Of a stretch of DNA of 64,000 nucleotides, positions 1 through 64,000 are shown in pieces (position 1 is the first letter of the stretch; the number at the start of each line of letters is the position of its first letter). The DNA is from Aeromicrobium choanae (GTDB taxonomy: Bacteria > Actinomycetota > Actinomycetes > Propionibacteriales > Nocardioidaceae), in NCBI RefSeq assembly GCF_900167475.1, contig NZ_LT796768.1, positions 186,001 to 250,000 of the forward strand, read 5' to 3'. A program made the position numbers and the translations under genes. Under the pieces are notes generated by a model. It saw nothing but the letters and a program-made list of their open reading frames with translations. It did no database searches and was not told the DNA's origin.

Positions 1-249
1 TCCGTCGGAGAACCGCCCGAGGCGGATCTTGGGGCCCTGGAGGTCGGCCAGCACGGCAATCGCCTTGCCGGTGGCGTCCGCCGCCTGGCGGACGCGTTCG
101 AGCCGGCGGAGCTGCTCACTCTGCTCGCCGTGGCTCATGTTGAGCCGAGCCACGTCCATGCCGGCTATCGCCAGCTCGAGGATGCGTTCAGCAGTGTCGG
201 TCGCGGGTCCCAGGGTGCAGACGATCTTGGCTCTACGCACATCAGCCAC
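1..249 (-). CDS. pyk: Pyruvate kinase, N-terminal part (runs off the window)
   Basis: Only the first 83 codons are present. The reading contains [11 protein letters not shown], the [12 protein letters not shown] block and LQGPKIRLG, which are the N-terminal substrate- and metal-binding segments of pyruvate kinase, the final ATP-forming step of glycolysis. The chosen GTG at 249 has GGACAGGA just upstream. A second GTG at 240 would give the commoner start (V)RRAKIV. It follows gltD on the same strand after 55 bases. The fragment is too short to judge the remainder, but the identity is clear. Confidence 0.93.
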
Positions 250-304
250 CCTAGTCCTGTCCCGAACCGAACCGCGAGTCACCTGACCCGCGGCCCGGTC
301 GGAA

Positions 305-1763
305 TCAGACCACCAGCGGTCGCGCCGTGGGCGGAATCGGCGTGGGAAGCGTGGTCGAGCCGGTCAGCCAGGCGTCCACGCCGGCGGCTGCGCCGCGCCC
401 TTCCGCGATGGCCCACACGATGAGCGACTGGCCTCGACCGGCGTCGCCGGCCACGAAGACGCCCTCGACGCTGGACATGTAGTCCAGGTCGCGCTTGATG
501 TTGCCGCGCTCGTCCAGGTCGACGCCGAGCTGCTCGACGACGCCGCCCGTCTCGGGGCCGGTGAAGCCCATGGCGAACAGCACCAGCTGGGCCGGGAGCA
601 CCTTCTCGCTGCCCGGCACCTCCTGGAAGCGGCCGTCGACGAGCTCGACCTCGGTGATCCGCAGGCCGCTGACGTTGCCGTCCTCGTCGCCCTCGAACTC
701 CTTGGTGGAGACCGCGTAGACCCGCTCGCCGCCCTCCTCGTGGGCCGACGCGACGCGGTAGATCATCGGGTACGTCGGCCACGGGTGGGCGTCGGCACGC
801 TCCTCGCTCGGGCGCGGCATGATCTCGAGGCTGGTGACCGAGCGCGCGCCCTGGCGGATCGCGGTGCCGAGGCAGTCGGCGCCGGTGTCGCCGCCACCGA
901 TGATGACGACGTCCTTGCCGGTGGCGAGGATCTGGTCCTCGACCGTCTCGCCCACCGCGACGCGGTTGGCCTGCGGCAGGTAGTCCATCGCCTGGTGGAT
1001 GCCGGCGAACTCGCGGCCGGGCGCGGGCAGGTCGCGACGGACGGTGGAGCCGATCGCGAGCACGACGGCGTCGTAGCGCTCACGCAGCTGCTGGCCCGTG
1101 ATCGCCTCGCCTACCGCCACGCCGGTACGGAAGACCGTGCCCTCGCGCTGCATCTGGTTGACGCGGCGGTCGACGTGCGACTTCTCCATCTTGAACTCGG
1201 GGATGCCGTAGCGCAGCAGACCGCCGGCCTTGTCGTCGCGCTCGTACACCGCCACGGTGTGGCCGGCACGCGTCAGCTGCTGCGCGACCGCCAGGCCCGC
1301 GGGGCCGGAGCCCACGACCGCCACCGTCTTGCCGGTCAGCCACTCGGGCGTCTCGGGCTTGACGTTGTGCATGTCCCAGGCCTTGTCGATGATCGAGACC
1401 TCGACGTTCTTGATCGTGACGGGATCACGGTTGATCCCCACCACGCAGGCCGTCTCGCACGGCGCGGGGCACAGGCGCCCCGTGAACTCCGGGAAGTTGT
1501 TCGTCGCGTGCAGGCGATCGATCGCGTCCTCCCAGTCGTCGCGCCAGACCAGGTCGTTCCACTCGGGGATCAGGTTGCCCAGAGGGCAGCCCTGGTGGCA
1601 GAACGGGATGCCGCAGTCCATGCAGCGTCCAGCCTGCTCCGAGATGATCGGCAGCAGGGCTCGGCCCGCACCGCCGGGGTACACCTCGTTCCAGTCGTTC
1701 ACCCGCTCCTCGACCGGGCGGCGCTCGGCCACCTGGCGGGGCGTGGTCATGAAACCTCGGGGA

Positions 1764-1771
<8 letters not shown>
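305..1771 (-). CDS. gltD: Glutamate synthase (NADPH) small subunit
   Basis: This 488-residue flavoprotein passes electrons from NADPH to the large subunit for glutamate synthesis. The N-terminal cysteine cluster includes Cys50, 53, 58 and 62 ([13 protein letters not shown]), with a further CPAPCETAC group, and matches the two 4Fe-4S sites of the family. A first dinucleotide-binding loop, [10 protein letters not shown], lies near residue 150, and a second, [12 protein letters not shown], near 290. Translation starts at GTG 1771, giving the usual MADPRGF. It overlaps the TGA of gltB by 8 bases, so the two subunits are translationally coupled. Confidence 0.97.
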
Positions 1772-6302
<4,531 letters not shown>

Positions 6303-6391
6303 GGAGAGAACCTGTCGTCGATGCCATGCGGAAGGAACTGGGCGAGGACGACATTGGCCTCATCAGCGGATTCAGATTACCTCAAGATTTC

Positions 6392-6418
6392 GCGCGACCC
6401 GAACACCGGGCCCCGCGC
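6392..6418 (-). terminator. Possible terminator after miaB
   Basis: Immediately after the miaB stop, the minus strand forms an imperfect GC hairpin (arms GCGCGGGGCCCG and CGGGTCGCGC). It is followed by AAATCTT rather than a T-run. It could end the miaB transcript before gltB. The support is structural only and weak. Confidence 0.35.
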
Positions 6419-6419
6419 C

Positions 6420-7904
6420 TCAGGCGGGAGCGCAGGCGGGGGCCGGTGGCAGCGGCGCGGGCACGCCGACCGAGGGCATCCCCAGGCCCACCGAGCCCGG
6501 GGTGACGGAGGTGCGACCCTGCCGGGCCTCCCAGGCGTCGCCCGCGCGGGTGCGGCGCACCTCGATCGGCTCGCCGTCGGCGACGAGGTGGTGCGGCGAC
6601 GCCTTCGTCACCGTGGTCACGACGAGGTCGCCGGGGCGCACGGCGTGGCCGCCCGGGACGAAGTGCACGAGGCGGTTGTCGCGTGCGCGGCCGCTCATCC
6701 GATGGGTCTCGGCGTCCTTGCGGCCGCCCGCCTGGGACTGGTCGGACACCAGCAGCTCGACGACGCGACCCTCGAGGCGCTGGTTCTCGGACCAGGCGAC
6801 CTCCGACACGAGCGCGGCGAGACGCTCGTAGCGCTCCTGGACGACCGCCTTCGGCAGCTGGTCGGGCAGGTCGGCCGCGGGCGTGCCGGGACGCTGGGAG
6901 TACTGGAACGTGAACGCGCTGGTGAACCGGGCCTTGCGGACGACGTCCATCGTCTCGAGGAAGTCCTCCTCGGTCTCGCCCGGGAAGCCCACGATGATGT
7001 CGGTGGTGATGGAGGCCTCGGGCATCGCCGCGCGGACGCGGTCGAGGATGCCCAGGAATCGCTCCTTGCGGTAGGAGCGGCGCATCGCCTTGAGGATCCG
7101 GTCGGAGCCGGACTGCAGTGGCATGTGCAGCTGCGGCATGACGTTGGGCGTCTCGGCCATGGCGGCGATGACGTCGTCGGAGAACGCGGCCGGGTGCGGC
7201 GAGGTGAAGCGCACCCGCTCCAGCCCCTCGATCTGGCCGCAGGCGCGCAGCAGCTTGGAGAAGGCCTCGCGGTCGCCGAACTCGACGCCGTAGCTGTTGA
7301 CGTTCTGGCCCAACAGCGTGACCTCGACGACGCCCTCGGCGACGAGTGCCTCGATCTCGGCGAGGATGTCGCCCGGGCGGCGGTCGCGCTCCTTGCCGCG
7401 CAGCGCCGGGACGATGCAGAACGTGCAGGTGTTGTTGCAGCCCACGCTGATCGAGACCCACGCGGCGAACACCGAGTCGCGCTTCGTGGGCAGGGTCGAC
7501 GGGAAGACCTCGAGCGACTCGAGGATCTCGACCTGGGACTCCTCGGCGATCCGGGCGCGCTCCAGCAGCACCGGCAGCGAGCCGATGTTGTGGGTGCCGA
7601 AGACGACGTCCACCCACGGCGCCCGCGTGGTGATGGTGTCCTTGTCCTTCTGCGCCAGGCAGCCGCCCACGGCCACCTGCATGCCCGGCTTCTTGGCCTT
7701 GAGGCTCGCGACGTGCCCGAGGTTGCCGTACAGCTTGTTGTCGGCGTTCTCGCGCACGGCGCACGTGTTGAAGACGACGAGGTCCGGGGTCTCCCCCGAC
7801 GGCGCCGCGGCATAGCCGGCGGTCTCGAGCAGACCCGACAGCCGCTCGCTGTCGTGCACGTTCATCTGGCAGCCGTACGTACGGACTTCATAGGTCTTCG
7901 TCAT
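6420..7904 (-). CDS. miaB: tRNA-2-methylthio-N6-dimethylallyladenosine synthase
   Basis: This 494-residue radical-SAM methylthiotransferase acts on A37 of tRNAs reading UNN codons. The N-terminal UPF0004 domain carries Cys12 (TYGCQMN), Cys48 (FNTCAVRE) and Cys82 (GGCLAQ) for the second 4Fe-4S cluster. The radical-SAM triad is Cys156, Cys160 and Cys163 in [11 protein letters not shown]-terminal TRAM domain follows, and the last 40 residues are a Pro/Ala-rich tail. In actinobacteria it usually sits near recA-recX; here several other genes intervene. The ATG at 7904 gives the standard N terminus. Confidence 0.97.
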
Positions 7905-7983
7905 GACCGTCCCATGGTACGTGGGGCGTGGCGCCCGACCGCTGACCGCGTCGGGGGCTGTCGGTTCGCGCTACGGTGGCGCG

Positions 7984-8403
7984 ATGTTCGAGTTCCCGGA
8001 GGGCGCCACTCCTCTCGTCCGCACCTGGTTCGGCGACCACGCGGCGTGGCAGGCCGTGCTGGCCGAGGTGGTGACCCGCGCCCAGGAGCGCGATGAGTTC
8101 GCGTACGTCGAGACCGTCGACGACCCGACTCTCGCGACGCTCTCCCTCGCGGAGCTCGCGGCCCTCCATCCGTCGCCGACGGGACTGAGCCTCGTGATCG
8201 TCGCCGACCAACACGCGATGACCGAGTCCGGACTCCCGCTGCTCCTGCTGCGGGCCGATGGCACCGTGCCGCCCGAGCAGATGCGGGTCGAGGCCGAACA
8301 CGTCGCCATCGTGGAGATCAATGTGGCGCAGCTGGCCAACCTCGACTGGGAGGACTTCGCTGGGCGAGTCGACCCCGACGGGGTGTTCCGCGGCTTCCGC
8401 TGA
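7984..8403 (+). CDS. DUF6924-family protein
   Basis: A 139-residue soluble protein of unknown function. The N terminus PLVRTWFGDHAAWQAVL, the central FAYVETVDDPTL, LVIVADQHAM, and the C-terminal LANLDWEDFAGRVDPDGVFRGF fit my recollection of the DUF6924 family, which ends in a similar 'D.dGvfRGF' motif. The ATG at 7984 is preferred over upstream in-frame starts because homologous sequence begins there; the ribosome site is weak. It is divergent from miaB and convergent with the DUF305 gene, 5 bases away, so it is probably monocistronic. Confidence 0.75.
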   Translation: MFEFPEGATPLVRTWFGDHAAWQAVLAEVVTRAQERDEFAYVETVDDPTLATLSLAELAALHPSPTGLSLVIVADQHAMTESGLPLLLLRADGTVPPEQMRVEAEHVAIVEINVAQLANLDWEDFAGRVDPDGVFRGFR

Positions 8404-8408
8404 CCGGG

Positions 8409-9044
8409 TCAGAGCGTCTGCAGGATCTGCTGGAGCCGGGTGACCTCGGCGGACTGCGACGCGGCGACGTCCGCGGCGAAGCCACGGTTCGTCGTGTCGA
8501 TGCCGTCGCTGAGCGCTTGGTCCGCCATCGCGAGCGCGCCCTCGTGGTGGGCGATCATGCGGCGGACGAAGAGGCGGTCGAACGCGGTGCCGCGAGCAGC
8601 AGCCAGCTCGTCCATCTGCTCCGGCGTGAGCATGCCGTCCATGTGCGTGGCGTGATCTCCGGTCGGCGTCAGGGACGCCTTCGGCAGGTCACGGGTCTCG
8701 AGCCACCCCTGGAGGACGTCGATCTCGCTCTTCTGGGTGTCGCTGATCCGCTGCGCGAAGCCGGCCACCGCGGCATCCTTCGCGTGCTTCGCCGCGAGGG
8801 CCGACATCTCGACGGCCTGCTGGTGGTGCGGCACCATCATCTTGACGAACTCGCGGTCGACGTCGTTGTACTCGTCCTGCGGCGTCGTGAGGTCGTCCGG
8901 GTCGACGGTCTTGCTCGACTCCCCCACCTTGCCCGGCACGTTGACGACCGGACCGCTCTTCTCCTCGTCCCCCGAGCACGCCGCGGCCACGGTGAGCGTC
9001 AGGACGACGCCCACCGTGGCCACAGCTCGACGGACCAAGGTCAC
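8409..9044 (-). CDS. DUF305 lipoprotein
   Basis: A 211-residue exported lipoprotein. A signal sequence ends in the lipobox VAAAC (Cys23), followed by a flexible acidic linker. The rest is a DUF305 domain with its two hallmark His pairs, MMVPHHQQAVEM and RMIAHHEGALAM, in a ferritin-like helical fold. DUF305 proteins are often found near copper or metal genes, but their chemistry is unsettled. The GTG start overlaps the TGA of the LVIVD gene (GTGA), so it is the second gene of a two-gene operon. Confidence 0.9.
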   Translation of the reverse strand: MTLVRRAVATVGVVLTLTVAAACSGDEEKSGPVVNVPGKVGESSKTVDPDDLTTPQDEYNDVDREFVKMMVPHHQQAVEMSALAAKHAKDAAVAGFAQRISDTQKSEIDVLQGWLETRDLPKASLTPTGDHATHMDGMLTPEQMDELAAARGTAFDRLFVRRMIAHHEGALAMADQALSDGIDTTNRGFAADVAASQSAEVTRLQQILQTL

Positions 9045-11461
9045 CTGGTGACCTTGATCGTCACCTTGATGCTCTCGGCAGCCACCGACCCGCTGCCGCC
9101 GTAGGCGACGTTGGCGCGGTAGTTCCCGGCCTTCAGACGCGGCAGGCTGATCGTCGCCTTGCCGTTCTTCAGGACGGCGCCGGCCTTCTTGCCACCCACG
9201 GTGACGGTGATCTTGCCGGTCGGCGTGGTGCCGGTGGCGGTGACCTTCACGGTGAGCTTGCCGCCCTTGAGCGCCTTGACCTTCGTGACCGAGGCCGCCT
9301 TGACCTTCGCGGTGGCCTTGACCACGCGGAAGGAGACGACCGAGGACGTCGAGGCCTCGGTGCCGGCCGAGGCCGGCACGAACGCCGCACGCAGCGCGTG
9401 CGTGGCGACCGGGAGGTCGCGGGGCAGCTTCACGCTGGCCTTGCCACCGGACACCTTGACGCCCTTGGCGATGACCGCGCCACCGCGGGTGAACGTGACC
9501 GTTCCCTCGGCACCCTCACCCGTGACCGTGGCGGTCAGGGTGGCGGGGTTCGACCCGAACACCTGCGACGCCGGGCTGACCGACAGCGCCGTCGTGGTGC
9601 TGACGGCGCTCAGCTCCAGCGACGCGGCGTACAGGGCCTCGTCGAGCTCGGCGTCGCCGCGGACGACGAATCGCTTCGTACCGGCGGGCTCGGAGGCCTT
9701 GACCGACACCGTCAGCGCGATGGCACCCTCGGCGTCGGCGCGGCCCGAGGCCACGACCTTCGCGTCGGCGCCGGTGCTCCACACGTCGACGTACTCGCCC
9801 TCGTCGAACGTGCCGGCGGGAACCGAGACCGTGAAGTCCCGGTCGGTGCCGGCGCGAGCGCTCTCCGGCGCGACCGTCGCGGCGGGCAGGTCACCGAACG
9901 ACGGGACGACCGGGGCGGTCTTCCAGTCCCACGTGATGGGCTCCTGCGTGGCGGGGTTGCGGACGTCCTGGCGGTGACGGACGGCGTCGGCGAACTCGTC
10001 GCCCTTGAGCTTCAGCACGTCGAAGCCACGACCGATCTCCGAGCCGTACAGGTAGCCGTTGTGGCTGTACACGGCCCAGTAGCCGCTGAGGGAGATGGGG
10101 CCGCTCTCGCCGAGCTGACCGCGATCGAAGTAGCCGATCTCCTTCGGCTTGGTGGCATTGGTGAAGTCGATCAGCGAGGCACCGCCCTGGTACCAGCCCT
10201 GGATCATGACGTCACGGTCGGCCAGCTGGATGAGGTTGCCCTCGTGGCCCACGCAGTTCTCGCGCGTCGACTGACGGCGCGGGATCTTGAAGTAGCTGCG
10301 CAGCGTCAGCTCATCGCCCTCACGCGTGTAGATCGCGTTGGCGCCGCGGTACTGCGGGGTGCCGGGCAGGCAGGTGGCCGAGGAGCCGCCGCCGAGCTCG
10401 TCCTGGAAGACGACCTTGCTGGCGTTGTCGCTGAACTGGGCGGTGTGCCAGAACGCGTAGTTCTCGTCACGGACGCGCTCGGTGACCGCGGGGTTGAGCG
10501 GGTCGGAGATGTCGACCATGACGCCGTCACCCATGCACGCCGCGGCCAGCAGGTCCTTCGCCGGGTAGGCGGTCAGGTCGTGGCAGCCGTTGGTGACCGA
10601 GGTGCTGGCGCCACCGTCGACACGGTCGGCCGCCGTGAACGCGGGGTTCTCCGCGTCCCACAGCGAGACCTCCTTGGCGATGTGCGCGCCGGCCGGATCG
10701 TCGAGGTCGACCTCGATGATCTCGAGCTGCTGGTGAGGCGGCTTGCAGTAGTACGCGCTGGCCGAGACGTCGTAGGCCGCGTTGTACAGGTAGACGCTGC
10801 CGTCGTCGCCCGGCTTGGGGACGAGGGTGTGGGTGTGCGAGCCGCAGCGGGTCTTCACGTTGCCGACGTACTGGGGCGAGGCCGGGTCGCTGATGTCGAA
10901 GATCCGGATGCCCTCCCACGCGGCGGCGTTCGAGGAGGCCACGACGGCCGCGCCGCACTCCGAGCCGTTGCGCGGCTGGTCGACCGAGAAGAACAGCAGG
11001 TCGCCGGCGATCGAGAGGTCACCCTGGTAGCCGGGGCAGATCGTGTTCGACACGACCTGCGGTGCCTCGGGATCGCCGACGTCGTACGCCACGAAGCCGT
11101 TGTAGCTGCCCTGGAAGACGTAGTCGCCCTTGAACGCCAGGTTCGACATCGTCGCCTGACCCTCCTGCAGCGGGACGGAGGCAACCTTCTCGACGTTCGC
11201 CGTCGACTCCTCCTCACCGGAAGCCAGCGGCATCCGGGTGAAGTCCATCGGGACGAACGGGACGCCGCCGGGGGCGATCGAGCCGTTGCTCTCGTCCTCG
11301 GCGGTGACGTCGGCGCTGCCGCTGCCATCACCGAGGATGCGGGCCTGCTCGCGCGTCTCCGGGACGAGTGGGTCGGCCACGGCCGGCGTGGCGAGGGCAC
11401 CGAGGCCCAGCGCGACGAGGGCTGCCGCGCTGAGGGTGCGGCGAAGGTGTACGGATCTCAA
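9041..11461 (-). CDS. Secreted LVIVD-repeat protein with C-terminal Ig-like domains
   Basis: An 806-residue exported protein. Residues 1-29 form a Sec signal peptide ending TPAVADP. The central 400 residues resemble LVIVD beta-propeller repeats, with recurrent units such as YVFQGSYNGFVAYDVGDPEAPQ and GIRIFDISDPASPQYVG. After about residue 610 come two bacterial Ig-like domains (TTALSVSPASQVFG..., then KATAKVKAASVTKVKALKGGKLTVKV...). There is no LPXTG or membrane anchor. Translation starts at TTG 11461, with GAGGA 6 bases upstream. Its stop overlaps the start of the DUF305 gene. The function is unknown; it is probably an extracellular binding or scaffold protein. Confidence 0.88.
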   Translation of the reverse strand: MRSVHLRRTLSAAALVALGLGALATPAVADPLVPETREQARILGDGSGSADVTAEDESNGSIAPGGVPFVPMDFTRMPLASGEEESTANVEKVASVPLQEGQATMSNLAFKGDYVFQGSYNGFVAYDVGDPEAPQVVSNTICPGYQGDLSIAGDLLFFSVDQPRNGSECGAAVVASSNAAAWEGIRIFDISDPASPQYVGNVKTRCGSHTHTLVPKPGDDGSVYLYNAAYDVSASAYYCKPPHQQLEIIEVDLDDPAGAHIAKEVSLWDAENPAFTAADRVDGGASTSVTNGCHDLTAYPAKDLLAAACMGDGVMVDISDPLNPAVTERVRDENYAFWHTAQFSDNASKVVFQDELGGGSSATCLPGTPQYRGANAIYTREGDELTLRSYFKIPRRQSTRENCVGHEGNLIQLADRDVMIQGWYQGGASLIDFTNATKPKEIGYFDRGQLGESGPISLSGYWAVYSHNGYLYGSEIGRGFDVLKLKGDEFADAVRHRQDVRNPATQEPITWDWKTAPVVPSFGDLPAATVAPESARAGTDRDFTVSVPAGTFDEGEYVDVWSTGADAKVVASGRADAEGAIALTVSVKASEPAGTKRFVVRGDAELDEALYAASLELSAVSTTTALSVSPASQVFGSNPATLTATVTGEGAEGTVTFTRGGAVIAKGVKVSGGKASVKLPRDLPVATHALRAAFVPASAGTEASTSSVVSFRVVKATAKVKAASVTKVKALKGGKLTVKVTATGTTPTGKITVTVGGKKAGAVLKNGKATISLPRLKAGNYRANVAYGGSGSVAAESIKVTIKVTR

Positions 11462-11491
11462 GGGAAGTCCTCACTACAAGGGGTCGAACGT

Positions 11492-11510
11492 GACGTACGT
11501 CTCGTACGTC
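11492..11510. promoter_or_regulatory. Palindromic operator candidate upstream of the LVIVD gene
   Basis: A perfect inverted repeat, GACGTACG-tct-CGTACGTC, sits 31-49 bases upstream of the TTG start of the LVIVD/DUF305 operon. A possible minus-strand -10 (TAACAT, reading 11527 to 11522) lies just beyond it. That would place the palindrome over the start of transcription, a typical repressor position. The cognate regulator is not identifiable here. Confidence 0.5.
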
Positions 11511-11712
11511 CGTTGGGGCTGATGTTAGAAGAGTTTTGTTGCCTGGTTGCTACGCGGGGCCGGTCAAACTTCATTTGAGAGAGAATTCCAAGGAAAATTG
11601 GCGCCGCGCCCGCACCAACCGAGGAGGGTCCGGGTTGCGATCCGGTTGCGGTCCCCCACCGCGCCAGTCCAACGGTTGCGCGCGCGGTGGCGCTGCGGTT
11701 GGGTAAGGCGAC

Positions 11713-12462
11713 ATGGGAGTCAGCACGGAGCCGATGGTCCACATGACCGGCGTCCAGAAGTGGTTCGGCGACCTGCACGTGCTGCAGGACATCGACTTCG
11801 ACGTCGCCCCGGGCGAGGTCGTCGTGGTGATCGGACCCTCAGGCTCGGGCAAGTCGACCCTGTGCCGAGCCATCAATCGCCTCGAGCCGATCAACGAGGG
11901 CGACATCTCGATCGACGGCGTCCCGCTGCCCGAGGAGGGCAAGGCGCTCGCCCGGCTGCGTGCCGAGGTCGGCATGGTGTTCCAGTCGTTCAACCTGTTC
12001 AGCCACAAGACCGTGCTCGAGAACGTCACCCTCGGCCCGATCAAGGTCCTGGGCCAGCGCAAGGGCGAGGCCGAGCAGCGCGCCCGCGAGCTGCTCGACC
12101 GCGTCGGCGTCGGCTCGCAGGCCGGCAAGCTGCCGGCCCAGCTGTCGGGCGGCCAGCAGCAGCGCGTCGCGATCGCGCGGGCGCTGGCGATGGACCCCAA
12201 GGTCATGCTGTTCGACGAGCCCACCTCCGCACTCGATCCCGAGATGATCAAGGAGGTGCTCGACACCATGGTCGACCTCGCCAAGGGCGGCATGACCATG
12301 GTCGTGGTCACCCACGAGATGGGGTTCGCGCGCACCGCCGCCGACCGCGTCGTCTTCATGGCCGACGGGCGCATCGTCGAGGAGAACACTCCCGACGAGT
12401 TCTTCACCAACCCGCAGAGCGATCGCGCCAAGGACTTCCTCGGCAAGATCCTCAAGCACTGA
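11713..12462 (+). CDS. gluA: Polar amino acid (glutamate-type) ABC transporter ATPase
   Basis: A 249-residue ATP-binding subunit that energises uptake through GluC/GluD. It has Walker [10 protein letters not shown] (near residue 41), the Q-loop MVFQSFNLF, signature LSGGQQQR, Walker [14 protein letters not shown] and the switch His in VVVTHEMG. The D-loop and overall length match the HisP/GlnQ/GluA family. It is the first gene of a four-gene plus-strand operon, 38 bases before gluB. ATG 11713 is used; M8 is a possible alternative start. Glutamate as substrate is inferred from the gene order and likeness to the Corynebacterium gluABCD system. Confidence 0.93.
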
Positions 12463-12499
12463 TTTCACCACGCATGATCCCGAAGGGGGAGGACGAAAC

Positions 12500-13387
12500 A
12501 TGAAAGCACGAAGGACACGGTTCGCGGCCGTCCTGGCCGCCGGCCTGTTGGCACTGAGCGCCTGCGGCGACGCCGGCAGCAGCGATGACGAGGGCTCGGG
12601 CCCGGACGTCGAGGTCGAGGACCAGGAGTTCGAGGCCGGCACCCGCATGGCCGAGCTCCAGGAGGGCGGCACCGTCAAGATCGGCGTCAAGTTCGACCAG
12701 CCGGGCATCGGCTTCAAGTCGGCCGCCTCGGACACCCCCACCGGCTTCGACCCGTCCGTCGGCAAGATCCTCGCCGCCAAGCTGGGCATCGATGCGGGTG
12801 ACATCGAGTGGGTCGAGACCGTCTCGGCCAACCGCGAGCCGTTCCTGCAGAACGGCACGGTCGACTTCGTCATCGCCTCGTACTCGATCACGGACGAGCG
12901 CCGTCAGGTGGTGGGCCAGGCGGGCCCGTACTACGTCACCGGCCAGTCGCTGCTGGTCGCGAAGGACGACGACTCCATCAACGGGCCGGACGACCTGGAG
13001 GGCAAGAAGGTCTGCTCCGTCACCGGCTCGACCTCCATCGAGACCGTGGAGAAGGAGTTCGGGGCCACCCCGGCCGGCTTCGACACGTACTCCGAGTGCG
13101 TGGACCAGCTGCTCAACGGGTCGGTCGACGCCGTCACCACGGACGCCGCGATCCTGCTGGGCTACGCCGCGGAGAACCCGGACGACCTCAAGGTCGTCGG
13201 TGAGCCCTTCTCCGAGGAGCGCTACGGCATCGGCTACAGCAAGGACAGCCCGGAGCTGTGCGAGTTCATCAACGAGAGCCTGACGTCCGCGTTCGAGGAT
13301 GGCACGTGGGAGGAGGCGTTCGACTCCACGCTCGGCAAGGGCGGTGGCGAGGCGGGCGATCCGCCCACGCTCGATCCCTGCGCGTGA
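12500..13387 (+). CDS. gluB: Glutamate-type ABC transporter substrate-binding lipoprotein
   Basis: A 295-residue extracellular solute-binding protein of family 3. The signal peptide ends in LLALSAC (lipid-attached Cys22), followed by an acidic linker. The SBP_bac_3 fold is evident from VKIGVKFDQPG, TGFDPSVGKILAAKLG, NREPFLQNGTVDFVIASYSIT and VDQLLNGSVDAVTTDAAILLGY. A strong ribosome site, GGGGGAGGA, precedes ATG 12500. It delivers substrate to the GluC/GluD permeases. A long hairpin separates it from gluC. Confidence 0.93.
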   Translation: MKARRTRFAAVLAAGLLALSACGDAGSSDDEGSGPDVEVEDQEFEAGTRMAELQEGGTVKIGVKFDQPGIGFKSAASDTPTGFDPSVGKILAAKLGIDAGDIEWVETVSANREPFLQNGTVDFVIASYSITDERRQVVGQAGPYYVTGQSLLVAKDDDSINGPDDLEGKKVCSVTGSTSIETVEKEFGATPAGFDTYSECVDQLLNGSVDAVTTDAAILLGYAAENPDDLKVVGEPFSEERYGIGYSKDSPELCEFINESLTSAFEDGTWEEAFDSTLGKGGGEAGDPPTLDPCA

Positions 13388-13393
13388 CCGCAC

Positions 13394-13437
13394 GACCGTC
13401 GTGGGGCGGGGGACCTCTCCCCCGCCCCACGGCGGTC
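13394..13437 (+). promoter_or_regulatory. Intercistronic hairpin between gluB and gluC
   Basis: The spacer after gluB folds into a hairpin with 13-bp perfect arms (13400-13412 and 13419-13431) and a 6-base loop. With one mismatch the stem extends to 19 bp. There is no T-run. Such structures after binding-protein genes commonly protect the upstream mRNA or cause partial termination, giving more binding protein than permease. That role is inferred. Confidence 0.75.
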
Positions 13438-13463
13438 TGACATCGATGACCTGGAGGTGACCT

Positions 13464-14120
13464 GTGGACTGGCTGCTCACTGACAACGGCTGGCAGCTGT
13501 ACCTGGAGGGCTTCTGGATGACGACCCGCCTCACGGTGGCGTCCGGCATCCTGGCCCTCGTCGTGGGCACGCTGGTCGCAGTCGCCCGCGTGGCACCCGT
13601 CCCGATCATGCGCGGGGTCGGATCGGGGTACGTGACGATCTTCCGGAACACGCCGCTGCTGGTCCTCATCCTGCTGACGTACTACGGCCTGCCCGAGATC
13701 GGCATCGACTTCGGCTTCTTCTGGAACATCACGTTGGCCATGGGGCTCTACACCGCCGCGTTCGTGTGCGAGGCGCTCCGTTCGGGTCTGAACGGCGTGC
13801 CCGTGGGCCAGGCCGAGGCTGCCCGCGCGATCGGCATGCCGTTCACCCGGACGATGAGCCAGGTCGTGCTGCCGCAGGCCTTCAGACTGACCGTGCCGCC
13901 GATGGCCAGCGCGTTCATCGCCTTGGCCAAGAACACCTCGCTCGCGGCGGTCTTCGGCATCGCCGAGGCGACGTTCCGCATGCGTGGCTTCCTCAACACC
14001 TACGCGACCGAGATGCTCCAGATCTTCCTCGGCTTCGCCTTCGGCTACATCGTGCTCGTCGCGGTCATCAGCGCGTTCGCCACCATGCTGGAACGCCGCT
14101 GGAAGGTGGTCGCACGATGA
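13464..14120 (+). CDS. gluC: Glutamate-type ABC transporter permease 1
   Basis: A 218-residue inner-membrane permease of the HisM/GlnP type. It has five predicted membrane segments, and the coupling EAA motif appears as GVPVGQAEAARAIGMPFTRTMSQVVLPQAF, where the ATPase docks. The first segment begins WMTTRLTVASGILALVVGTLV. The start is GTG 13464, with CTGGAGGTGA 8 bases upstream. It overlaps gluD by 4 bases (ATGA), so the two permease subunits are coupled and probably form a heterodimer. Confidence 0.93.
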   Translation: MDWLLTDNGWQLYLEGFWMTTRLTVASGILALVVGTLVAVARVAPVPIMRGVGSGYVTIFRNTPLLVLILLTYYGLPEIGIDFGFFWNITLAMGLYTAAFVCEALRSGLNGVPVGQAEAARAIGMPFTRTMSQVVLPQAFRLTVPPMASAFIALAKNTSLAAVFGIAEATFRMRGFLNTYATEMLQIFLGFAFGYIVLVAVISAFATMLERRWKVVAR

Positions 14121-14971
14121 GTGTCCTCTACGACATCGCCGGGCCCCGCGCGCGCCGGCGCCACGCGATCGCCGGCGTCGTCACCATCATCGGCCTCGTG
14201 CTCCTCGCTGCTGCCGTGGTGTGGAAGCTCGCGGTCGAGGACCAGTTCACGTCAGACAAGTGGGAGGTCTTCATCACTCCCGATTACATGAAGATCATCG
14301 GACGGGCGGTGCTCGACACGCTTCGCGTGGCCGTCATCTCGATCGTGCTCTCGGTGTTCTTCGGCGTGTTCTTCGGCGTTGCCAAGCTCTCCGACCACGC
14401 GCCCGTCAGGGCCGTGGCCTGGACCGTCGTGGAGTTCTTCCGCGCGGTGCCGCTGCTGCTGCTCATCATCTTCATCTGGTTCTGGGGCTTCGACACGCGC
14501 GTCGGCATCATCGCCCCACTGGTCATCGGTCTGACGCTCTACAACGGATCGGTGCTCGCCGAGGTGTTCCGCGCGGGGATCAACGCCGTTCCGCGTGGCC
14601 AGGTCGAAGCGGCGTACGCGCTCGGCCTGCGCAAGTCAGCGGTGATGCGCATCGTCCAGCTGCCGCAGGCGATCAAGATCATGACACCGTCGATCATCAG
14701 CCAGTGCGTGGTCGTCCTGAAGGACACGTCGCTGGGCTACTACATCCTGGCTCCGGGCCTGACCACCGTGGGACGGGAGATCTGGCGGGAGTTCGACAAC
14801 CGGCTCGCGACGGCGATCGTCCTGGCGGCGATCTACATCGTCCTCAACGTCATTTTGTCGCGCATCGGCGTCTACGTGCAGAAGCGCCTGACCGAGTCCA
14901 AGACCGTCCAAGCGGTCGACCTGGAGCCCGCGCGCACGGGTGCCGACCACGGCGGCACCACCAGCCTCTGA
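14117..14971 (+). CDS. gluD: Glutamate-type ABC transporter permease 2
   Basis: A 284-residue second permease subunit. The N-terminal region has a basic stretch (RARRRHA), then a membrane helix, followed by an extracytoplasmic segment and the transport core with the EAA loop AVPRGQVEAAYALGLRKSAVMRIVQLPQAIK. The C-terminal tail after RIGVYVQKRL is hydrophilic, as in Corynebacterium GluD. The ATG at 14117 overlaps the gluC stop (ATGA). It is the last gene of gluABCD; the next gene begins 32 bases on and may be separately transcribed. Confidence 0.92.
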   Translation: MSVLYDIAGPRARRRHAIAGVVTIIGLVLLAAAVVWKLAVEDQFTSDKWEVFITPDYMKIIGRAVLDTLRVAVISIVLSVFFGVFFGVAKLSDHAPVRAVAWTVVEFFRAVPLLLLIIFIWFWGFDTRVGIIAPLVIGLTLYNGSVLAEVFRAGINAVPRGQVEAAYALGLRKSAVMRIVQLPQAIKIMTPSIISQCVVVLKDTSLGYYILAPGLTTVGREIWREFDNRLATAIVLAAIYIVLNVILSRIGVYVQKRLTESKTVQAVDLEPARTGADHGGTTSL

Positions 14972-15002
14972 CCGGTCCACCGGGCAAAGTCACAATGGTG
15001 CG

Positions 15003-16508
15003 GTGAGTGTGAGTCCCCTCTTCCTGCGCCACGTCCGCGTGGTGCCCGTCCGCGCGCCCGCGCCCGCGGGTCCGACGTCGCTGCGCGTCGCCAACGGCAC
15101 CGTCGTCGCCGTGGGAGCCGACCTGCGGCCTGAACCCGGCGACCGGGTCGTGGAGGCCGACGGGCGCTGGGCGATTCCCGGCCTGTGGGACCAGCACGTC
15201 CACTTCACCCAGTGGGCCCAGACGCGGACGCGCCTCGACGTGTCCCCCGCCCAGGACCCCTCCGAGGCCGTCGAGATCATCCGCAGGCACCTGCCCTCGG
15301 TGGCCGAGGGCGACTGGCTCTTCGCGTTCGGGTTCCGGCTCGCCGACTGGAGGCGCGAGCCGACCGTCGCCGAGCTCGACGCCGTCACGGGCGGCCGACC
15401 CGTCGTCGTCACGAGCGGGGACGCCCACACGGGATGGCTGAACTCGGCCGCGCTCACGGCGCTCGGCGCACCGCTCACCGACCGGCCGCTCACGGAGGCG
15501 CCGTGGTTCGCGCTCATGGCCGACGTGGTGCAGCGCAACGCCGCCCAGGACGGCGGCCAGTCCGTGGCGGACGCGATGGCCGCCGCATCGTCGCGGGGTG
15601 TCGTGGGCGTCGTGGACTTCGAGTGGGCCGAGCCCTTGTCCACGTGGCGCGAGCGCCTGGAGCAGGGCCTGGACGCTCTCTGGGTGCGCTCGGCGGTCTA
15701 TCCCGAGTACCTCGACGACATGATCGCGACGGGCTTGCGCACCGGTTCGTCCGTGACGCCCGGCGGACCCGTCACGGTCGGGCCGCTGAAGATCATCTCC
15801 GACGGCTCCCTGAACACCCGCACGGCCTACTGCCACGAGCCCTACGGTGGCGGGTCCGACCGGGGCGTCCAGAACCACGACCGGGCCGACCTGATCGAGC
15901 TGCTCACCCGCGCCCGATCGGCCGGCTTCCGCGCCGCCGTCCACGCGATCGGCGACGCCGCCGCCCACGAGGCGCTCGCCGCCTTCCGCGCGACAGGGGC
16001 CGCCGGCAGCATCGAGCACGCCCAGCTGCTGACTCGCGGCGACATCGCGCAGCTGGCCGAGCTCGGCGTCCGCGCGAGCGTCCAGCCCGCCCACCTGCTC
16101 GACGACCGAGACGTCACCGAGCGGCTCTGGGCCGATCGCGCCGATCGTTGCTTCCCTTGGCGCGGGCTGCTCGACGCGGGCGTCGACCTGGTCTTCGGCT
16201 CCGACGCACCCGTCGCTCCCCTCGATCCCTGGATCGCCATGGCGGCGGCCGTGCACCGTTCGGCGGACGAGCGGTCCCCGTGGAACCCCGCCGAGGCCAT
16301 CAGCGCCGGCGAGGCGCTCGCGGCCAGTGTGGACGGCGCGGACACCCTGGCCGTGGGCCAGCGGGGCGACCTCGTGCTGCTGGACCGCGACCCGCTCGAG
16401 CCGCGGGGCGGCTCCGGTGCCGTGGCGGCCCACCTGCGGGCCGTGCAGGTGGAGGCGACGATGCGCGCGGGGCGGCTCACGTACGCCGCCGCGAGCCTGC
16501 GGCCCTGA
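15003..16508 (+). CDS. Amidohydrolase family 3 protein (YtcJ-like)
   Basis: A 501-residue metal-dependent hydrolase. After a short beta-sandwich it has the metal-binding DQHVHF motif, the insertion GDWLFAFGFRLADW typical of the YtcJ/NfdA group, VVVTSGDAHTGWLNSAAL, AAVHAIGDAAAHEAL, and FGSDAPVAPLDPW near the C terminus. Members cleave amide or formamide bonds on varied substrates; this one cannot be assigned. The GTG at 15003 (VSVSPLFLRHVRV) is preferred because upstream in-frame sequence lies in the gluD 3' end. It converges with the DUF4442 gene one base away. Confidence 0.88.
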   Translation: MSVSPLFLRHVRVVPVRAPAPAGPTSLRVANGTVVAVGADLRPEPGDRVVEADGRWAIPGLWDQHVHFTQWAQTRTRLDVSPAQDPSEAVEIIRRHLPSVAEGDWLFAFGFRLADWRREPTVAELDAVTGGRPVVVTSGDAHTGWLNSAALTALGAPLTDRPLTEAPWFALMADVVQRNAAQDGGQSVADAMAAASSRGVVGVVDFEWAEPLSTWRERLEQGLDALWVRSAVYPEYLDDMIATGLRTGSSVTPGGPVTVGPLKIISDGSLNTRTAYCHEPYGGGSDRGVQNHDRADLIELLTRARSAGFRAAVHAIGDAAAHEALAAFRATGAAGSIEHAQLLTRGDIAQLAELGVRASVQPAHLLDDRDVTERLWADRADRCFPWRGLLDAGVDLVFGSDAPVAPLDPWIAMAAAVHRSADERSPWNPAEAISAGEALAASVDGADTLAVGQRGDLVLLDRDPLEPRGGSGAVAAHLRAVQVEATMRAGRLTYAAASLRP

Positions 16509-16509
16509 G

Positions 16510-16977
16510 TCACTTCCGGGTCGTCACCCACAGGTGGATCGTGCCCTCGACCGTGACCGTGCCGTCGGCGCGCGTGGCCCGGACCGTGATCGGCACCTCC
16601 GGTCCGCCGGACCAGTCGGCCGGGACGCTGTCGGCGGTGCAGACGAGGTCGGAGTCGGACTTGGCGAGGTACCGGACCTCCATGCCCTTCGGCAGCCAGC
16701 GGTGGTCCGGCGGGCAGGTGGCCTCGGCCAGCAGGCCCATCGCCGCCTCGAGGCCGTTGCATGCCGCGATGGCGTGCACCGTGCCGATGTGGTTCTTCGT
16801 CGAGCGACGCAGCGGCACCACGACCTCGCCGTGGTGGGGCGCCATGTCGACGACGCGCAGGTGGGCGCTGGCGAAGTACGGCGCCGCTCGGGTGAAGAAG
16901 GCGCCGAACACGGCGCGGCCCTTCGGGAGGGCCGAGAGCTGGCGGTACACCGCATAGGTGGAGGGCATGCCCCACAT
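16510..16977 (-). CDS. DUF4442 hotdog-fold protein (putative thioesterase)
   Basis: A 155-residue protein resembling DUF4442 hotdog-fold proteins. Visible features are the N-terminal PSTYAVYRQLSALPKGRAVFGAFFTRAAPYFASA, the central RSTKNHIGTVHAIAACNGLEAAMGLL (the substrate helix region) and a mixed beta C terminus. The family is related to acyl-CoA thioesterases, but a substrate is not known. ATG 16977 is used; M4 at 16968 is an equally plausible start. It ends one base from the convergent amidohydrolase and follows the GNAT gene, with which it may be cotranscribed. Confidence 0.8.
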   Translation of the reverse strand: MWGMPSTYAVYRQLSALPKGRAVFGAFFTRAAPYFASAHLRVVDMAPHHGEVVVPLRRSTKNHIGTVHAIAACNGLEAAMGLLAEATCPPDHRWLPKGMEVRYLAKSDSDLVCTADSVPADWSGGPEVPITVRATRADGTVTVEGTIHLWVTTRK

Positions 16978-16978
16978 G

Positions 16979-17512
16979 TTACTCGACAGTAGGCTCGAAG
17001 AGACGGCGCTGGGCCGTGCACACGACGTCGGCCCACGGCGCGCCCTCGGGCTGGATCCACAGGCCGGCCACGAAGCCGCACTTGGCCAGCACCCGGATCG
17101 AGCGATGGTTGCGGGCGTCGGGGGCGGCGAGGAAGCGCGGCGCGTCCGGATACTCCGGCACGAGGACGTCGCGGCAGAAGCTCCGGATCATCTCGGTGCC
17201 GAGTCCTCGGTCGACCAGGTCCGGATCACCGATCAGGTAGTCGAACGCGACCGCCTCGGGATCCTGGCAGCGCACCGTGAGGTCGTCGTCGGACGCGACG
17301 ACGAAGCTCTGCAGGTAGCCCACCGGCACTCCCCCGAGCTCGGCGATCCACATCCGGACCGGGTCCTCGCCCGTCAGCCGACGGGCGAGGCGTCGCCGCG
17401 CGTGCTCGACGTCGACGAGGGCCTCGGGGAACCACGCCAGCACGTGCGGCTGACTGCGCCATGACACGACCGCCCCCAGGTCGGCCTCGACCAGGGGGCG
17501 GAACGCGAACAC
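16979..17512 (-). CDS. GNAT-family N-acetyltransferase
   Basis: A 177-residue acetyltransferase with the GNAT motif A region DPDLVDRGLGTEMIRSFCRDVL, a Q/RxxGxG/A-type acetyl-CoA loop, and the downstream PDARNHRSIRVLAKCGF motif. The overall shape resembles aminoglycoside 6'-acetyltransferase-like and siderophore-type members (RPLVEADLGAVVSWRSQPHVLAWF). The substrate is unknown and resistance should not be assumed. It starts at GTG 17512 and lies just downstream of recX on the same strand. Confidence 0.85.
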   Translation of the reverse strand: MFAFRPLVEADLGAVVSWRSQPHVLAWFPEALVDVEHARRRLARRLTGEDPVRMWIAELGGVPVGYLQSFVVASDDDLTVRCQDPEAVAFDYLIGDPDLVDRGLGTEMIRSFCRDVLVPEYPDAPRFLAAPDARNHRSIRVLAKCGFVAGLWIQPEGAPWADVVCTAQRRLFEPTVE

Positions 17513-17537
17513 GCTGACAGCGTAGAGCGGGCCCGAC

Positions 17538-18055
17538 CTACATGGACTCGATCGCCACGTGATCGGCGTCGAGCTCGGCGCGGACCACGTCGAAGGCCAC
17601 CTGGGGCGCGTAGCCCTTGCGGGCGAGCATCGCAGTCAGCCGACGCACCTGGACGGACTGGTCGAGCCCCTGCACCGTCCGCAGCTTGCGCTGGACGAGG
17701 AGGTGAGCGGCCCGCCGCTCGGCGTCGGGGTCGACGTCGTCCAGGACGACGTCGATGACCTCGGAGGCCACGCCCTTGCGCTGCAGCTCCATCCGCAGGA
17801 CCGAGCGGGCCAGCCCCTTGGCACGACTGCGCTGCTCGACCCACGTGCGGGCGAACCGCTCGTCGTCGACCAGTCCCTCGGACTCGAGCTGGTCGACGAC
17901 GACGGTGGCCACGTCCTCGGGGAACCTGCGACGCGCGAGCGCGTCGAGCAACTCACCGCGGCTGCGGTCGCGCGCGGCCAGACGATCCATCGCGATCGTC
18001 CGGCCCGCGACGATGACCGCCCGCGGATCCGTGTCCGGATCCGTGGGGTCGATCA

Positions 18056-18056
<1 letters not shown>
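17538..18056 (-). CDS. recX: RecX regulatory protein
   Basis: A 172-residue modulator that binds RecA filaments and limits their activity. It shows the three-helix RecX repeats: LAARDRSRGELLDALARRRF, VVVDQLESEGLVDDERFARTWVEQRS, GLARSVLRMELQRKGV and LTAMLARKGYAPQVAFDVVR. Its ATG shares one base with the recA TGA (TGATG), so it is translated by coupling from the recA message, as is usual in actinobacteria. Confidence 0.95.
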
Positions 18057-19168
<1,112 letters not shown>

Positions 19169-19314
19169 GCTGCGTCCTTCGTGTCGTCGACCGCTCTGGT
19201 CGGGGTGGCGGGCCATCTTCGACGGTAGGCGGACCCACTGACATGAATGAGCCTTGTCGACTCGCCTGTGGATGACGCCCGACCTGACCGTCGGCCTGTG
19301 GAACGAGCCTAGGC

Positions 19315-19329
19315 CGAACACCTGTTCGA
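19315..19329 (-). promoter_or_regulatory. LexA (SOS) box upstream of recA
   Basis: Read on the minus strand the site is TCGAACAGGTGTTCG, matching the Gram-positive/actinobacterial LexA consensus TCGAAC-N4-GTTCGA in all but the last bases. The GAAC-N4-GTTC core is at 19316-19327. It lies about 147 bases before the recA ATG, which implies a long leader or an SOS-dependent distal promoter. Confidence 0.88.
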
Positions 19330-19373
19330 TGGAAGCACGACACGCCGAACAGGGACTCGCGAGATCCTCCCCA

Positions 19374-19435
19374 CGAGAAGTGCTCCGCCTTCCACCTGTG
19401 AACGGGGCTCAGAGGTGAAGTCGGAGCACTTCTCG
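19374..19435 (-). terminator. Long hairpin downstream of the DJ-1/PfpI gene
   Basis: Two perfect 14-bp arms (19374-19387 CGAGAAGTGCTCCG and 19422-19435) enclose 34 bases. Those bases themselves contain a near-complementary CTTCCACCT/AGGTGAAG pair, so the whole 62 bases can form one long bulged stem. It begins 17 bases after the stop of the PfpI gene and probably ends that transcript before the recA promoter. No T-run is present. Confidence 0.6.
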
Positions 19436-19451
19436 GGACAGACGGGATCTC

Positions 19452-20000
19452 CTAAGCGGTCAGGGCCTTGCCGATCGCGTCGACGAAGGCGGGGAGGTCG
19501 TCGGGGTTGCGGCTCGTGATGAGGTTCCGGTCCACCACCACGGTCTCGTCGACCCAGTCGCCACCGGCGTTGCGCACGTCGACGGCGAGGCTCGGGAAGC
19601 TCGTCAGCCGGCGGCCGTCGACGAGGCCCGCCGAGACGAGCAGCCACGGCGCGTGGCAGATGGCCGCCACGGGGAGTCCGGACTCCAGCGCCGTGGAGAC
19701 GATGCCCTGCGCCTGCTGGTCGGTGCGCAGGTGGTCGGCGTTGACCGTGCCGCCGGGCAGCACGATGACGTCCGGCCACTGCTGGTCGAAGCTGTCGAGC
19801 GTGCCGTCCACGCGCACGGAGATCGTCTGCTCGACATCGCCCTGCATCGCCTGCAGCGAGCCCTCGTGCGGGGCGAAGACCCGCACGTCCGCCCCGGCCG
19901 CCTCCAGCTCGTCACGCGGCGTCGTGAGTTCGGACTCCTCGAAGTGGTCGGTCGCGACGATCGCGACACGCTTGCCTGTCAGGTCGGGAAGATCGCTCAT
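19452..20000 (-). CDS. DJ-1/PfpI-family protein
   Basis: A 182-residue class I glutamine-amidotransferase-like protein. It begins GKRVAIVATDHFEESELTTPRDELEAAGADVRVFAP and has the nucleophile elbow AAICHAPWLL with Cys115-His116 and the conserved acidic residues at 21-22. This matches the PfpI/YhbO subgroup, which includes proposed deglycases, chaperones and peptidases; the actual activity is debated. It lies between recA and the DUF3046 gene, 15 bases downstream of the latter, and ends before a strong hairpin. Confidence 0.9.
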   Translation of the reverse strand: MSDLPDLTGKRVAIVATDHFEESELTTPRDELEAAGADVRVFAPHEGSLQAMQGDVEQTISVRVDGTLDSFDQQWPDVIVLPGGTVNADHLRTDQQAQGIVSTALESGLPVAAICHAPWLLVSAGLVDGRRLTSFPSLAVDVRNAGGDWVDETVVVDRNLITSRNPDDLPAFVDAIGKALTA

Positions 20001-20014
20001 CCCTCGACGCTAAC

Positions 20015-20209
20015 TCAACGTTCGCGGGCCGGCAGTTCGAGCGTGGCGTGGACCGCGCGCCAGACCCGCTGGGGATCGACGCCGGCGTCGAGTGCCTCGA
20101 CGGGTGTGCGTCCGTCGAGCGCGGTGATGGTCTGCTGGCGCGCCCAGGAGGCGGCATAGGACGGCCCCAGGGCAGCCTCCATGCGCTGCCAGAAGTCGCT
20201 GTGCCTCAC
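20015..20209 (-). CDS. DUF3046 protein
   Basis: A 64-residue small protein with the DUF3046 signature: [52 protein letters not shown]. This family is restricted to actinobacteria and is habitually encoded next to recA and clgR. Its function is unknown. The GTG start overlaps the TGA of the regulator gene (GTGA), placing it in the pgsA-cinA-clgR operon. Confidence 0.88.
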
Positions 20210-20502
20210 GCCGCGGAGGCCCGGGCCTCGTCGCGTGCGATGGACGAGACCGTGGCCAGGTCGGCGGCCTCCTCGAGCTCGAGCAGGGAGCTGACGTCGA
20301 GCAGCACCTTGCTCAGCGGGACCTCGAGCGCCTGCGCCAGGGCGGCGAGCAGCTCGGAGCTGGCCTCCTTCTGGCCGCGCTCGACCTCGGAGATGTAGCC
20401 CAGGCTGATGCGGGCGCGCTGGGAGACGTCGCGCAGGGTCAGGCCCTCGGCGAGACGACGTGCTCGGAGCACGTCACCGATGAGTTCACGCATCGCGGTC
20501 AT
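20206..20502 (-). CDS. clgR: ClgR-like XRE-family transcriptional regulator
   Basis: A compact DNA-binding protein of about 98 residues. The N-terminal XRE helix-turn-helix reads [52 protein letters not shown], and a short acidic C terminus ends in alanines, where ClgR family members carry their Clp recognition tail. ClgR activates clp protease and, in some species, rec genes. Three close starts exist; ATG 20502 has GGGAAGG at proper distance, whereas ATG 20508 abuts it but overlaps the cinA stop (TGATG). The family assignment rests on sequence and context. Confidence 0.87.
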
Positions 20503-20507
20503 CGCCA

Positions 20508-21023
20508 TCACCTTCCCTTGCCTGCATCAACGTTCGTCGCGCCGTTGTTCTTCCCCAGCCTATAGTGCAGGTCCGCCAGGACGGCGCGGACCGCCGAACG
20601 TCGGACGACTTCGCGATCGCCGGAGATCTCGAGTCGCCGGGACGTGACCCCGTCGGGACCCGCGACAGCCACGAAGACCGTGCCCGCGGGCCGGCCCTCG
20701 GCGGGCCCGGGTCCGGCCACTCCCGTGGTGCCGAGACCCCACGTCGCGTCGAGGCGGGCGCGGGCACCGGCGGCCAGCTGCTCGGCGACCGGCGCGTTCA
20801 CGGTGCCGTGCTCGGCGATCAGATCGGGCTCCACGCCGAGCAGGCCCGACTTCACGTCGGGCTGGTAGGCCACGACGGCGCCGCGGACGACCGTGGAGGC
20901 GCCCGGCACCTCGACGAGCGTGGCGCACACCAGGCCGCCGGTGAGCGACTCGGCGATGGCCACGGTGTGCCCGGCCGAGCGCAGGTCGGCCACGAGCGCC
21001 GCGACGTCGACCCGGTCGCTCAC
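20508..21023 (-). CDS. cinA: CinA C-terminal-domain protein (nicotinamide-nucleotide amidohydrolase, PncC-like)
   Basis: A 171-residue stand-alone CinA C-terminal domain. It contains [60 protein letters not shown] and [26 protein letters not shown], the PncC active-site blocks that deamidate NMN to NaMN in studied homologues. The N-terminal COG1058 domain is absent, as is common in actinobacteria. GTG 21023 overlaps the pgsA stop (GTGA), and its own stop overlaps the clgR start region. Confidence 0.9.
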
Positions 21024-21655
21024 CGCGAGGCGCCTCCGGCGGGAGTCTGCGCCGCCAGCCGACGCGCGTCGAGGACGTACTGCACGCCCGTCACGAGGGC
21101 GAGGACCAGCGCTGCGGCCATCACGACGTGCGTCAGCGCGAGCAGCACGGTCGGGACGACGCCGTCCCAGATCTCGAACGGCAGGCAGTAGCCCGCGATC
21201 GCGACGGACTGCAGCACGGTCTTGAGCTTGCCGCCGCGCCCGGCCGGCATGACGAACCCGCGCCGGACCATGACCACGCGCATCACGGTGATGCCCCACT
21301 CGCGCACCAGCATCAGCACGACCGCGATCCAGAAGACCGTGCCCCAGGACTGGTCCGTGAAGATGATCGCCAGCCCGATGAAGGCCATCCCGGTGAGCGC
21401 CTTGTCGGCGATCGGGTCGGCCATCTTGCCGAAGTCGGTGATCAGGTTGTGCTTGCGGGCGATGTCGCCGTCGATCTTGTCGGTGGCCATCAGCACGACG
21501 AACGCGGCCCACGCGGCGATCCGGTAGCCGATGGACTCGCCGCCGTCGTGGAGCAGCAGCCACCCGAAGACCGGGACACCCAGGATGCGGATGACCGTGA
21601 GGACGTTCGGGACGTTCAGGTTGCTCGGCTTGTCGGCCGGGCGAGACGAGTCCAT
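21020..21655 (-). CDS. pgsA: CDP-diacylglycerol--glycerol-3-phosphate 3-phosphatidyltransferase
   Basis: A 211-residue membrane enzyme that commits CDP-diacylglycerol to phosphatidylglycerol synthesis. The CDP-alcohol phosphotransferase motif is complete: DKIDGDIAR, then eight residues, then GKMADPIAD, supplying the four metal-binding aspartates. Several membrane helices surround it, and the N terminus has NVPNVLTVIRILGVPVF. It heads the tightly overlapping pgsA-cinA-clgR-DUF3046 operon typical of actinobacteria. Confidence 0.94.
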   Translation of the reverse strand: MDSSRPADKPSNLNVPNVLTVIRILGVPVFGWLLLHDGGESIGYRIAAWAAFVVLMATDKIDGDIARKHNLITDFGKMADPIADKALTGMAFIGLAIIFTDQSWGTVFWIAVVLMLVREWGITVMRVVMVRRGFVMPAGRGGKLKTVLQSVAIAGYCLPFEIWDGVVPTVLLALTHVVMAAALVLALVTGVQYVLDARRLAAQTPAGGASR

Positions 21656-21670
21656 GGGGCTCAGTATGGC

Positions 21671-21997
21671 TCAGGCAGGTGAGAGCCAGGTCCAGCCGGG
21701 CACGTTGCGGGCCACCCAGTACGCCAGGACGACGCCGAGCAGCGCCCAGATCCAGGGCGCCGGGATGCGGGTCGGATGCCAGGCGCGACGGCCGAGCAGG
21801 CGCAGGCCCCAGGCCACCCAGGCGACGAGGACCACGGGGAGCAGCAGCACCGCGAGGGGGTTGCGGTCCCACGCCGTGGCGAGGTCTCCGCGGGTCAGGG
21901 CGTGCACGGCGCGCAGGCTGCCGCAGCCGGGGCAGTAGAGATCGCTCACCGCCAGGAAGGGACACGTCGGGTAGTGCCCCGGCTCCTCGGGCGACAC
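21671..21997 (-). CDS. DUF2752 membrane protein, start uncertain
   Basis: At least 108 residues of a DUF2752 protein: EPGHYPTCPFLAVSDLYCPGCGSLRAVHALTRGDLATAWDRNP, with the characteristic CP...CPGCG cysteines, then two membrane helices. GTG 21997 is the only canonical in-frame start near the domain. The frame stays open upstream and would encode a further hydrophobic segment (GVTVAGLAATAVLA), as homologues have. No ATG, GTG or TTG is available there, so the true start may be a CTG (22054 or 22111). Function unknown. Confidence 0.75.
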   Translation of the reverse strand: MSPEEPGHYPTCPFLAVSDLYCPGCGSLRAVHALTRGDLATAWDRNPLAVLLLPVVLVAWVAWGLRLLGRRAWHPTRIPAPWIWALLGVVLAYWVARNVPGWTWLSPA

Positions 21998-22051
21998 GGA
22001 GGCCAGGACGGCCGTGGCCGCGAGCCCGGCGACGGTGACCCCGGCGAAGGA

Positions 22052-22096
22052 CAGCGCCCCGCGCCGCCGGGTCTCTCCGGCGGCGGCGGGGCGCTG
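22052..22096 (-). terminator. Strong GC hairpin downstream of the CD225-like gene
   Basis: A near-perfect stem of about 19 bp (arms 22052-22070 and 22077-22096, one bulged base) with the loop GTCTCT starts 17 bases after the stop of the CD225-like gene. There is no long T-run, only TCCTT. It most likely terminates that gene, but it also lies in the open upstream extension of the DUF2752 frame. Confidence 0.7.
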
Positions 22097-22112
22097 ATTG
22101 ACGTCGATCAGG

Positions 22113-22424
22113 TCAGAAGCCCGTCGAGGAGGTGCTGTCGCCGCTGGAGGCGATCACGACGATGACGATGATGTAGATCACGGTCAGGACGATGGCCGTG
22201 ACCGCGGACCAGATGGCCCACTGCTTGGCCTTGCGCGAGGACTCCTGGGCCCCGGCGAGGTCGCCGGCGGCGAACTTGCCGTTGACCTGGGCCGCGTACA
22301 CGATCGAGACGACGCCGAGCGGCAGGCAGCAGAAGATCGTCGTGAGGATGGCCCACACGAGGTTGTTCGGCGGCGGCGTCCCCCCGACCGGTCCCGAGGG
22401 CGGCGGCGGAGCGTTGTAGGTCAT
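22113..22424 (-). CDS. CD225/dispanin-like small membrane protein
   Basis: A 103-residue protein. Residues 1-20 form a Pro-rich cytoplasmic segment (NAPPPPSGPVGGTPPP). Then comes NNLVWAILTTIFCCLPLGVVSIVYAAQVNGKFAAGDLAGAQESSRKAKQWAIWSAV, the dispanin signature with the CC pair in the first helix and the conserved loop. A second helix and a short Ser/Thr tail end the protein. Bacterial members are common in actinobacteria and lack a defined role. It lies between ftsK and the DUF2752 gene on the same strand. Confidence 0.88.
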   Translation of the reverse strand: MTYNAPPPPSGPVGGTPPPNNLVWAILTTIFCCLPLGVVSIVYAAQVNGKFAAGDLAGAQESSRKAKQWAIWSAVTAIVLTVIYIIVIVVIASSGDSTSSTGF

Positions 22425-22505
22425 GCGATTCCTTTCGCGTTCGCGTTCACCCCGAGGGCGAACACGGTGGGTACATGAGGCGGGTGTTCCGGCGAGCCTA
22501 GTGGC

Positions 22506-24941
22506 TCAGCCGACCTGGATGCTGGCCAACACGTCGGCGAGGTCGTCGGGCTTGACCAGGACGTCACGCGCCTTGGAGCCCTCGCTCGGACCGACCACGC
22601 CGCGGCTCTCCAGGATGTCCATGAGCCGGCCCGCCTTCGCGAAGCCCACCCGCAGCTTGCGCTGCAGCATCGAGGTCGAGCCGAACTGCGTGTTCACGAC
22701 GAGCTCGACGGCCTGCAGCACGAGGTCCATGTCGTCGCCGATGTCGTCGTCCAGCTCGCGCTTGGCCTGCTGGGGCACGGTGACGTCGTCGCGGTACGAC
22801 GGCTGCAGCTGCTCCTTGCAGTGCGTGACGATCTTCTCGATCTCGGCCTCGGTGATCCAGGCACCCTGCATGCGCATCGTCTTGTTCGCGCCCATCGGCA
22901 GGAACAGTCCGTCGCCCTGGCCGACGAGCTTCTCGGCACCGGGCTGGTCGAGGATGACGCGGCTGTCCGCCAGCGAGCTGGTGGCGAACGCCAGGCGGCT
23001 CGGCACGTTGGCCTTGATCAGGCCCGTGACGACGTCGACGCTGGGTCGCTGCGTGGCCAGCACCAGGTGGATGCCCGCCGCGCGCGCCAGCTGCGTGATG
23101 CGCACGATCGAGTCCTCGACGTCGCGCGGGGCGACCATCATGAGGTCCGCGAGCTCGTCGACGACGACCAGCAGGTACGGGTACGGCGTGAGCACCCGCT
23201 CGCTGCCGGGCGGCGCCTGCACTTTGCCCGAGACGACGGCCTTGTTGAAGTCGTCGATGTGGCGGTAGCCGAAGTTGGCCAGGTCGTCGTAGCGCAGGTC
23301 CATCTCGCGCACGACCCAGGCCAGCGCCTCGGCGGCCTTCTTCGGGTTGGTGATGATCGGCGTGATCAGGTGCGGGATGCCCTCGTAGGCGTTCAGCTCG
23401 ACCCGCTTGGGGTCGACCAGGATCATGCGCACCTCGTCGGGGGTGGACCGCATGAGGATCGAGGAGATCATCGAGTTCACGAAGCTCGACTTGCCCGAGC
23501 CGGTCGCACCCGCGACGAGCAGGTGGGGCATCTTCGCGAGGTTGGCCACGACGTAGCCGCCCTCGACGTCCTTGCCCAGGCCGATCACCATCGGGTGGTG
23601 GTCGCTGCGGGCCTTGTTCGACCGCAGGACGTCGCCGAGGGAGACCATCTCCTTGTCGACGTTGGGGATCTCGACGCCGATCGCGCTCTTGCCCGGGATC
23701 GGCGACAGGATGCGCACCTCGTTGGAGGCCACCGCGTAGGCGATGTTCTTGCTCAGCGCCGTGACCTTCTCGACCTTCACGGCGGGGCCGAGCTCGACCT
23801 CGTAGCGGGTGACCGTCGGGCCACGTGTGTAGCCGGTGACGGTGGCGTCGATCTGGAACTGCTCGAGCACCTCGGTCAGGCGGCCGACGACCTCGTCCGA
23901 CGCGGCGGAGCGCGCCTTGGGCGGGGTGCCCTCCTTCAGGGCGCTCGGCTCCGGGAGCGTGTAGACGATGTCGCCCGAGAGCGCGAGCTGCTCGGCGCGG
24001 ACGGGCAGCGGCTCGAGCGGACGCGGGTCGGGCTGCGGCTCGGGCTCGGAGAGCACCGGGACCGGCGGCGGGACGCTGACGGGCACCTGCCGATCCTCGT
24101 CGGGACCGTCGACGAGTGGGTTCTCGAACGGCTCGTCGACCAGCGGCATGGTGCGCGGGTGGCGCTTCTTGACCGGCTCGGGAGCGGCCTCGGCCTCCGG
24201 CTGCTTGTCGCGGCCGAGGGCGCGGTTCATGACGGAGCGCACGCGCTCGGGGACGGCGTAGAGCGGGGTCGCGGTGACGACGAGGACGCCGAAGACCACG
24301 ACGAGCACCAGGATCGGGGCGACGACCCACCCGGTCTTGAGCAGGTCGACGAGGATCGCCGAGAACAGGAAGCCGACGGCTCCCCCGGCCTCGGACATGT
24401 CGGGGTCGCTGGGGCGCGGAGTGCCGTGGGCGAGGTGCACGAGGCCCAGGACGCCACCGACGATGGCTCCCCAGCCGATCAGCTGGCGGCCGGCGGGGCC
24501 GTTGCGGTCAGGGTGGCGCAGGGTGCGCCAGGCCACGACGGCCAGCAGGATCGGGACGGCCCAGGCCAGCACGCCGACCGAGCCGGTGGTGACGCGGCGC
24601 ACGCCGGCGCCGAGACCGCCGGTGACGTCCCACCAGACCGCGGCGGCCGTCACCAGGGCGAGTGCGACCAGCGCGAGGCCGACCCCGTCGCGACGCTGCT
24701 CGGCGTCGAGCTCCTTCGCACCGTGGCCGATGCTGCGGGCGATCGCGCCCACCAGACCGGCGAGTCCCAGCCAGAAGGCCGTGGAGGCGCGCATGATGCC
24801 GTGCAGGGCAGCACTGAGTGGACCAGGACCCGTGCGGGGTGCCGGCTTGCGCGCAGGTGGCTTGCGCGCCGCGGGCTTCTTCTTGCGGGCCTGGCTGCCG
24901 GACGGCCGCTTGCGCGGCGGGGAAGACGTTCGGGTCGCCAT
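22506..24941 (-). CDS. ftsK: DNA translocase FtsK
   Basis: An 811-residue septal DNA pump that clears chromosome ends and activates XerCD at dif. It has a basic N terminus ([19 protein letters not shown]) and four to five membrane helices up to about residue 220, followed by a Pro/Glu-rich linker. The motor has Walker A GATGSGKS near residue 478, Walker [13 protein letters not shown] and [12 protein letters not shown]. The C-terminal winged-helix gamma domain ([21 protein letters not shown]...[13 protein letters not shown]) reads KOPS sites. ATG 24941 is preferred over an earlier in-frame codon because it begins the usual MATRTS. Confidence 0.96.
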
Positions 24942-25007
24942 GATCGCAAGGCTAAACCAGAACCTGAGACTTCTCACGGACCCACGCCGCAGGCGCAGGC
25001 ACGGTCC

Positions 25008-25712
25008 TCAGATGGCCGAGTCCACGTGACCGGGTGCCTGCAGCACCCGCGCGCGCTCCAGGGCCAACGAGACGAGGCGGGGATCGGGTGCTCCCGCGCC
25101 CAGCAGCGGAGCGGTGACGACATCGGCGCCGAGCCGCCCGATGGCCGAGGCGCCCTCCCCCGACGCCAGCGCGTACATCGAGACGACGACCCGGTGGCTG
25201 TGCGCCCGGGCCACGTCGAGCGCGTCCTCCACCGGGGTGCCGACGCCGTCGACGACGCCCACGTGCACCGGGCCTCCCCACACCGCGCTGAGCAGCCGGG
25301 CGGCCTTCGAGACGTCGGCCAGCGCCTTCGACCCGTCGGCCTGGGGCGCCACCATCACGATCGTGTCCGACGGCTTCGCCCCCGCCTCGATCAGGCGGCG
25401 GACGCCGATCTCGGCCAGCACCCAGTCCGGACCCATCGCGGGCGCGACGCGGACGAGGGGATCATCCGCGGCCACCTCGTTCATCAGCCGCGCGGTCGCG
25501 CAGTCGTGGTTGAGCAGCAGGGGCACGATGACGCGGGGACCGGAGGTCTCGGCCACCACGTCGGCCAGCGACGGCTGCTGCACGTCGACGAAGGCGTCCA
25601 CCACCTCGCAGCCCGGGGCATGGCGGCGAATCGCGTTGACGAGCGACGCGAGGGCCGAGCGGCCGAGGTGCGACGTCGTCCCGTGCCCGCAGACGATGAT
25701 CCGAGTGCTCAC
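25008..25712 (-). CDS. CbiX/SirB-like chelatase-family protein
   Basis: A 234-residue protein with two similar halves. The N-terminal half begins RIIVCGHGTTSHLGRSALASLVNAIRR and has VIVPLLLNHDCATARLMNEV. The second half has VMVAPQADGSKALADVSKAARLL. This is the layout of actinobacterial CbiX-type sirohydrochlorin chelatases, which insert cobalt or iron. The metal-ligand His of HGTT is present; the second site (LLLNHD) differs from the usual PLFLxxGxH. No other tetrapyrrole genes are nearby, so the substrate is uncertain. It starts at GTG 25712. Confidence 0.8.
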   Translation of the reverse strand: MSTRIIVCGHGTTSHLGRSALASLVNAIRRHAPGCEVVDAFVDVQQPSLADVVAETSGPRVIVPLLLNHDCATARLMNEVAADDPLVRVAPAMGPDWVLAEIGVRRLIEAGAKPSDTIVMVAPQADGSKALADVSKAARLLSAVWGGPVHVGVVDGVGTPVEDALDVARAHSHRVVVSMYALASGEGASAIGRLGADVVTAPLLGAGAPDPRLVSLALERARVLQAPGHVDSAI

Positions 25713-25745
25713 ACGCCCAGCGTGGAGAGGGACTGTTTCGCTGGG

Positions 25746-25772
25746 GTTACGCCGCTGGCGAGGTTGCGTAAC
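25746..25772 (-). terminator. Small inverted repeat after rnj
   Basis: GTTACGC (25746-25752) and GCGTAAC (25766-25772) form a short hairpin in the 78-base gap after the RNase J stop. CTGGCGAG is also repeated directly at 25755-25762 and 25775-25782. It may serve as a weak terminator. Confidence 0.3.
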
Positions 25773-25790
25773 GACTGGCGAGGGGCGGTC

Positions 25791-27470
25791 TCACGCCTCC
25801 AGGACGATGGGGATGATGAGCGGGCGACGGCGCAGGCGACGCCCCGCGAACGAGCCGAGGACACGGCGCATGACCTGCTGCAGCGCGGCGGTGTCGCGCG
25901 CGCCGTCGGCGAGCGCCTCCTCGAGGGCGGCGACCACCTTCGGCTGGATCGCGTCGAAGACCGAGTCGTCCTCGGCCAGCCCGCGAGCGTGGATCTCGGG
26001 GCCGGTGACGATCTTGCCGGTGGTGGAGTCGATCACGGCGATGACCGAGATGAAGCCCTCGGCCGCGAGCGTGCGGCGGTCCTTGAGGTCGGAGTCGGTG
26101 ACGTCGCCGATGGACGAGCCGTCGACGTAGACGTAGCCCACGTCGTACGCCCCGGCGATCCTGGCGTGACCGTCGACGAGGTCCACGGCGTAGCCGTCCT
26201 CGGCGATGATCGTGTTGGGCACGCCCGTCTGCTGCGCGAGCGCCGCGTTGGCGTGCAGGTGGCGGATCTCGCCGTGCACCGGCATCACGTTGGACGGCTG
26301 CACGATGTTGTAGCAGTACAGCAGCTCGCCGGCCGAGGCGTGGCCCGAGACGTGGACGAGGGCGTTGCCCTTGTGCACGACGTTGGCGCCGATCTTGGTG
26401 AGGCCGTCGATCACGCGGTAGATCGCGTTCTCGTTGCCCGGGATCAGCGACGACGCCAGCAGGACGGTGTCGCCGGGCTCGAGGTGCACCTGGGGGTGCG
26501 TGCGGTTCGCGATGCGCGACAGCGCGGCCATCGGCTCACCCTGCGAGCCGGTGGACATGAGCACCATCTGCTCCGGCGGGGCGGCGTCGATCTTGTCGAC
26601 CACCACGCCGTCGGGCACGTTGAGGTAGCCCAGCTCGCGGGCGATCTGCATGTTGCGCACCATCGAGCGGCCGACGTAGGCCACCTTGCGGTTGTGCTTC
26701 ACGGCCGCGTCGAGCACCTGCTGGACGCGGTGGATGTGCGAGGCGAACGACGCGACGATGATGCGCTTCTTGCTGCGCGCGAAGACGGCGTCGATCGCGG
26801 GGGTGATCTGCTTCTCGGCCGTGGTGAAGCCGGGCACCTCGGAGTTGGTCGAGTCGGTGAGGAACAGGTCGACCCCGGCCTCGCCGAGCCGCGCGAACGC
26901 GCGCAGGTCGGTGATCCGGCCGTCGAGCGGCAGCTGGTCCATCTTGAAGTCGCCGGTGTGCAGCGCGACGCCGGCGGCGGTCTTGATCGCGACCGCCAGG
27001 GCGTCGGGGATCGAGTGGTTCACCGCGACGAACTCGCACTCGAACGGGCCGAACGACTGGACGTCGTTCTCGGAGACGACGTACGTGGGCACGTCCTTCA
27101 GGCGGTGCTCCTTGAGCTTCGGCGCCAGCAGGGCCAGCGTCAGCTTCGAGCCGATCACCGGGATGTCCCCGCGCTCGCGAAGCAGGTACGGCACACCGCC
27201 GATGTGATCCTCGTGACCATGCGTCAGGACCAGCCCCACGATGTCGTCGAGGCGCTCCCGGATCGGGCCGAAGTCGGGCAGGATCAGGTCCACGCCGGGG
27301 TGGTGCTCCTCGGGGAAGAGCACGCCGCAGTCGACGATCAGCAGCTTGCCGTCGAACTCGAAGACGGTCATGTTGCGACCGATCTCGCCGAGGCCGCCGA
27401 GCGGGACGACCCGCATCGCGCCGGCCTCGAGCGGGGGCGGGGTGGGAAGTTCGGTGTGCATATGGCTCAT
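25791..27470 (-). CDS. rnj: Ribonuclease J
   Basis: A 559-residue metallo-beta-lactamase/beta-CASP ribonuclease with 5'-3' exonuclease and endonuclease activity in RNA maturation and decay. The zinc motif LTHGHEDHIGG places ligands at His84, His86, Asp88 and His89; further ligands are in LHTGDFKMDQ and LFLTDSTN. The beta-CASP region (IIVASFASHIHRVQQVLDAA) and PVHGEIRHLHANAALA follow, then a C-terminal dimer domain. The ATG overlaps the dapA stop (ATGA), so it is cotranscribed with dapA, a conserved actinobacterial pairing. Confidence 0.96.
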   Translation of the reverse strand: MSHMHTELPTPPPLEAGAMRVVPLGGLGEIGRNMTVFEFDGKLLIVDCGVLFPEEHHPGVDLILPDFGPIRERLDDIVGLVLTHGHEDHIGGVPYLLRERGDIPVIGSKLTLALLAPKLKEHRLKDVPTYVVSENDVQSFGPFECEFVAVNHSIPDALAVAIKTAAGVALHTGDFKMDQLPLDGRITDLRAFARLGEAGVDLFLTDSTNSEVPGFTTAEKQITPAIDAVFARSKKRIIVASFASHIHRVQQVLDAAVKHNRKVAYVGRSMVRNMQIARELGYLNVPDGVVVDKIDAAPPEQMVLMSTGSQGEPMAALSRIANRTHPQVHLEPGDTVLLASSLIPGNENAIYRVIDGLTKIGANVVHKGNALVHVSGHASAGELLYCYNIVQPSNVMPVHGEIRHLHANAALAQQTGVPNTIIAEDGYAVDLVDGHARIAGAYDVGYVYVDGSSIGDVTDSDLKDRRTLAAEGFISVIAVIDSTTGKIVTGPEIHARGLAEDDSVFDAIQPKVVAALEEALADGARDTAALQQVMRRVLGSFAGRRLRRRPLIIPIVLEA

Positions 27471-28378
27471 GCGAGCAGACCTGCGTCCTTCAAAGCGGTG
27501 CGGATGACCTCAACCTGGTCGTCCGTGGCGGGAGTGAGCGGCAGCCGGACGGCCGCGCTGGGGATGATGCCGAGCTCGACCATGGCCACCTTGGCGGCGA
27601 TGGCACCCTGCGTCTGGCCCATGACGGCGGCCGTGAGCGGGAGGATCTCGTTGTCGATCTCGCGGGCGCGCGCCAGGTCACCGGCGTCGACCGCTTCGAT
27701 CATCTGCTTGATGCGGGCGCTGGCGACGTGGCCGACGACGCTGACGGTGCCGACCGCGCCGATGGCGAAGAACGGCAGGTTCACGACGTCGTCGCCCGAG
27801 TAGATCGCCAGGCGCGAGCTCGCACGCAGTCGGGCGGCCCGGGCCAGGTCGCCGGTGGCGTCCTTGACGGCCAGGACCGTGCGTCGCGACTCCAGCTCGG
27901 CATAGGTCGCCTCGGAGATCTCGACGCCGGTGCGGCCGGGGATGTCGTACAGCATGATCGGCGTGTCGCCGGCGGCGTCGACGACGGCGTCGATGTTGGC
28001 CAGGATGCCCGACTGGGGCGGCTTGCTGTAGTACGGCGACACGAGCAGGAGCCCGTGGGCGCCCACGCGCACGGCCTGCTCCGCCAGCTCGACGGTGTGG
28101 CGGGTGTCGTTGGTGCCGACGCCCGCGACGATCGTGGCCCGGTCGCCCACCGCCTCGAGCACGGCGGCCAGCAGCCGGCCGTCCTCCTCGCCGGTGGTCG
28201 TGGGCGACTCGCCGGTGGTGCCGCTGACGACGATGCCGTCGGCCCCGGTGTCGACCAGGTGGGTCGCGAGCGCGGCAGCGGCATCCAGGTCGAGGCCGCC
28301 GTCCGGGGTGAACGGGGTGGCCATCGCAATGAGGAGCCGGCCGAACGGAGCGGCCTCGGTCGCCAGCGGAGACGTCAT
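27467..28378 (-). CDS. dapA: 4-hydroxy-tetrahydrodipicolinate synthase
   Basis: A 303-residue TIM-barrel aldolase that condenses pyruvate with aspartate semialdehyde, the first committed step of the lysine and diaminopimelate pathway. The Schiff-base lysine is Lys172 (LAVKDATGD) and the catalytic Tyr is Tyr144 (MLYDIPGRTG). The pyruvate-binding GTTGESPT segment is at residues 53-60. It is the upstream partner of rnj. A 50-base gap separates it from the divergent thioesterase gene. Confidence 0.96.
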   Translation of the reverse strand: MTSPLATEAAPFGRLLIAMATPFTPDGGLDLDAAAALATHLVDTGADGIVVSGTTGESPTTTGEEDGRLLAAVLEAVGDRATIVAGVGTNDTRHTVELAEQAVRVGAHGLLLVSPYYSKPPQSGILANIDAVVDAAGDTPIMLYDIPGRTGVEISEATYAELESRRTVLAVKDATGDLARAARLRASSRLAIYSGDDVVNLPFFAIGAVGTVSVVGHVASARIKQMIEAVDAGDLARAREIDNEILPLTAAVMGQTQGAIAAKVAMVELGIIPSAAVRLPLTPATDDQVEVIRTALKDAGLLA

Positions 28379-28428
28379 GTTCCGAGGTTACCGTCAACGC
28401 GTCGGGGCCCTCGGGCAGGATGAACCGG

Positions 28429-29214
28429 GTGACCGACCACTACCCGCAGGACACCGTCGCGACCCGCGACGACGACGGAACACTGACGCTCCCCGTGACC
28501 GACCGCTGGAACACCCCGCTGGGCAAGCCGAACGGCGGCTGGGTGCTGGCGTCCATGCTGCGTGCGGCGATGGACCACACGGACGTCGGCCGCCCGGTGG
28601 TCGCCGCGATCACCTACTTCGCCTCCCCCGAGGCCGGCACCACGGCCACCCTGACCGTCACGCCGGTCAAGCTGGGCCGGCGGGTGCAGACGGTGGACGT
28701 CGACCTGGCGTGCGAGGGCAAGCCGCTGGCGCGGATGACGGCCAGCTTCGCGCGTGACCACCACGGTCCGACCCAGGAGCTGGGCGCGGCCCCCGAGCTG
28801 CCCGACCCCGGGACCCTGCCCGACCCGCGCCAGGGCGGCATGCCGGCCGACGGCCTGTTCGGGCGCGTCGAGTACCGGATGGCCCAGGCCCCGGGCTGGT
28901 CGCAGGGCAAGCCGTCGGGCGACCCGACGACCACGCTGTGGCAGCGCCTCGACGGGGGCTCCGAGATCGACTGGCCCGCCGTGGGGCTGCTGGTCGACGC
29001 CAGTCCCCCGCCGGTCCTTGAGCTGGGTCACCTCGTCTCGATGACGGTGCAGCTCACGGTGCACTTCCACCGCCTGCCCGAGCCGGGCTCGTGGGTGGCG
29101 TCGCGCTTCACGACCCGTCACCTCGCCGACGGCTTCCACGAGGAGGACGGCGAGCTGTGGGACGACCAGGGCCGCCTCGTGGCCCAGTCGCGTCAGCTCG
29201 CCATCCTGCTCTGA
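28429..29214 (+). CDS. Acyl-CoA thioesterase-like double-hotdog protein
   Basis: A protein of about 261 residues with two hotdog halves, resembling TesB/4HBT_3 acyl-CoA thioesterases. The first half has WNTPLGKPNGGWVLASMLRAAMDH and PVVAAITYFASPEAG. The second has DVDLACEGKPLARMTASFARD and ends LWDDQGRLVAQSRQLAILL, a typical hotdog C terminus. GTG 28429 is favoured because GGGCAGG lies 8 bases before it; an ATG at 28420 would touch that ribosome site. Substrate unknown. It is divergent from dapA. Confidence 0.83.
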   Translation: MTDHYPQDTVATRDDDGTLTLPVTDRWNTPLGKPNGGWVLASMLRAAMDHTDVGRPVVAAITYFASPEAGTTATLTVTPVKLGRRVQTVDVDLACEGKPLARMTASFARDHHGPTQELGAAPELPDPGTLPDPRQGGMPADGLFGRVEYRMAQAPGWSQGKPSGDPTTTLWQRLDGGSEIDWPAVGLLVDASPPPVLELGHLVSMTVQLTVHFHRLPEPGSWVASRFTTRHLADGFHEEDGELWDDQGRLVAQSRQLAILL

Positions 29215-29218
29215 GGTC

Positions 29219-29587
29219 TCACTCCCCCGCTTCGGTCGTGCCCTCGTAGAGGCCGATCACGTTGCCGTCGGGGTCCTCGAAGATCGCCCACCAGCTGGTC
29301 TCGGAGATCGGGTTCTTCTCCATCACGACGCGTGCGCCGTGCTCCTGCGCCGTCGCGAGCGTCTCCTCGATGGAGTCGACCTCCACGTAGGAGCGCGGTT
29401 GGGTGAAGCCCTCGGACCTCGGGGCGAGGCCGCCACCGCTGATCTGGTTGGGCGCCTGCCACATCGGGTAGCCCTCGAAGCCGGGGACCTCCGCGATCTG
29501 CCAGCCGAAGAGGCTGCCGTAGAAGTCCTGCGCGCGCTTGTAGTCGCCGACCGGGATGTCGACGTGCGTGATGTCGCCGTGTGCCAT
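29219..29587 (-). CDS. VOC-family (glyoxalase-like) protein
   Basis: A 122-residue single vicinal-oxygen-chelate module. It contains GDITHVDIPVGDYKRAQDFYGSLFGWQI, SYVEVDSIEETLATAQEHGARVVMEKNPI and WAIFEDPDGNVIGLYEG, the paired beta-alpha-beta-beta-beta units of the fold. Members bind metal or antibiotic-like ligands; this one has no specific assignment. It follows folA on the same strand by 57 bases. Confidence 0.85.
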   Translation of the reverse strand: MAHGDITHVDIPVGDYKRAQDFYGSLFGWQIAEVPGFEGYPMWQAPNQISGGGLAPRSEGFTQPRSYVEVDSIEETLATAQEHGARVVMEKNPISETSWWAIFEDPDGNVIGLYEGTTEAGE

Positions 29588-29644
29588 GGGTGTCTCCTGT
29601 CCTTCCCGCCAGTGTCGAACGGGGACGGGCCCACGACAAGGGGT

Positions 29645-30133
29645 TCAGCGGCGCACGTAGGTGGCGATCTCGTAGTCGGGCGTGCCCGCGTGCCGCTGCC
29701 GGTCGGTCTCGGTCCAGCGGTCCGGGTCGACGGGCCCGAAGAACGTGTCGCCCGGTGGGCTCAGCGGTACGTGGGTGACGACCAACGCGTCGACGAGGTC
29801 GCGCGCGAGGGCCTCGTCGAACACCGCCGCGCCGCCGATGAGGAACACCTCGTCGTCCAGCTCGCGCGCCCGCGCCAGGGCCGTGTCGAGGTCGTTCGCG
29901 ACGATGACCGCTGGATCGCCCGGGTCGAAGTCGGGCTGGCGAGTGAGCACGACGGAGGTACGGCCCGGGAGCGGCCGGCCGATCGAGGCGTAGGTGGCGC
30001 GGCCCATCACGATGGGATGGCCCCACGTGAGCTCCTTGAACTGGCGCATGTCGCCCGTGCGGGGCCAGGGCATCCCGCCGTCGAACCCGATGACGCCGTT
30101 CGCGCCGACCGCCACCGCAATCGTGACCGTCAT
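29645..30133 (-). CDS. folA: Dihydrofolate reductase
   Basis: A 162-residue enzyme that regenerates tetrahydrofolate after thymidylate synthesis. Recognisable segments are IAVAVGANGVIGFDGGMPWPRTGDMRQFKELT (Met20 loop and substrate Asp region), IVMGRATYASIGRPLPGRTSVVLTR (NADPH binding) and VFLIGGAAVFDEAL. It starts 3 bases after thyA ends and shares its strand, the classic thyA-folA pair. Confidence 0.95.
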   Translation of the reverse strand: MTVTIAVAVGANGVIGFDGGMPWPRTGDMRQFKELTWGHPIVMGRATYASIGRPLPGRTSVVLTRQPDFDPGDPAVIVANDLDTALARARELDDEVFLIGGAAVFDEALARDLVDALVVTHVPLSPPGDTFFGPVDPDRWTETDRQRHAGTPDYEIATYVRR

Positions 30134-30136
30134 GCC

Positions 30137-30931
30137 TCAGACCGCGATCGGGGCCTTGATGGCGGCGTGGGAGCGGTAGTCCTCGATCGTGATCGACTCG
30201 AGCGTGAAGTCGTCGATGTCGGTGACCGAGGGGTCGAGACGCAGCGTGGGCAGCGGCAGCGGATCGCGGGTGAGCTGCTCGCGCGCCTGGTCGAGGTGGT
30301 TGACGTAGAGGTGGCAGTCGCCGCCCGTCCAGACGAACTCCCCGGGCTCGAGGCCGGTGACCTGGGCGACCATCTGCGTCAGCAGCGCGTAGGACGCGAT
30401 GTTGAAGGGGACGCCGAGGAACACGTCGGCGGAGCGCTGGTACAGCTGGCAGCTCAGCCTGCCGTCGGCGACGTAGAACTGGAAGAACGCGTGGCAGGGC
30501 GCCAGCGCCATCGCGTCGAGGTCGGCCACGTTCCAGGCGCTCACGATGTGACGGCGCGAGTTCGGGTCGGCCTTGATCGCCTCGATGACGGCCTTGAGCT
30601 GGTCGATGTGCCGGCCGTCGGGCGCCGGCCACGAGCGCCACTGGTAGCCGTAGATGGGCCCCAGGTCGCCCTGATCGTCGGCCCACTCGTCCCAGATCGT
30701 GACGCCGTTGTCGCGCAGGTACTGCGTGTTCGTGTCGCCGGCGATGAACCACAGCAGCTCGGCGACGACGCTCTTGAGGTGCACCTTCTTGGTGGTGACC
30801 ACGGGGAACCCGTCGGCGAGGTCGAAGCGCATCTGGTGCCCGAAGACGCTGCGCGTGCCGGTGCCGGTGCGATCGCCCTTCGCCACCCCCTCGTCGAGGA
30901 TCCGGCGGACGAGATCGAGGTAGGCCTGCAT
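30137..30931 (-). CDS. thyA: Thymidylate synthase
   Basis: A 264-residue enzyme of the same length as E. coli ThyA. It methylates dUMP with methylenetetrahydrofolate. The catalytic nucleophile is Cys146 in [21 protein letters not shown] binds phosphate, and [23 protein letters not shown] and [14 protein letters not shown] complete the dUMP site. It leads the thyA-folA unit and diverges from a membrane-protein gene. Confidence 0.97.
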
Positions 30932-30992
30932 GTCGGCAGACTAGCAACGCGCCCCGACAGTCGGGCCCGACCGGCGTGAGATACTGGCCGGC

Positions 30993-31481
30993 GTGCCGGA
31001 ACCCACCACTCCGACTCCTGCTGACGTGAAGCGATTCGTCGCCCTCCAACTCGGGGTCACCGTCCTGTTCGCCGCGCTCGTCGTCGTCGTGTTCGGCGGT
31101 GGGGACGAGCCCGCGGCGCGCTGGTGGGTCGCGCTGGCCCTCTTCGCCCTCGTCCTCGTGGCGGGCGCGTTCGTCTCCCGCGCCTGGTCGCGCCCCGCTC
31201 CCCTGGCGGCGGACGACCCCACGCCGCAGGAGTCCTCGGTGCGCCGGCTCTCGTCCCACGTCGCGCGCTCGTTCCTCGTCCTCGAGATCCCCCTCGTGCT
31301 CTCCGCCGTGCTCGGCCTGGCCGGCCTGATCGGCGGTGCGGTGATGCTCGTGACCGTGGTCGCGGCCCTGGCCGCCCTCGTCTTCGGCACGTGGCCGACG
31401 CGACGCAACGTCGACCGGTTCGCCACCGCGCTGGAGCGCGACGGCGCGAGCTCGGGCCTGCGCGAGGCGTTCGCCCGATGA
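30993..31481 (+). CDS. Hypothetical four-helix membrane protein
   Basis: A 162-residue protein I do not recognise. Four hydrophobic segments are visible: about residues 16-36 (FVALQLGVTVLFAALVVVVF), 43-62, 93-112 (FLVLEIPLVLSAVLGLAGL) and 114-133. A Pro-rich loop (RPAPLAADDPTPQES) lies between the pairs. GTG 30993 begins the reading. The stop overlaps the start of the GNAT gene (ATGA), so it heads a four-gene plus-strand unit with the GNAT and azlCD genes. Confidence 0.8.
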   Translation: MPEPTTPTPADVKRFVALQLGVTVLFAALVVVVFGGGDEPAARWWVALALFALVLVAGAFVSRAWSRPAPLAADDPTPQESSVRRLSSHVARSFLVLEIPLVLSAVLGLAGLIGGAVMLVTVVAALAALVFGTWPTRRNVDRFATALERDGASSGLREAFAR

Positions 31482-32008
31482 GCGCCGATGTCTCCGTCCG
31501 TCTCGCCTGGCCCGACGACAGCGCCCGCATCGCCGCGGTCCAGCGCGAGCACTGGGTGCGCACGTATGCCAGCACGGTCGACCCGGCCGAGCTCGAGGCC
31601 CTCGACGAGTCGGTGATGGCGCAGCGCTGGGCCCAGCTCATCAGCGCCCCGCGTGACGCGCGCATGCGCACCCTCGTCGCCCTCGAGCGCGCCGCCCTGC
31701 GCGGCTTCGCCCTCGTGCACCCGTGCCACGACCCCGACGCCGACCAGGTCCGGGACGCCGAGATCGGCGAGTTCGTCGTCTCCGCCGACCACCAGCGCGA
31801 GGGGCACGGATCGCGGCTGCTGCACGCCTGCGTGGACACCGTGCGGGCCGACGGGTTCGAGCGCGCGGTCTGGTGGGTCTCCCCCACCGACGACGCCCTG
31901 CGCTCCTGGCTGGTCGCCTCGGGCTGGGACGCCGACGGGGCGCACCGCGAGTTCGCCGGAGCGACCGGTCCCCTCAAGCAGGTCCGCCTCCACACGATGC
32001 TGACGTGA
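31478..32008 (+). CDS. GNAT-family N-acetyltransferase
   Basis: A 176-residue acetyltransferase. It begins VSVRLAWPDDSARIAAVQREHWVRTYAST and has the acetyl-CoA motif GEFVVSADHQREGHGSRLLHACVDTVRADGF followed by WWVSPTDDALRSWLVASGW. The target is unknown. ATG 31478 overlaps the preceding stop (ATGA), and its own stop overlaps the azlC start (GTGA), so all are translationally coupled. Confidence 0.88.
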   Translation: MSADVSVRLAWPDDSARIAAVQREHWVRTYASTVDPAELEALDESVMAQRWAQLISAPRDARMRTLVALERAALRGFALVHPCHDPDADQVRDAEIGEFVVSADHQREGHGSRLLHACVDTVRADGFERAVWWVSPTDDALRSWLVASGWDADGAHREFAGATGPLKQVRLHTMLT

Positions 32009-32697
32009 GCGAGCCCACCACCGACCGCGAGATCATCGCCGACTCCCTCGGAGTGGGGATCGGGGTGGGTCTCTACGGCATCACCTTCGGCGCTCTCGCC
32101 ACGACCGGCGGCATGTCGGTGTGGCAGGCGTGCGCCCTGTCGTTCCTGGCCTTCACCGGGGCGTCGCAGTTCGCGTTCCTGGGTGTCGTCGCCTCCGGCG
32201 GCGCGCCGATGACCGGCGCGCTGACCGCCGTCCTGCTGGGCATCCGCAACACGTTCTACGGCATCACGCTGGCCCCCGTCCTGCGCGTGAAGGGCCTGCG
32301 GCGCCTCGCGACCGCCCACATCGTGATCGACGAGTCCACGGCGATGTCGGTCGTGCGCGAGGACCCGCGACAGGGCCGCCTGGGCTTCTACTGGACCGGC
32401 CTGACCATCTTCGCGATCTGGAACCTGATGACCCTCATCGGCGCCGTGGCGGGCGAGCGCATCGGCGACCCGCGCGCGATCGGGCTCGACGCCGCGGTCG
32501 CCGCGGCCTTCCTCGGCCTGCTGTGGCCACGCCTGGACTCCACGCCGTCGCGCCTGCTGGCGCTGCTGGCCGCCGCGGTCGCGCTCGGCCTCGTGCCCTT
32601 CACGCCTCCCGGCGCCCCGATCATCATCGGCGGCATCGTGGCCGTCCTGGTGGGGCTGCGGTTCGTCCCCACGAGCCCGGGAGGCCATGATGAGTGA
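32005..32697 (+). CDS. azlC: AzlC-family branched-chain amino acid exporter, large subunit
   Basis: A 230-residue membrane protein with AzlC features: SLGVGIGVGLYGITFGALATTGGMSVWQACALSFLAFTGASQFAFLGV near the N terminus and LLGIRNTFYGITLAPVLR in the middle. AzlC with AzlD exports branched-chain amino acids in studied bacteria. The GTG start overlaps the GNAT stop by 4 bases, and azlD begins inside its last codons. Confidence 0.9.
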   Translation: MSEPTTDREIIADSLGVGIGVGLYGITFGALATTGGMSVWQACALSFLAFTGASQFAFLGVVASGGAPMTGALTAVLLGIRNTFYGITLAPVLRVKGLRRLATAHIVIDESTAMSVVREDPRQGRLGFYWTGLTIFAIWNLMTLIGAVAGERIGDPRAIGLDAAVAAAFLGLLWPRLDSTPSRLLALLAAAVALGLVPFTPPGAPIIIGGIVAVLVGLRFVPTSPGGHDE

Positions 32698-33001
32698 CCT
32701 CTGGTGGGGCGTCCTGGCGGTGGCCGTGGGCTGCTACGCGCTGAAGCTGCTGGGCCTCTCGGTGCCCGACAAGGTCCTCGAGCACCCGCTCACCGAGCGG
32801 GCGGCCGGGTTCATACCCGTCGGCCTGCTCGCGGCACTGGTCGCCGTGCAGGGCTTCACCGACGGCCAGGAGGTCGTGCTGGACGCCCGGGTCGTCGGGC
32901 TCGCGGTGGCCGCCGTGCTGCTGTGGCGCAACGTGTCGTTCCTGCCGATGCTGATCGCCGCGGCCGCGTCCACCGCGCTCGTCCGGCTCATCGCCGGCTG
33001 A
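32690..33001 (+). CDS. azlD: AzlD-family branched-chain amino acid exporter, small subunit
   Basis: A 103-residue membrane partner of AzlC. It starts MSDLWWGVLAVAVGCYALKLLGLSVP and has four hydrophobic segments including FIPVGLLAALVAVQ, typical of AzlD. Two adjacent ATGs exist (32687 and 32690). The second has GGAGG 5 bases upstream and is preferred. It overlaps the azlC 3' end by 8 bases. It converges with dapB. Confidence 0.9.
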   Translation: MSDLWWGVLAVAVGCYALKLLGLSVPDKVLEHPLTERAAGFIPVGLLAALVAVQGFTDGQEVVLDARVVGLAVAAVLLWRNVSFLPMLIAAAASTALVRLIAG

Positions 33002-33007
33002 GTCGCC

Positions 33008-33754
33008 TCACTCGAGGCCGAGCACCTCGTCGAGCCCGACGGTGACTCCGGTGCGCCCGGGGATCCAGCGCAGCGCCGCCACGACGCCGGGCATGAACGA
33101 CTCCCGCGTGGACGAGTCGTGACGGATCGTGAAGATCTCGCCCGGATCACCGAGGACGACCTCCTGCGAGGCGATGAAGCCGCGCGCGCGGACGGCGTGC
33201 ACCGGGATGCCCTCGACCTTCGCGCCGCGAGCTCCGTCGGGGTCGGTCGTGGTGGCGTCGGGCAGCGCCGCCGAGCCGGCGTCACGACGGGCATGCGCGA
33301 TGACCTCGGCCGTGCGGACGGCCGTGCCCGAGGGCGCGTCGACCTTGTCGGGGTGGTGCATCTCGATGACCTCGACCGACTCGAAGAAGGGCGCCGCCTG
33401 CGCCGCGAAGCGCATCATCAGCACCGCGCCGATGGAGAAGTTGGGGACGACGAGCGCGCCCACACCGTCGTGCCGGCCCACGACCTCACGGAGCTCGGCG
33501 ACCTTGTCGTCGCCGAAGCCCGACGTGCCGATGACCACCGAGATGCCGTGCTCGACGCACCAGCGCGCCTGGTCGAACGCGACGTCGGGTGTCGTGAAGA
33601 CGAGGGCCGCCTCAGCGCCGGCGCCGACGAGCGAGTCGAGGTCGTCGCCGACGTCGATCCCCGCCACGAGCTCGAGCCCCTCGGCCGCCTCGATCGCCGC
33701 CGCCGACGTCGATCCCATCCGGCCCTTCGCACCCAGCACCGCCACGCGTGTCAT
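33008..33754 (-). CDS. dapB: 4-hydroxy-tetrahydrodipicolinate reductase
   Basis: A 248-residue NAD(P)H enzyme, the second step of the diaminopimelate pathway after DapA. The nucleotide loop is VAVLGAKGRMGS, followed by VIGTSGFGDD. The substrate signature EMHHPDKVDAPSGTA carries the catalytic His pair and the Lys. It starts 10 bases after the end of the ABC-ATPase gene of the sugar operon, so readthrough is possible. Confidence 0.95.
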   Translation of the reverse strand: MTRVAVLGAKGRMGSTSAAAIEAAEGLELVAGIDVGDDLDSLVGAGAEAALVFTTPDVAFDQARWCVEHGISVVIGTSGFGDDKVAELREVVGRHDGVGALVVPNFSIGAVLMMRFAAQAAPFFESVEVIEMHHPDKVDAPSGTAVRTAEVIAHARRDAGSAALPDATTTDPDGARGAKVEGIPVHAVRARGFIASQEVVLGDPGEIFTIRHDSSTRESFMPGVVAALRWIPGRTGVTVGLDEVLGLE

Positions 33755-33764
33755 GCGCCCGATG

Positions 33765-34834
<1,070 letters not shown>

Positions 34835-34838
<4 letters not shown>

Positions 34839-35839
34839 GCGGACTCCCCCGCTCGCAGCTCGGCCGGCAGGACGACCGACCGGACCTCCGCGCCGGGGTC
34901 GTCGATGCGATGCGCCAGCACCTCCACCGCGGTGGTGCCCAGCTCGGCGAGGGGCTGGTGGACCGTGGTCAGCACGGGCGTGGAGGCCGCGGCCGCGGGC
35001 GAGCCGTCGAAGCCCACCACCGCGACGTCCTCGGGGACCCTCAGCCCACGGCGAGCGAGCTCGCGCATCGCGCCCAGCGCCATCACGTCGTTCGCGGCGA
35101 AGATCGCGTCGAGGTCGGGGCACCGCTCGACGAGGGCGGCCGTACCCCTGACGCCGCTGGCGTCGCTGAAGTCCCCGGCCTCGACGAGTCGCTCCTCGAA
35201 CGGCAGCCCGGCCGCGGCCAGCGCTTCGCGGTAGCCCTCGAGACGGTCGCGTCCGGAGGCCAGGTCCTGCGGGCCGGTGATGCAGGCGATGCGCTGACGC
35301 CCTCGTCCGATGATGTGGTCCACGGCCTGGCGCGCTCCCCCGAGGTTGTCCACGTCGACGTAGCAGGCGCCCGCGTCGCGGGGCCGGCCGACGTGAACGA
35401 TCGGCAGGTCGGGGCTCTCCGGGAGGCTGAGCGCGTCGTGCATCGACACGACCATGACGCCGTCGACGTGCTGCGGCGTGAGGAACTGGCCGAGCCGGTC
35501 GAGGTGCGACTCATCGGGCACCATCGAGAGCACGAGGCGCCTCGACGTCGCATCGACGGCGCGCGAGATCCCTCGCACGAGGCCGGCGAAGAACGGCTCG
35601 GCGAACACGCGCTCCTCGTCCTCGGCGATGACGAGCGCCACGGTGTCGGTGCGGCGCGTCCTGAGCGCCCGCGCCGCCTGGTTGGGCACGTAGCCCAGCT
35701 CGCGCACGGCACGCTCCACGGCGTCGCGGGTGTGCGGCGACACGTGCTCGGAGCCGTTGACGACTCGCGACGCCGTGCCGCGCCCCACCCCGGCGAGCCG
35801 GGCCACTTCCTCCAGCGTCGGCTGGCGACTGTCAGTCAT
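34835..35839 (-). CDS. cebR: LacI-family repressor, CebR-like
   Basis: A 334-residue repressor. The N-terminal helix-turn-helix is [39 protein letters not shown] with the hinge [22 protein letters not shown] periplasmic-binding-protein-like effector domain follows. The two CebR-type 14-bp palindromes before the operon, the cellobiose-type transporter and the beta-glucosidase make cellobiose or a similar beta-glucoside the likely inducer. It is encoded inside the operon it probably represses. ATG 35839 overlaps the beta-glucosidase stop. Confidence 0.85.
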
Positions 35840-37194
35840 GCCCTCTCCTTCGTGCTGCTGGTCCGGGCGAGCTCGGCGAACCACCGAGCGCTGGCCTTGG
35901 GGGTGCGGGCCAGGGTGTCGAAGTCGACGTGGACGATCCCGAAGCGCTTCGCGTACCCCTCCGCCCACTCGAAGTTGTCCAACAGGGACCACGCGAAGTA
36001 TCCCCGCACGTCGATCCCCGCGTCGACCGCGTCGGCCACCTGCGCGAGGTGCCCGGCGATGAAGTCGATGCGGTCGTGGTCCTGGACCGTCCCCTCCTCG
36101 GACACGGCATCGTCGAACGCGGCGCCGTTCTCGGTGATGTAGATCGGGATCGACGGGTAGTCCGCGCCGACCTGGCGCAGCACCTCGCCGAGCCCGGCGG
36201 GGTCGATGTCCCAGCCGGAGGCGGTCTTGGGCCAGACGCGGTCGACGAACCCGACCTCCGAGGCCCCGGGCCACGGCGAGGCCTCGACCACGTGGCGCGA
36301 GTAGTAGTTGATGCCGAGGAAGTCCAGCGGCGCGGAGATGACGTCGAGGTCCTCGTCGCGGATGGCGTCGAGGCCCGTCGAGCCGGCGAGATCGTCCAGC
36401 ACGTCCTGCGGGTAGCGGCCGAGCAGGACCGGGTCGAGGAACCAGCGGTTCATCAGCCCGTCGATGCGGCGGGCCGCGTCGTCGTGGCGACCCGTGTCGT
36501 CGGCCGGGGAGACCGCGTAGAGGTTGAGCGTCACACCGACGCGTGCCTCGGGGCGGCCCTCACGGATCCGCGGCACCGCGAGGCCGTGCGCGAGGTGCAG
36601 GTGGTGCGAGGCGGCGAGCGCGGCCGCCGGCTCCGTGCGGCCGGGAGCGTGGATCCCGGCGCCGTAGCCCAGGAACGCGGCGCACCACGGCTCGTTGAGG
36701 GTGGTCCAGTTCCGCACGCGGTCGCCCAGGGCGTCCACGACGATCGCGGCGTAGTCGGCGAAGCGCTCGGCCGTCTCGCGCTCGGGCCAGCCGCCGGCGT
36801 CCTCGAGGGCCTGCGGCAGGTCCCAGTGGAAGAGCGTGGGCCAGGGCTCGATGCCCGCCTCGAGCAGTCCGTCGACGAGGCGGTCGTAGAACGCCAGCCC
36901 TCGCGGCTCGGCGGGCCCCCGACCCTCGGGCTGGATCCGGGGCCAGGCCACGGAGAACCGGTAGGCGCCCAGGCCGAGGTCACGGACGAGGGCGACGTCC
37001 TCGGGCCAGCGGTGGTAGTGGTCCACCGCCACGTCGCCGGTGTGCCCCTCGAACGTGCGCCCGGGACTGGCGGCGAACGTGTCCCAGATGGAGGGGCCGC
37101 GGCCGTCCTCGCTCGTGGCTCCCTCGATCTGGTAGGCCGAGGTGGCCACGCCCCAGACGAAGCCGGGGTCGAATCGCTGGTTCAGACCGTTCAT
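35836..37194 (-). CDS. bglC: Glycoside hydrolase family 1 beta-glucosidase
   Basis: A 452-residue cytoplasmic retaining glycosidase that would split imported cellobiose or aryl-glucosides. The start [15 protein letters not shown] and [10 protein letters not shown] are GH1 hallmarks. The acid/base Glu is in TTLNEPWC (about residue 168) and the nucleophile Glu in YITENGAAF (about residue 353). [17 protein letters not shown] closes the barrel. No signal peptide is seen. ATG 37194 overlaps the permease stop (ATGA). Confidence 0.94.
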
Positions 37195-38030
37195 GACTTC
37201 AAGCCGCCTTCCATGATGCCGCCGACGATCTGGCGGCCGAACACGATGAAGACCACGACGAGCGGCAGGGTCCCCATGAGGGTCCCGGCCATCACCAGCG
37301 CCTGGTCGGTGTAGTACCCGCCGGACAGGCGCGAGAGCGCGACCTGGACGGTGGGGTGGTTGATGTCGAGCGCGATGTACGGCCACAGGAAGTCGTTCCA
37401 GCGCTCCATGAAGGTCAGCAGCCCCAGGACGGCCGCGGCCGGCCGCAGCGCCGGGAAGACGATCGACCAGAAGATGCGCAGGGTCGAGGCGCCGTCGACC
37501 CGCGCCGCCTCGATCAGCTCGTCGGGGATGGCCTGGATGGCGTACTGGCGCATGAAGAACACCCCGAACCCACTGACCAGGAACGGCAGTGTCACCGAGG
37601 CGAGCCCGCCCGCGAGGCCGAGCTTCGTCATCAGCATGTACAGCGGGATCAGGCCCAGCTGCACCGGCACCATCATCGTGGCCACCACGACCACCAGGAG
37701 CACGTCGCGGCCGCGGAACCGCAGCTTCGCGAAGGCGAATCCGGCCAGCGCCGACGTGACCACCACGGAGACCGTGGCCACCGTGGCGACCACGAGGGTG
37801 TTCAGCAGCGCCTTCGCGAACTGGACGTCGTCGTTGGCGAAGACCCGCTCGATGTTGATGGCCAGCTGGTCGCCGGGCAGCAGCGGCGGCGGGATGCCCA
37901 GGATGTCGCTGTTGGCGCGCGAGGCCATGACGAGCATGAAGTACAGGGGTGCGGCCGACAGCAGCACCACGAAGGTCAGGGTGACGTACATCATCGGGGA
38001 GGCGCCGGTGGAGCGCGTGGTCGTGCTCAT
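37191..38030 (-). CDS. cebG: Sugar ABC transporter permease (MalG type)
   Basis: A 279-residue inner-membrane permease with six helices. The EAA coupling loop near the centre reads [50 protein letters not shown] and the C-terminal [33 protein letters not shown] are typical of MalG-like subunits. It pairs with the gene just upstream, one base away. The cellobiose assignment comes from context. Confidence 0.88.
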
Positions 38031-38031
38031 G

Positions 38032-38934
38032 TCAGTCCGCCGATCGGATGCGCCGCATCAGCAGCAGGTTGATGGCCGCCACGACGGCGATGATGAGGAA
38101 GAGCACCCACGCGATCGTGGAGGCGTACCCGAACCGCTGGCCCGTGAAGGCCTGCTGCACGAGGTACATCGCCACCGTCTGGAACTGCCCGCGGTTGCCG
38201 CCGGAGATCGCGTTGGCGCCCGTGTTGAACAGCAAGGGCTCGGTGAAGAGCTGGATCCCGCCGATCGTGGCGATGATCGTCACGAAGATCAGGGTGGGGC
38301 GCAGCATCGGCACCGTGACCGACCAGAACTGGCGCCAGGCGGAGGCCCCGTCGATCCGGGCCGCCTCGTACAGCTCCTTGGGCACCGACTGCAGCGCCGC
38401 GAGCAGGATGAGGGCGTTGTAGCCCGTCCAGCGCCAGTCCACCATCGTCGCGATCGCGAGCCACGACGACCAGCGGTGGGCGCGCCAGTCGATGTTCTCG
38501 ACGCCGACGAACCCCAGGAGCCAGTTCGCGATGCCGTAGTCACGGGCGAAGATGAGGCCGAAGATGATGCCGACGGCCGCCACCGAGGCGACGTTCGGCA
38601 GCAGGACGCCCATCCGCCAGCCGGTGCGGGCCCGCAGCGCGGTGTTGAGCATCTGCGCGAGCACGGTGGCCAGCACCAGCTGGGGCACCGTGGCCAGCAC
38701 GAAGATCCCGAAGGTGTTGACCAGGGCCCGCCAGAAGGCCGAGTCGCCGAGCAGCTCGGTGTAGTTGTCGAACCCGATGAACTCGACCTTGCCGGCCAGC
38801 AGGGTCCACTCGTGCATCGAGACCCAGGCCGTGTAGACGAGCGGGAACAGGCCGAACACCGCGAAGACGATGAAGTACGGCGAGACGAACGAGAGCCCGG
38901 CGCCCTGCTGCCGTGCGAGCCGCTTGCGTGCCAT
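38032..38934 (-). CDS. cebF: Sugar ABC transporter permease (MalF type)
   Basis: A 300-residue permease with six helices. It begins FVSPYFIVFAVFGLFPLVYTAWVSMHEW, the standard first segment of this subunit. The EAA loop is SVPKELYEAARIDGASAWRQFWSVTVPMLRPT. It follows the binding-protein gene after a 93-base spacer containing a strong hairpin, and forms the membrane pore with the MalG-type subunit. Confidence 0.88.
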   Translation of the reverse strand: MARKRLARQQGAGLSFVSPYFIVFAVFGLFPLVYTAWVSMHEWTLLAGKVEFIGFDNYTELLGDSAFWRALVNTFGIFVLATVPQLVLATVLAQMLNTALRARTGWRMGVLLPNVASVAAVGIIFGLIFARDYGIANWLLGFVGVENIDWRAHRWSSWLAIATMVDWRWTGYNALILLAALQSVPKELYEAARIDGASAWRQFWSVTVPMLRPTLIFVTIIATIGGIQLFTEPLLFNTGANAISGGNRGQFQTVAMYLVQQAFTGQRFGYASTIAWVLFLIIAVVAAINLLLMRRIRSAD

Positions 38935-38973
38935 GGCGAGATCCTCTCCGATCAGTGGTCCGGGACGTGGGCA

Positions 38974-39012
38974 GCCGGTGTCCGCGCCTTGGAGGAACGC
39001 GCGGACACCGGC
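38974..39012 (-). promoter_or_regulatory. Intercistronic hairpin between cebE and cebF
   Basis: Perfect 14-bp arms (38974-38987 and 38999-39012, GCCGGTGTCCGCGC and its complement) flank an 11-base loop. It lies between the binding-protein gene and the first permease gene, with no T-run. It probably stabilises the cebE message or causes partial termination, as inferred for the gluB-gluC hairpin. Confidence 0.75.
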
Positions 39013-39027
39013 CGCGTCAGGGGTGCG

Positions 39028-40311
39028 TCAGCGTGCGGCCTTCTCAGCCGCCGCCGATGCGTCGTCCCAGCCCTGGGCGGGCGGGACCTCGCCGTTCTCG
39101 ACACTGCGCAGTGCGTTCTCCACCGCGTCACGGACGGGAACGTTCTTGGTGCCGAGGTAGACCGGCTCCAGCTGCGAGGCGCCGGCCACGAAGAGCTGGC
39201 CGATCGGCGCCTCGTTGAAGTAGGCGTTCGTGGCCTCCTTCAGCTCCGGCTGGTCGTACAGCGCGGGCAGCGAGGGCAGACGTCCCTCGGCCTCGAAGGC
39301 CATCATCTGGCCCTCCTCGTTGCTGAGGAACTCGATCAGCTCCAGCGCCATGTCCTGGTGCTTGCTCGAGGTGGGGACCGCCAGCCAGGAGCCGCCCCAG
39401 TTTCCGCCGCCACCGGGCACGGTGGCGATGTCCCACTTGCCGGCGTTCTCCTCACCGGACTGGTCCTTGATGTAGCCGGTCATCCAGGCGGGGCAGGCGA
39501 TCGCGGCGAACGAGCCGTTCTTGAAGCCCGCGTTCCATTCGTCGCTGAAGGCCTTCAGCTGCGCCGACAGGTCGGCCTCGGTCATCTCGACGGCGTAGTC
39601 CCACGCGGTCTTGACGGCCGGGTTCGTGTCGAAGACCAGCTCGTCGTCGCGATCGAAGTACGTGTGGTCGCCCTGCTGCATGAGGATCGAGTTGTAGGTG
39701 TTCGTCGACGAGTCGATGAACGCCACCTTGTCGTCCTTGATGCCCGACTGGAACTTCTTGCCCGTGGCGATGAAGTCGTCCCACGTGGGCCAGAGCTTGC
39801 CGACCTCCTCGCGATCGGTGGGCAGGCCCGCCTTCTCGAACAGGTCGCGGCGGTAGCACATCGCCAGGCCGCCGACGTCGGTTCCGTAGCCGATCGTGGT
39901 CTTGCCGTCGGCGGTGGTGGCCTTGTCCCAGACCCACGGGAGCCAGCGGTCCTTGACGTCGTTGCCGCCCTCGTCCTGCAGGTTGACGAACTTGTCGGGG
40001 GCGGCCAGGAACGCCACTGTCTGGCCCTCCTCGATCGCCACCACGTCGCCGGCGTCGCCGCCGGCGGCGATCTGCTGGGTGAGCTTGGTGTTGTACTTGC
40101 CGAGGTCGCCCTCGGCGGTCTCGACGATCTTGACCCCCGGGTGGTCCTCCTCGAACTTCTTGTACGCCTCGGTGTACCCGAACTTGCCGAACAGGTTCAC
40201 CCGCAGGGTGATGTCGTCCCCGTCCTCGCCCGAGTCGCTCCCACCACACGCGGCGAGGCCGCCCAGGGCGATGACTGCGGCAAGTGAGGCGGCGATTCGT
40301 CGTGTGTTCAC
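39028..40311 (-). CDS. cebE: Sugar ABC transporter substrate-binding lipoprotein
   Basis: A 427-residue family 1 solute-binding protein. The signal peptide ends IALGGLAAC (lipid Cys22), then an acidic linker. The fold is shown by ITLRVNLFGKFGYTEAYKKFEEDHPGVKIV, NFGGSWLAVP-like sequence (GNWGGSWLAVPTSSKHQDMALELIEFLS) and a Trp-rich binding region. GTG 40311 is preferred because it begins the signal peptide; an upstream in-frame ATG would lie in the operator region. It is first in the operon behind two CebR-type operators. Confidence 0.9.
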   Translation of the reverse strand: MNTRRIAASLAAVIALGGLAACGGSDSGEDGDDITLRVNLFGKFGYTEAYKKFEEDHPGVKIVETAEGDLGKYNTKLTQQIAAGGDAGDVVAIEEGQTVAFLAAPDKFVNLQDEGGNDVKDRWLPWVWDKATTADGKTTIGYGTDVGGLAMCYRRDLFEKAGLPTDREEVGKLWPTWDDFIATGKKFQSGIKDDKVAFIDSSTNTYNSILMQQGDHTYFDRDDELVFDTNPAVKTAWDYAVEMTEADLSAQLKAFSDEWNAGFKNGSFAAIACPAWMTGYIKDQSGEENAGKWDIATVPGGGGNWGGSWLAVPTSSKHQDMALELIEFLSNEEGQMMAFEAEGRLPSLPALYDQPELKEATNAYFNEAPIGQLFVAGASQLEPVYLGTKNVPVRDAVENALRSVENGEVPPAQGWDDASAAAEKAAR

Positions 40312-40342
40312 GTCGTGCCTTCCGTCGGTCCCCCACCGGTCA

Positions 40343-40356
40343 TGGGAGCGCTCCCA
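40343..40356. promoter_or_regulatory. CebR-type operator O1
   Basis: A perfect 14-bp palindrome, TGGGAGCGCTCCCA, identical to the CebR/CelR (BglR) box known from Streptomyces and Thermobifida. It lies just downstream of the predicted -10 of the sugar operon, about 32 bases before the cebE start, where a bound repressor would block transcription. Confidence 0.93.
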
Positions 40357-40359
40357 CTC

Positions 40360-40389
40360 AGTGTGGCCTGCGTCACATGCCAGAGTCAA
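40360..40389 (-). promoter_or_regulatory. Predicted promoter of the ceb operon
   Basis: On the minus strand TTGACT (40389-40384) is followed by an 18-base spacer and CACACT (40365-40360). The -35 is strong and the -10 modest. The pair sits exactly between the two CebR-type operators. Confidence 0.6.
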
Positions 40390-40397
40390 GAGAAATT

Positions 40398-40411
40398 TGG
40401 GAACGCTCCCA
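40398..40411. promoter_or_regulatory. CebR-type operator O2
   Basis: TGGGAACGCTCCCA on the plus strand differs from O1 by one base. It lies just upstream of the predicted -35. The centres of O1 and O2 are 55 bp apart, allowing cooperative binding or looping by a LacI-family dimer or tetramer. Confidence 0.88.
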
Positions 40412-40431
40412 TATCCGCGTCCACGGGAACG

Positions 40432-40465
40432 ACGAGGCCCCGCACCAACTGGTGCGGGGCCTCGT
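40432..40465 (-). terminator. pnp terminator
   Basis: A perfect 16-bp inverted repeat (40432-40447 and 40450-40465, ACGAGGCCCCGCACCA and complement) lies 13 bases past the pnp stop and is followed on the minus strand by CGTTCCC. It insulates the ceb operon promoter from pnp transcription. Confidence 0.85.
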
Positions 40466-40478
40466 ACGGGACGGACGA

Positions 40479-42695
40479 TCAGGCGTCGGTGGACTCCTGC
40501 GCCGGCTCCTCGGTCTCCTCGGACTTGTCCGAGACGGGGATCAGCGAGAGCTTGCCGCGGTCGCCGACCTCGGCGATCTCGACCTGGATCTTGTCGCCGA
40601 CCTTGACGACGTCGTCGACGTTGTTCACGCGCTGGCCGCCGTTGAGCTCACGCAGCTTGCTGATGTGCAGCAGGCCGTCCTTGCCCGGCAGCAGCGAGAT
40701 GAACGCGCCGAAGTCGACCGTCTTGACGACGGTGCCGAGGTAGCGCTCGCCGACCTCGGGCATCGTCGGGTTGGCGATCGCGTTGATGGCCTGCTTGGCC
40801 GCCTCGGCCGAGTCGCCGTTGTCGGCGCCCACGTAGACGGTGCCGTCGTCGTCGATCGAGATCTTCGCGCCGGTGTCGTCCTGGATCTGGTTGATCATCT
40901 TGCCCTTCGGGCCGATGACCTCGCCGATCTTGTCGACCGGGATCTTCACCGTGATGATCCGCGGAGCGTAGGGGCTCATCTCGTCGGGCTCGCTGATGGC
41001 CTCGGCCATCACGTCCAGGATCGTCTGGCGGGCGTCGTGCGCCTGCTGCAGCGCACCGGCGAGCACGTCGGCGGGGATGCCGTCGAGCTTGGTGTCGAGC
41101 TGCAGCGCGGTCACGAAGTCGCGCGTGCCGGCGACCTTGAAGTCCATGTCGCCGAAGGCGTCCTCGGCTCCGAGGATGTCGGTCAGCGTGACGAACTTCT
41201 GCTCACCGTCGACCTCACCGGAGATGAGGCCCATCGCGATGCCGGCGACCGGAGCGCGCAGCGGCACACCGGCGTTCAGCAGGCCCAGGGTGGACGCGCA
41301 GACCGAGCCCATCGAGGTGGAGCCGTTGGAGCTGAGCGCCTCGGACACCTGACGGATCGCGTAGGGGAACTCCTCGCGCGAAGGCAGGACGGGCAGCAGG
41401 GCCCGGCCGGCCAGGGCGCCGTGGCCGATCTCGCGACGCTTGGGCGAGCCCACGCGTCCGGTCTCACCGGTGGAGAACGGCGGGAAGTTGTAGTTGTGCA
41501 TGTAGCGACGCGTGGTCTCGGGCGAGAGCGTGTCGAGCTTCTGCTCCAGGTCGAGCATGTTCAGCGTGGTGATGCCCATGATCTGGGTCTCGCCACGCTG
41601 GAACAGCGCCGAGCCGTGCACGCGGGGGACGATGCCGACCTCGGCGGACAGGGCGCGGATGTCGGCCAGGCCACGGCCGTCGATGCGGACGTTGTCGCGC
41701 AGGACGCGATCGCGCACGAGCGACTTGGTCAGCGAGCGCAGCGCGGCGCCGAGCTCCTTCTCACGGCCCTCGAAGCGCTCACCGAGCTGCTCGATGACGT
41801 TGGCCTTGATCTCGGACTCGCGGACCTCGCGGTCGGCCTTGCGGAGGATCGTCAGGGCCTCGGTCATGTCGGCCGACGCGATCTCGCGGACGGCCTCGTA
41901 GGCGTCGTCCTCGTAGTCGAGGAAGACCGGGAAGTCCTGGACGGGCTTCGCGGCGGCGGAGGCCAGCTCGGCCTGCGCCTCGCACAGCTGGCGGATGAAC
42001 TTCTTGGCCGCGTCGAGGCCACCGGCCACGATCGACTCGGTGGGCGCCTGGACGCCGCCCTGGACGAGCTCCCACGTCTTCTCGGTGGACTCGGCCTCGA
42101 CCATCATGATCGCGACGTCGTCGCCGGCGATGCGGCCCGCGACGACCATGTCGAACACGGCCTCCTCGAGCTGGCTGTGCGTCGGGAACGCGACCCACTG
42201 GCCGTCGATCAGGGCGACGCGCGTGGCGCCGACCGGGCCGCTGAAGGGCAGGCCCGAGATCTGCGTGGACGCCGAGGCGGCGTTGATCGCCAGCACGTCG
42301 TACGGGGTGTCGGGGTTGAGCGCCAGGACCGTGATGACGACCTGGACCTCGTTGCGCAGGCCCTTCTTGAAGGTCGGGCGCAGCGGGCGGTCGATCAGGC
42401 GGCAGGTGAGGATCGCGTCCTCGGACGGGCGACCCTCACGACGGAAGAACGAGCCCGGGATGCGGCCCGCGGCGTACATGCGCTCCTCGACGTCGATCGT
42501 GAGCGGGAAGAAGTCGAAGTGGTCCTTCGGCTGCTTGCCGGCCGTGGTGGCCGAGAGCAGCATCGTGTCGTCGTCCAGGAAGGCCGAGACGGAGCCGGCC
42601 GCCTGCTGGGCGAGCAGGCCGGTCTCGAGGCGGATGGTGCGGGTGCCGAATCGACCGTTGTCGATCACGGTCTCCACGGAGGTGATGTCGGACAT
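40479..42695 (-). CDS. pnp: Polyribonucleotide nucleotidyltransferase
   Basis: A 738-residue phosphorolytic 3'-5' exoribonuclease. Two RNase PH-like halves are visible; the second includes [35 protein letters not shown] and [29 protein letters not shown]. They are followed by a KH domain ([30 protein letters not shown]) and an S1 domain ([33 protein letters not shown]). It lies downstream of rpsO, the usual order, and ends at a strong terminator. Confidence 0.97.
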
Positions 42696-42930
42696 GGATG
42701 TCCCTTCTGCAGGGGATGCTCCCCCGCGCTGTCGGGACGAGGCGGCTGCGCCGGCGCGGTCCGCGTTCGGACCCGGGCCGGGCCGGTCTTCGATCGAGGC
42801 CCGCGGCCACCCCGAGGGGCTCCGAGGGCCACTACCGAGGACCGAGCAATCGCCGACCTCGTCATGGGTGATTCAGATGCAGTTGTCGTGATGTGAAGCG
42901 GTGGTGATGTGACGCTGGGGTGATGCGGAA

Positions 42931-42962
42931 CGGGCGGCCATCCCCGAGGGGATGACCGCCCG
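42931..42962 (-). terminator. rpsO-pnp intergenic hairpin
   Basis: Arms 42931-42945 and 42948-42962 form a 15-bp stem with one mismatch, 6 bases after the rpsO stop. Hairpins here in other bacteria act as a partial terminator and as an RNA-processing site between rpsO and pnp. The 235 bases beyond it up to pnp form the pnp leader, where I see no further gene. Confidence 0.75.
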
Positions 42963-42967
42963 CGATG

Positions 42968-43258
42968 TCAGCGGCGCAGGCCGAGTCGCTCGATGAGCGA
43001 GCGGTAGCGCTCGATGTCCTCGTTCTGCAGGTAGTTCAGCAGCCGGCGACGCTGGCCGACGAGCAGCAGCAGGCCACGACGGCTGTGGTGGTCGTGCTTG
43101 TGCTCCTGCAGGTGTCCGGTCAGGTGCGAGATGCGGCCGGTGAGCAGCGCGATCTGGACCTCCGCGGATCCGGTGTCGCCCTCGCTGGTGGCGTACTCGG
43201 CGATGATCTCGCTCTTCGACAGGTTCGCCACCGTGGGGGCAGCAGTCTTCTTCGACAC
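42968..43258 (-). CDS. rpsO: 30S ribosomal protein S15
   Basis: A 96-residue protein that binds the central domain of 16S rRNA. The S15 core is clear: [49 protein letters not shown]. The usual length is 89, so the N terminus ([13 protein letters not shown]) is about seven residues longer. GTG 43258 is supported by AAGGAG 5 bases upstream. It precedes pnp. Confidence 0.97.
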
Positions 43259-43347
43259 GTTTCTCCTTGGGATGTCCGTTGCACGGCGCGCCCGGGCCTG
43301 TTCACCGGGGCACTCTCGTTCCGTGGCCGATCTACGGCAACCATCAG

Positions 43348-43376
43348 AGTATCAGCGTCGCCCCGCGCTGGGCCAA
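43348..43376 (-). promoter_or_regulatory. Possible rpsO promoter
   Basis: On the minus strand TTGGCC (43376-43371) and GATACT (43353-43348) are separated by 17 bases in the 129-base gap between ribF and rpsO. The match is moderate, and the position about 90 bases before rpsO is reasonable. Confidence 0.45.
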
Positions 43377-43387
43377 TCGCCCGGCGG

Positions 43388-44338
43388 TCAGTCGGCGACG
43401 GCGTCGCGCGCCTGAGCGACGTCGCGGTGCATCTGCTCGACGAGCGCGTCGAGCGAGTCGTAGGCGACCATCTCGCGCAGCCGCGCGACGAACTCCACGC
43501 GCACCTGCTGGCCGTACAGCTCGAGGTCGTCGCGGTCGAGCACGTAGGTCTCGACGCGTCGTCCCACCACGCCCTCGAACGTGGGGTTGGTGCCCACCGA
43601 GGTGGCTCCGGGGAGCCTCGTGCCGTCCGGCAGCACCAGCCGGGTGGCGTACACGCCGTCGGGCGGAACGGCGTAGGTGTCGTCGACCGGGACGTTGGCC
43701 GTGGGGAACCCGAGCTCGCGGCCACGGCGGTCGCCCTCGACCACGACGCCCCCGACCTCGTGCGGACGGCCGAGCAGCTCGGCGGCGCTCTCCACGTCGC
43801 CCGCGGCCACCGCCGCGCGCACCCGCGTGGAGGAGAAGGCCTCCTCGTCGCCGGCGAGCGCGGCCTCCTGCGCGACGAAGCCGTGCTCGACGCCCGAGGC
43901 CGCCAGGGTCTCGATCGAGCCGGAGGCACGGCTCCCGTAGCGGAAGCCCTCCCCCACGACGACGGCGCGCGCGTGGCACTGGTCGAGCACGACGGCCTGC
44001 ACGAACTCGACGGGCGACCACGACGCCATCTCGCGCGTGAAGTCCAGGACGCGCACGTGATCGGCGCCGTGCTGGTGCAGCAGCTCGATGCGCCGCTCGA
44101 GCGTGGTCAGACGCACGGGCGCGCGGTCGGGCGCGAAGATCGCGACGGGGTGAGGATCGAAGGTGATCGCCACCGTGGCCAGGTCGCCGGCCACGGCGCG
44201 CGTGGCGGCGAGCAGGGACTGGTGCCCGCGGTGGACGCCGTCGAAGTTGCCGATCGTCACGGCCGTCGGCTCGGACACCGAGGTGTCGGGAGCACCGTCG
44301 ACCGCCTTCCAGATCGCCACGGCGACACTGTGCCACAT
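43388..44338 (-). CDS. ribF: Bifunctional riboflavin kinase / FAD synthetase
   Basis: A 316-residue enzyme making FMN and FAD. The N-terminal adenylyltransferase has AVTIGNFDGVHRGHQSLL, ITFDPHPVAIFAPDRAP and SSTRVRAAVAAGDV. The C-terminal kinase has GRELGFPTANV and PPDGVYATRLVL, with the Mg/ATP TN motif in GATSVGTNPTF. ATG 44338 is used, but GTG 44320 would give the family-typical start (V)AIWKAVDG. In most actinobacteria it directly follows truB; here a 12-kb block separates them. Confidence 0.94.
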   Translation of the reverse strand: MWHSVAVAIWKAVDGAPDTSVSEPTAVTIGNFDGVHRGHQSLLAATRAVAGDLATVAITFDPHPVAIFAPDRAPVRLTTLERRIELLHQHGADHVRVLDFTREMASWSPVEFVQAVVLDQCHARAVVVGEGFRYGSRASGSIETLAASGVEHGFVAQEAALAGDEEAFSSTRVRAAVAAGDVESAAELLGRPHEVGGVVVEGDRRGRELGFPTANVPVDDTYAVPPDGVYATRLVLPDGTRLPGATSVGTNPTFEGVVGRRVETYVLDRDDLELYGQQVRVEFVARLREMVAYDSLDALVEQMHRDVAQARDAVAD

Positions 44339-44353
44339 CCGCCCCGGCCGTCC

Positions 44354-45238
44354 TCAGGCAGCGACCTTCAACGCGGCGATCGAGTCGTCGGTGCAGGTGT
44401 CCCAGAAGCCGCCGACGACGTCCTGGATCTGGCTGAACGACGACGCCGCGAACAGCACCTCCTGGTAGTGCGTGATGTCGTAGTCGGTCGTGCCCATGTC
44501 GGCGAGGTCGAGCGGCCGGATCGCCATGTGGCGAAACTCCTCGATCTCCCCAGGGCTGGACAGGATCCCCGCGCCGTAGGCCTTCAGGCCGTCGGACTCG
44601 TGGACCACGCCGAACTCGAGGGTGAACCAGAAGACCTTGCTGACGAACTCCAGCGCCTCGTCGGACTCCACGCGTCGGGCCGCCGCGCCCGCCGCCTCGT
44701 AGAGGTCGGTGAACCGGCGGTCGGCGAGCGTGTTCCCGTGCCCCACGACCTCGTGCAGCACGTCCGGCTCCGGCGTGTAGAGCGGCACGGAGTGGTGGCG
44801 CACGTACTGCGTCGCCCAGAACCTCTTGTCGGCGAGCGCGCCGTAGAAGTCGCGCAGCGGCACCAGACCCGCCGCGGGCTGGTAGGCGAAGCCGGTGAGC
44901 GGCGCGAGCGCCTCGGACAGCTCGTGCAGCTGGGGCACGTGGTCCTCGGCCAGGCCGAACGCCTCCTTGCCGTCGAGGTACTCCCGGCAGGCGTACTCCC
45001 GGTGCTTCTCGTGTAGGTCCGCGCAGACGACCCGCCAGACCTCGTGCTCGGCGTCGGTGTAGTCGATGAGCGGCGCCGGGTCGCCCGGCCTCCACTGCGC
45101 CGCCGCAGTCGCGATGCGGTCGCGGCGCTCGCGGTACTCGGGATCCTCCAGCCCGGGATGCCCCTCCCCCAGCTGCACCGAGACGCTGCCGTCGCCCTTC
45201 GTGACGATCGGCGCGAAGTACTGGCCTTCCTCGAACAT
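44354..45238 (-). CDS. phhA: Phenylalanine 4-monooxygenase
   Basis: A 294-residue pterin- and iron-dependent aromatic amino acid hydroxylase converting phenylalanine to tyrosine. The facial triad is His162 and His167 (LHEVVGHGNTL) and Glu208 (FTLEFG). PAAGLVPLRDFYGALADKRFWATQYVRHHSVPLYTPEPD is the family signature. ATG 45238 has GGAGGAGAG just upstream and lies 20 bases after fahA ends, so it is the last gene of the aromatic-degradation operon. A pterin recycling gene is not in view. Confidence 0.94.
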   Translation of the reverse strand: MFEEGQYFAPIVTKGDGSVSVQLGEGHPGLEDPEYRERRDRIATAAAQWRPGDPAPLIDYTDAEHEVWRVVCADLHEKHREYACREYLDGKEAFGLAEDHVPQLHELSEALAPLTGFAYQPAAGLVPLRDFYGALADKRFWATQYVRHHSVPLYTPEPDVLHEVVGHGNTLADRRFTDLYEAAGAAARRVESDEALEFVSKVFWFTLEFGVVHESDGLKAYGAGILSSPGEIEEFRHMAIRPLDLADMGTTDYDITHYQEVLFAASSFSQIQDVVGGFWDTCTDDSIAALKVAA

Positions 45239-45258
45239 GACTCTCCTCCCCGTGGCCG

Positions 45259-46407
45259 TCAGGCCACGACTCCGTCGACCTCGCCCAGCGGCAGCAGTCG
45301 TCCGTCGTGTGTGCGGGCCGCGGCCGCGATGGTGACGCGGTCCCCGTCGAGCAGGAACGACCGCTCGCTCCCGTCGTCCAGCTTCAGTGGCTCCGTGCCG
45401 TTCCAGGTCAGCTCCAGCAGCGACCCGAGCTGGTCGCGCTCGGGACCGCTGACCGTGCCCGAGGCGAACAGGTCGCCTGGTCGCAGCGAGGCACCGTTGA
45501 CCGTCAGGTGGGCCAGCATCTGGGCCGGCGTCCACGCCATCGTGGCGAACGGCGGTCGCGAGACGACCGTGCCGTTGACGGACACCGTCAGCTCGAGGTC
45601 GAGGCCGTGGCCCGCGGGGCGCAGGTACTCCTGGAGGTCGGCATGAGGGGCCGGCGGGTCGATGCGGGCGTCTGTCAGCGCGGCCCAGGGCACGATCCAC
45701 GGCGACACCGACGTCGCGAAGGACTTGCCGAGGAACGGGCCGAGCGGCACGTACTCCCAGGCCTGGATGTCTCGGGCCGACCAGTCGTTGACGACGCAGA
45801 CGCCGAAGACGTGGTCCTCGAACGCGCCGACGCCGACCGGCTCACCGAGCTCGGACCCGGCACCGACCACGAACCCGATCTCGGCCTCGATGTCGAGCTT
45901 CGCGCTCGCGCCGAAGGAGATCGAGCCGTCGAGGGCGCGCGTCTGGCCGGACGGTCGCCGGACGGGAGTCCCCGAGACCACGACGGTCCCGGCCCTGCCG
46001 TGGTAGCCGATCGGGAGGTGGTCCCAGTTGGGCGTGAGTGGCTCGCCGTCGGGCCGGAAGATGCGGCCGACGTTCGTGGCGTGGTGGCGCGAGGCGTAGA
46101 AGTCCACGTAGTCGGCGACCGTGAACGGCAGCAGCAGCCGCACGTCGTCGGCGGGCCGCGTCGCCGGCGACCGGGCGACGTGCTCGAGCAGCGCCGACCG
46201 CACCGCCGCCCATGCGTCGGGTCCGGCGGCGAGCAGCGCGTCGAGCGTGCCCGCCGTGAACAGGTCCGCGTACTCGGGCAGGACCCGCGGAGCCAGCGCG
46301 GTCACGTCCAGCACGCGGGTGCCCACTCCCACGCCCACGTGCGGCCCGTCGAGGTCGGGTGCCGTGAAGCTGCAGTACGGGAGCGTTCCCGCCGTGAACT
46401 CCGTCAT
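45259..46407 (-). CDS. fahA: Fumarylacetoacetase
   Basis: A 382-residue hydrolase cleaving fumarylacetoacetate to fumarate and acetoacetate, the last step of tyrosine breakdown. The N-terminal SH3-like domain contains GVGVGTRVLDVTAL. The catalytic domain has VDFYASRHHATNVGRIFRP (metal Asp and catalytic His), IGYHGRAGTVVVSGTPVRRPSGQ, KLDIEAEIGFVVG and NDWSARDIQAWEYVPLGPFLGKSFATSVSPWIV, all near-diagnostic. ATG 46407 overlaps the stop of the upstream unknown gene (ATGA). Confidence 0.95.
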   Translation of the reverse strand: MTEFTAGTLPYCSFTAPDLDGPHVGVGVGTRVLDVTALAPRVLPEYADLFTAGTLDALLAAGPDAWAAVRSALLEHVARSPATRPADDVRLLLPFTVADYVDFYASRHHATNVGRIFRPDGEPLTPNWDHLPIGYHGRAGTVVVSGTPVRRPSGQTRALDGSISFGASAKLDIEAEIGFVVGAGSELGEPVGVGAFEDHVFGVCVVNDWSARDIQAWEYVPLGPFLGKSFATSVSPWIVPWAALTDARIDPPAPHADLQEYLRPAGHGLDLELTVSVNGTVVSRPPFATMAWTPAQMLAHLTVNGASLRPGDLFASGTVSGPERDQLGSLLELTWNGTEPLKLDDGSERSFLLDGDRVTIAAAARTHDGRLLPLGEVDGVVA

Positions 46408-47108
46408 TCCAGCAGCCCCAGCGTGCGCAGATCGGCCAGCGGCTCGTCGATGCTGCAGGTGCCGATCGACCGGAACAGGCGACGCGACTCGCCCAGGGAC
46501 TCCAGGTCGAGGTCCTCCGCCGCGGCCGTCAGCACCGGCGCCGGGTCCTGGCCCCGCGTGGCCGCGACCACCGCGGCCATGACGTTCACGAAGCCGTGGG
46601 CGCCGTCGTGCGCGAGGGCCGAGTGCAGGCCTGCGGTCAGCTTGAACTGCAGCCCGTGCTCGACGCAGTGCACGATCGCGGCGGCCAGCTCGTCCACCGT
46701 CGGCACTTGGTCCCCACCGCACCGCAGCTTCAGCAGCGCACCCGGCGGCACGTGGAATCCGGTTCCCCACGGCATCTCGACCGCGATCGAGTGCACCGGC
46801 AGGTCGGGCAGGAGCGAGATCGGCCCGCGCAGCTCGGCGCCGACGGGCTCGACCGGCGATCCCATCAGGCGCCGGAGCGCGGGTGCCAGCTCCTCGACGC
46901 TGCCCACGACGGACACGCGCACCGGCCGCACGGCCGCGTCGAGCAGTGCCGGGAGTCGCCCGACGTCGCACACGAGCGGCCCGACGCGCGCCCCGTCGGG
47001 TGTCGCCTCCCGCGCGAGGTGGTCCTTCACCGCGACGTCCACCGGCGCGTTCCCCGGCGGGAAGATCGCCGCGTCGTCGAACAGCGCCTCGAAGGCCGCC
47101 GCCGTCAT
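46404..47108 (-). CDS. Conserved uncharacterised protein in the homogentisate operon
   Basis: A 234-residue soluble protein without a firm family name. It begins FEALFDDAAIFPPGNAPVDVAVKDHLA and has KLRCGG near the middle, then LQFKLTAGLHSALAHDGAHGFVNVMAAV. I recall a widespread unknown family with the same pattern (K.R.GG ... FK.TAGLH ... HGF.N). Lys, His and Gly conservation suggests an enzyme, perhaps a barrel. It is stitched by ATGA overlaps between hmgA and fahA, exactly where maleylacetoacetate isomerase acts, and no such isomerase is otherwise present. It has no glutathione-transferase or DinB features. Confidence 0.8.
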   Translation of the reverse strand: MTAAAFEALFDDAAIFPPGNAPVDVAVKDHLAREATPDGARVGPLVCDVGRLPALLDAAVRPVRVSVVGSVEELAPALRRLMGSPVEPVGAELRGPISLLPDLPVHSIAVEMPWGTGFHVPPGALLKLRCGGDQVPTVDELAAAIVHCVEHGLQFKLTAGLHSALAHDGAHGFVNVMAAVVAATRGQDPAPVLTAAAEDLDLESLGESRRLFRSIGTCSIDEPLADLRTLGLLE

Positions 47109-48283
47109 CCCCGCCCCCACGAGAGGTGGTAGACCCCGTCGTCGACGGCTCGACCGCCCTCGCCCAGCTCGAGCGGGCGGAAGGTGTCGACCATGACGGC
47201 GAGCTCGTCGAAGGACTCCGCGCCGAGGCTCGCCTCGATCGCCGACGGCTGCGGGCCGTGCGAGTGACCGCCCGGATGCACCGAGATCGAGCCCTTCCCG
47301 ATGCCCGATCCCTTGCGCGCCTCGTAGTCGCCGGCGACGTAGAACATGATCTCGTCGGAGTCGACGTTCGAGTGGTAGTACGGCACCGGGATGGCCAGCG
47401 GGTGGTAGTCGACCTTGCGCGGCACGAAGTTGCAGATGACGAAGTTGCTCCCCTCGAACACCTGGTGCACGGGCGGGGGCTGGTGCACGCGACCGGTGAT
47501 CGGCTCGAAGTCGCGCACGTTGAACGCGTAGGGGTAGAGGCAGCCGTCCCAGCCGACGACGTCGAACGGGTGCCGCGGCACCACGTGGACGGTGCCGGAG
47601 AGACCGGACGGCCCCGAGCCGCGGTGCTTGACGTAGACCTCCACCTCGGCCTCGTCGCGCACCTCCGGCTCGCCCGGGCCGCGCAGGTCTCGCTCGCAGT
47701 AGGGCGCGTGCTCGAGCAGCTGGCCGAAGCGCGACAGGTACCGCTTGGGCGGGCCGATGTGGCTGTTCGCCTCGATGCAGTAGGCCCTCACCTCGCCGAC
47801 GGGGACCCAGCGGTGGGTCGTGGCGCGCGGCACCAGCAGGTAGTCGCCGGGCCCGAACGGCAGGTGGCCGAACACCGTCTCCAGCACGCCGCTGCCGGAC
47901 TCGATGAACACGCACTCGTCCCCCGTGGCGTTGCGGTAAAGCGGGGAGACCCGGTGACCGACCGCGTAGGAGATGCGCACGTCGGCGTTGCCGAGCACGA
48001 GCCGGCGCCCCCGCACCAGGTCGCTCTCGGCGTCGGTGAACAGGTCGTGCAGCTTGAGGTGCCGCGGCAGCAGCGGCTCGTTGGGCGTCGTCGCCTGGTC
48101 GGGCAGCTCCCACGTGCGCGCCTCGACGATCGCCGAGGGCACGCCCACGTGGTAGAGCAGCGACGAGTCCGAGCTGAAGCCCTCCTCCCCCATCAGCTCC
48201 TCGCGGTACAGCGAGCCGTCGGCCGCCCGGTGCTGGGTGTGGCGCTTCGGCGGGACGAGCCCGGCGCTGCGGTAGTGGGCCAT
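47105..48283 (-). CDS. hmgA: Homogentisate 1,2-dioxygenase
   Basis: A 392-residue iron-dependent ring-opening dioxygenase making maleylacetoacetate. It contains GVPSAIVEARTWELPDQ, RHPFDVVGWDGCLYPYAFNVRDFEPITGRVHQPPPVHQVFEGSNFVICNFVPRK (iron His and Glu region) and SVHPGGHSHGPQP (third ligand). It is somewhat shorter than the 430-440 residues of human or Pseudomonas HGO but typical of the actinobacterial group. ATG 48283 has AGGGAG upstream. The gap from hppD is 11 bases. Confidence 0.93.
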   Translation of the reverse strand: MAHYRSAGLVPPKRHTQHRAADGSLYREELMGEEGFSSDSSLLYHVGVPSAIVEARTWELPDQATTPNEPLLPRHLKLHDLFTDAESDLVRGRRLVLGNADVRISYAVGHRVSPLYRNATGDECVFIESGSGVLETVFGHLPFGPGDYLLVPRATTHRWVPVGEVRAYCIEANSHIGPPKRYLSRFGQLLEHAPYCERDLRGPGEPEVRDEAEVEVYVKHRGSGPSGLSGTVHVVPRHPFDVVGWDGCLYPYAFNVRDFEPITGRVHQPPPVHQVFEGSNFVICNFVPRKVDYHPLAIPVPYYHSNVDSDEIMFYVAGDYEARKGSGIGKGSISVHPGGHSHGPQPSAIEASLGAESFDELAVMVDTFRPLELGEGGRAVDDGVYHLSWGRG

Positions 48284-48294
48284 CTGCGGACTCC

Positions 48295-49599
<1,305 letters not shown>

Positions 49600-49612
49600 C
49601 TAGGCTCAGGAC

Positions 49613-50104
49613 ATGTTGGACCGATTGGACGTCGCGCTCATCGACGCGATGCACACCCATCCCCGCGTCGGCGACCTCGAGCTGTCGCGCCTGCTGGGGG
49701 TCGCCCGCGCCACCGTCGCCTCACGGCTGCGCAAGATGGAGCAGGCCGGCATCATCACCGGCTACGCCCCCGACATCGACCTGGCCGCCGCGGGCCACCC
49801 CGTGCAGGCGTTCGTCACGCTGCAGATCGTGCAGGGCTCCATCGCCGACGTCACCGAGGAGCTGGAGTCCCTGCCGAACGTCCTGGAGGCGTTCATCACC
49901 AGCGGCGACGCCGACATCGTCTGCAAGATCGCCGCGACCTCGCACGAGGACCTCAAGGACACGCTGCTCCACATCAGCGGCTCGGGTTCGGTCGCGCGCA
50001 CCAGCAGCGTGATCGTGCTGTCCGAGCTCGTCCCGGCCCGGGTGCTGCCGATGCTGCGCAAGGGTGCGGCCGACCCTCCCCCGCGCGCGCCCGCGTTCCG
50101 CTGA
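49613..50104 (+). CDS. AsnC/Lrp-family transcriptional regulator
   Basis: A 163-residue regulator. The helix-turn-helix is LDVALIDAMHTHPRVGDLELSRLLGVARATVASRLRKMEQAGIITGY and the RAM effector domain follows (VQAFVTLQIVQGSIADVTEELESLPNVLEAFITSGDADIVCKIAA). It is transcribed away from hppD across a 118-base gap, so it probably controls the tyrosine-degradation operon in response to an aromatic amino acid, as HpdR-like regulators do. That role is inferred from position. Confidence 0.9.
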   Translation: MLDRLDVALIDAMHTHPRVGDLELSRLLGVARATVASRLRKMEQAGIITGYAPDIDLAAAGHPVQAFVTLQIVQGSIADVTEELESLPNVLEAFITSGDADIVCKIAATSHEDLKDTLLHISGSGSVARTSSVIVLSELVPARVLPMLRKGAADPPPRAPAFR

Positions 50105-50112
50105 GCAGGACT

Positions 50113-50134
50113 CTCATCGAGCGCTCATTCGGAT
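50113..50134 (+). promoter_or_regulatory. Two 11-bp phased repeats before the two-component operon
   Basis: CTCATCGAGCG (50113-50123) is followed immediately by CTCATTCGGAT (50124-50134), 28 bases before the first gene of the two-component operon. Eleven-base direct repeats are the usual target of OmpR-type regulators, so this may be an autoregulatory site of the response regulator at 51879. Confidence 0.45.
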
Positions 50135-50161
50135 CGGGCCCCGAACGGGGAGAATGGAGCC

Positions 50162-50473
50162 ATGCGCTCCCGCTCCCTCATGATCGCCGGCCTGCTCGGT
50201 GCGGTGGTCCTCGCGCTGGGCGCCGTGCTGGCGGGACGCCTGATGCCCGCGTCGGGCACCGACGGGACGGTCGTGCCGGTCGTCATCACCCCGACCGGCT
50301 CGGCCACGACGCAGCCCCCGGCCACCGAGAAGCCCACGGCGACACCGCCCACTCCGGCGCCCACCGAGCCCAGCCAGGTGAAGCCCACGCCGAAGTCGGT
50401 CGATGATGATGACGACGACGACGGCCCGGACGACCGTGATGACGACGACCGCGATGACCGCGATGACGACTGA
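50162..50473 (+). CDS. Small membrane-anchored protein with poly-Asp tail
   Basis: A 103-residue protein I do not recognise. Residues 1-25 form a signal or anchor (SLMIAGLLGAVVLALGAVLAG). Residues 40-78 are rich in Pro and Thr (TQPPATEKPTATPPTPAPT). The last 24 residues are almost all Asp with a few Arg (DDDDDDDGPDDRDDDD...). There is no lipobox Cys. It is 21 bases before the histidine kinase gene and probably acts with it. The acidic tail could bind cations outside the cell; that is speculative. Confidence 0.75.
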   Translation: MRSRSLMIAGLLGAVVLALGAVLAGRLMPASGTDGTVVPVVITPTGSATTQPPATEKPTATPPTPAPTEPSQVKPTPKSVDDDDDDDGPDDRDDDDRDDRDDD

Positions 50474-50494
50474 GTCGCGCGGCCGGAGCCGGGC

Positions 50495-51877
50495 GTGGTG
50501 AGGCGGCCGCGCGTCGCGTTCTCCGTCCGCAGCCGCCTGATCGTCGCGATCGCGGTGCTCGTGGGCGCCGCGCTGCTCGCGGCCGGCGTCGCGATGTGGG
50601 TCGTGGAGTCGCGCCGGATCGACCAGAGCATCGATGCGGCGATCTCGCAGGAGTTCGCCGAGTTCCGCGCCGCCACCGCGGCCGACGCGGCCGTGGGTGC
50701 CGATGCCCAGCTCGAGTCGTTCCTCGCCCGCACGCTGCCCGACGACGGCGAGATCGTCTGGATGTACCCCACCACCGGCGGGCCGAAGTACATCGGCGAC
50801 TCCGACCGGAACCTGCTGGACTCCCCGCGCTTCTCGGCGCTCGTGGAGGACCTGCGCGCACGCGGCGGGCTGCGCACCTTCACCACCGCCAACGCCCGAT
50901 ACCGCGTGGGCGTCCTGCCGGTGCAGGAGGGCGACCGCACCGCGGCCCTCGTGGTGAGCCGCGACCGCACGCAGGCGCAGGAGCAGCTCAACGACCTGCT
51001 CATCACCTACGCACTCGTCGGCCTGCTCGCGCTGGTCGTGGTCGTGGCGGCCTCGTCCTGGCTGGCAGGCCGCCTGCTGCGCCCGCTGACCCTCCTGCGC
51101 GACACCGCCCGGGACATCAGTGCCGGCTCGCTCGACGAGCGGCTGGAGGTGACGGGCCACGACGACCTCACCGACCTGCAGATCACGTTCAACGCGATGC
51201 TCGACCGGCTGGAGGCGGCCTTCGCCACGCAGCGACGCATGCTCGACGACGCCGGCCACGAGCTGCGCACGCCCCTGACGGTCCTGCGCGGGCACCTCGA
51301 GGTGATGGCGCCCGACGACCCGGCCGACGTCGAGGAGACCCGCGCCCTGCTGCTCGACGAGATCGACCGCATGTCCCGTCTCGTCGACGAGCTGCTGGTG
51401 CTGGCCAAGGCCCGCCGCCCCGACTTCATCCGTCTCGAGACGGTCGACCTTCCCACCCTCGGCGACGGGGTCGCGGCACGGTGCCGCGCACTGGCCGACC
51501 GCGACTGGCGCACCGACCTGTCCGCCGAGGGCGAGGCCCTGCTCGACGGGCAGCGGGTCACGCAGGCACTCCTGCAGCTCGCCGACAACGCCGCGCGCCA
51601 CACGCAGGAGGGCGACCTCATCACCATCGGGTCGAAGTCCTCCCCCACGATCGTGGAGTTCTGGGTGGCCGACAGCGGGCCCGGGGTGCCGGCCGAGCTG
51701 CGTGACGAGATCTTCGACCGCTTCACCACGACCAGCTCGCACGACGGCTTCGGCCTCGGGCTGTCGATCGTGAGCGCGATCGCCGAGGCGCACGGGGGCA
51801 GCGTGACCCTCGACGACTCGCCCGCCGGCTCGGGGGCCGTGTTCCGGCTGCGGCTGCCGAGGGAGGAGGATCGGTGA
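50495..51877 (+). CDS. Sensor histidine kinase
   Basis: A 460-residue sensor kinase. A membrane helix (about 15-37) is followed by an extracellular domain of about 135 residues, a second helix (about 170-192) and a HAMP domain (RPLTLLRDTARDISAGSLDERLEV). The phosphorylated His is His255 in DDAGHELRTPLTVLRGHLE. The ATPase has N-box LLQLADNAARHTQ, VADSGPGVP, FDRFTTTSSHDGFGLGLSIV. Either of two adjacent GTGs (50495, 50498) may start it. The response regulator begins 2 bases after its stop region. Confidence 0.92.
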   Translation: MVRRPRVAFSVRSRLIVAIAVLVGAALLAAGVAMWVVESRRIDQSIDAAISQEFAEFRAATAADAAVGADAQLESFLARTLPDDGEIVWMYPTTGGPKYIGDSDRNLLDSPRFSALVEDLRARGGLRTFTTANARYRVGVLPVQEGDRTAALVVSRDRTQAQEQLNDLLITYALVGLLALVVVVAASSWLAGRLLRPLTLLRDTARDISAGSLDERLEVTGHDDLTDLQITFNAMLDRLEAAFATQRRMLDDAGHELRTPLTVLRGHLEVMAPDDPADVEETRALLLDEIDRMSRLVDELLVLAKARRPDFIRLETVDLPTLGDGVAARCRALADRDWRTDLSAEGEALLDGQRVTQALLQLADNAARHTQEGDLITIGSKSSPTIVEFWVADSGPGVPAELRDEIFDRFTTTSSHDGFGLGLSIVSAIAEAHGGSVTLDDSPAGSGAVFRLRLPREEDR

Positions 51878-51878
51878 C

Positions 51879-52538
51879 ATGAGCCGGATCCTGGTGGTCG
51901 AGGACGAGGAGCGCATCGCCTCGTTCGTCGCGAAGGGCCTGAGGTCCGAGGGGTTCACGCCCACCGTCGTCTCCGACGGCATCACGGGCCTCGACTACGC
52001 GCTCAGCGGCCAGTTCGACCTCATCGTGCTCGACATCGGCCTGCCCGGCATGGACGGCTACACCGTGCTCGAGCGACTGCGCGAGGAGCGCTCCACCCTG
52101 CCGGTGATCGTCCTCACCGCTCGCGACTCGGTCACCGACACGGTCGCGGCCCTCGAGGGCGGCGCCGCCGACTACATGAGCAAGCCGTTCCGCTTCGCCG
52201 AGCTCGTCGCGCGGGTGCGGCTGCGGCTGCGCGCCACGGGGCAGACGGTCGTGAACGAGGACCTCGCCGCGGGCGACGTGCGGCTCGACGTGCGCAGCCG
52301 GCGCGCCTTCGTCGGCGACCGCGAGGTGGACCTGTCGGCGCGCGAGTTCGCGCTGGCCGAGGTCCTGCTGCGCCACCGTGGGCAGGCGCTCTCGCGCGAG
52401 CAGCTGCTGTCGCACGTGTGGGGCTACGACTTCGACCCCGGCTCGAACATCGTCGACGTGTACGTCGGCTACCTGCGCAAGAAGCTCGGCCCGGAGCTCG
52501 TCACCACGGTGCGCGGCGTCGGCTACCGGGCCGGCTGA
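51879..52538 (+). CDS. OmpR-family response regulator
   Basis: A 219-residue regulator. The receiver domain has the acidic pair VVEDEERIA, phosphoacceptor Asp52 (VLDIGLPGMDGY), the conserved Thr/Lys region (VLTARDS..., SKPF). The C-terminal winged helix ends QLLSHVWGYDFDPGSNIVDVYVGYLRKKLGPELVTTVRGVGYRAG. It directly follows its kinase and converges with the Ser/Thr kinase gene. Candidate binding sites with 11-bp spacing lie before its own operon and before the gene at 53810. Confidence 0.93.
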   Translation: MSRILVVEDEERIASFVAKGLRSEGFTPTVVSDGITGLDYALSGQFDLIVLDIGLPGMDGYTVLERLREERSTLPVIVLTARDSVTDTVAALEGGAADYMSKPFRFAELVARVRLRLRATGQTVVNEDLAAGDVRLDVRSRRAFVGDREVDLSAREFALAEVLLRHRGQALSREQLLSHVWGYDFDPGSNIVDVYVGYLRKKLGPELVTTVRGVGYRAG

Positions 52539-52539
52539 G

Positions 52540-53400
52540 TCAGCGGCGCAGGCTGAAGCCCGCGAGCCGCGCCGTGGGCAGGGCCGCCATCAGCGGCTCG
52601 ATCCGCTCCACGAGGTCGAGCGTGGTCGGGCGGGCGGCGGGATCGAACGCGAGGCAGTCCATCACCAGGTCGCGGATCGCGCCGGGAACGAAGTCGGGCA
52701 TCGGCTTGGGCCGGGTCGTCAGCTGGGGCCAGCGCTCCTCGGCGCCCGCGCGCCAGGCGCGGTGGCCGACCGCGGCGCGGTACAAGGTGGCGCCGATCGA
52801 CCACACGTCGGCCGCGGGGCCCACCGGACCGTGGGCGCGCGGATCGCACTGCTCCGGCGGCATGTACTCGTCACTGCCGACCGGGTAGTCGAGGGCCGCC
52901 GCGCTGTCGAGGTCGAGCGTCAGGCTGAGGTCGATGAGCTTCGCCGGCGCGCCCATGATGACGTTGCTCGGCTTCACGTCCAGGTGGAGCAGGCCGTTCG
53001 CGTGCAGGTAGTGCACGCTGCCGGCGAGCTCCAGCGCGAGCGGCAGCAGCTGGTGCAGCTGCACGGGTCCGTCGCGGAAGATGAGGGACGACAGCGTGGG
53101 GCCGTCGAGGTGCTCCTGGACCATGTACGGGCGCTCGGCCGCGTCGTCGAAGTCGTACAGCCGCACGATCGACGGGTGCGCCAGCCGGGCCAGCACGTCG
53201 ATCTCGCGCAGCGCCGCGCCCACGGCGTCGGCGTTGCCGACCAGCTCGGGACGCAGGATCTTCACCACGACCGGCGCGAGCCGCGACTCGTCGTACGCGA
53301 GCCAGACCTCGTGGTGCAGTCCCCCGCCGAGCTCGGAGAGACCCACCAGCCCCGGCGGCAGGTCTGCCGCCGGGGTGCCGGGCGCGAGATCGTTCGACAT
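52540..53400 (-). CDS. Serine/threonine protein kinase (soluble, variant motifs)
   Basis: A 286-residue kinase domain without a membrane segment or sensor domain. The nucleotide Lys is Lys47 (VVVKIL), the catalytic loop is HLDVKPSN with Asp141, and Glu of PPEQ closes the activation segment. Two departures are visible: the glycine loop is LGGGLHHEV rather than GxGxxGxV, and the DFG triplet is DLS (Asp157). The metal Asp is kept, so it may be active. Its ATG shares one base with the stop of the secreted repeat protein. Confidence 0.88.
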   Translation of the reverse strand: MSNDLAPGTPAADLPPGLVGLSELGGGLHHEVWLAYDESRLAPVVVKILRPELVGNADAVGAALREIDVLARLAHPSIVRLYDFDDAAERPYMVQEHLDGPTLSSLIFRDGPVQLHQLLPLALELAGSVHYLHANGLLHLDVKPSNVIMGAPAKLIDLSLTLDLDSAAALDYPVGSDEYMPPEQCDPRAHGPVGPAADVWSIGATLYRAAVGHRAWRAGAEERWPQLTTRPKPMPDFVPGAIRDLVMDCLAFDPAARPTTLDLVERIEPLMAALPTARLAGFSLRR

Positions 53401-53810
53401 CAGTTGGTGCCGCGGGTCTGGGCGGACTGCTTCGAGGCGACCGTCTGGCGCGACGGGGCACTCGGGCGCGTCTGCACCGTCTGACGCGACGGGGCGCTGG
53501 CCCGCGACTGCACCGTCTGACGCGACTGCACCGTGTTCGCCGTCGGGTCGTCCGCGGCACCGGCCTTCGTCTGCGCGGAGACGCGGGTGTTGAGGGTGTT
53601 CTGGGTCGGGTCGTCCGTGGGGCCCGTGGTCGGATCGGGATCCGGCGTGGGGTCGTCGGTCACGGTCGTCACGACGCCCGTGCTGGTGTCCTCGCGCTTG
53701 ACCGGATCGGACGGCGCTCCGACCGCCGCCTGCGCCACCACGACGCCACCGGTCGTGAGGGCGATGGTTCCGGCCAGGGCTGCGATTCCCGTACGCACAC
53801 TGTTCTTCAT
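53400..53810 (-). CDS. Secreted Ser/Thr/Gln/Arg-rich repeat protein
   Basis: A 136-residue exported protein I do not recognise. Residues 1-29 are a signal peptide (TGIAALAGTIALTTGGVVVAQAA). A Thr/Asp/Pro-rich segment (TDDPTPDPDPTTGPTDDPT) follows. The C-terminal 45 residues repeat units like APSRQTVQTR and SRQTVQSRAS. No Cys is present. ATG 53810 has AGGAGG 4 bases upstream. It is coupled to the downstream kinase gene by a shared TGATG. Confidence 0.8.
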   Translation of the reverse strand: MKNSVRTGIAALAGTIALTTGGVVVAQAAVGAPSDPVKREDTSTGVVTTVTDDPTPDPDPTTGPTDDPTQNTLNTRVSAQTKAGAADDPTANTVQSRQTVQSRASAPSRQTVQTRPSAPSRQTVASKQSAQTRGTN

Positions 53811-53847
53811 GAGTCCTCCTCGAGAGTTGATGCCCTCACTCTCGCGA

Positions 53848-53880
53848 CCGCTCGTGAGGCCTCCATGAAGCGTTCGTGAG
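53848..53880 (-). promoter_or_regulatory. Three 11-bp phased repeats before the secreted-protein/kinase operon
   Basis: Read on the minus strand, three abutting 11-mers are CTCACGAACGC, TTCATGGAGGC and CTCACGAGCGG, 38-70 bases upstream of ATG 53810. They resemble the pair before the two-component operon (CTCATCGAGCG), and the 10-mer GGACTCTCAT is also shared (50108-50117 and 53882-53891). Confidence 0.45.
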
Positions 53881-53894
53881 AGGACTCTCATGTG

Positions 53895-53970
53895 GCGAAG
53901 ATTCCCCTGTTAACAGGGGAATCCACCACTATGCGGGGGAAGTTCTCCCCGCATAGCGTGAGGAAACCCC
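53895..53970 (+). repeat. Left 76-bp inverted repeat of the AbiEi-like cassette
   Basis: This copy matches the reverse complement of 55051-55126 at 66 of 76 positions with no gaps. It contains a perfect 22-bp palindrome centred on GTTAAC (53901-53922) and a hairpin with arms CTATGCGGGG (53929-53938) and CCCCGCATAG (53947-53956). The likeness may run on for about 7 more bases inward (GCACGGT against GCTCGGT). Confidence 0.93.
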
Positions 53971-54066
53971 GCACGGTGGGGGTCGAACCTGTGCATGAAG
54001 CCCTCCCCATCCACAAGCTCGAGCCACGATCTGGCCCGCGCATGCCGGCACCGGGACTCTTGCAGC

Positions 54067-55044
54067 ATGACGCTGGACCTCGACTCGATCGCAAGCCTTC
54101 GTGGCGGATACATCCTGCGGCCGGACCTGCTCGACCTCGGCTACAAGGACAGGCACATCCGGCAGGCACTCGACGCCGGCACCCTGGTGCGACTCCGTGT
54201 GGGGACCTACGCGCCGCAATCCCATCAGAAGCTCAGAGCGGAGGAGAAGTACCGCCTGCTCTGCTTCGCCGTGCTGGACAAGCTCCCCTCCGGCGTTGTC
54301 CTCAGCCATCAGTCGGCCGCGGCCATCCACACCGGCGTCACGTGGGGCTTCGACCTGGAGACGGTTCATGTGACGCGCCTCGATGGTCGGAGTCAGCGCC
54401 CAGAGTCCGGCGTGATCCACCACGCCGGCGCGCTCTCCGAGTCCGACGTAGCCCGGGTCGAGGGGCGTCCCGTCGTCGTACCTGCTCGAGCCGCGTTGGA
54501 AGCCGCTTCGATGGCGGGAACCGAGGCGGGCATGATCCAGACGTCACTCGTGCTCCGGGCCGGCGTGGACGCTGGGGAACTGCACGAGCGGCTGGAGGCG
54601 ATGCGCCGATGGCCAGGATTCAACGCGGTGCGCCTGTCCGTTCTGTGGGCGGCGCCTGCGTGCGAGTCCGTTGGAGAAATCCGATCGGTGTGCATGTTCC
54701 GCCGCGGCAACCTTCCCATCCCGCGGATGCAGGTGACGTTCTTCAGCGCGGACGGCAGGGAGATCGCTCGCGTCGACTTCGACTGGGAGGACTTCCACCA
54801 TTGCGGCGAGTTCGACGGCCTTGAGAAGTACGGCCGACTCAATCCACATGCCGCCTCCATGCCGGGCCAGGTGTTGGTCGACGAGAAGCTCCGCGAGGAC
54901 TCCGTCCGCGAGCTCTCGCGCGGGATGAGTCGTTGGATCTGGCGCGATCTCCACACACCTACCGCGACGTGCCGGCGAATCGCGGCCGCGATGGAACAGT
55001 CACGACGCCGCTACGGGCCGCCCCCGCGCACGATCATCGTGTGA
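54067..55044 (+). CDS. AbiEi-like winged-helix protein with nuclease-like C terminus
   Basis: A 325-residue protein. The N-terminal segment GYILRPDLLDLGYKDRHIRQALDAGTLVRLRVGTYAP matches the AbiEi antitoxin winged-helix domain. The middle resembles the same family (VLSHQSAAAIHTG). The C-terminal part has CESVGEIR (Glu204), RVDFDWED (Asp237, Asp239), GEFDGLEKYG (Glu248, Asp250, Lys254) and VDEKLREDSVRELSRGMSRWIWRDL, a pattern like Vsr/DUF559 restriction-fold nucleases. No AbiEii toxin partner is adjacent. ATG 54067 is chosen over a longer frame because the domain begins there. Confidence 0.8.
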   Translation: MTLDLDSIASLRGGYILRPDLLDLGYKDRHIRQALDAGTLVRLRVGTYAPQSHQKLRAEEKYRLLCFAVLDKLPSGVVLSHQSAAAIHTGVTWGFDLETVHVTRLDGRSQRPESGVIHHAGALSESDVARVEGRPVVVPARAALEAASMAGTEAGMIQTSLVLRAGVDAGELHERLEAMRRWPGFNAVRLSVLWAAPACESVGEIRSVCMFRRGNLPIPRMQVTFFSADGREIARVDFDWEDFHHCGEFDGLEKYGRLNPHAASMPGQVLVDEKLREDSVRELSRGMSRWIWRDLHTPTATCRRIAAAMEQSRRRYGPPPRTIIV

Positions 55045-55050
55045 CCGAGC

Positions 55051-55126
55051 GGGGTTTCCCATCGCTATGCGGGGAAAGCTTCCCCCGCATAGCGGTGGTT
55101 TCCCCTGTTAACCGGGGAAACTTCAC
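55051..55126 (-). repeat. Right 76-bp inverted repeat of the AbiEi-like cassette
   Basis: This is the mirror copy of 53895-53970. It has a hairpin with arms GCTATGCGGGG (55064-55074) and CCCCGCATAGC (55083-55093), and a palindrome centred on GTTAAC (55099-55120) with one mismatched pair. It starts 6 bases after the stop of the AbiEi-like gene. Its outer end contains the stop codon of the phospholipase-D-family gene (55125-55123). Confidence 0.93.
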
Positions 55127-56364
55127 ACCAGCGGCCGCCAGGGGCTGAGGAGGCGCTCGTAGAGCCGGGCGATCGTGGGGCGCTCGCGCCAGGCCTGGGC
55201 GTCGAGGACCTGGGAGCTCTGGGCGTCGCGGTCGAAGATGCGGCTCATGCCGGCCGCGAGTCCGTCGTCGAGGATCTCGAGGTTGATCTCGTAGTTCCCG
55301 GTGAGGCTCAGACGGTCGATGTTGGCGGTGCCGATGGTCGACCACTCGCCGTCGATCGTCATCGTCTTCGCGTGCACCATGTGGTCGCTGTAGCGCAGGA
55401 TCTCGACCCCGGCGTCGAGCAGCTGGCCGAAGTAGCCGCGGGCGACGAAGTCGGCGACGACGTGGTTCGAGACCTTCGGGACGAGGATGCGCACCTGCAC
55501 GCCGCGATGGCTGGCGTCGATGAGCCCCTGCAGGATGTTCTGGTCGGGGATGAAGTACGCCTGCGTGATCTCGATCGACTTCGTCGCCCGGTCGATCGCC
55601 TCGAGGTACATCCCACGGATCGGGTAGATCAGCTGCCGGGGGACGTTGCGGTGGGCGCGCACGTGCGGGTCCCAGGTGGCCTCCGAGAGGGCCTTCATCG
55701 ACTCGTGCGGGCGCACGTCGTTCCAGAAGTCGATGAACGCGTTCTCCAGGTCCCACACCGCCGGACCCGTGACCGCGACGTGGGTGTCGCGCCACTCGTC
55801 GGCGTAGAGGCTGCCGATGTTGTAGCCGCCGACGAAGCCGATGGAGTCGTCGACCACGAGGATCTTGCGATGGTTGCGGCCCCAGGCGCGCGGGGTGAAG
55901 AACGCCAGCCGGTGCGGCAGGATCGGGTAGCGCATCATGTGCACCCCGTGGCCGAACCGGAAGAACGACGGCGGCACCACGAGGTTGGCGAAGCCGTCGT
56001 AGATCACGCAGACCTCGACGCCGCGGTCGGCGGCGTCGCGCAGGGCCCGGCGGAACCGACGGCCCATCTCGTCGCCCTTGATGATGTAGGACTCCAGCAG
56101 GATGCGCCGGCGCGCTCCGGCGATCGCGGCGAGCATGTCGTCGTACAGCGCCTCGCCCGAGACGTACACCTGCACCTCGTTGCCGCCGCCGATCGTGAAG
56201 TGCTCGGCCTCGATGCGCGGGAGCGGCTCGGTGCCCTTGCCGCGCAGCCGCTTGCGGATGGAGGTGGCGGTCATCAGCGAGACGACGGCGCCGAGCTGCA
56301 CCAAGAGGCTGCCGATCAGGAAGCGGCGGAGCAGGCCGCGTGGGGGTGACGACCGGAAGCGCAT
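55123..56364 (-). CDS. Phospholipase D-family protein (cardiolipin synthase-like)
   Basis: A 413-residue membrane-associated enzyme of the PLD superfamily. An N-terminal hydrophobic helix (about residues 15-33) is followed by two HKD motifs: NHRKILVVDD with GFVGGYNIG, and HAKTMTIDGEW with GTANIDRLSLTGNYEIN. This is the layout of bacterial cardiolipin synthases that join two phosphatidylglycerols. ATG 56364 is used because it begins the hydrophobic N terminus. The last base pairs of the gene lie in the outer end of the cassette repeat. Confidence 0.88.
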   Translation of the reverse strand: MRFRSSPPRGLLRRFLIGSLLVQLGAVVSLMTATSIRKRLRGKGTEPLPRIEAEHFTIGGGNEVQVYVSGEALYDDMLAAIAGARRRILLESYIIKGDEMGRRFRRALRDAADRGVEVCVIYDGFANLVVPPSFFRFGHGVHMMRYPILPHRLAFFTPRAWGRNHRKILVVDDSIGFVGGYNIGSLYADEWRDTHVAVTGPAVWDLENAFIDFWNDVRPHESMKALSEATWDPHVRAHRNVPRQLIYPIRGMYLEAIDRATKSIEITQAYFIPDQNILQGLIDASHRGVQVRILVPKVSNHVVADFVARGYFGQLLDAGVEILRYSDHMVHAKTMTIDGEWSTIGTANIDRLSLTGNYEINLEILDDGLAAGMSRIFDRDAQSSQVLDAQAWRERPTIARLYERLLSPWRPLV

Positions 56365-56384
56365 GGCGCTCAGCCTAGGTGGTC

Positions 56385-57404
56385 TCAGACGAAGACCGCG
56401 ACCGGGCGCGCACCGGCACCAGCCGTCTCGTACAACGCGAGGAAGGATCCGTCGGGGGCGAACATCGCCACCGGGCCGTCGGCCGGAAGGGCCACCGCAG
56501 GGAGTGCGCGGCCGAACCGCACGTCGCGGGCCTGGTCCTCGTCGAGGTCCAGGCCGGGGAACGCGGCCCGAGCGGCGTCGTCGAGTCCGACCATGTCGAA
56601 CGACTCGGCCAGCTGGTCGAGCGTGCGGGCCTGGTCGAGGCCGAACCCGCCCACGCGCGTGCGGCGCAGGCTGGTGAGGTGGCCGCCGACGCCCAGCGCA
56701 CGGCCGAGGTCGCGCGCGAGGGCACGCACGTACGTGCCGCTCGAGCACACCACCCGCACGTGGGCGATGGCGCGCTCGCCGGGCTCGAACCCGGTCAGCT
56801 CGAAGGTCTCCACCGTCACGGCGCGTGCCTTCAGCTCGACCTCCTCGCCCGACCGCACACGCGCGTACGCTCGCTTGCCGTCGACCTTGATGGCCGAGAC
56901 CGACGAGGGCACCTGCTCGATCGCGCCGGTCAGCGGTGCGATCTCGCGCAGGACGTCGTTGGCGGTGAGAGCCGAGGCATCCGCCACCGACGTCTCATCA
57001 CCCTGGGCGTCGTCCGTGACGGTCGTGGCACCCAGGGCGATGGTGGCGAGGTACTCCTTGTCGGCCCCGGCCACGTGGCCGAGCAGCCGGGTGGCGCGAT
57101 TGACCCCGAGCACGAGCACGCCCGTGGCCATGGGATCGAGGGTGCCGGCGTGACCGACCTTGCGCGTGCCGGCGAGCCGGCGCGTGCGCGCGACCACGTC
57201 GTGCGAGGTCCAGTCGATGGGCTTGTCGACGACGACCAGGCCCGAGGCCGTGGTCGCGGCACGCCGCTCGCGTTGCTGCGAGTCGGTGTGCCGCGACCGC
57301 GGATCCTCACTGCTCAGTGGACTCGTCCTCGTCCTCGTGCTGCTTGTACGGGTCGGGCTCGCCGGCGTACATGGCGCCCTGGGCCGCCTCCGCGACGCGC
57401 GCAT
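56385..57404 (-). CDS. truB: tRNA pseudouridine-55 synthase
   Basis: An enzyme that isomerises U55 in the T-loop of tRNA. ASGLVVVDKPIDWTSHDVV, RKVGHAGTLDPMATGVLVLGVNRATRLL (with the catalytic Asp), SAIKVDGKRAYARVRSGEEVELKAR and VVCSSGTYVRALARDLG are diagnostic. The start is unclear: ATG 57404 gives 339 residues, but the first 50 lie over the rbfA 3' end and look unlike TruB. No ATG, GTG or TTG is found nearer. CTG 57317, with a GAGGACGAGG-like site upstream, is a possible real start. Confidence 0.93.
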   Translation of the reverse strand: MRASRRRPRAPCTPASPTRTSSTRTRTSPLSSEDPRSRHTDSQQRERRAATTASGLVVVDKPIDWTSHDVVARTRRLAGTRKVGHAGTLDPMATGVLVLGVNRATRLLGHVAGADKEYLATIALGATTVTDDAQGDETSVADASALTANDVLREIAPLTGAIEQVPSSVSAIKVDGKRAYARVRSGEEVELKARAVTVETFELTGFEPGERAIAHVRVVCSSGTYVRALARDLGRALGVGGHLTSLRRTRVGGFGLDQARTLDQLAESFDMVGLDDAARAAFPGLDLDEDQARDVRFGRALPAVALPADGPVAMFAPDGSFLALYETAGAGARPVAVFV

Positions 57405-57747
57405 CGGACTCGCGGGCCTTCGCCAGCAGGTCCTCGATCTCGCGAGCCGTCTCGGGGACGGAGTCCAGGAAGAACTCCAGGGACGGCGTGTGCCGCACCC
57501 CGAGCTGCTTGCCGACCTCGGAGCGGATCAGGCCCGTGGCGCTGACCAGCGCCGCGGCGGTGTCCTCCCGGGACCGGTCGTCGCCCATCACGGTGTAGAA
57601 GATCGACGCGTGCTGACCGTCTCCGGTCATCCGCACGTCGGTGATGGTGACGAAGCCGAGCCGCGGGTCCTTGACCCGCCGCTCGAGCATCGTCGCCACG
57701 ATCTCCTTGATGCGATCGGACTTCTTCGCCTGACGAGGGCTGGCCAC
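57307..57747 (-). CDS. rbfA: Ribosome-binding factor A
   Basis: A 146-residue 30S maturation factor. It shows the KH-like core: RQAKKSDRIKEIVATMLERRVKDPRLGFVTITDVRMTGDGQHASIFYTV and IRSEVGKQLGVRHTPSLEFFLDSVPETAREIEDLLAKAR, followed by an acidic C-terminal tail. GTG 57747 is chosen because the conserved sequence begins there, 2 bases after the infB stop codon. Confidence 0.95.
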   Translation of the reverse strand: MASPRQAKKSDRIKEIVATMLERRVKDPRLGFVTITDVRMTGDGQHASIFYTVMGDDRSREDTAAALVSATGLIRSEVGKQLGVRHTPSLEFFLDSVPETAREIEDLLAKARESDARVAEAAQGAMYAGEPDPYKQHEDEDESTEQ

Positions 57748-57749
57748 GG

Positions 57750-60554
57750 TCAGTCCCGCTTCTTCTCGACCAGCTCGAAGGCCTCGATCGTGTCGCCGAC
57801 CTTGACGTCGGAGTACGAGACCACGACACCGCACTCGAAGCCCTCGCGGACCTCGGACGCGTCGTCCTTCTCACGGCGCAGCGACAGGACGTCGAGGTTG
57901 TCGGCCACGACCGAGCCGTCCCGCACGATGCGAACCTTCGCATTGCGCCGGATGGAGCCGCTGGTGACCATGCAGCCCGCGATGTTGCCGCCCTTGACCT
58001 TGCTCGAGCGGAAGATGTCGCGGATCTCGGCAGTACCGAGCTGCTGCTCCTCGTAGATCGGCTTGAGCATGCCCTTGAGGGCCGCCTCGATCTCGTCGAT
58101 CGCCTGGTAGATGACCGAGTAGTACTTGATCTCGACACCCTCGCGGTCGGCCAGCTCCGTCGCCTTGCCCTGCGGGCGGACGTTGTAGCCGATGATGACC
58201 GCGTTGGACGCCGCCGCCAGGTTGACGTCGGTCTCGGTGATCGCGCCGACGCCACGGTCGATGACCCGCAGCGAGACCTCGTCGCCGATGTCGATGCCGG
58301 CCAGCGAGTCCTCGAGGGCCTCGACCGAACCAGCGCCGTCGCCCTTGAGGATGAGCAGCAGCTCGTCGGCCTCGCCCTTCTCCATCGAGGACATGAAGTC
58401 CTCGAGCGTGCGACGACCCGAGCGCTTCGCCAGCAGCGCGTTGCGCTCGCGCGCCTCGCGCTTCTCGGCGATCTGACGGGCGATGCGGTCGTCCTCGACC
58501 ACCATGAAGTTGTCACCCGCACCGGGCACGGCCGTCAGGCCGAGCACGAGCGCCGGACGCGACGGGGTCGCCTCCTCGATGTTGTCGCCGAACTCGTCGA
58601 GCATCGCGCGGACACGGCCGAAGGCCGGACCGGCGACGAGCGAGTCGCCGACGCGCAGCGTGCCGCGCTGGACCAGCACGGTGGCCACGGGGCCACGACC
58701 GCGGTCGAGGTGAGCCTCGATCGCGAGGCCCTCGGCCCGCTGGTTCGGGTTGGCGCGCAGGTCGAGCTCGGCGTCCGCGGTGAGCACGATCGACTCGAGC
58801 AGGGCGTCGAGTCCGAGCTCGGCCTTGGCCGAGACGTCGACGAACATCGTGTCGCCGCCGTACTCCTCGGGCACCAGGCCGTACTCGGTCAGCTGACCGC
58901 GCACCTTGGTGGCGTCGGCGCCTTCCTTGTCGATCTTGTTGACCGCGACGACGATCGGCACACCGGCGGCCTTGGCGTGGTTGAGCGCCTCGACCGTCTG
59001 GGGCATGACGCCGTCGTCGGCCGCGACCACGAGGATCGCGATGTCGGTCGCCTGGGCACCACGGGCACGCATGGCGGTGAACGCCTCGTGGCCCGGGGTG
59101 TCGATGAAGGTGATGCGACGCTCGTTGCCGTCGACCTCGGTGGCGACCTGGTAGGCGCCGATCGACTGCGTGATGCCGCCGGCCTCCTTGGCCGCCACGT
59201 TCGCCTTGCGCAGCGCGTCGAGCAGCTTCGTCTTGCCGTGGTCGACGTGACCCATGACGGTGACGACCGGCGGGCGGGCCGCGAGATCCTCCTCGTCGCC
59301 CTCGTCCTCGCCGAACTCCAGCGAGAAGGACTCGAGCAGCTCGCGGTCCTCGTCCTCGGGCGAGACGACCTGGACGTCGTAGTTCAGCTCCTCACCGAGC
59401 AGCTGCAGCGTCTCGTCGTTGACCGACTGCGTGGCGGTCACCATCTCGCCCATGTGGAACAGCACCTGGACGAGCGATGCCGCGTCGACGCCGACCTTGT
59501 CGGCGAAGTCGGTCAGCGAGGCGCCGCGCGCCAGGCGCACGATCTGGCCGTCGCCCTTGCGGACGCGCACGCCGCCGATCGACGGCGCCTGCATCTGGTC
59601 GAATTCCTGACGCTTCGCGCGCTTGCTCTTGCGACCGCGGCGCACGGGGCCACCGGCGCGACCGAAGGCACCCTGGGTGCCACCGCGCTGGTTGCGACCG
59701 GGACCGCCGCCGGGACGTCCGCCACCGGGAGGGCCGCTGAAGCCGCCGGGACGAGCGGCGCCGCCGCCGCCACCGCCACCGGGACGACCAGCGCCGCCAC
59801 CGGGACGACCCGGACCGCCGGCGCGACCGCCGGGACCGGGACGCGCACCGGGGCGCGCGGGACCGACCGACGACTGCTTCGGCATCATCGCGGGGTTGGG
59901 GCGAGGCATGCCCGGACGTGCCGGGGCGCCGCCCTCACGTGCGGCAGGCGGCCGCGGTGCGCGGTCCTGCTGCATGCCCTGCTTGGACGAGAACGGGTTG
60001 TTGCCCGGGCGCGCGGCAGGCGTGCGCGGGCCGGGACGGGGACCGCCGCCGGTGGGCAGGCCGCCGGCCTGGCCCGGACGGGGAGCGGGCGCCGGAGCGG
60101 GACCCGGGCGCGGGCCCGGGGTACGCGTCGGCGCGGCAGCCGCCGCGGCGGGAGCCTCGGGCGCCGGTGCCTCAGGCGCGGCCGGGGCGGGAGCCTCGAC
60201 GACCTGGGGAGCCGGGGCGGGAGCCTCGGGGGTGGGCGCCTGGGCCGGACCCGGCTTCGGCGCTGTGGGGGCCGACGGGGCGGCCGGCGATGCGGCGACC
60301 TCGGTGGGCGTGGACTCGGGGGTCTTCTGGGGTGCCTGGGGCGCCGCCGGCTTGGCGGAGGCCTTCTTGGCACCCTTCTTGGCGCCCTGCTCGCGCAGGC
60401 GGTCGCCGTGCTCCTCCTTCAGACGGCGCACGACAGGCGCCTCGACGGTGGAGGACGCCGACTTCACGTACTCGCCCATCTCCTTGAGGGTGGACAGGAC
60501 GACCTTGCTCTCGACACCGAGCTCGCGTGCGAGCTCGTGGACTCTTACAGCCAC
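57750..60554 (-). CDS. infB: Translation initiation factor IF-2
   Basis: A 934-residue GTPase that places initiator tRNA on the 30S subunit. An N-terminal helical domain ([33 protein letters not shown]) is followed by about 280 residues of Ala/Pro/Gly/Arg low complexity, as usual in actinobacteria. The G domain has [17 protein letters not shown] near residue 435, [16 protein letters not shown] and [12 protein letters not shown]. Domains II-IV complete the C terminus. GTG 60554 is the start. Confidence 0.97.
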
Positions 60555-60613
60555 TCTTCTCCTTCAGGGATCCGGCCCCGAAGGAGGCACGGATCAGTAG
60601 TTGACGTACAGGC

Positions 60614-60643
60614 TCATTGCGCAGTGCATCTTCATTGCGCAGT
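60614..60643 (-). repeat. Tandem 12-bp direct repeat in the infB leader
   Basis: TCATTGCGCAGT occurs at 60614-60625 and again at 60632-60643, an 18-base period, 60-90 bases upstream of infB. The 158-base gap between ylxR and infB otherwise shows only CTCATGAG-like short palindromes. No role is evident; a promoter or regulator site is possible. Confidence 0.7.
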
Positions 60644-60712
60644 ACTCATCGAGTGCTCATGAGCGTGTGCTCCGATTTCCGTTTCGAGCGGCACCGGTCG
60701 GTGCCACAGTGG

Positions 60713-60985
60713 TCAGGCTCTGCGTTGGGCCTCGGCTCGCACCCATTCAGCGACGGCGTCGGTGTCGGTGGGACCTTCGAGACGAAGGGCCCTGACGAAC
60801 GCCCGCCGGTCGAGGGCGAGTTGCAGGCACCGTTCCGCGGGGTGCAGATGCGCACCGCGGCCCGGCTGAGATCCGTCTGGGTCGGGCTCCACGGTGCTTC
60901 CCGCGGGGCTTCGGCCGGCGACGACTCTCACCAGGGTGGACTTCTCCGCACGCTGCCGACAGCCGACGCACGTACGAATCACCAC
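60713..60985 (-). CDS. ylxR: YlxR-family (DUF448) RNA-binding protein
   Basis: A 90-residue protein with the YlxR signature IRTCVGCRQRAEKSTLVRVVAG and GRGAHLHPAERCLQLALDRRAFVRAL. Its family is always found between nusA and infB; in Bacillus YlxR influences transcription or RNase P, but the actinobacterial role is not settled. Two adjacent GTGs (60985, 60982) are possible starts; a longer in-frame ATG would overlap nusA and add unconserved residues. Confidence 0.9.
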   Translation of the reverse strand: MVIRTCVGCRQRAEKSTLVRVVAGRSPAGSTVEPDPDGSQPGRGAHLHPAERCLQLALDRRAFVRALRLEGPTDTDAVAEWVRAEAQRRA

Positions 60986-61002
60986 AGTCAAGTCTAGCGG
61001 CT

Positions 61003-62031
61003 CTACCGAGAGGACGCCGAATCGCCACCCGGCGCGGGCGCCGTGTCGGGTCGGATGTCGATCCGCCAACCGGTCAGCTTCGCTGCGAGGCGGGCGTTCT
61101 GGCCCTCCTTGCCGATCGCGAGCGACAGCTGGAAGTCGGGCACGACGACGCGCGCCGAGCGCGTGGTCTCGTCGACGATCGTGACGCCCTTCACCTGCGC
61201 CGGGGACAGCGCGTAGGCGATGAACTCGGCCGGGTTCTCGCTGAAGTCGACGATGTCGATCTTCTCACCGTGCAGCTCGGTCATGACCGCGCGAACGCGC
61301 TGGCCCATGGGGCCGATGCAGGCGCCCTTGGGGTTCACGCCGGCGGCGGTGGCGTGCACGGCGATCTTCGTGCGGTGGCCGGCCTCGCGGGCGATCGCCG
61401 CGATCTCGACCGAGCCGTCGGCGATCTCGGGCGACTCGAGGGCGAACAGCAGCTTCACCAGGTTCGGGTGCGTGCGCGAGACCTTCACGCGCGGGCCGCG
61501 CAGGCCGCGCTCGACCTCGTAGACGTAGGCCTTGATGCGCTCGCCGTGGGCGTACCGCTCCTCGGGGACCCGCTCGTTCAGGGGCAGCACGGCCTCGATC
61601 GAGCCCAGGTCGATGAGCACGTCGCCGGGCGAGCGACCCTGCTGGATCACGCCGGAGACGATGTCGCCGACCTTGCCGGAGAACTCGCCGAACTTGCGCT
61701 CGTCCTCGACGTCGCGGATGCGCTGCATGATCAACTGGCGCGCGACGGACGCGGCGAAGCGGCCGAAGTCCTCGGGCGTGTCGTCGAACTCCTCGGTGAA
61801 GGTGGCGGCGGGCTTCTCGCCGTCCTCGGAGGCGGGGGCCTCGAGGCGCTCGCGGGCCCACACCGTGACGTGGCCGGTCTTGCGGTCGAGCTCGACGCGC
61901 GCGTGCTGCTGGGCACCCGCGGTCTTGTGGTACGCCGAGAGCAGTGCGGTCTCGATCGCGTCGACCACGAGGTCGAAGCCGATCCCCTTCTCGCGCTCCA
62001 GCATCCGCAGCGCGGACATGTCGATGTCCAT
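61003..62031 (-). CDS. nusA: Transcription termination/antitermination factor NusA
   Basis: A 342-residue RNA polymerase cofactor. The N-terminal domain ([31 protein letters not shown]) is followed by an S1 domain ([39 protein letters not shown]) and two KH domains ([57 protein letters not shown]). It lacks the acidic C-terminal repeats of E. coli NusA, as is normal for actinobacteria. Its ATG shares one base with the rimP stop. Confidence 0.97.
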
Positions 62032-62495
62032 CAGACGTCCTTCCGGTTCAGCTCGATCTGCACGACGGCCTTGACGATCTCGTCGTACGGGAAGCGGGTG
62101 GTGTCGCCCTTGACGGCCAGGTCGACACCGGTGTCGTCACTGGCGCGGATGCGGGCCTCGAAGCGCTCGCCGTCGACCAACTCGACGGCCACGACACGGC
62201 CGGCGTTGCGGCGCCAGTGGCGGGGCTCGACGAGCGGACGGTCGACACCACGCGAGGCGACCTCGAGCGTGTAGCGGCTCTCGCCCATGACGTCGGACTC
62301 GTCGAGGGCGGCGGAGACGGCGCGCGTGACCTGGGCGATCGTGTCGATGTCGACACCGCCGTCGCGGTCGACGGCGACCAGCAGGCGGCGGTTCTCGTTC
62401 TTGCCGAGCAGCTCGACCTCGTCGAGGTCGAGACCCAGCGAGGTGACGACGGGCTCGAGGAGACTCGATATCCGGTCCGTGGGGGAAGTGGTCAT
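62031..62495 (-). CDS. rimP: Ribosome maturation factor RimP
   Basis: A 154-residue 30S assembly factor. It shows [75 protein letters not shown] and a C-terminal SH3-like barrel. It begins the rimP-nusA-ylxR-infB-rbfA-truB run and diverges from a plus-strand gene 73 bases away. Confidence 0.95.
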
Positions 62496-62568
62496 CGGGT
62501 GCTCCTCTTCAGTTGTCTTCCGTACTGCCCCACCCTATCGAAGTGGTCGCGGTCGGTAGTCTGCGGTC

Positions 62569-62982
62569 GTGAGCAGCCGACGCGTCGTGATCGCCGCCGC
62601 GGGCGGAGCGGCCGTGGGCCTGGCCGGACTGTTCGTCACCGACACCTTCGACGACGCCCTGCGTGCCGTCGGCGCGACGCCGAAGCCGCTCCCCCGGCCC
62701 GAGGACACCTCGCTCATGCGGGCCGTGATCGAGGACCAGCAGCGCGTGCTGGCCGTCGCCCGCGGTGCCGCGAACGAGCCCGCGGTCACGCTGCTCTCCG
62801 CCCAGCTGGAGCAGCTCGGCGCGACACCGGGCACCGAGACAGGCGCCGGCGATCTCGCCGCGGCCCTGCGCACCGCGTCCCGCCATCGGGCCATCGACGC
62901 CCGTGCCGCGATCGCACCCGAGTTCGCGCAGGTGCTGGCCGCGATGTCCGCCGGCCTCGCCCAGGCGGTGACGCTGACATGA
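62569..62982 (+). CDS. Hypothetical protein upstream of a DUF4439 gene
   Basis: A 137-residue protein with an N-terminal hydrophobic segment (RRVVIAAAGGAAVGLAGLFVTDTF), then helical sequence including DTSLMRAVIEDQQRVLAVARGAA. I do not recognise a domain. In mycobacteria an equivalent small gene pair (the Rv2843/Rv2844 position) sits next to rimP, which fits. GTG 62569 is the start; it overlaps the next gene by ATGA. Confidence 0.75.
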   Translation: MSSRRVVIAAAGGAAVGLAGLFVTDTFDDALRAVGATPKPLPRPEDTSLMRAVIEDQQRVLAVARGAANEPAVTLLSAQLEQLGATPGTETGAGDLAAALRTASRHRAIDARAAIAPEFAQVLAAMSAGLAQAVTLT

Positions 62983-63389
62983 GCACCGCGACCGAGCTGC
63001 GCCTGACCCAGCGCTGGCTCGCCCTCGAGCACGAGGCGATCTGGACCCTGGGCCTGGTGGGGGCCCGCGTGCCCGCGCTGGCCGACGCCGCGGAGGACGC
63101 GCTCGCGACCCACTCGACCACGCGCGACCGCCTGAGCGATGCGGTCCGCAAGCTCGGCGGCTCCCCCGTCGCGACCCAACCGTCCTACGACGTCGCCGAG
63201 CCGACGAACGCGGCGACTGGGCGCACCCTGGTGCGCGACGTCGAGTCCCGGATCGCCGCGGCCTGCGTGCGGCTCGTCGCGGCCACCACCGACCAGGCCC
63301 GCGACCGAGCGGTGCGTGGTCTGCGCGCGGCCGCGGTGGCCGAGGTCCGCTGGGGCGGCGAGCCCGACCCGTTCCCCGGTCTCGACTGA
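62979..63389 (+). CDS. DUF4439 ferritin-like protein
   Basis: A 136-residue helical protein. WLALEHEAIWTLGLVGARVPALADAAEDAL and HSTTRDRLSDAVRKLGGSPVATQPSYDV match the DUF4439 ferritin-like domain, in which the Glu-His pair lies in the first helix. Function unknown. It is coupled to the preceding gene and converges with proS. Confidence 0.85.
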   Translation: MSTATELRLTQRWLALEHEAIWTLGLVGARVPALADAAEDALATHSTTRDRLSDAVRKLGGSPVATQPSYDVAEPTNAATGRTLVRDVESRIAAACVRLVAATTDQARDRAVRGLRAAAVAEVRWGGEPDPFPGLD

Positions 63390-63411
63390 CGCGCCCCGGG
63401 CGCGGCAGTCG

Positions 63412-64000
63412 TCAGGCGCGCGCGATGAGGGTGGCGACGAGCTCGCTCACGGGCACGTCGGTGCGCTCGCCGGTGGCGCGGTCCTTCAGCTCGACGACAC
63501 CGTCGGCCAGGCCCTTGCCCACGACGACGATCGTCGGCACGCCGATCAGCTCGGCGTCCTTGAACTTCACGCCGGGTGACATCTTCGGCCGGTCGTCGTA
63601 GAGCACGTCGAACCCGGCGGTCTCGAGGTCGGCGACGATGGCGTCGGCGCCCTCGAACAGCTCGGGCGCCTTGCCGGCCACCACGAGGTGCACGTCGAAC
63701 GGTGCGACCTCCTTGGGCCAGACGATGCCCGACTCGTCGTACGAGCCCTCGACCACGGCGGCCACGGCGCGCGAGACGCCGACGCCGTACGAGCCCATCG
63801 TGACGGTGACGAGCTTGCCGTTCTCGTCGAGCACCTGCAGGCCGAGCCGCTCGGCGTACTTGCGGCCGAGCTGGAAGATGTGGCCCATCTCCATGCCGCG
63901 GGCCAGCTCGAGCGGACCCGATCCGTCGGGCGCGGGATCGCCGGGACGCACCTCGGCGGCCTCGATCGTGCCGTCGGAGGTGAAGTCGCGGCCGGCCACG
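63412..64000 (-). CDS. proS: Prolyl-tRNA synthetase, C-terminal part (runs off the window)
   Basis: The last 195 residues of ProS. Class II motif 3 region is visible ([17 protein letters not shown]), preceded by [32 protein letters not shown] and followed by the anticodon-binding domain ([16 protein letters not shown]...[29 protein letters not shown]). The order [15 protein letters not shown] indicates the bacterial type with an editing insertion upstream, outside the window. Confidence 0.95.

Follow-up and report, generated by a model that had tools for sequence, protein, structure and literature searches.

A probable REPtron-like system in Actinomycetota: an AbiEi- and Vsr-like gene bracketed by dispersed double-hairpin repeats

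A gene for a predicted AbiEi-like/Vsr-like protein, found in a 64,000-nucleotide window (the whole stretch of DNA analysed, 186001-250000 of a host genome that is a single contig of 3.42 Mb and whose closest named relatives are Aeromicrobium), is bracketed by inverted double-hairpin repeats, further copies of which are dispersed through the same genome without the gene. The pair probably forms a REPtron-like system, that is a nuclease gene with its cognate mobile palindromes, the enzyme being unrelated to the RAYT (HUH) transposases. The balance of the evidence also leans towards a previously undescribed and, among Actinomycetota, widespread class of bacterial mobile-repeat system whose lineage-specific double-hairpin repeats would be maintained and spread by an AbiEi-Vsr fusion nuclease rather than by an HUH transposase. 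Apparent from the sequences themselves are the bracket, the dispersal, the specificity for lineage and paralogue, empty sites and the conservation of putative active-site residues.

The initial annotation of this DNA had described a mirror match between 53895-53970 and 55051-55126, and re-measurement gave the same 66 identical positions of 76. Alignment of the copies in the genome puts the natural repeat unit at about 81 bp with two hairpins, 71 of 81 positions being identical between the two sides, and its architecture is a GTTAAC outer palindrome, an inner hairpin and a tail resembling half of the inner stem (Table 1). Both of the palindromes claimed for each arm, one centred on GTTAAC and the other a CTATGCGGGG stem, are present, and as DNA the left and right arms fold with z of -6.8 and -5.5, respectively, relative to mononucleotide shuffles. 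The right repeat overlaps the gene by one base, the last of its stop codon, and extends to the stop codon of the neighbouring PLD gene. The sole match to a known RNA family at the locus, mir-598, is far under the gathering score and outside the repeats. As first described, there is one gene between the repeats. Of the three neighbours scanned with Pfam, one encodes a protein kinase and another a PLD-domain protein, while the third has no match, so that, for these three, the earlier statement that neither a transposase nor an AbiEii partner is near holds. The gene had also been thought less GC-biased than its neighbours, and its GC at codon position 3 is indeed 0.825 versus 0.958 for the kinase gene and 0.886 for the PLD gene.

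Table 1. Positions in the window of the gene, its predicted domains and the flanking repeats
Feature	Position	Strand	Basis
Whole cassette; 12 bp instead at the orthologous site of G040 and G048	53893..55122	.	Flank alignment
Left repeat of about 81 bp: outer hairpin, inner hairpin, gene-side tail with third half-arm	53897..53977	+	Alignment, fold
Left repeat, outer palindrome with GTTAAC centre	53900..53923	.	Self-complementary match; fold
Left repeat, inner hairpin with CTATGCGGGG stem	53929..53956	.	Fold
Gene for AbiEi-like/Vsr-like protein, 325 aa	54067..55044	+	ORF: ATG 54067, stop ending 55044
Codons 1-196, AbiEi-antitoxin-like fold (winged helix + NTase-like domain)	54067..54654	+	Pfam, model, structure comparison
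Codons 200-315, predicted Vsr/I-Bth0305I-like nuclease domain (E204, D237, E248, D250, K254)	54664..55011	+	Model, alignments
Right repeat, inverted	55044..55124	-	Arm comparison; site comparison with relatives
Right repeat, inner hairpin	55059..55098	.	Inverted-repeat listing
Right repeat, outer palindrome	55098..55121	.	Self-complementary match

The protein models as an AbiEi-antitoxin fold joined to a Vsr/I-Bth0305I-like nuclease domain. The AbiEi-type winged helix proposed at the outset is recovered in the model and also by Pfam, with AbiEi_4 matching at residues 5-50. The concern that the C-terminal fold might not be nuclease-like is eased by the structure model, in which it is; by Foldseek alone the nuclease matches are not significant (3r3p, E 2.4; 1cw0, E 2.0), and residues 255-263, adjoining K254, have pLDDT below 50. 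Of the nuclease residues first named, D237, E248, D250 and K254 do not vary across 35 aligned sequences, nor does E204, which was not among them; D239 is absent from the columns listed as invariant or nearly so. K254 presumably sits where a histidine is expected in an EDxHD-type site. With E up to 1, neither Y1_Tnp nor any other transposase Pfam family was found in the protein or the 35 aligned members, and no Vsr or I-Bth0305I-type Pfam family among those members; NCBIfam, and the PDB searched by sequence, gave no match at E 1. A phage gene was considered and ruled out, there being no PHROGs match at E 0.1.

A homologue search of 97 relatives and the host gave matches at E 1e-10 in 73 of 98 genomes (host counted), and none at that threshold in 13 of 48 same-genus relatives. 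All 30 loci first examined have an inverted-repeat bracket, and by one fixed rule it is present at 103 of 110 loci (two in the host, the others in its relatives) and at 69 of 80 named actinobacterial loci, the best 80 of at least 567 matches, from Aeromicrobium, Nocardioides, Rhodococcus, Pseudonocardia, Nocardia, Gordonia, Geodermatophilus, Jiangella and others, keeping in mind that the two sets overlap in part. Around the control, the PLD gene of the same genus, a bracket was found at one of 30 loci, and it is weak (arms 61% identical, E 7e-4). There are 18 homologues of 190 without a detected bracket; the 17 of these that were aligned have kept the active-site residues, except for one K254. 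Locus L118 is scored unbracketed under the fixed rule, its earlier apparent bracket being a distant unrelated pair. The medians for the flanking repeats are 83 bp in length and 80% in identity, and 238 of 344 fold with z below -3 against shuffles, versus 2 of 171 nearby control stretches. A GGTTTACC-type motif occurs in 87 of the 344, and since 85 of these 87 have it in their outer half, the orientation of the motif-bearing repeats is fixed.

Some brackets enclose other genes. At L202 (2747-4580) and L212 (2742-4583), from Nocardioides luteus and N. turkmenicus, the right repeat is about 570 bp farther out, and a reading frame with GMPGVGKS, which we take to be a P-loop-like motif, is also enclosed and is a possible cargo gene. 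Inverted repeat pairs also bracket an unrelated FMN_bind_2 protein gene (L250, 1013-1888, in G013) and an unrelated hexapeptide-repeat protein gene (L263, 516-1251, in G028), either by chance or as mobilised cargo.

Repeat copies are at 15 places in the host genome, two flanking the gene and 13 without it, and so the alternative envisaged at first, of repeats found only here and never apart from the gene, does not apply. The gene has one close copy in the genome plus one distant homologue, L163 (G000:C1:183633-184769, 23% identical), about 1.2 kb before the window, that carries a separate 119-bp inverted bracket, with a repeat of its own at 8 places in the host. As L163 has both flanks in common with L067, which links it to a group of 26 loci, it probably occupies an ancestral site. 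Dispersed copies number 8 to 40 in each of five further gene-repeat pairs, that of L163 included, some of these figures being lower bounds: the repeat of G013 is at 10 places, that of G034 at 16 or more (at least, as not all candidates were scored), and that of one further family, with a query from G087, at 14 places in G087 and at least 40 in G070, where again not all candidates were scored. Many of the dispersed copies in G013 and G034 are symmetric, with two arms inverted about one central hairpin, and in this are REPIN-like.

Repeat sequences differ from lineage to lineage. That of the host is found in 4 of 98 genomes (host counted), the other three, G006, G040 and G048, including both genomes with the closest homologues; that of G013 is in 3 of 49 genomes of its genus, strongly in G013 only, and that of G034 in 13 of 49. 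Certain carriers have no gene match at E 1e-10, namely G006 and, with G034-type repeats, G041, G043 and G025. G047, also without a gene match at 1e-10, has G040-type repeats, 87-93% identical, at G047:C1:723063, 767087 and 846788, which are orphans unless the gene is too diverged to detect. For 30 of 44 same-genome paralogue pairs the repeats score no higher than the shuffled 95% level of 14, and in 40 of the 44 both paralogues' repeats match better beside a homologue in another genome, a comparison that favours this result, as one paralogue is set against the best of about 100 others. Such lineage- and paralogue-specific pairing suggests that the protein recognises its own repeats.

At the site of the cassette, G040 and G048 align with the host on both sides, so that the recommended check for relatives lacking 53895-55126 has yielded two without almost exactly that interval. 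G006 aligns on both sides as well, with 123 bp of other sequence between, and the left flank differs in G047, G041 and G017. The genes of G040 and G048, 63-64% identical to that of the host, are located elsewhere, and the site of the G040 cassette in turn has 11 bp in G047, 81-123 bp in G017, G041 and the host, and a single repeat only in G048 (G048:C79:1419-1492). Between the flanks of this site in G041 and G017 (L302 and L303) there is a different, palindromic-looking element of about 81-83 bp, possibly another repeat family with the same target. Singleton repeats can be absent too: L016 is missing from G047, G040, G006 and G048, the relatives in which the junction was read, and there are longer other stretches between the flanks in G041 and G017. 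L013 is absent in G047 and present in G040, and as G047 is the closer relative, the repeat was either lost there or gained twice; G041, G006, G017 and G048 have longer other stretches at its site.

Presence or absence of a whole cassette at orthologous sites is also what an ordinary small transposon would give, with the repeats as terminal inverted repeats, the protein as transposase and the dispersed singles as solo ends or MITE-like leftovers. The different sites of the G000, G040 and G048 genes are in line with this, as are the 38 of 104 gene loci that share both flanks with no other locus, but we consider it unlikely. The host has no more than one close copy of the gene, and among the 44 pairs of homologues compared within single genomes identity never exceeds 66%, which means that there are no fresh gene copies; the other 66 loci fall into 9 groups with shared flanks on both sides, which suggests stable inheritance (104 of the 110 loci were suitable for this comparison, the other 6 being too short). 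Symmetry around a central hairpin in many G013 and G034 copies is unlike broken ends, and there is no clear target-site duplication at the compared sites, where the flanks have diverged. The selfish mobile cassette of the initial annotation survives in part: the cassette is absent in relatives and the repeats multiply, but the gene, with its single close host copy and the low identity of same-genome pairs, is not freely copying. It is the short repeat that multiplies, not the gene, as in REP/RAYT systems.

Less likely again is a repeat-binding regulator or nucleoid factor, for which the repeats would be operators or terminators spread in trans by something else, such as a RAYT or an IS. AbiEi antitoxins do bind inverted repeats at their own promoter (PMC7319586), and at 8 of 14 host loci scanned the 3′ ends of genes are on both sides of the repeat, as would be expected of terminators or REPs (genes were called from GC3, by which no gene at all was detected at host locus L019). 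A regulator would sit less well with putative nuclease residues that are nearly invariant in 171 bracketed homologues, with a bracket that is also behind the gene, at a median of 35 bp from the protein match, and with paralogues whose repeats are mostly unrelated. That the cassette is an AbiEi-type defence or toxin-antitoxin unit, its repeats serving mobility or expression only, is very improbable: AbiEi models of PADLOC hit the 324-residue query inside the stretch 4-177, but there is no AbiEii-type partner among the three neighbours, a nuclease-like domain is predicted in addition, and the repeat has multiplied rather than the gene. Nothing was found besides the AbiEi label that favours the defence role first suggested. 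A gene merely caught between two members of an intergenic repeat family is scarcely credible, for though the gene-less inverted pairs L250 and L263 bracket ordinary genes, 172 of 190 loci in the overlapping sets are bracketed versus one of 30 for the PLD control, by which chance was rejected, and the repeats differ between lineages.

In the REPtron-like reading, which we prefer, the protein would be the mover, binding and cleaving its repeats and causing their transposition or copying. The AbiEi part would recognise the cognate repeat, probably as extruded or single-stranded hairpins, a role made plausible for the N-terminal part by the binding of AbiEi antitoxins to inverted repeats (PMC7319586). 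The nuclease part may then nick or cut beside the repeat, and repair or strand transfer would copy the repeat of about 80 bp to new sites, often near gene 3′ ends. Relocation of the whole repeat-gene-repeat cassette would be rarer.

If this protein is what moves the repeats, a different enzyme has independently given rise to the REP lifestyle, and RAYT-like genome colonisation would have at least two origins in unrelated enzymes, the one here joining the DNA-binding module of an antitoxin to a homing-endonuclease-like domain. Genes annotated as solitary AbiEi-family antitoxins, a name borne by some relatives of this gene, of which there are at least 567, would then need a new reading. With so many gene-repeat pairs, and frequently more than one in a genome, recognition and dispersal are directly testable, and the pairs may offer a natural set of repeat-specific nucleases. 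The importance is heightened by REP families without a known mobiliser, such as the CGTC-tagged REPs, dispersed palindromes that have no known transposase of their own (PMC3733652); the repeats here are different in sequence and size, and no relatedness is claimed.

Among open-licence PubMed Central papers, themselves a partial sample, no description of such a system was found, and the words RAYT, nuclease, AbiEi and Aeromicrobium are absent from the main text of a 2025 REP survey (PMC12306157). With type IV AbiE antitoxins, and Rv2827c, the protein shares the AbiEi-type fold; unlike them it has no toxin gene among its three neighbours and has an extra C-terminal nuclease-like domain. I-Bth0305I represents a homing endonuclease family (PMC3943268) with an active-site pocket that has been described as similar to Vsr's (PMC11879112). 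The structure model has the catalytic-domain fold of Vsr and the EDxHD nucleases, but, unlike I-Bth0305I and Vsr, the protein has no Pfam family match there and no sequence match to solved structures. REP/REPIN-RAYT (TnpA-REP) systems, REPtrons and TIRtrons have a nuclease gene flanked by inverted palindromic repeats, cognate repeats dispersed intergenically, often at 3′ ends, inverted dimers, more than one independent gene-repeat pair in a genome, indications of stable inheritance and enzyme-repeat coevolution (PMC3733652, PMC6006769, PMC8266576). In contrast to RAYTs, there is no Y1/HUH transposase domain here by Pfam, an AbiEi-fold and Vsr-like protein being present instead; the unit, about 80 bp long and made up of two hairpins plus a third half-arm, is unlike REPs, as are the 8 to 40 places (some being lower bounds) versus the usual more than 100 REP copies (PMC2817692). 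Because the defining HUH transposase was not found by Pfam in the protein or 35 members, the system is not a member of the REPtrons; judged by its anatomy it nevertheless works like one: inverted palindromes flank the gene, a family of cognate repeats is scattered through its genome, some repeats are paired as inverted dimers, a genome can hold more than one independent gene-repeat pair, inheritance looks partly stable, and gene and repeat coevolve.
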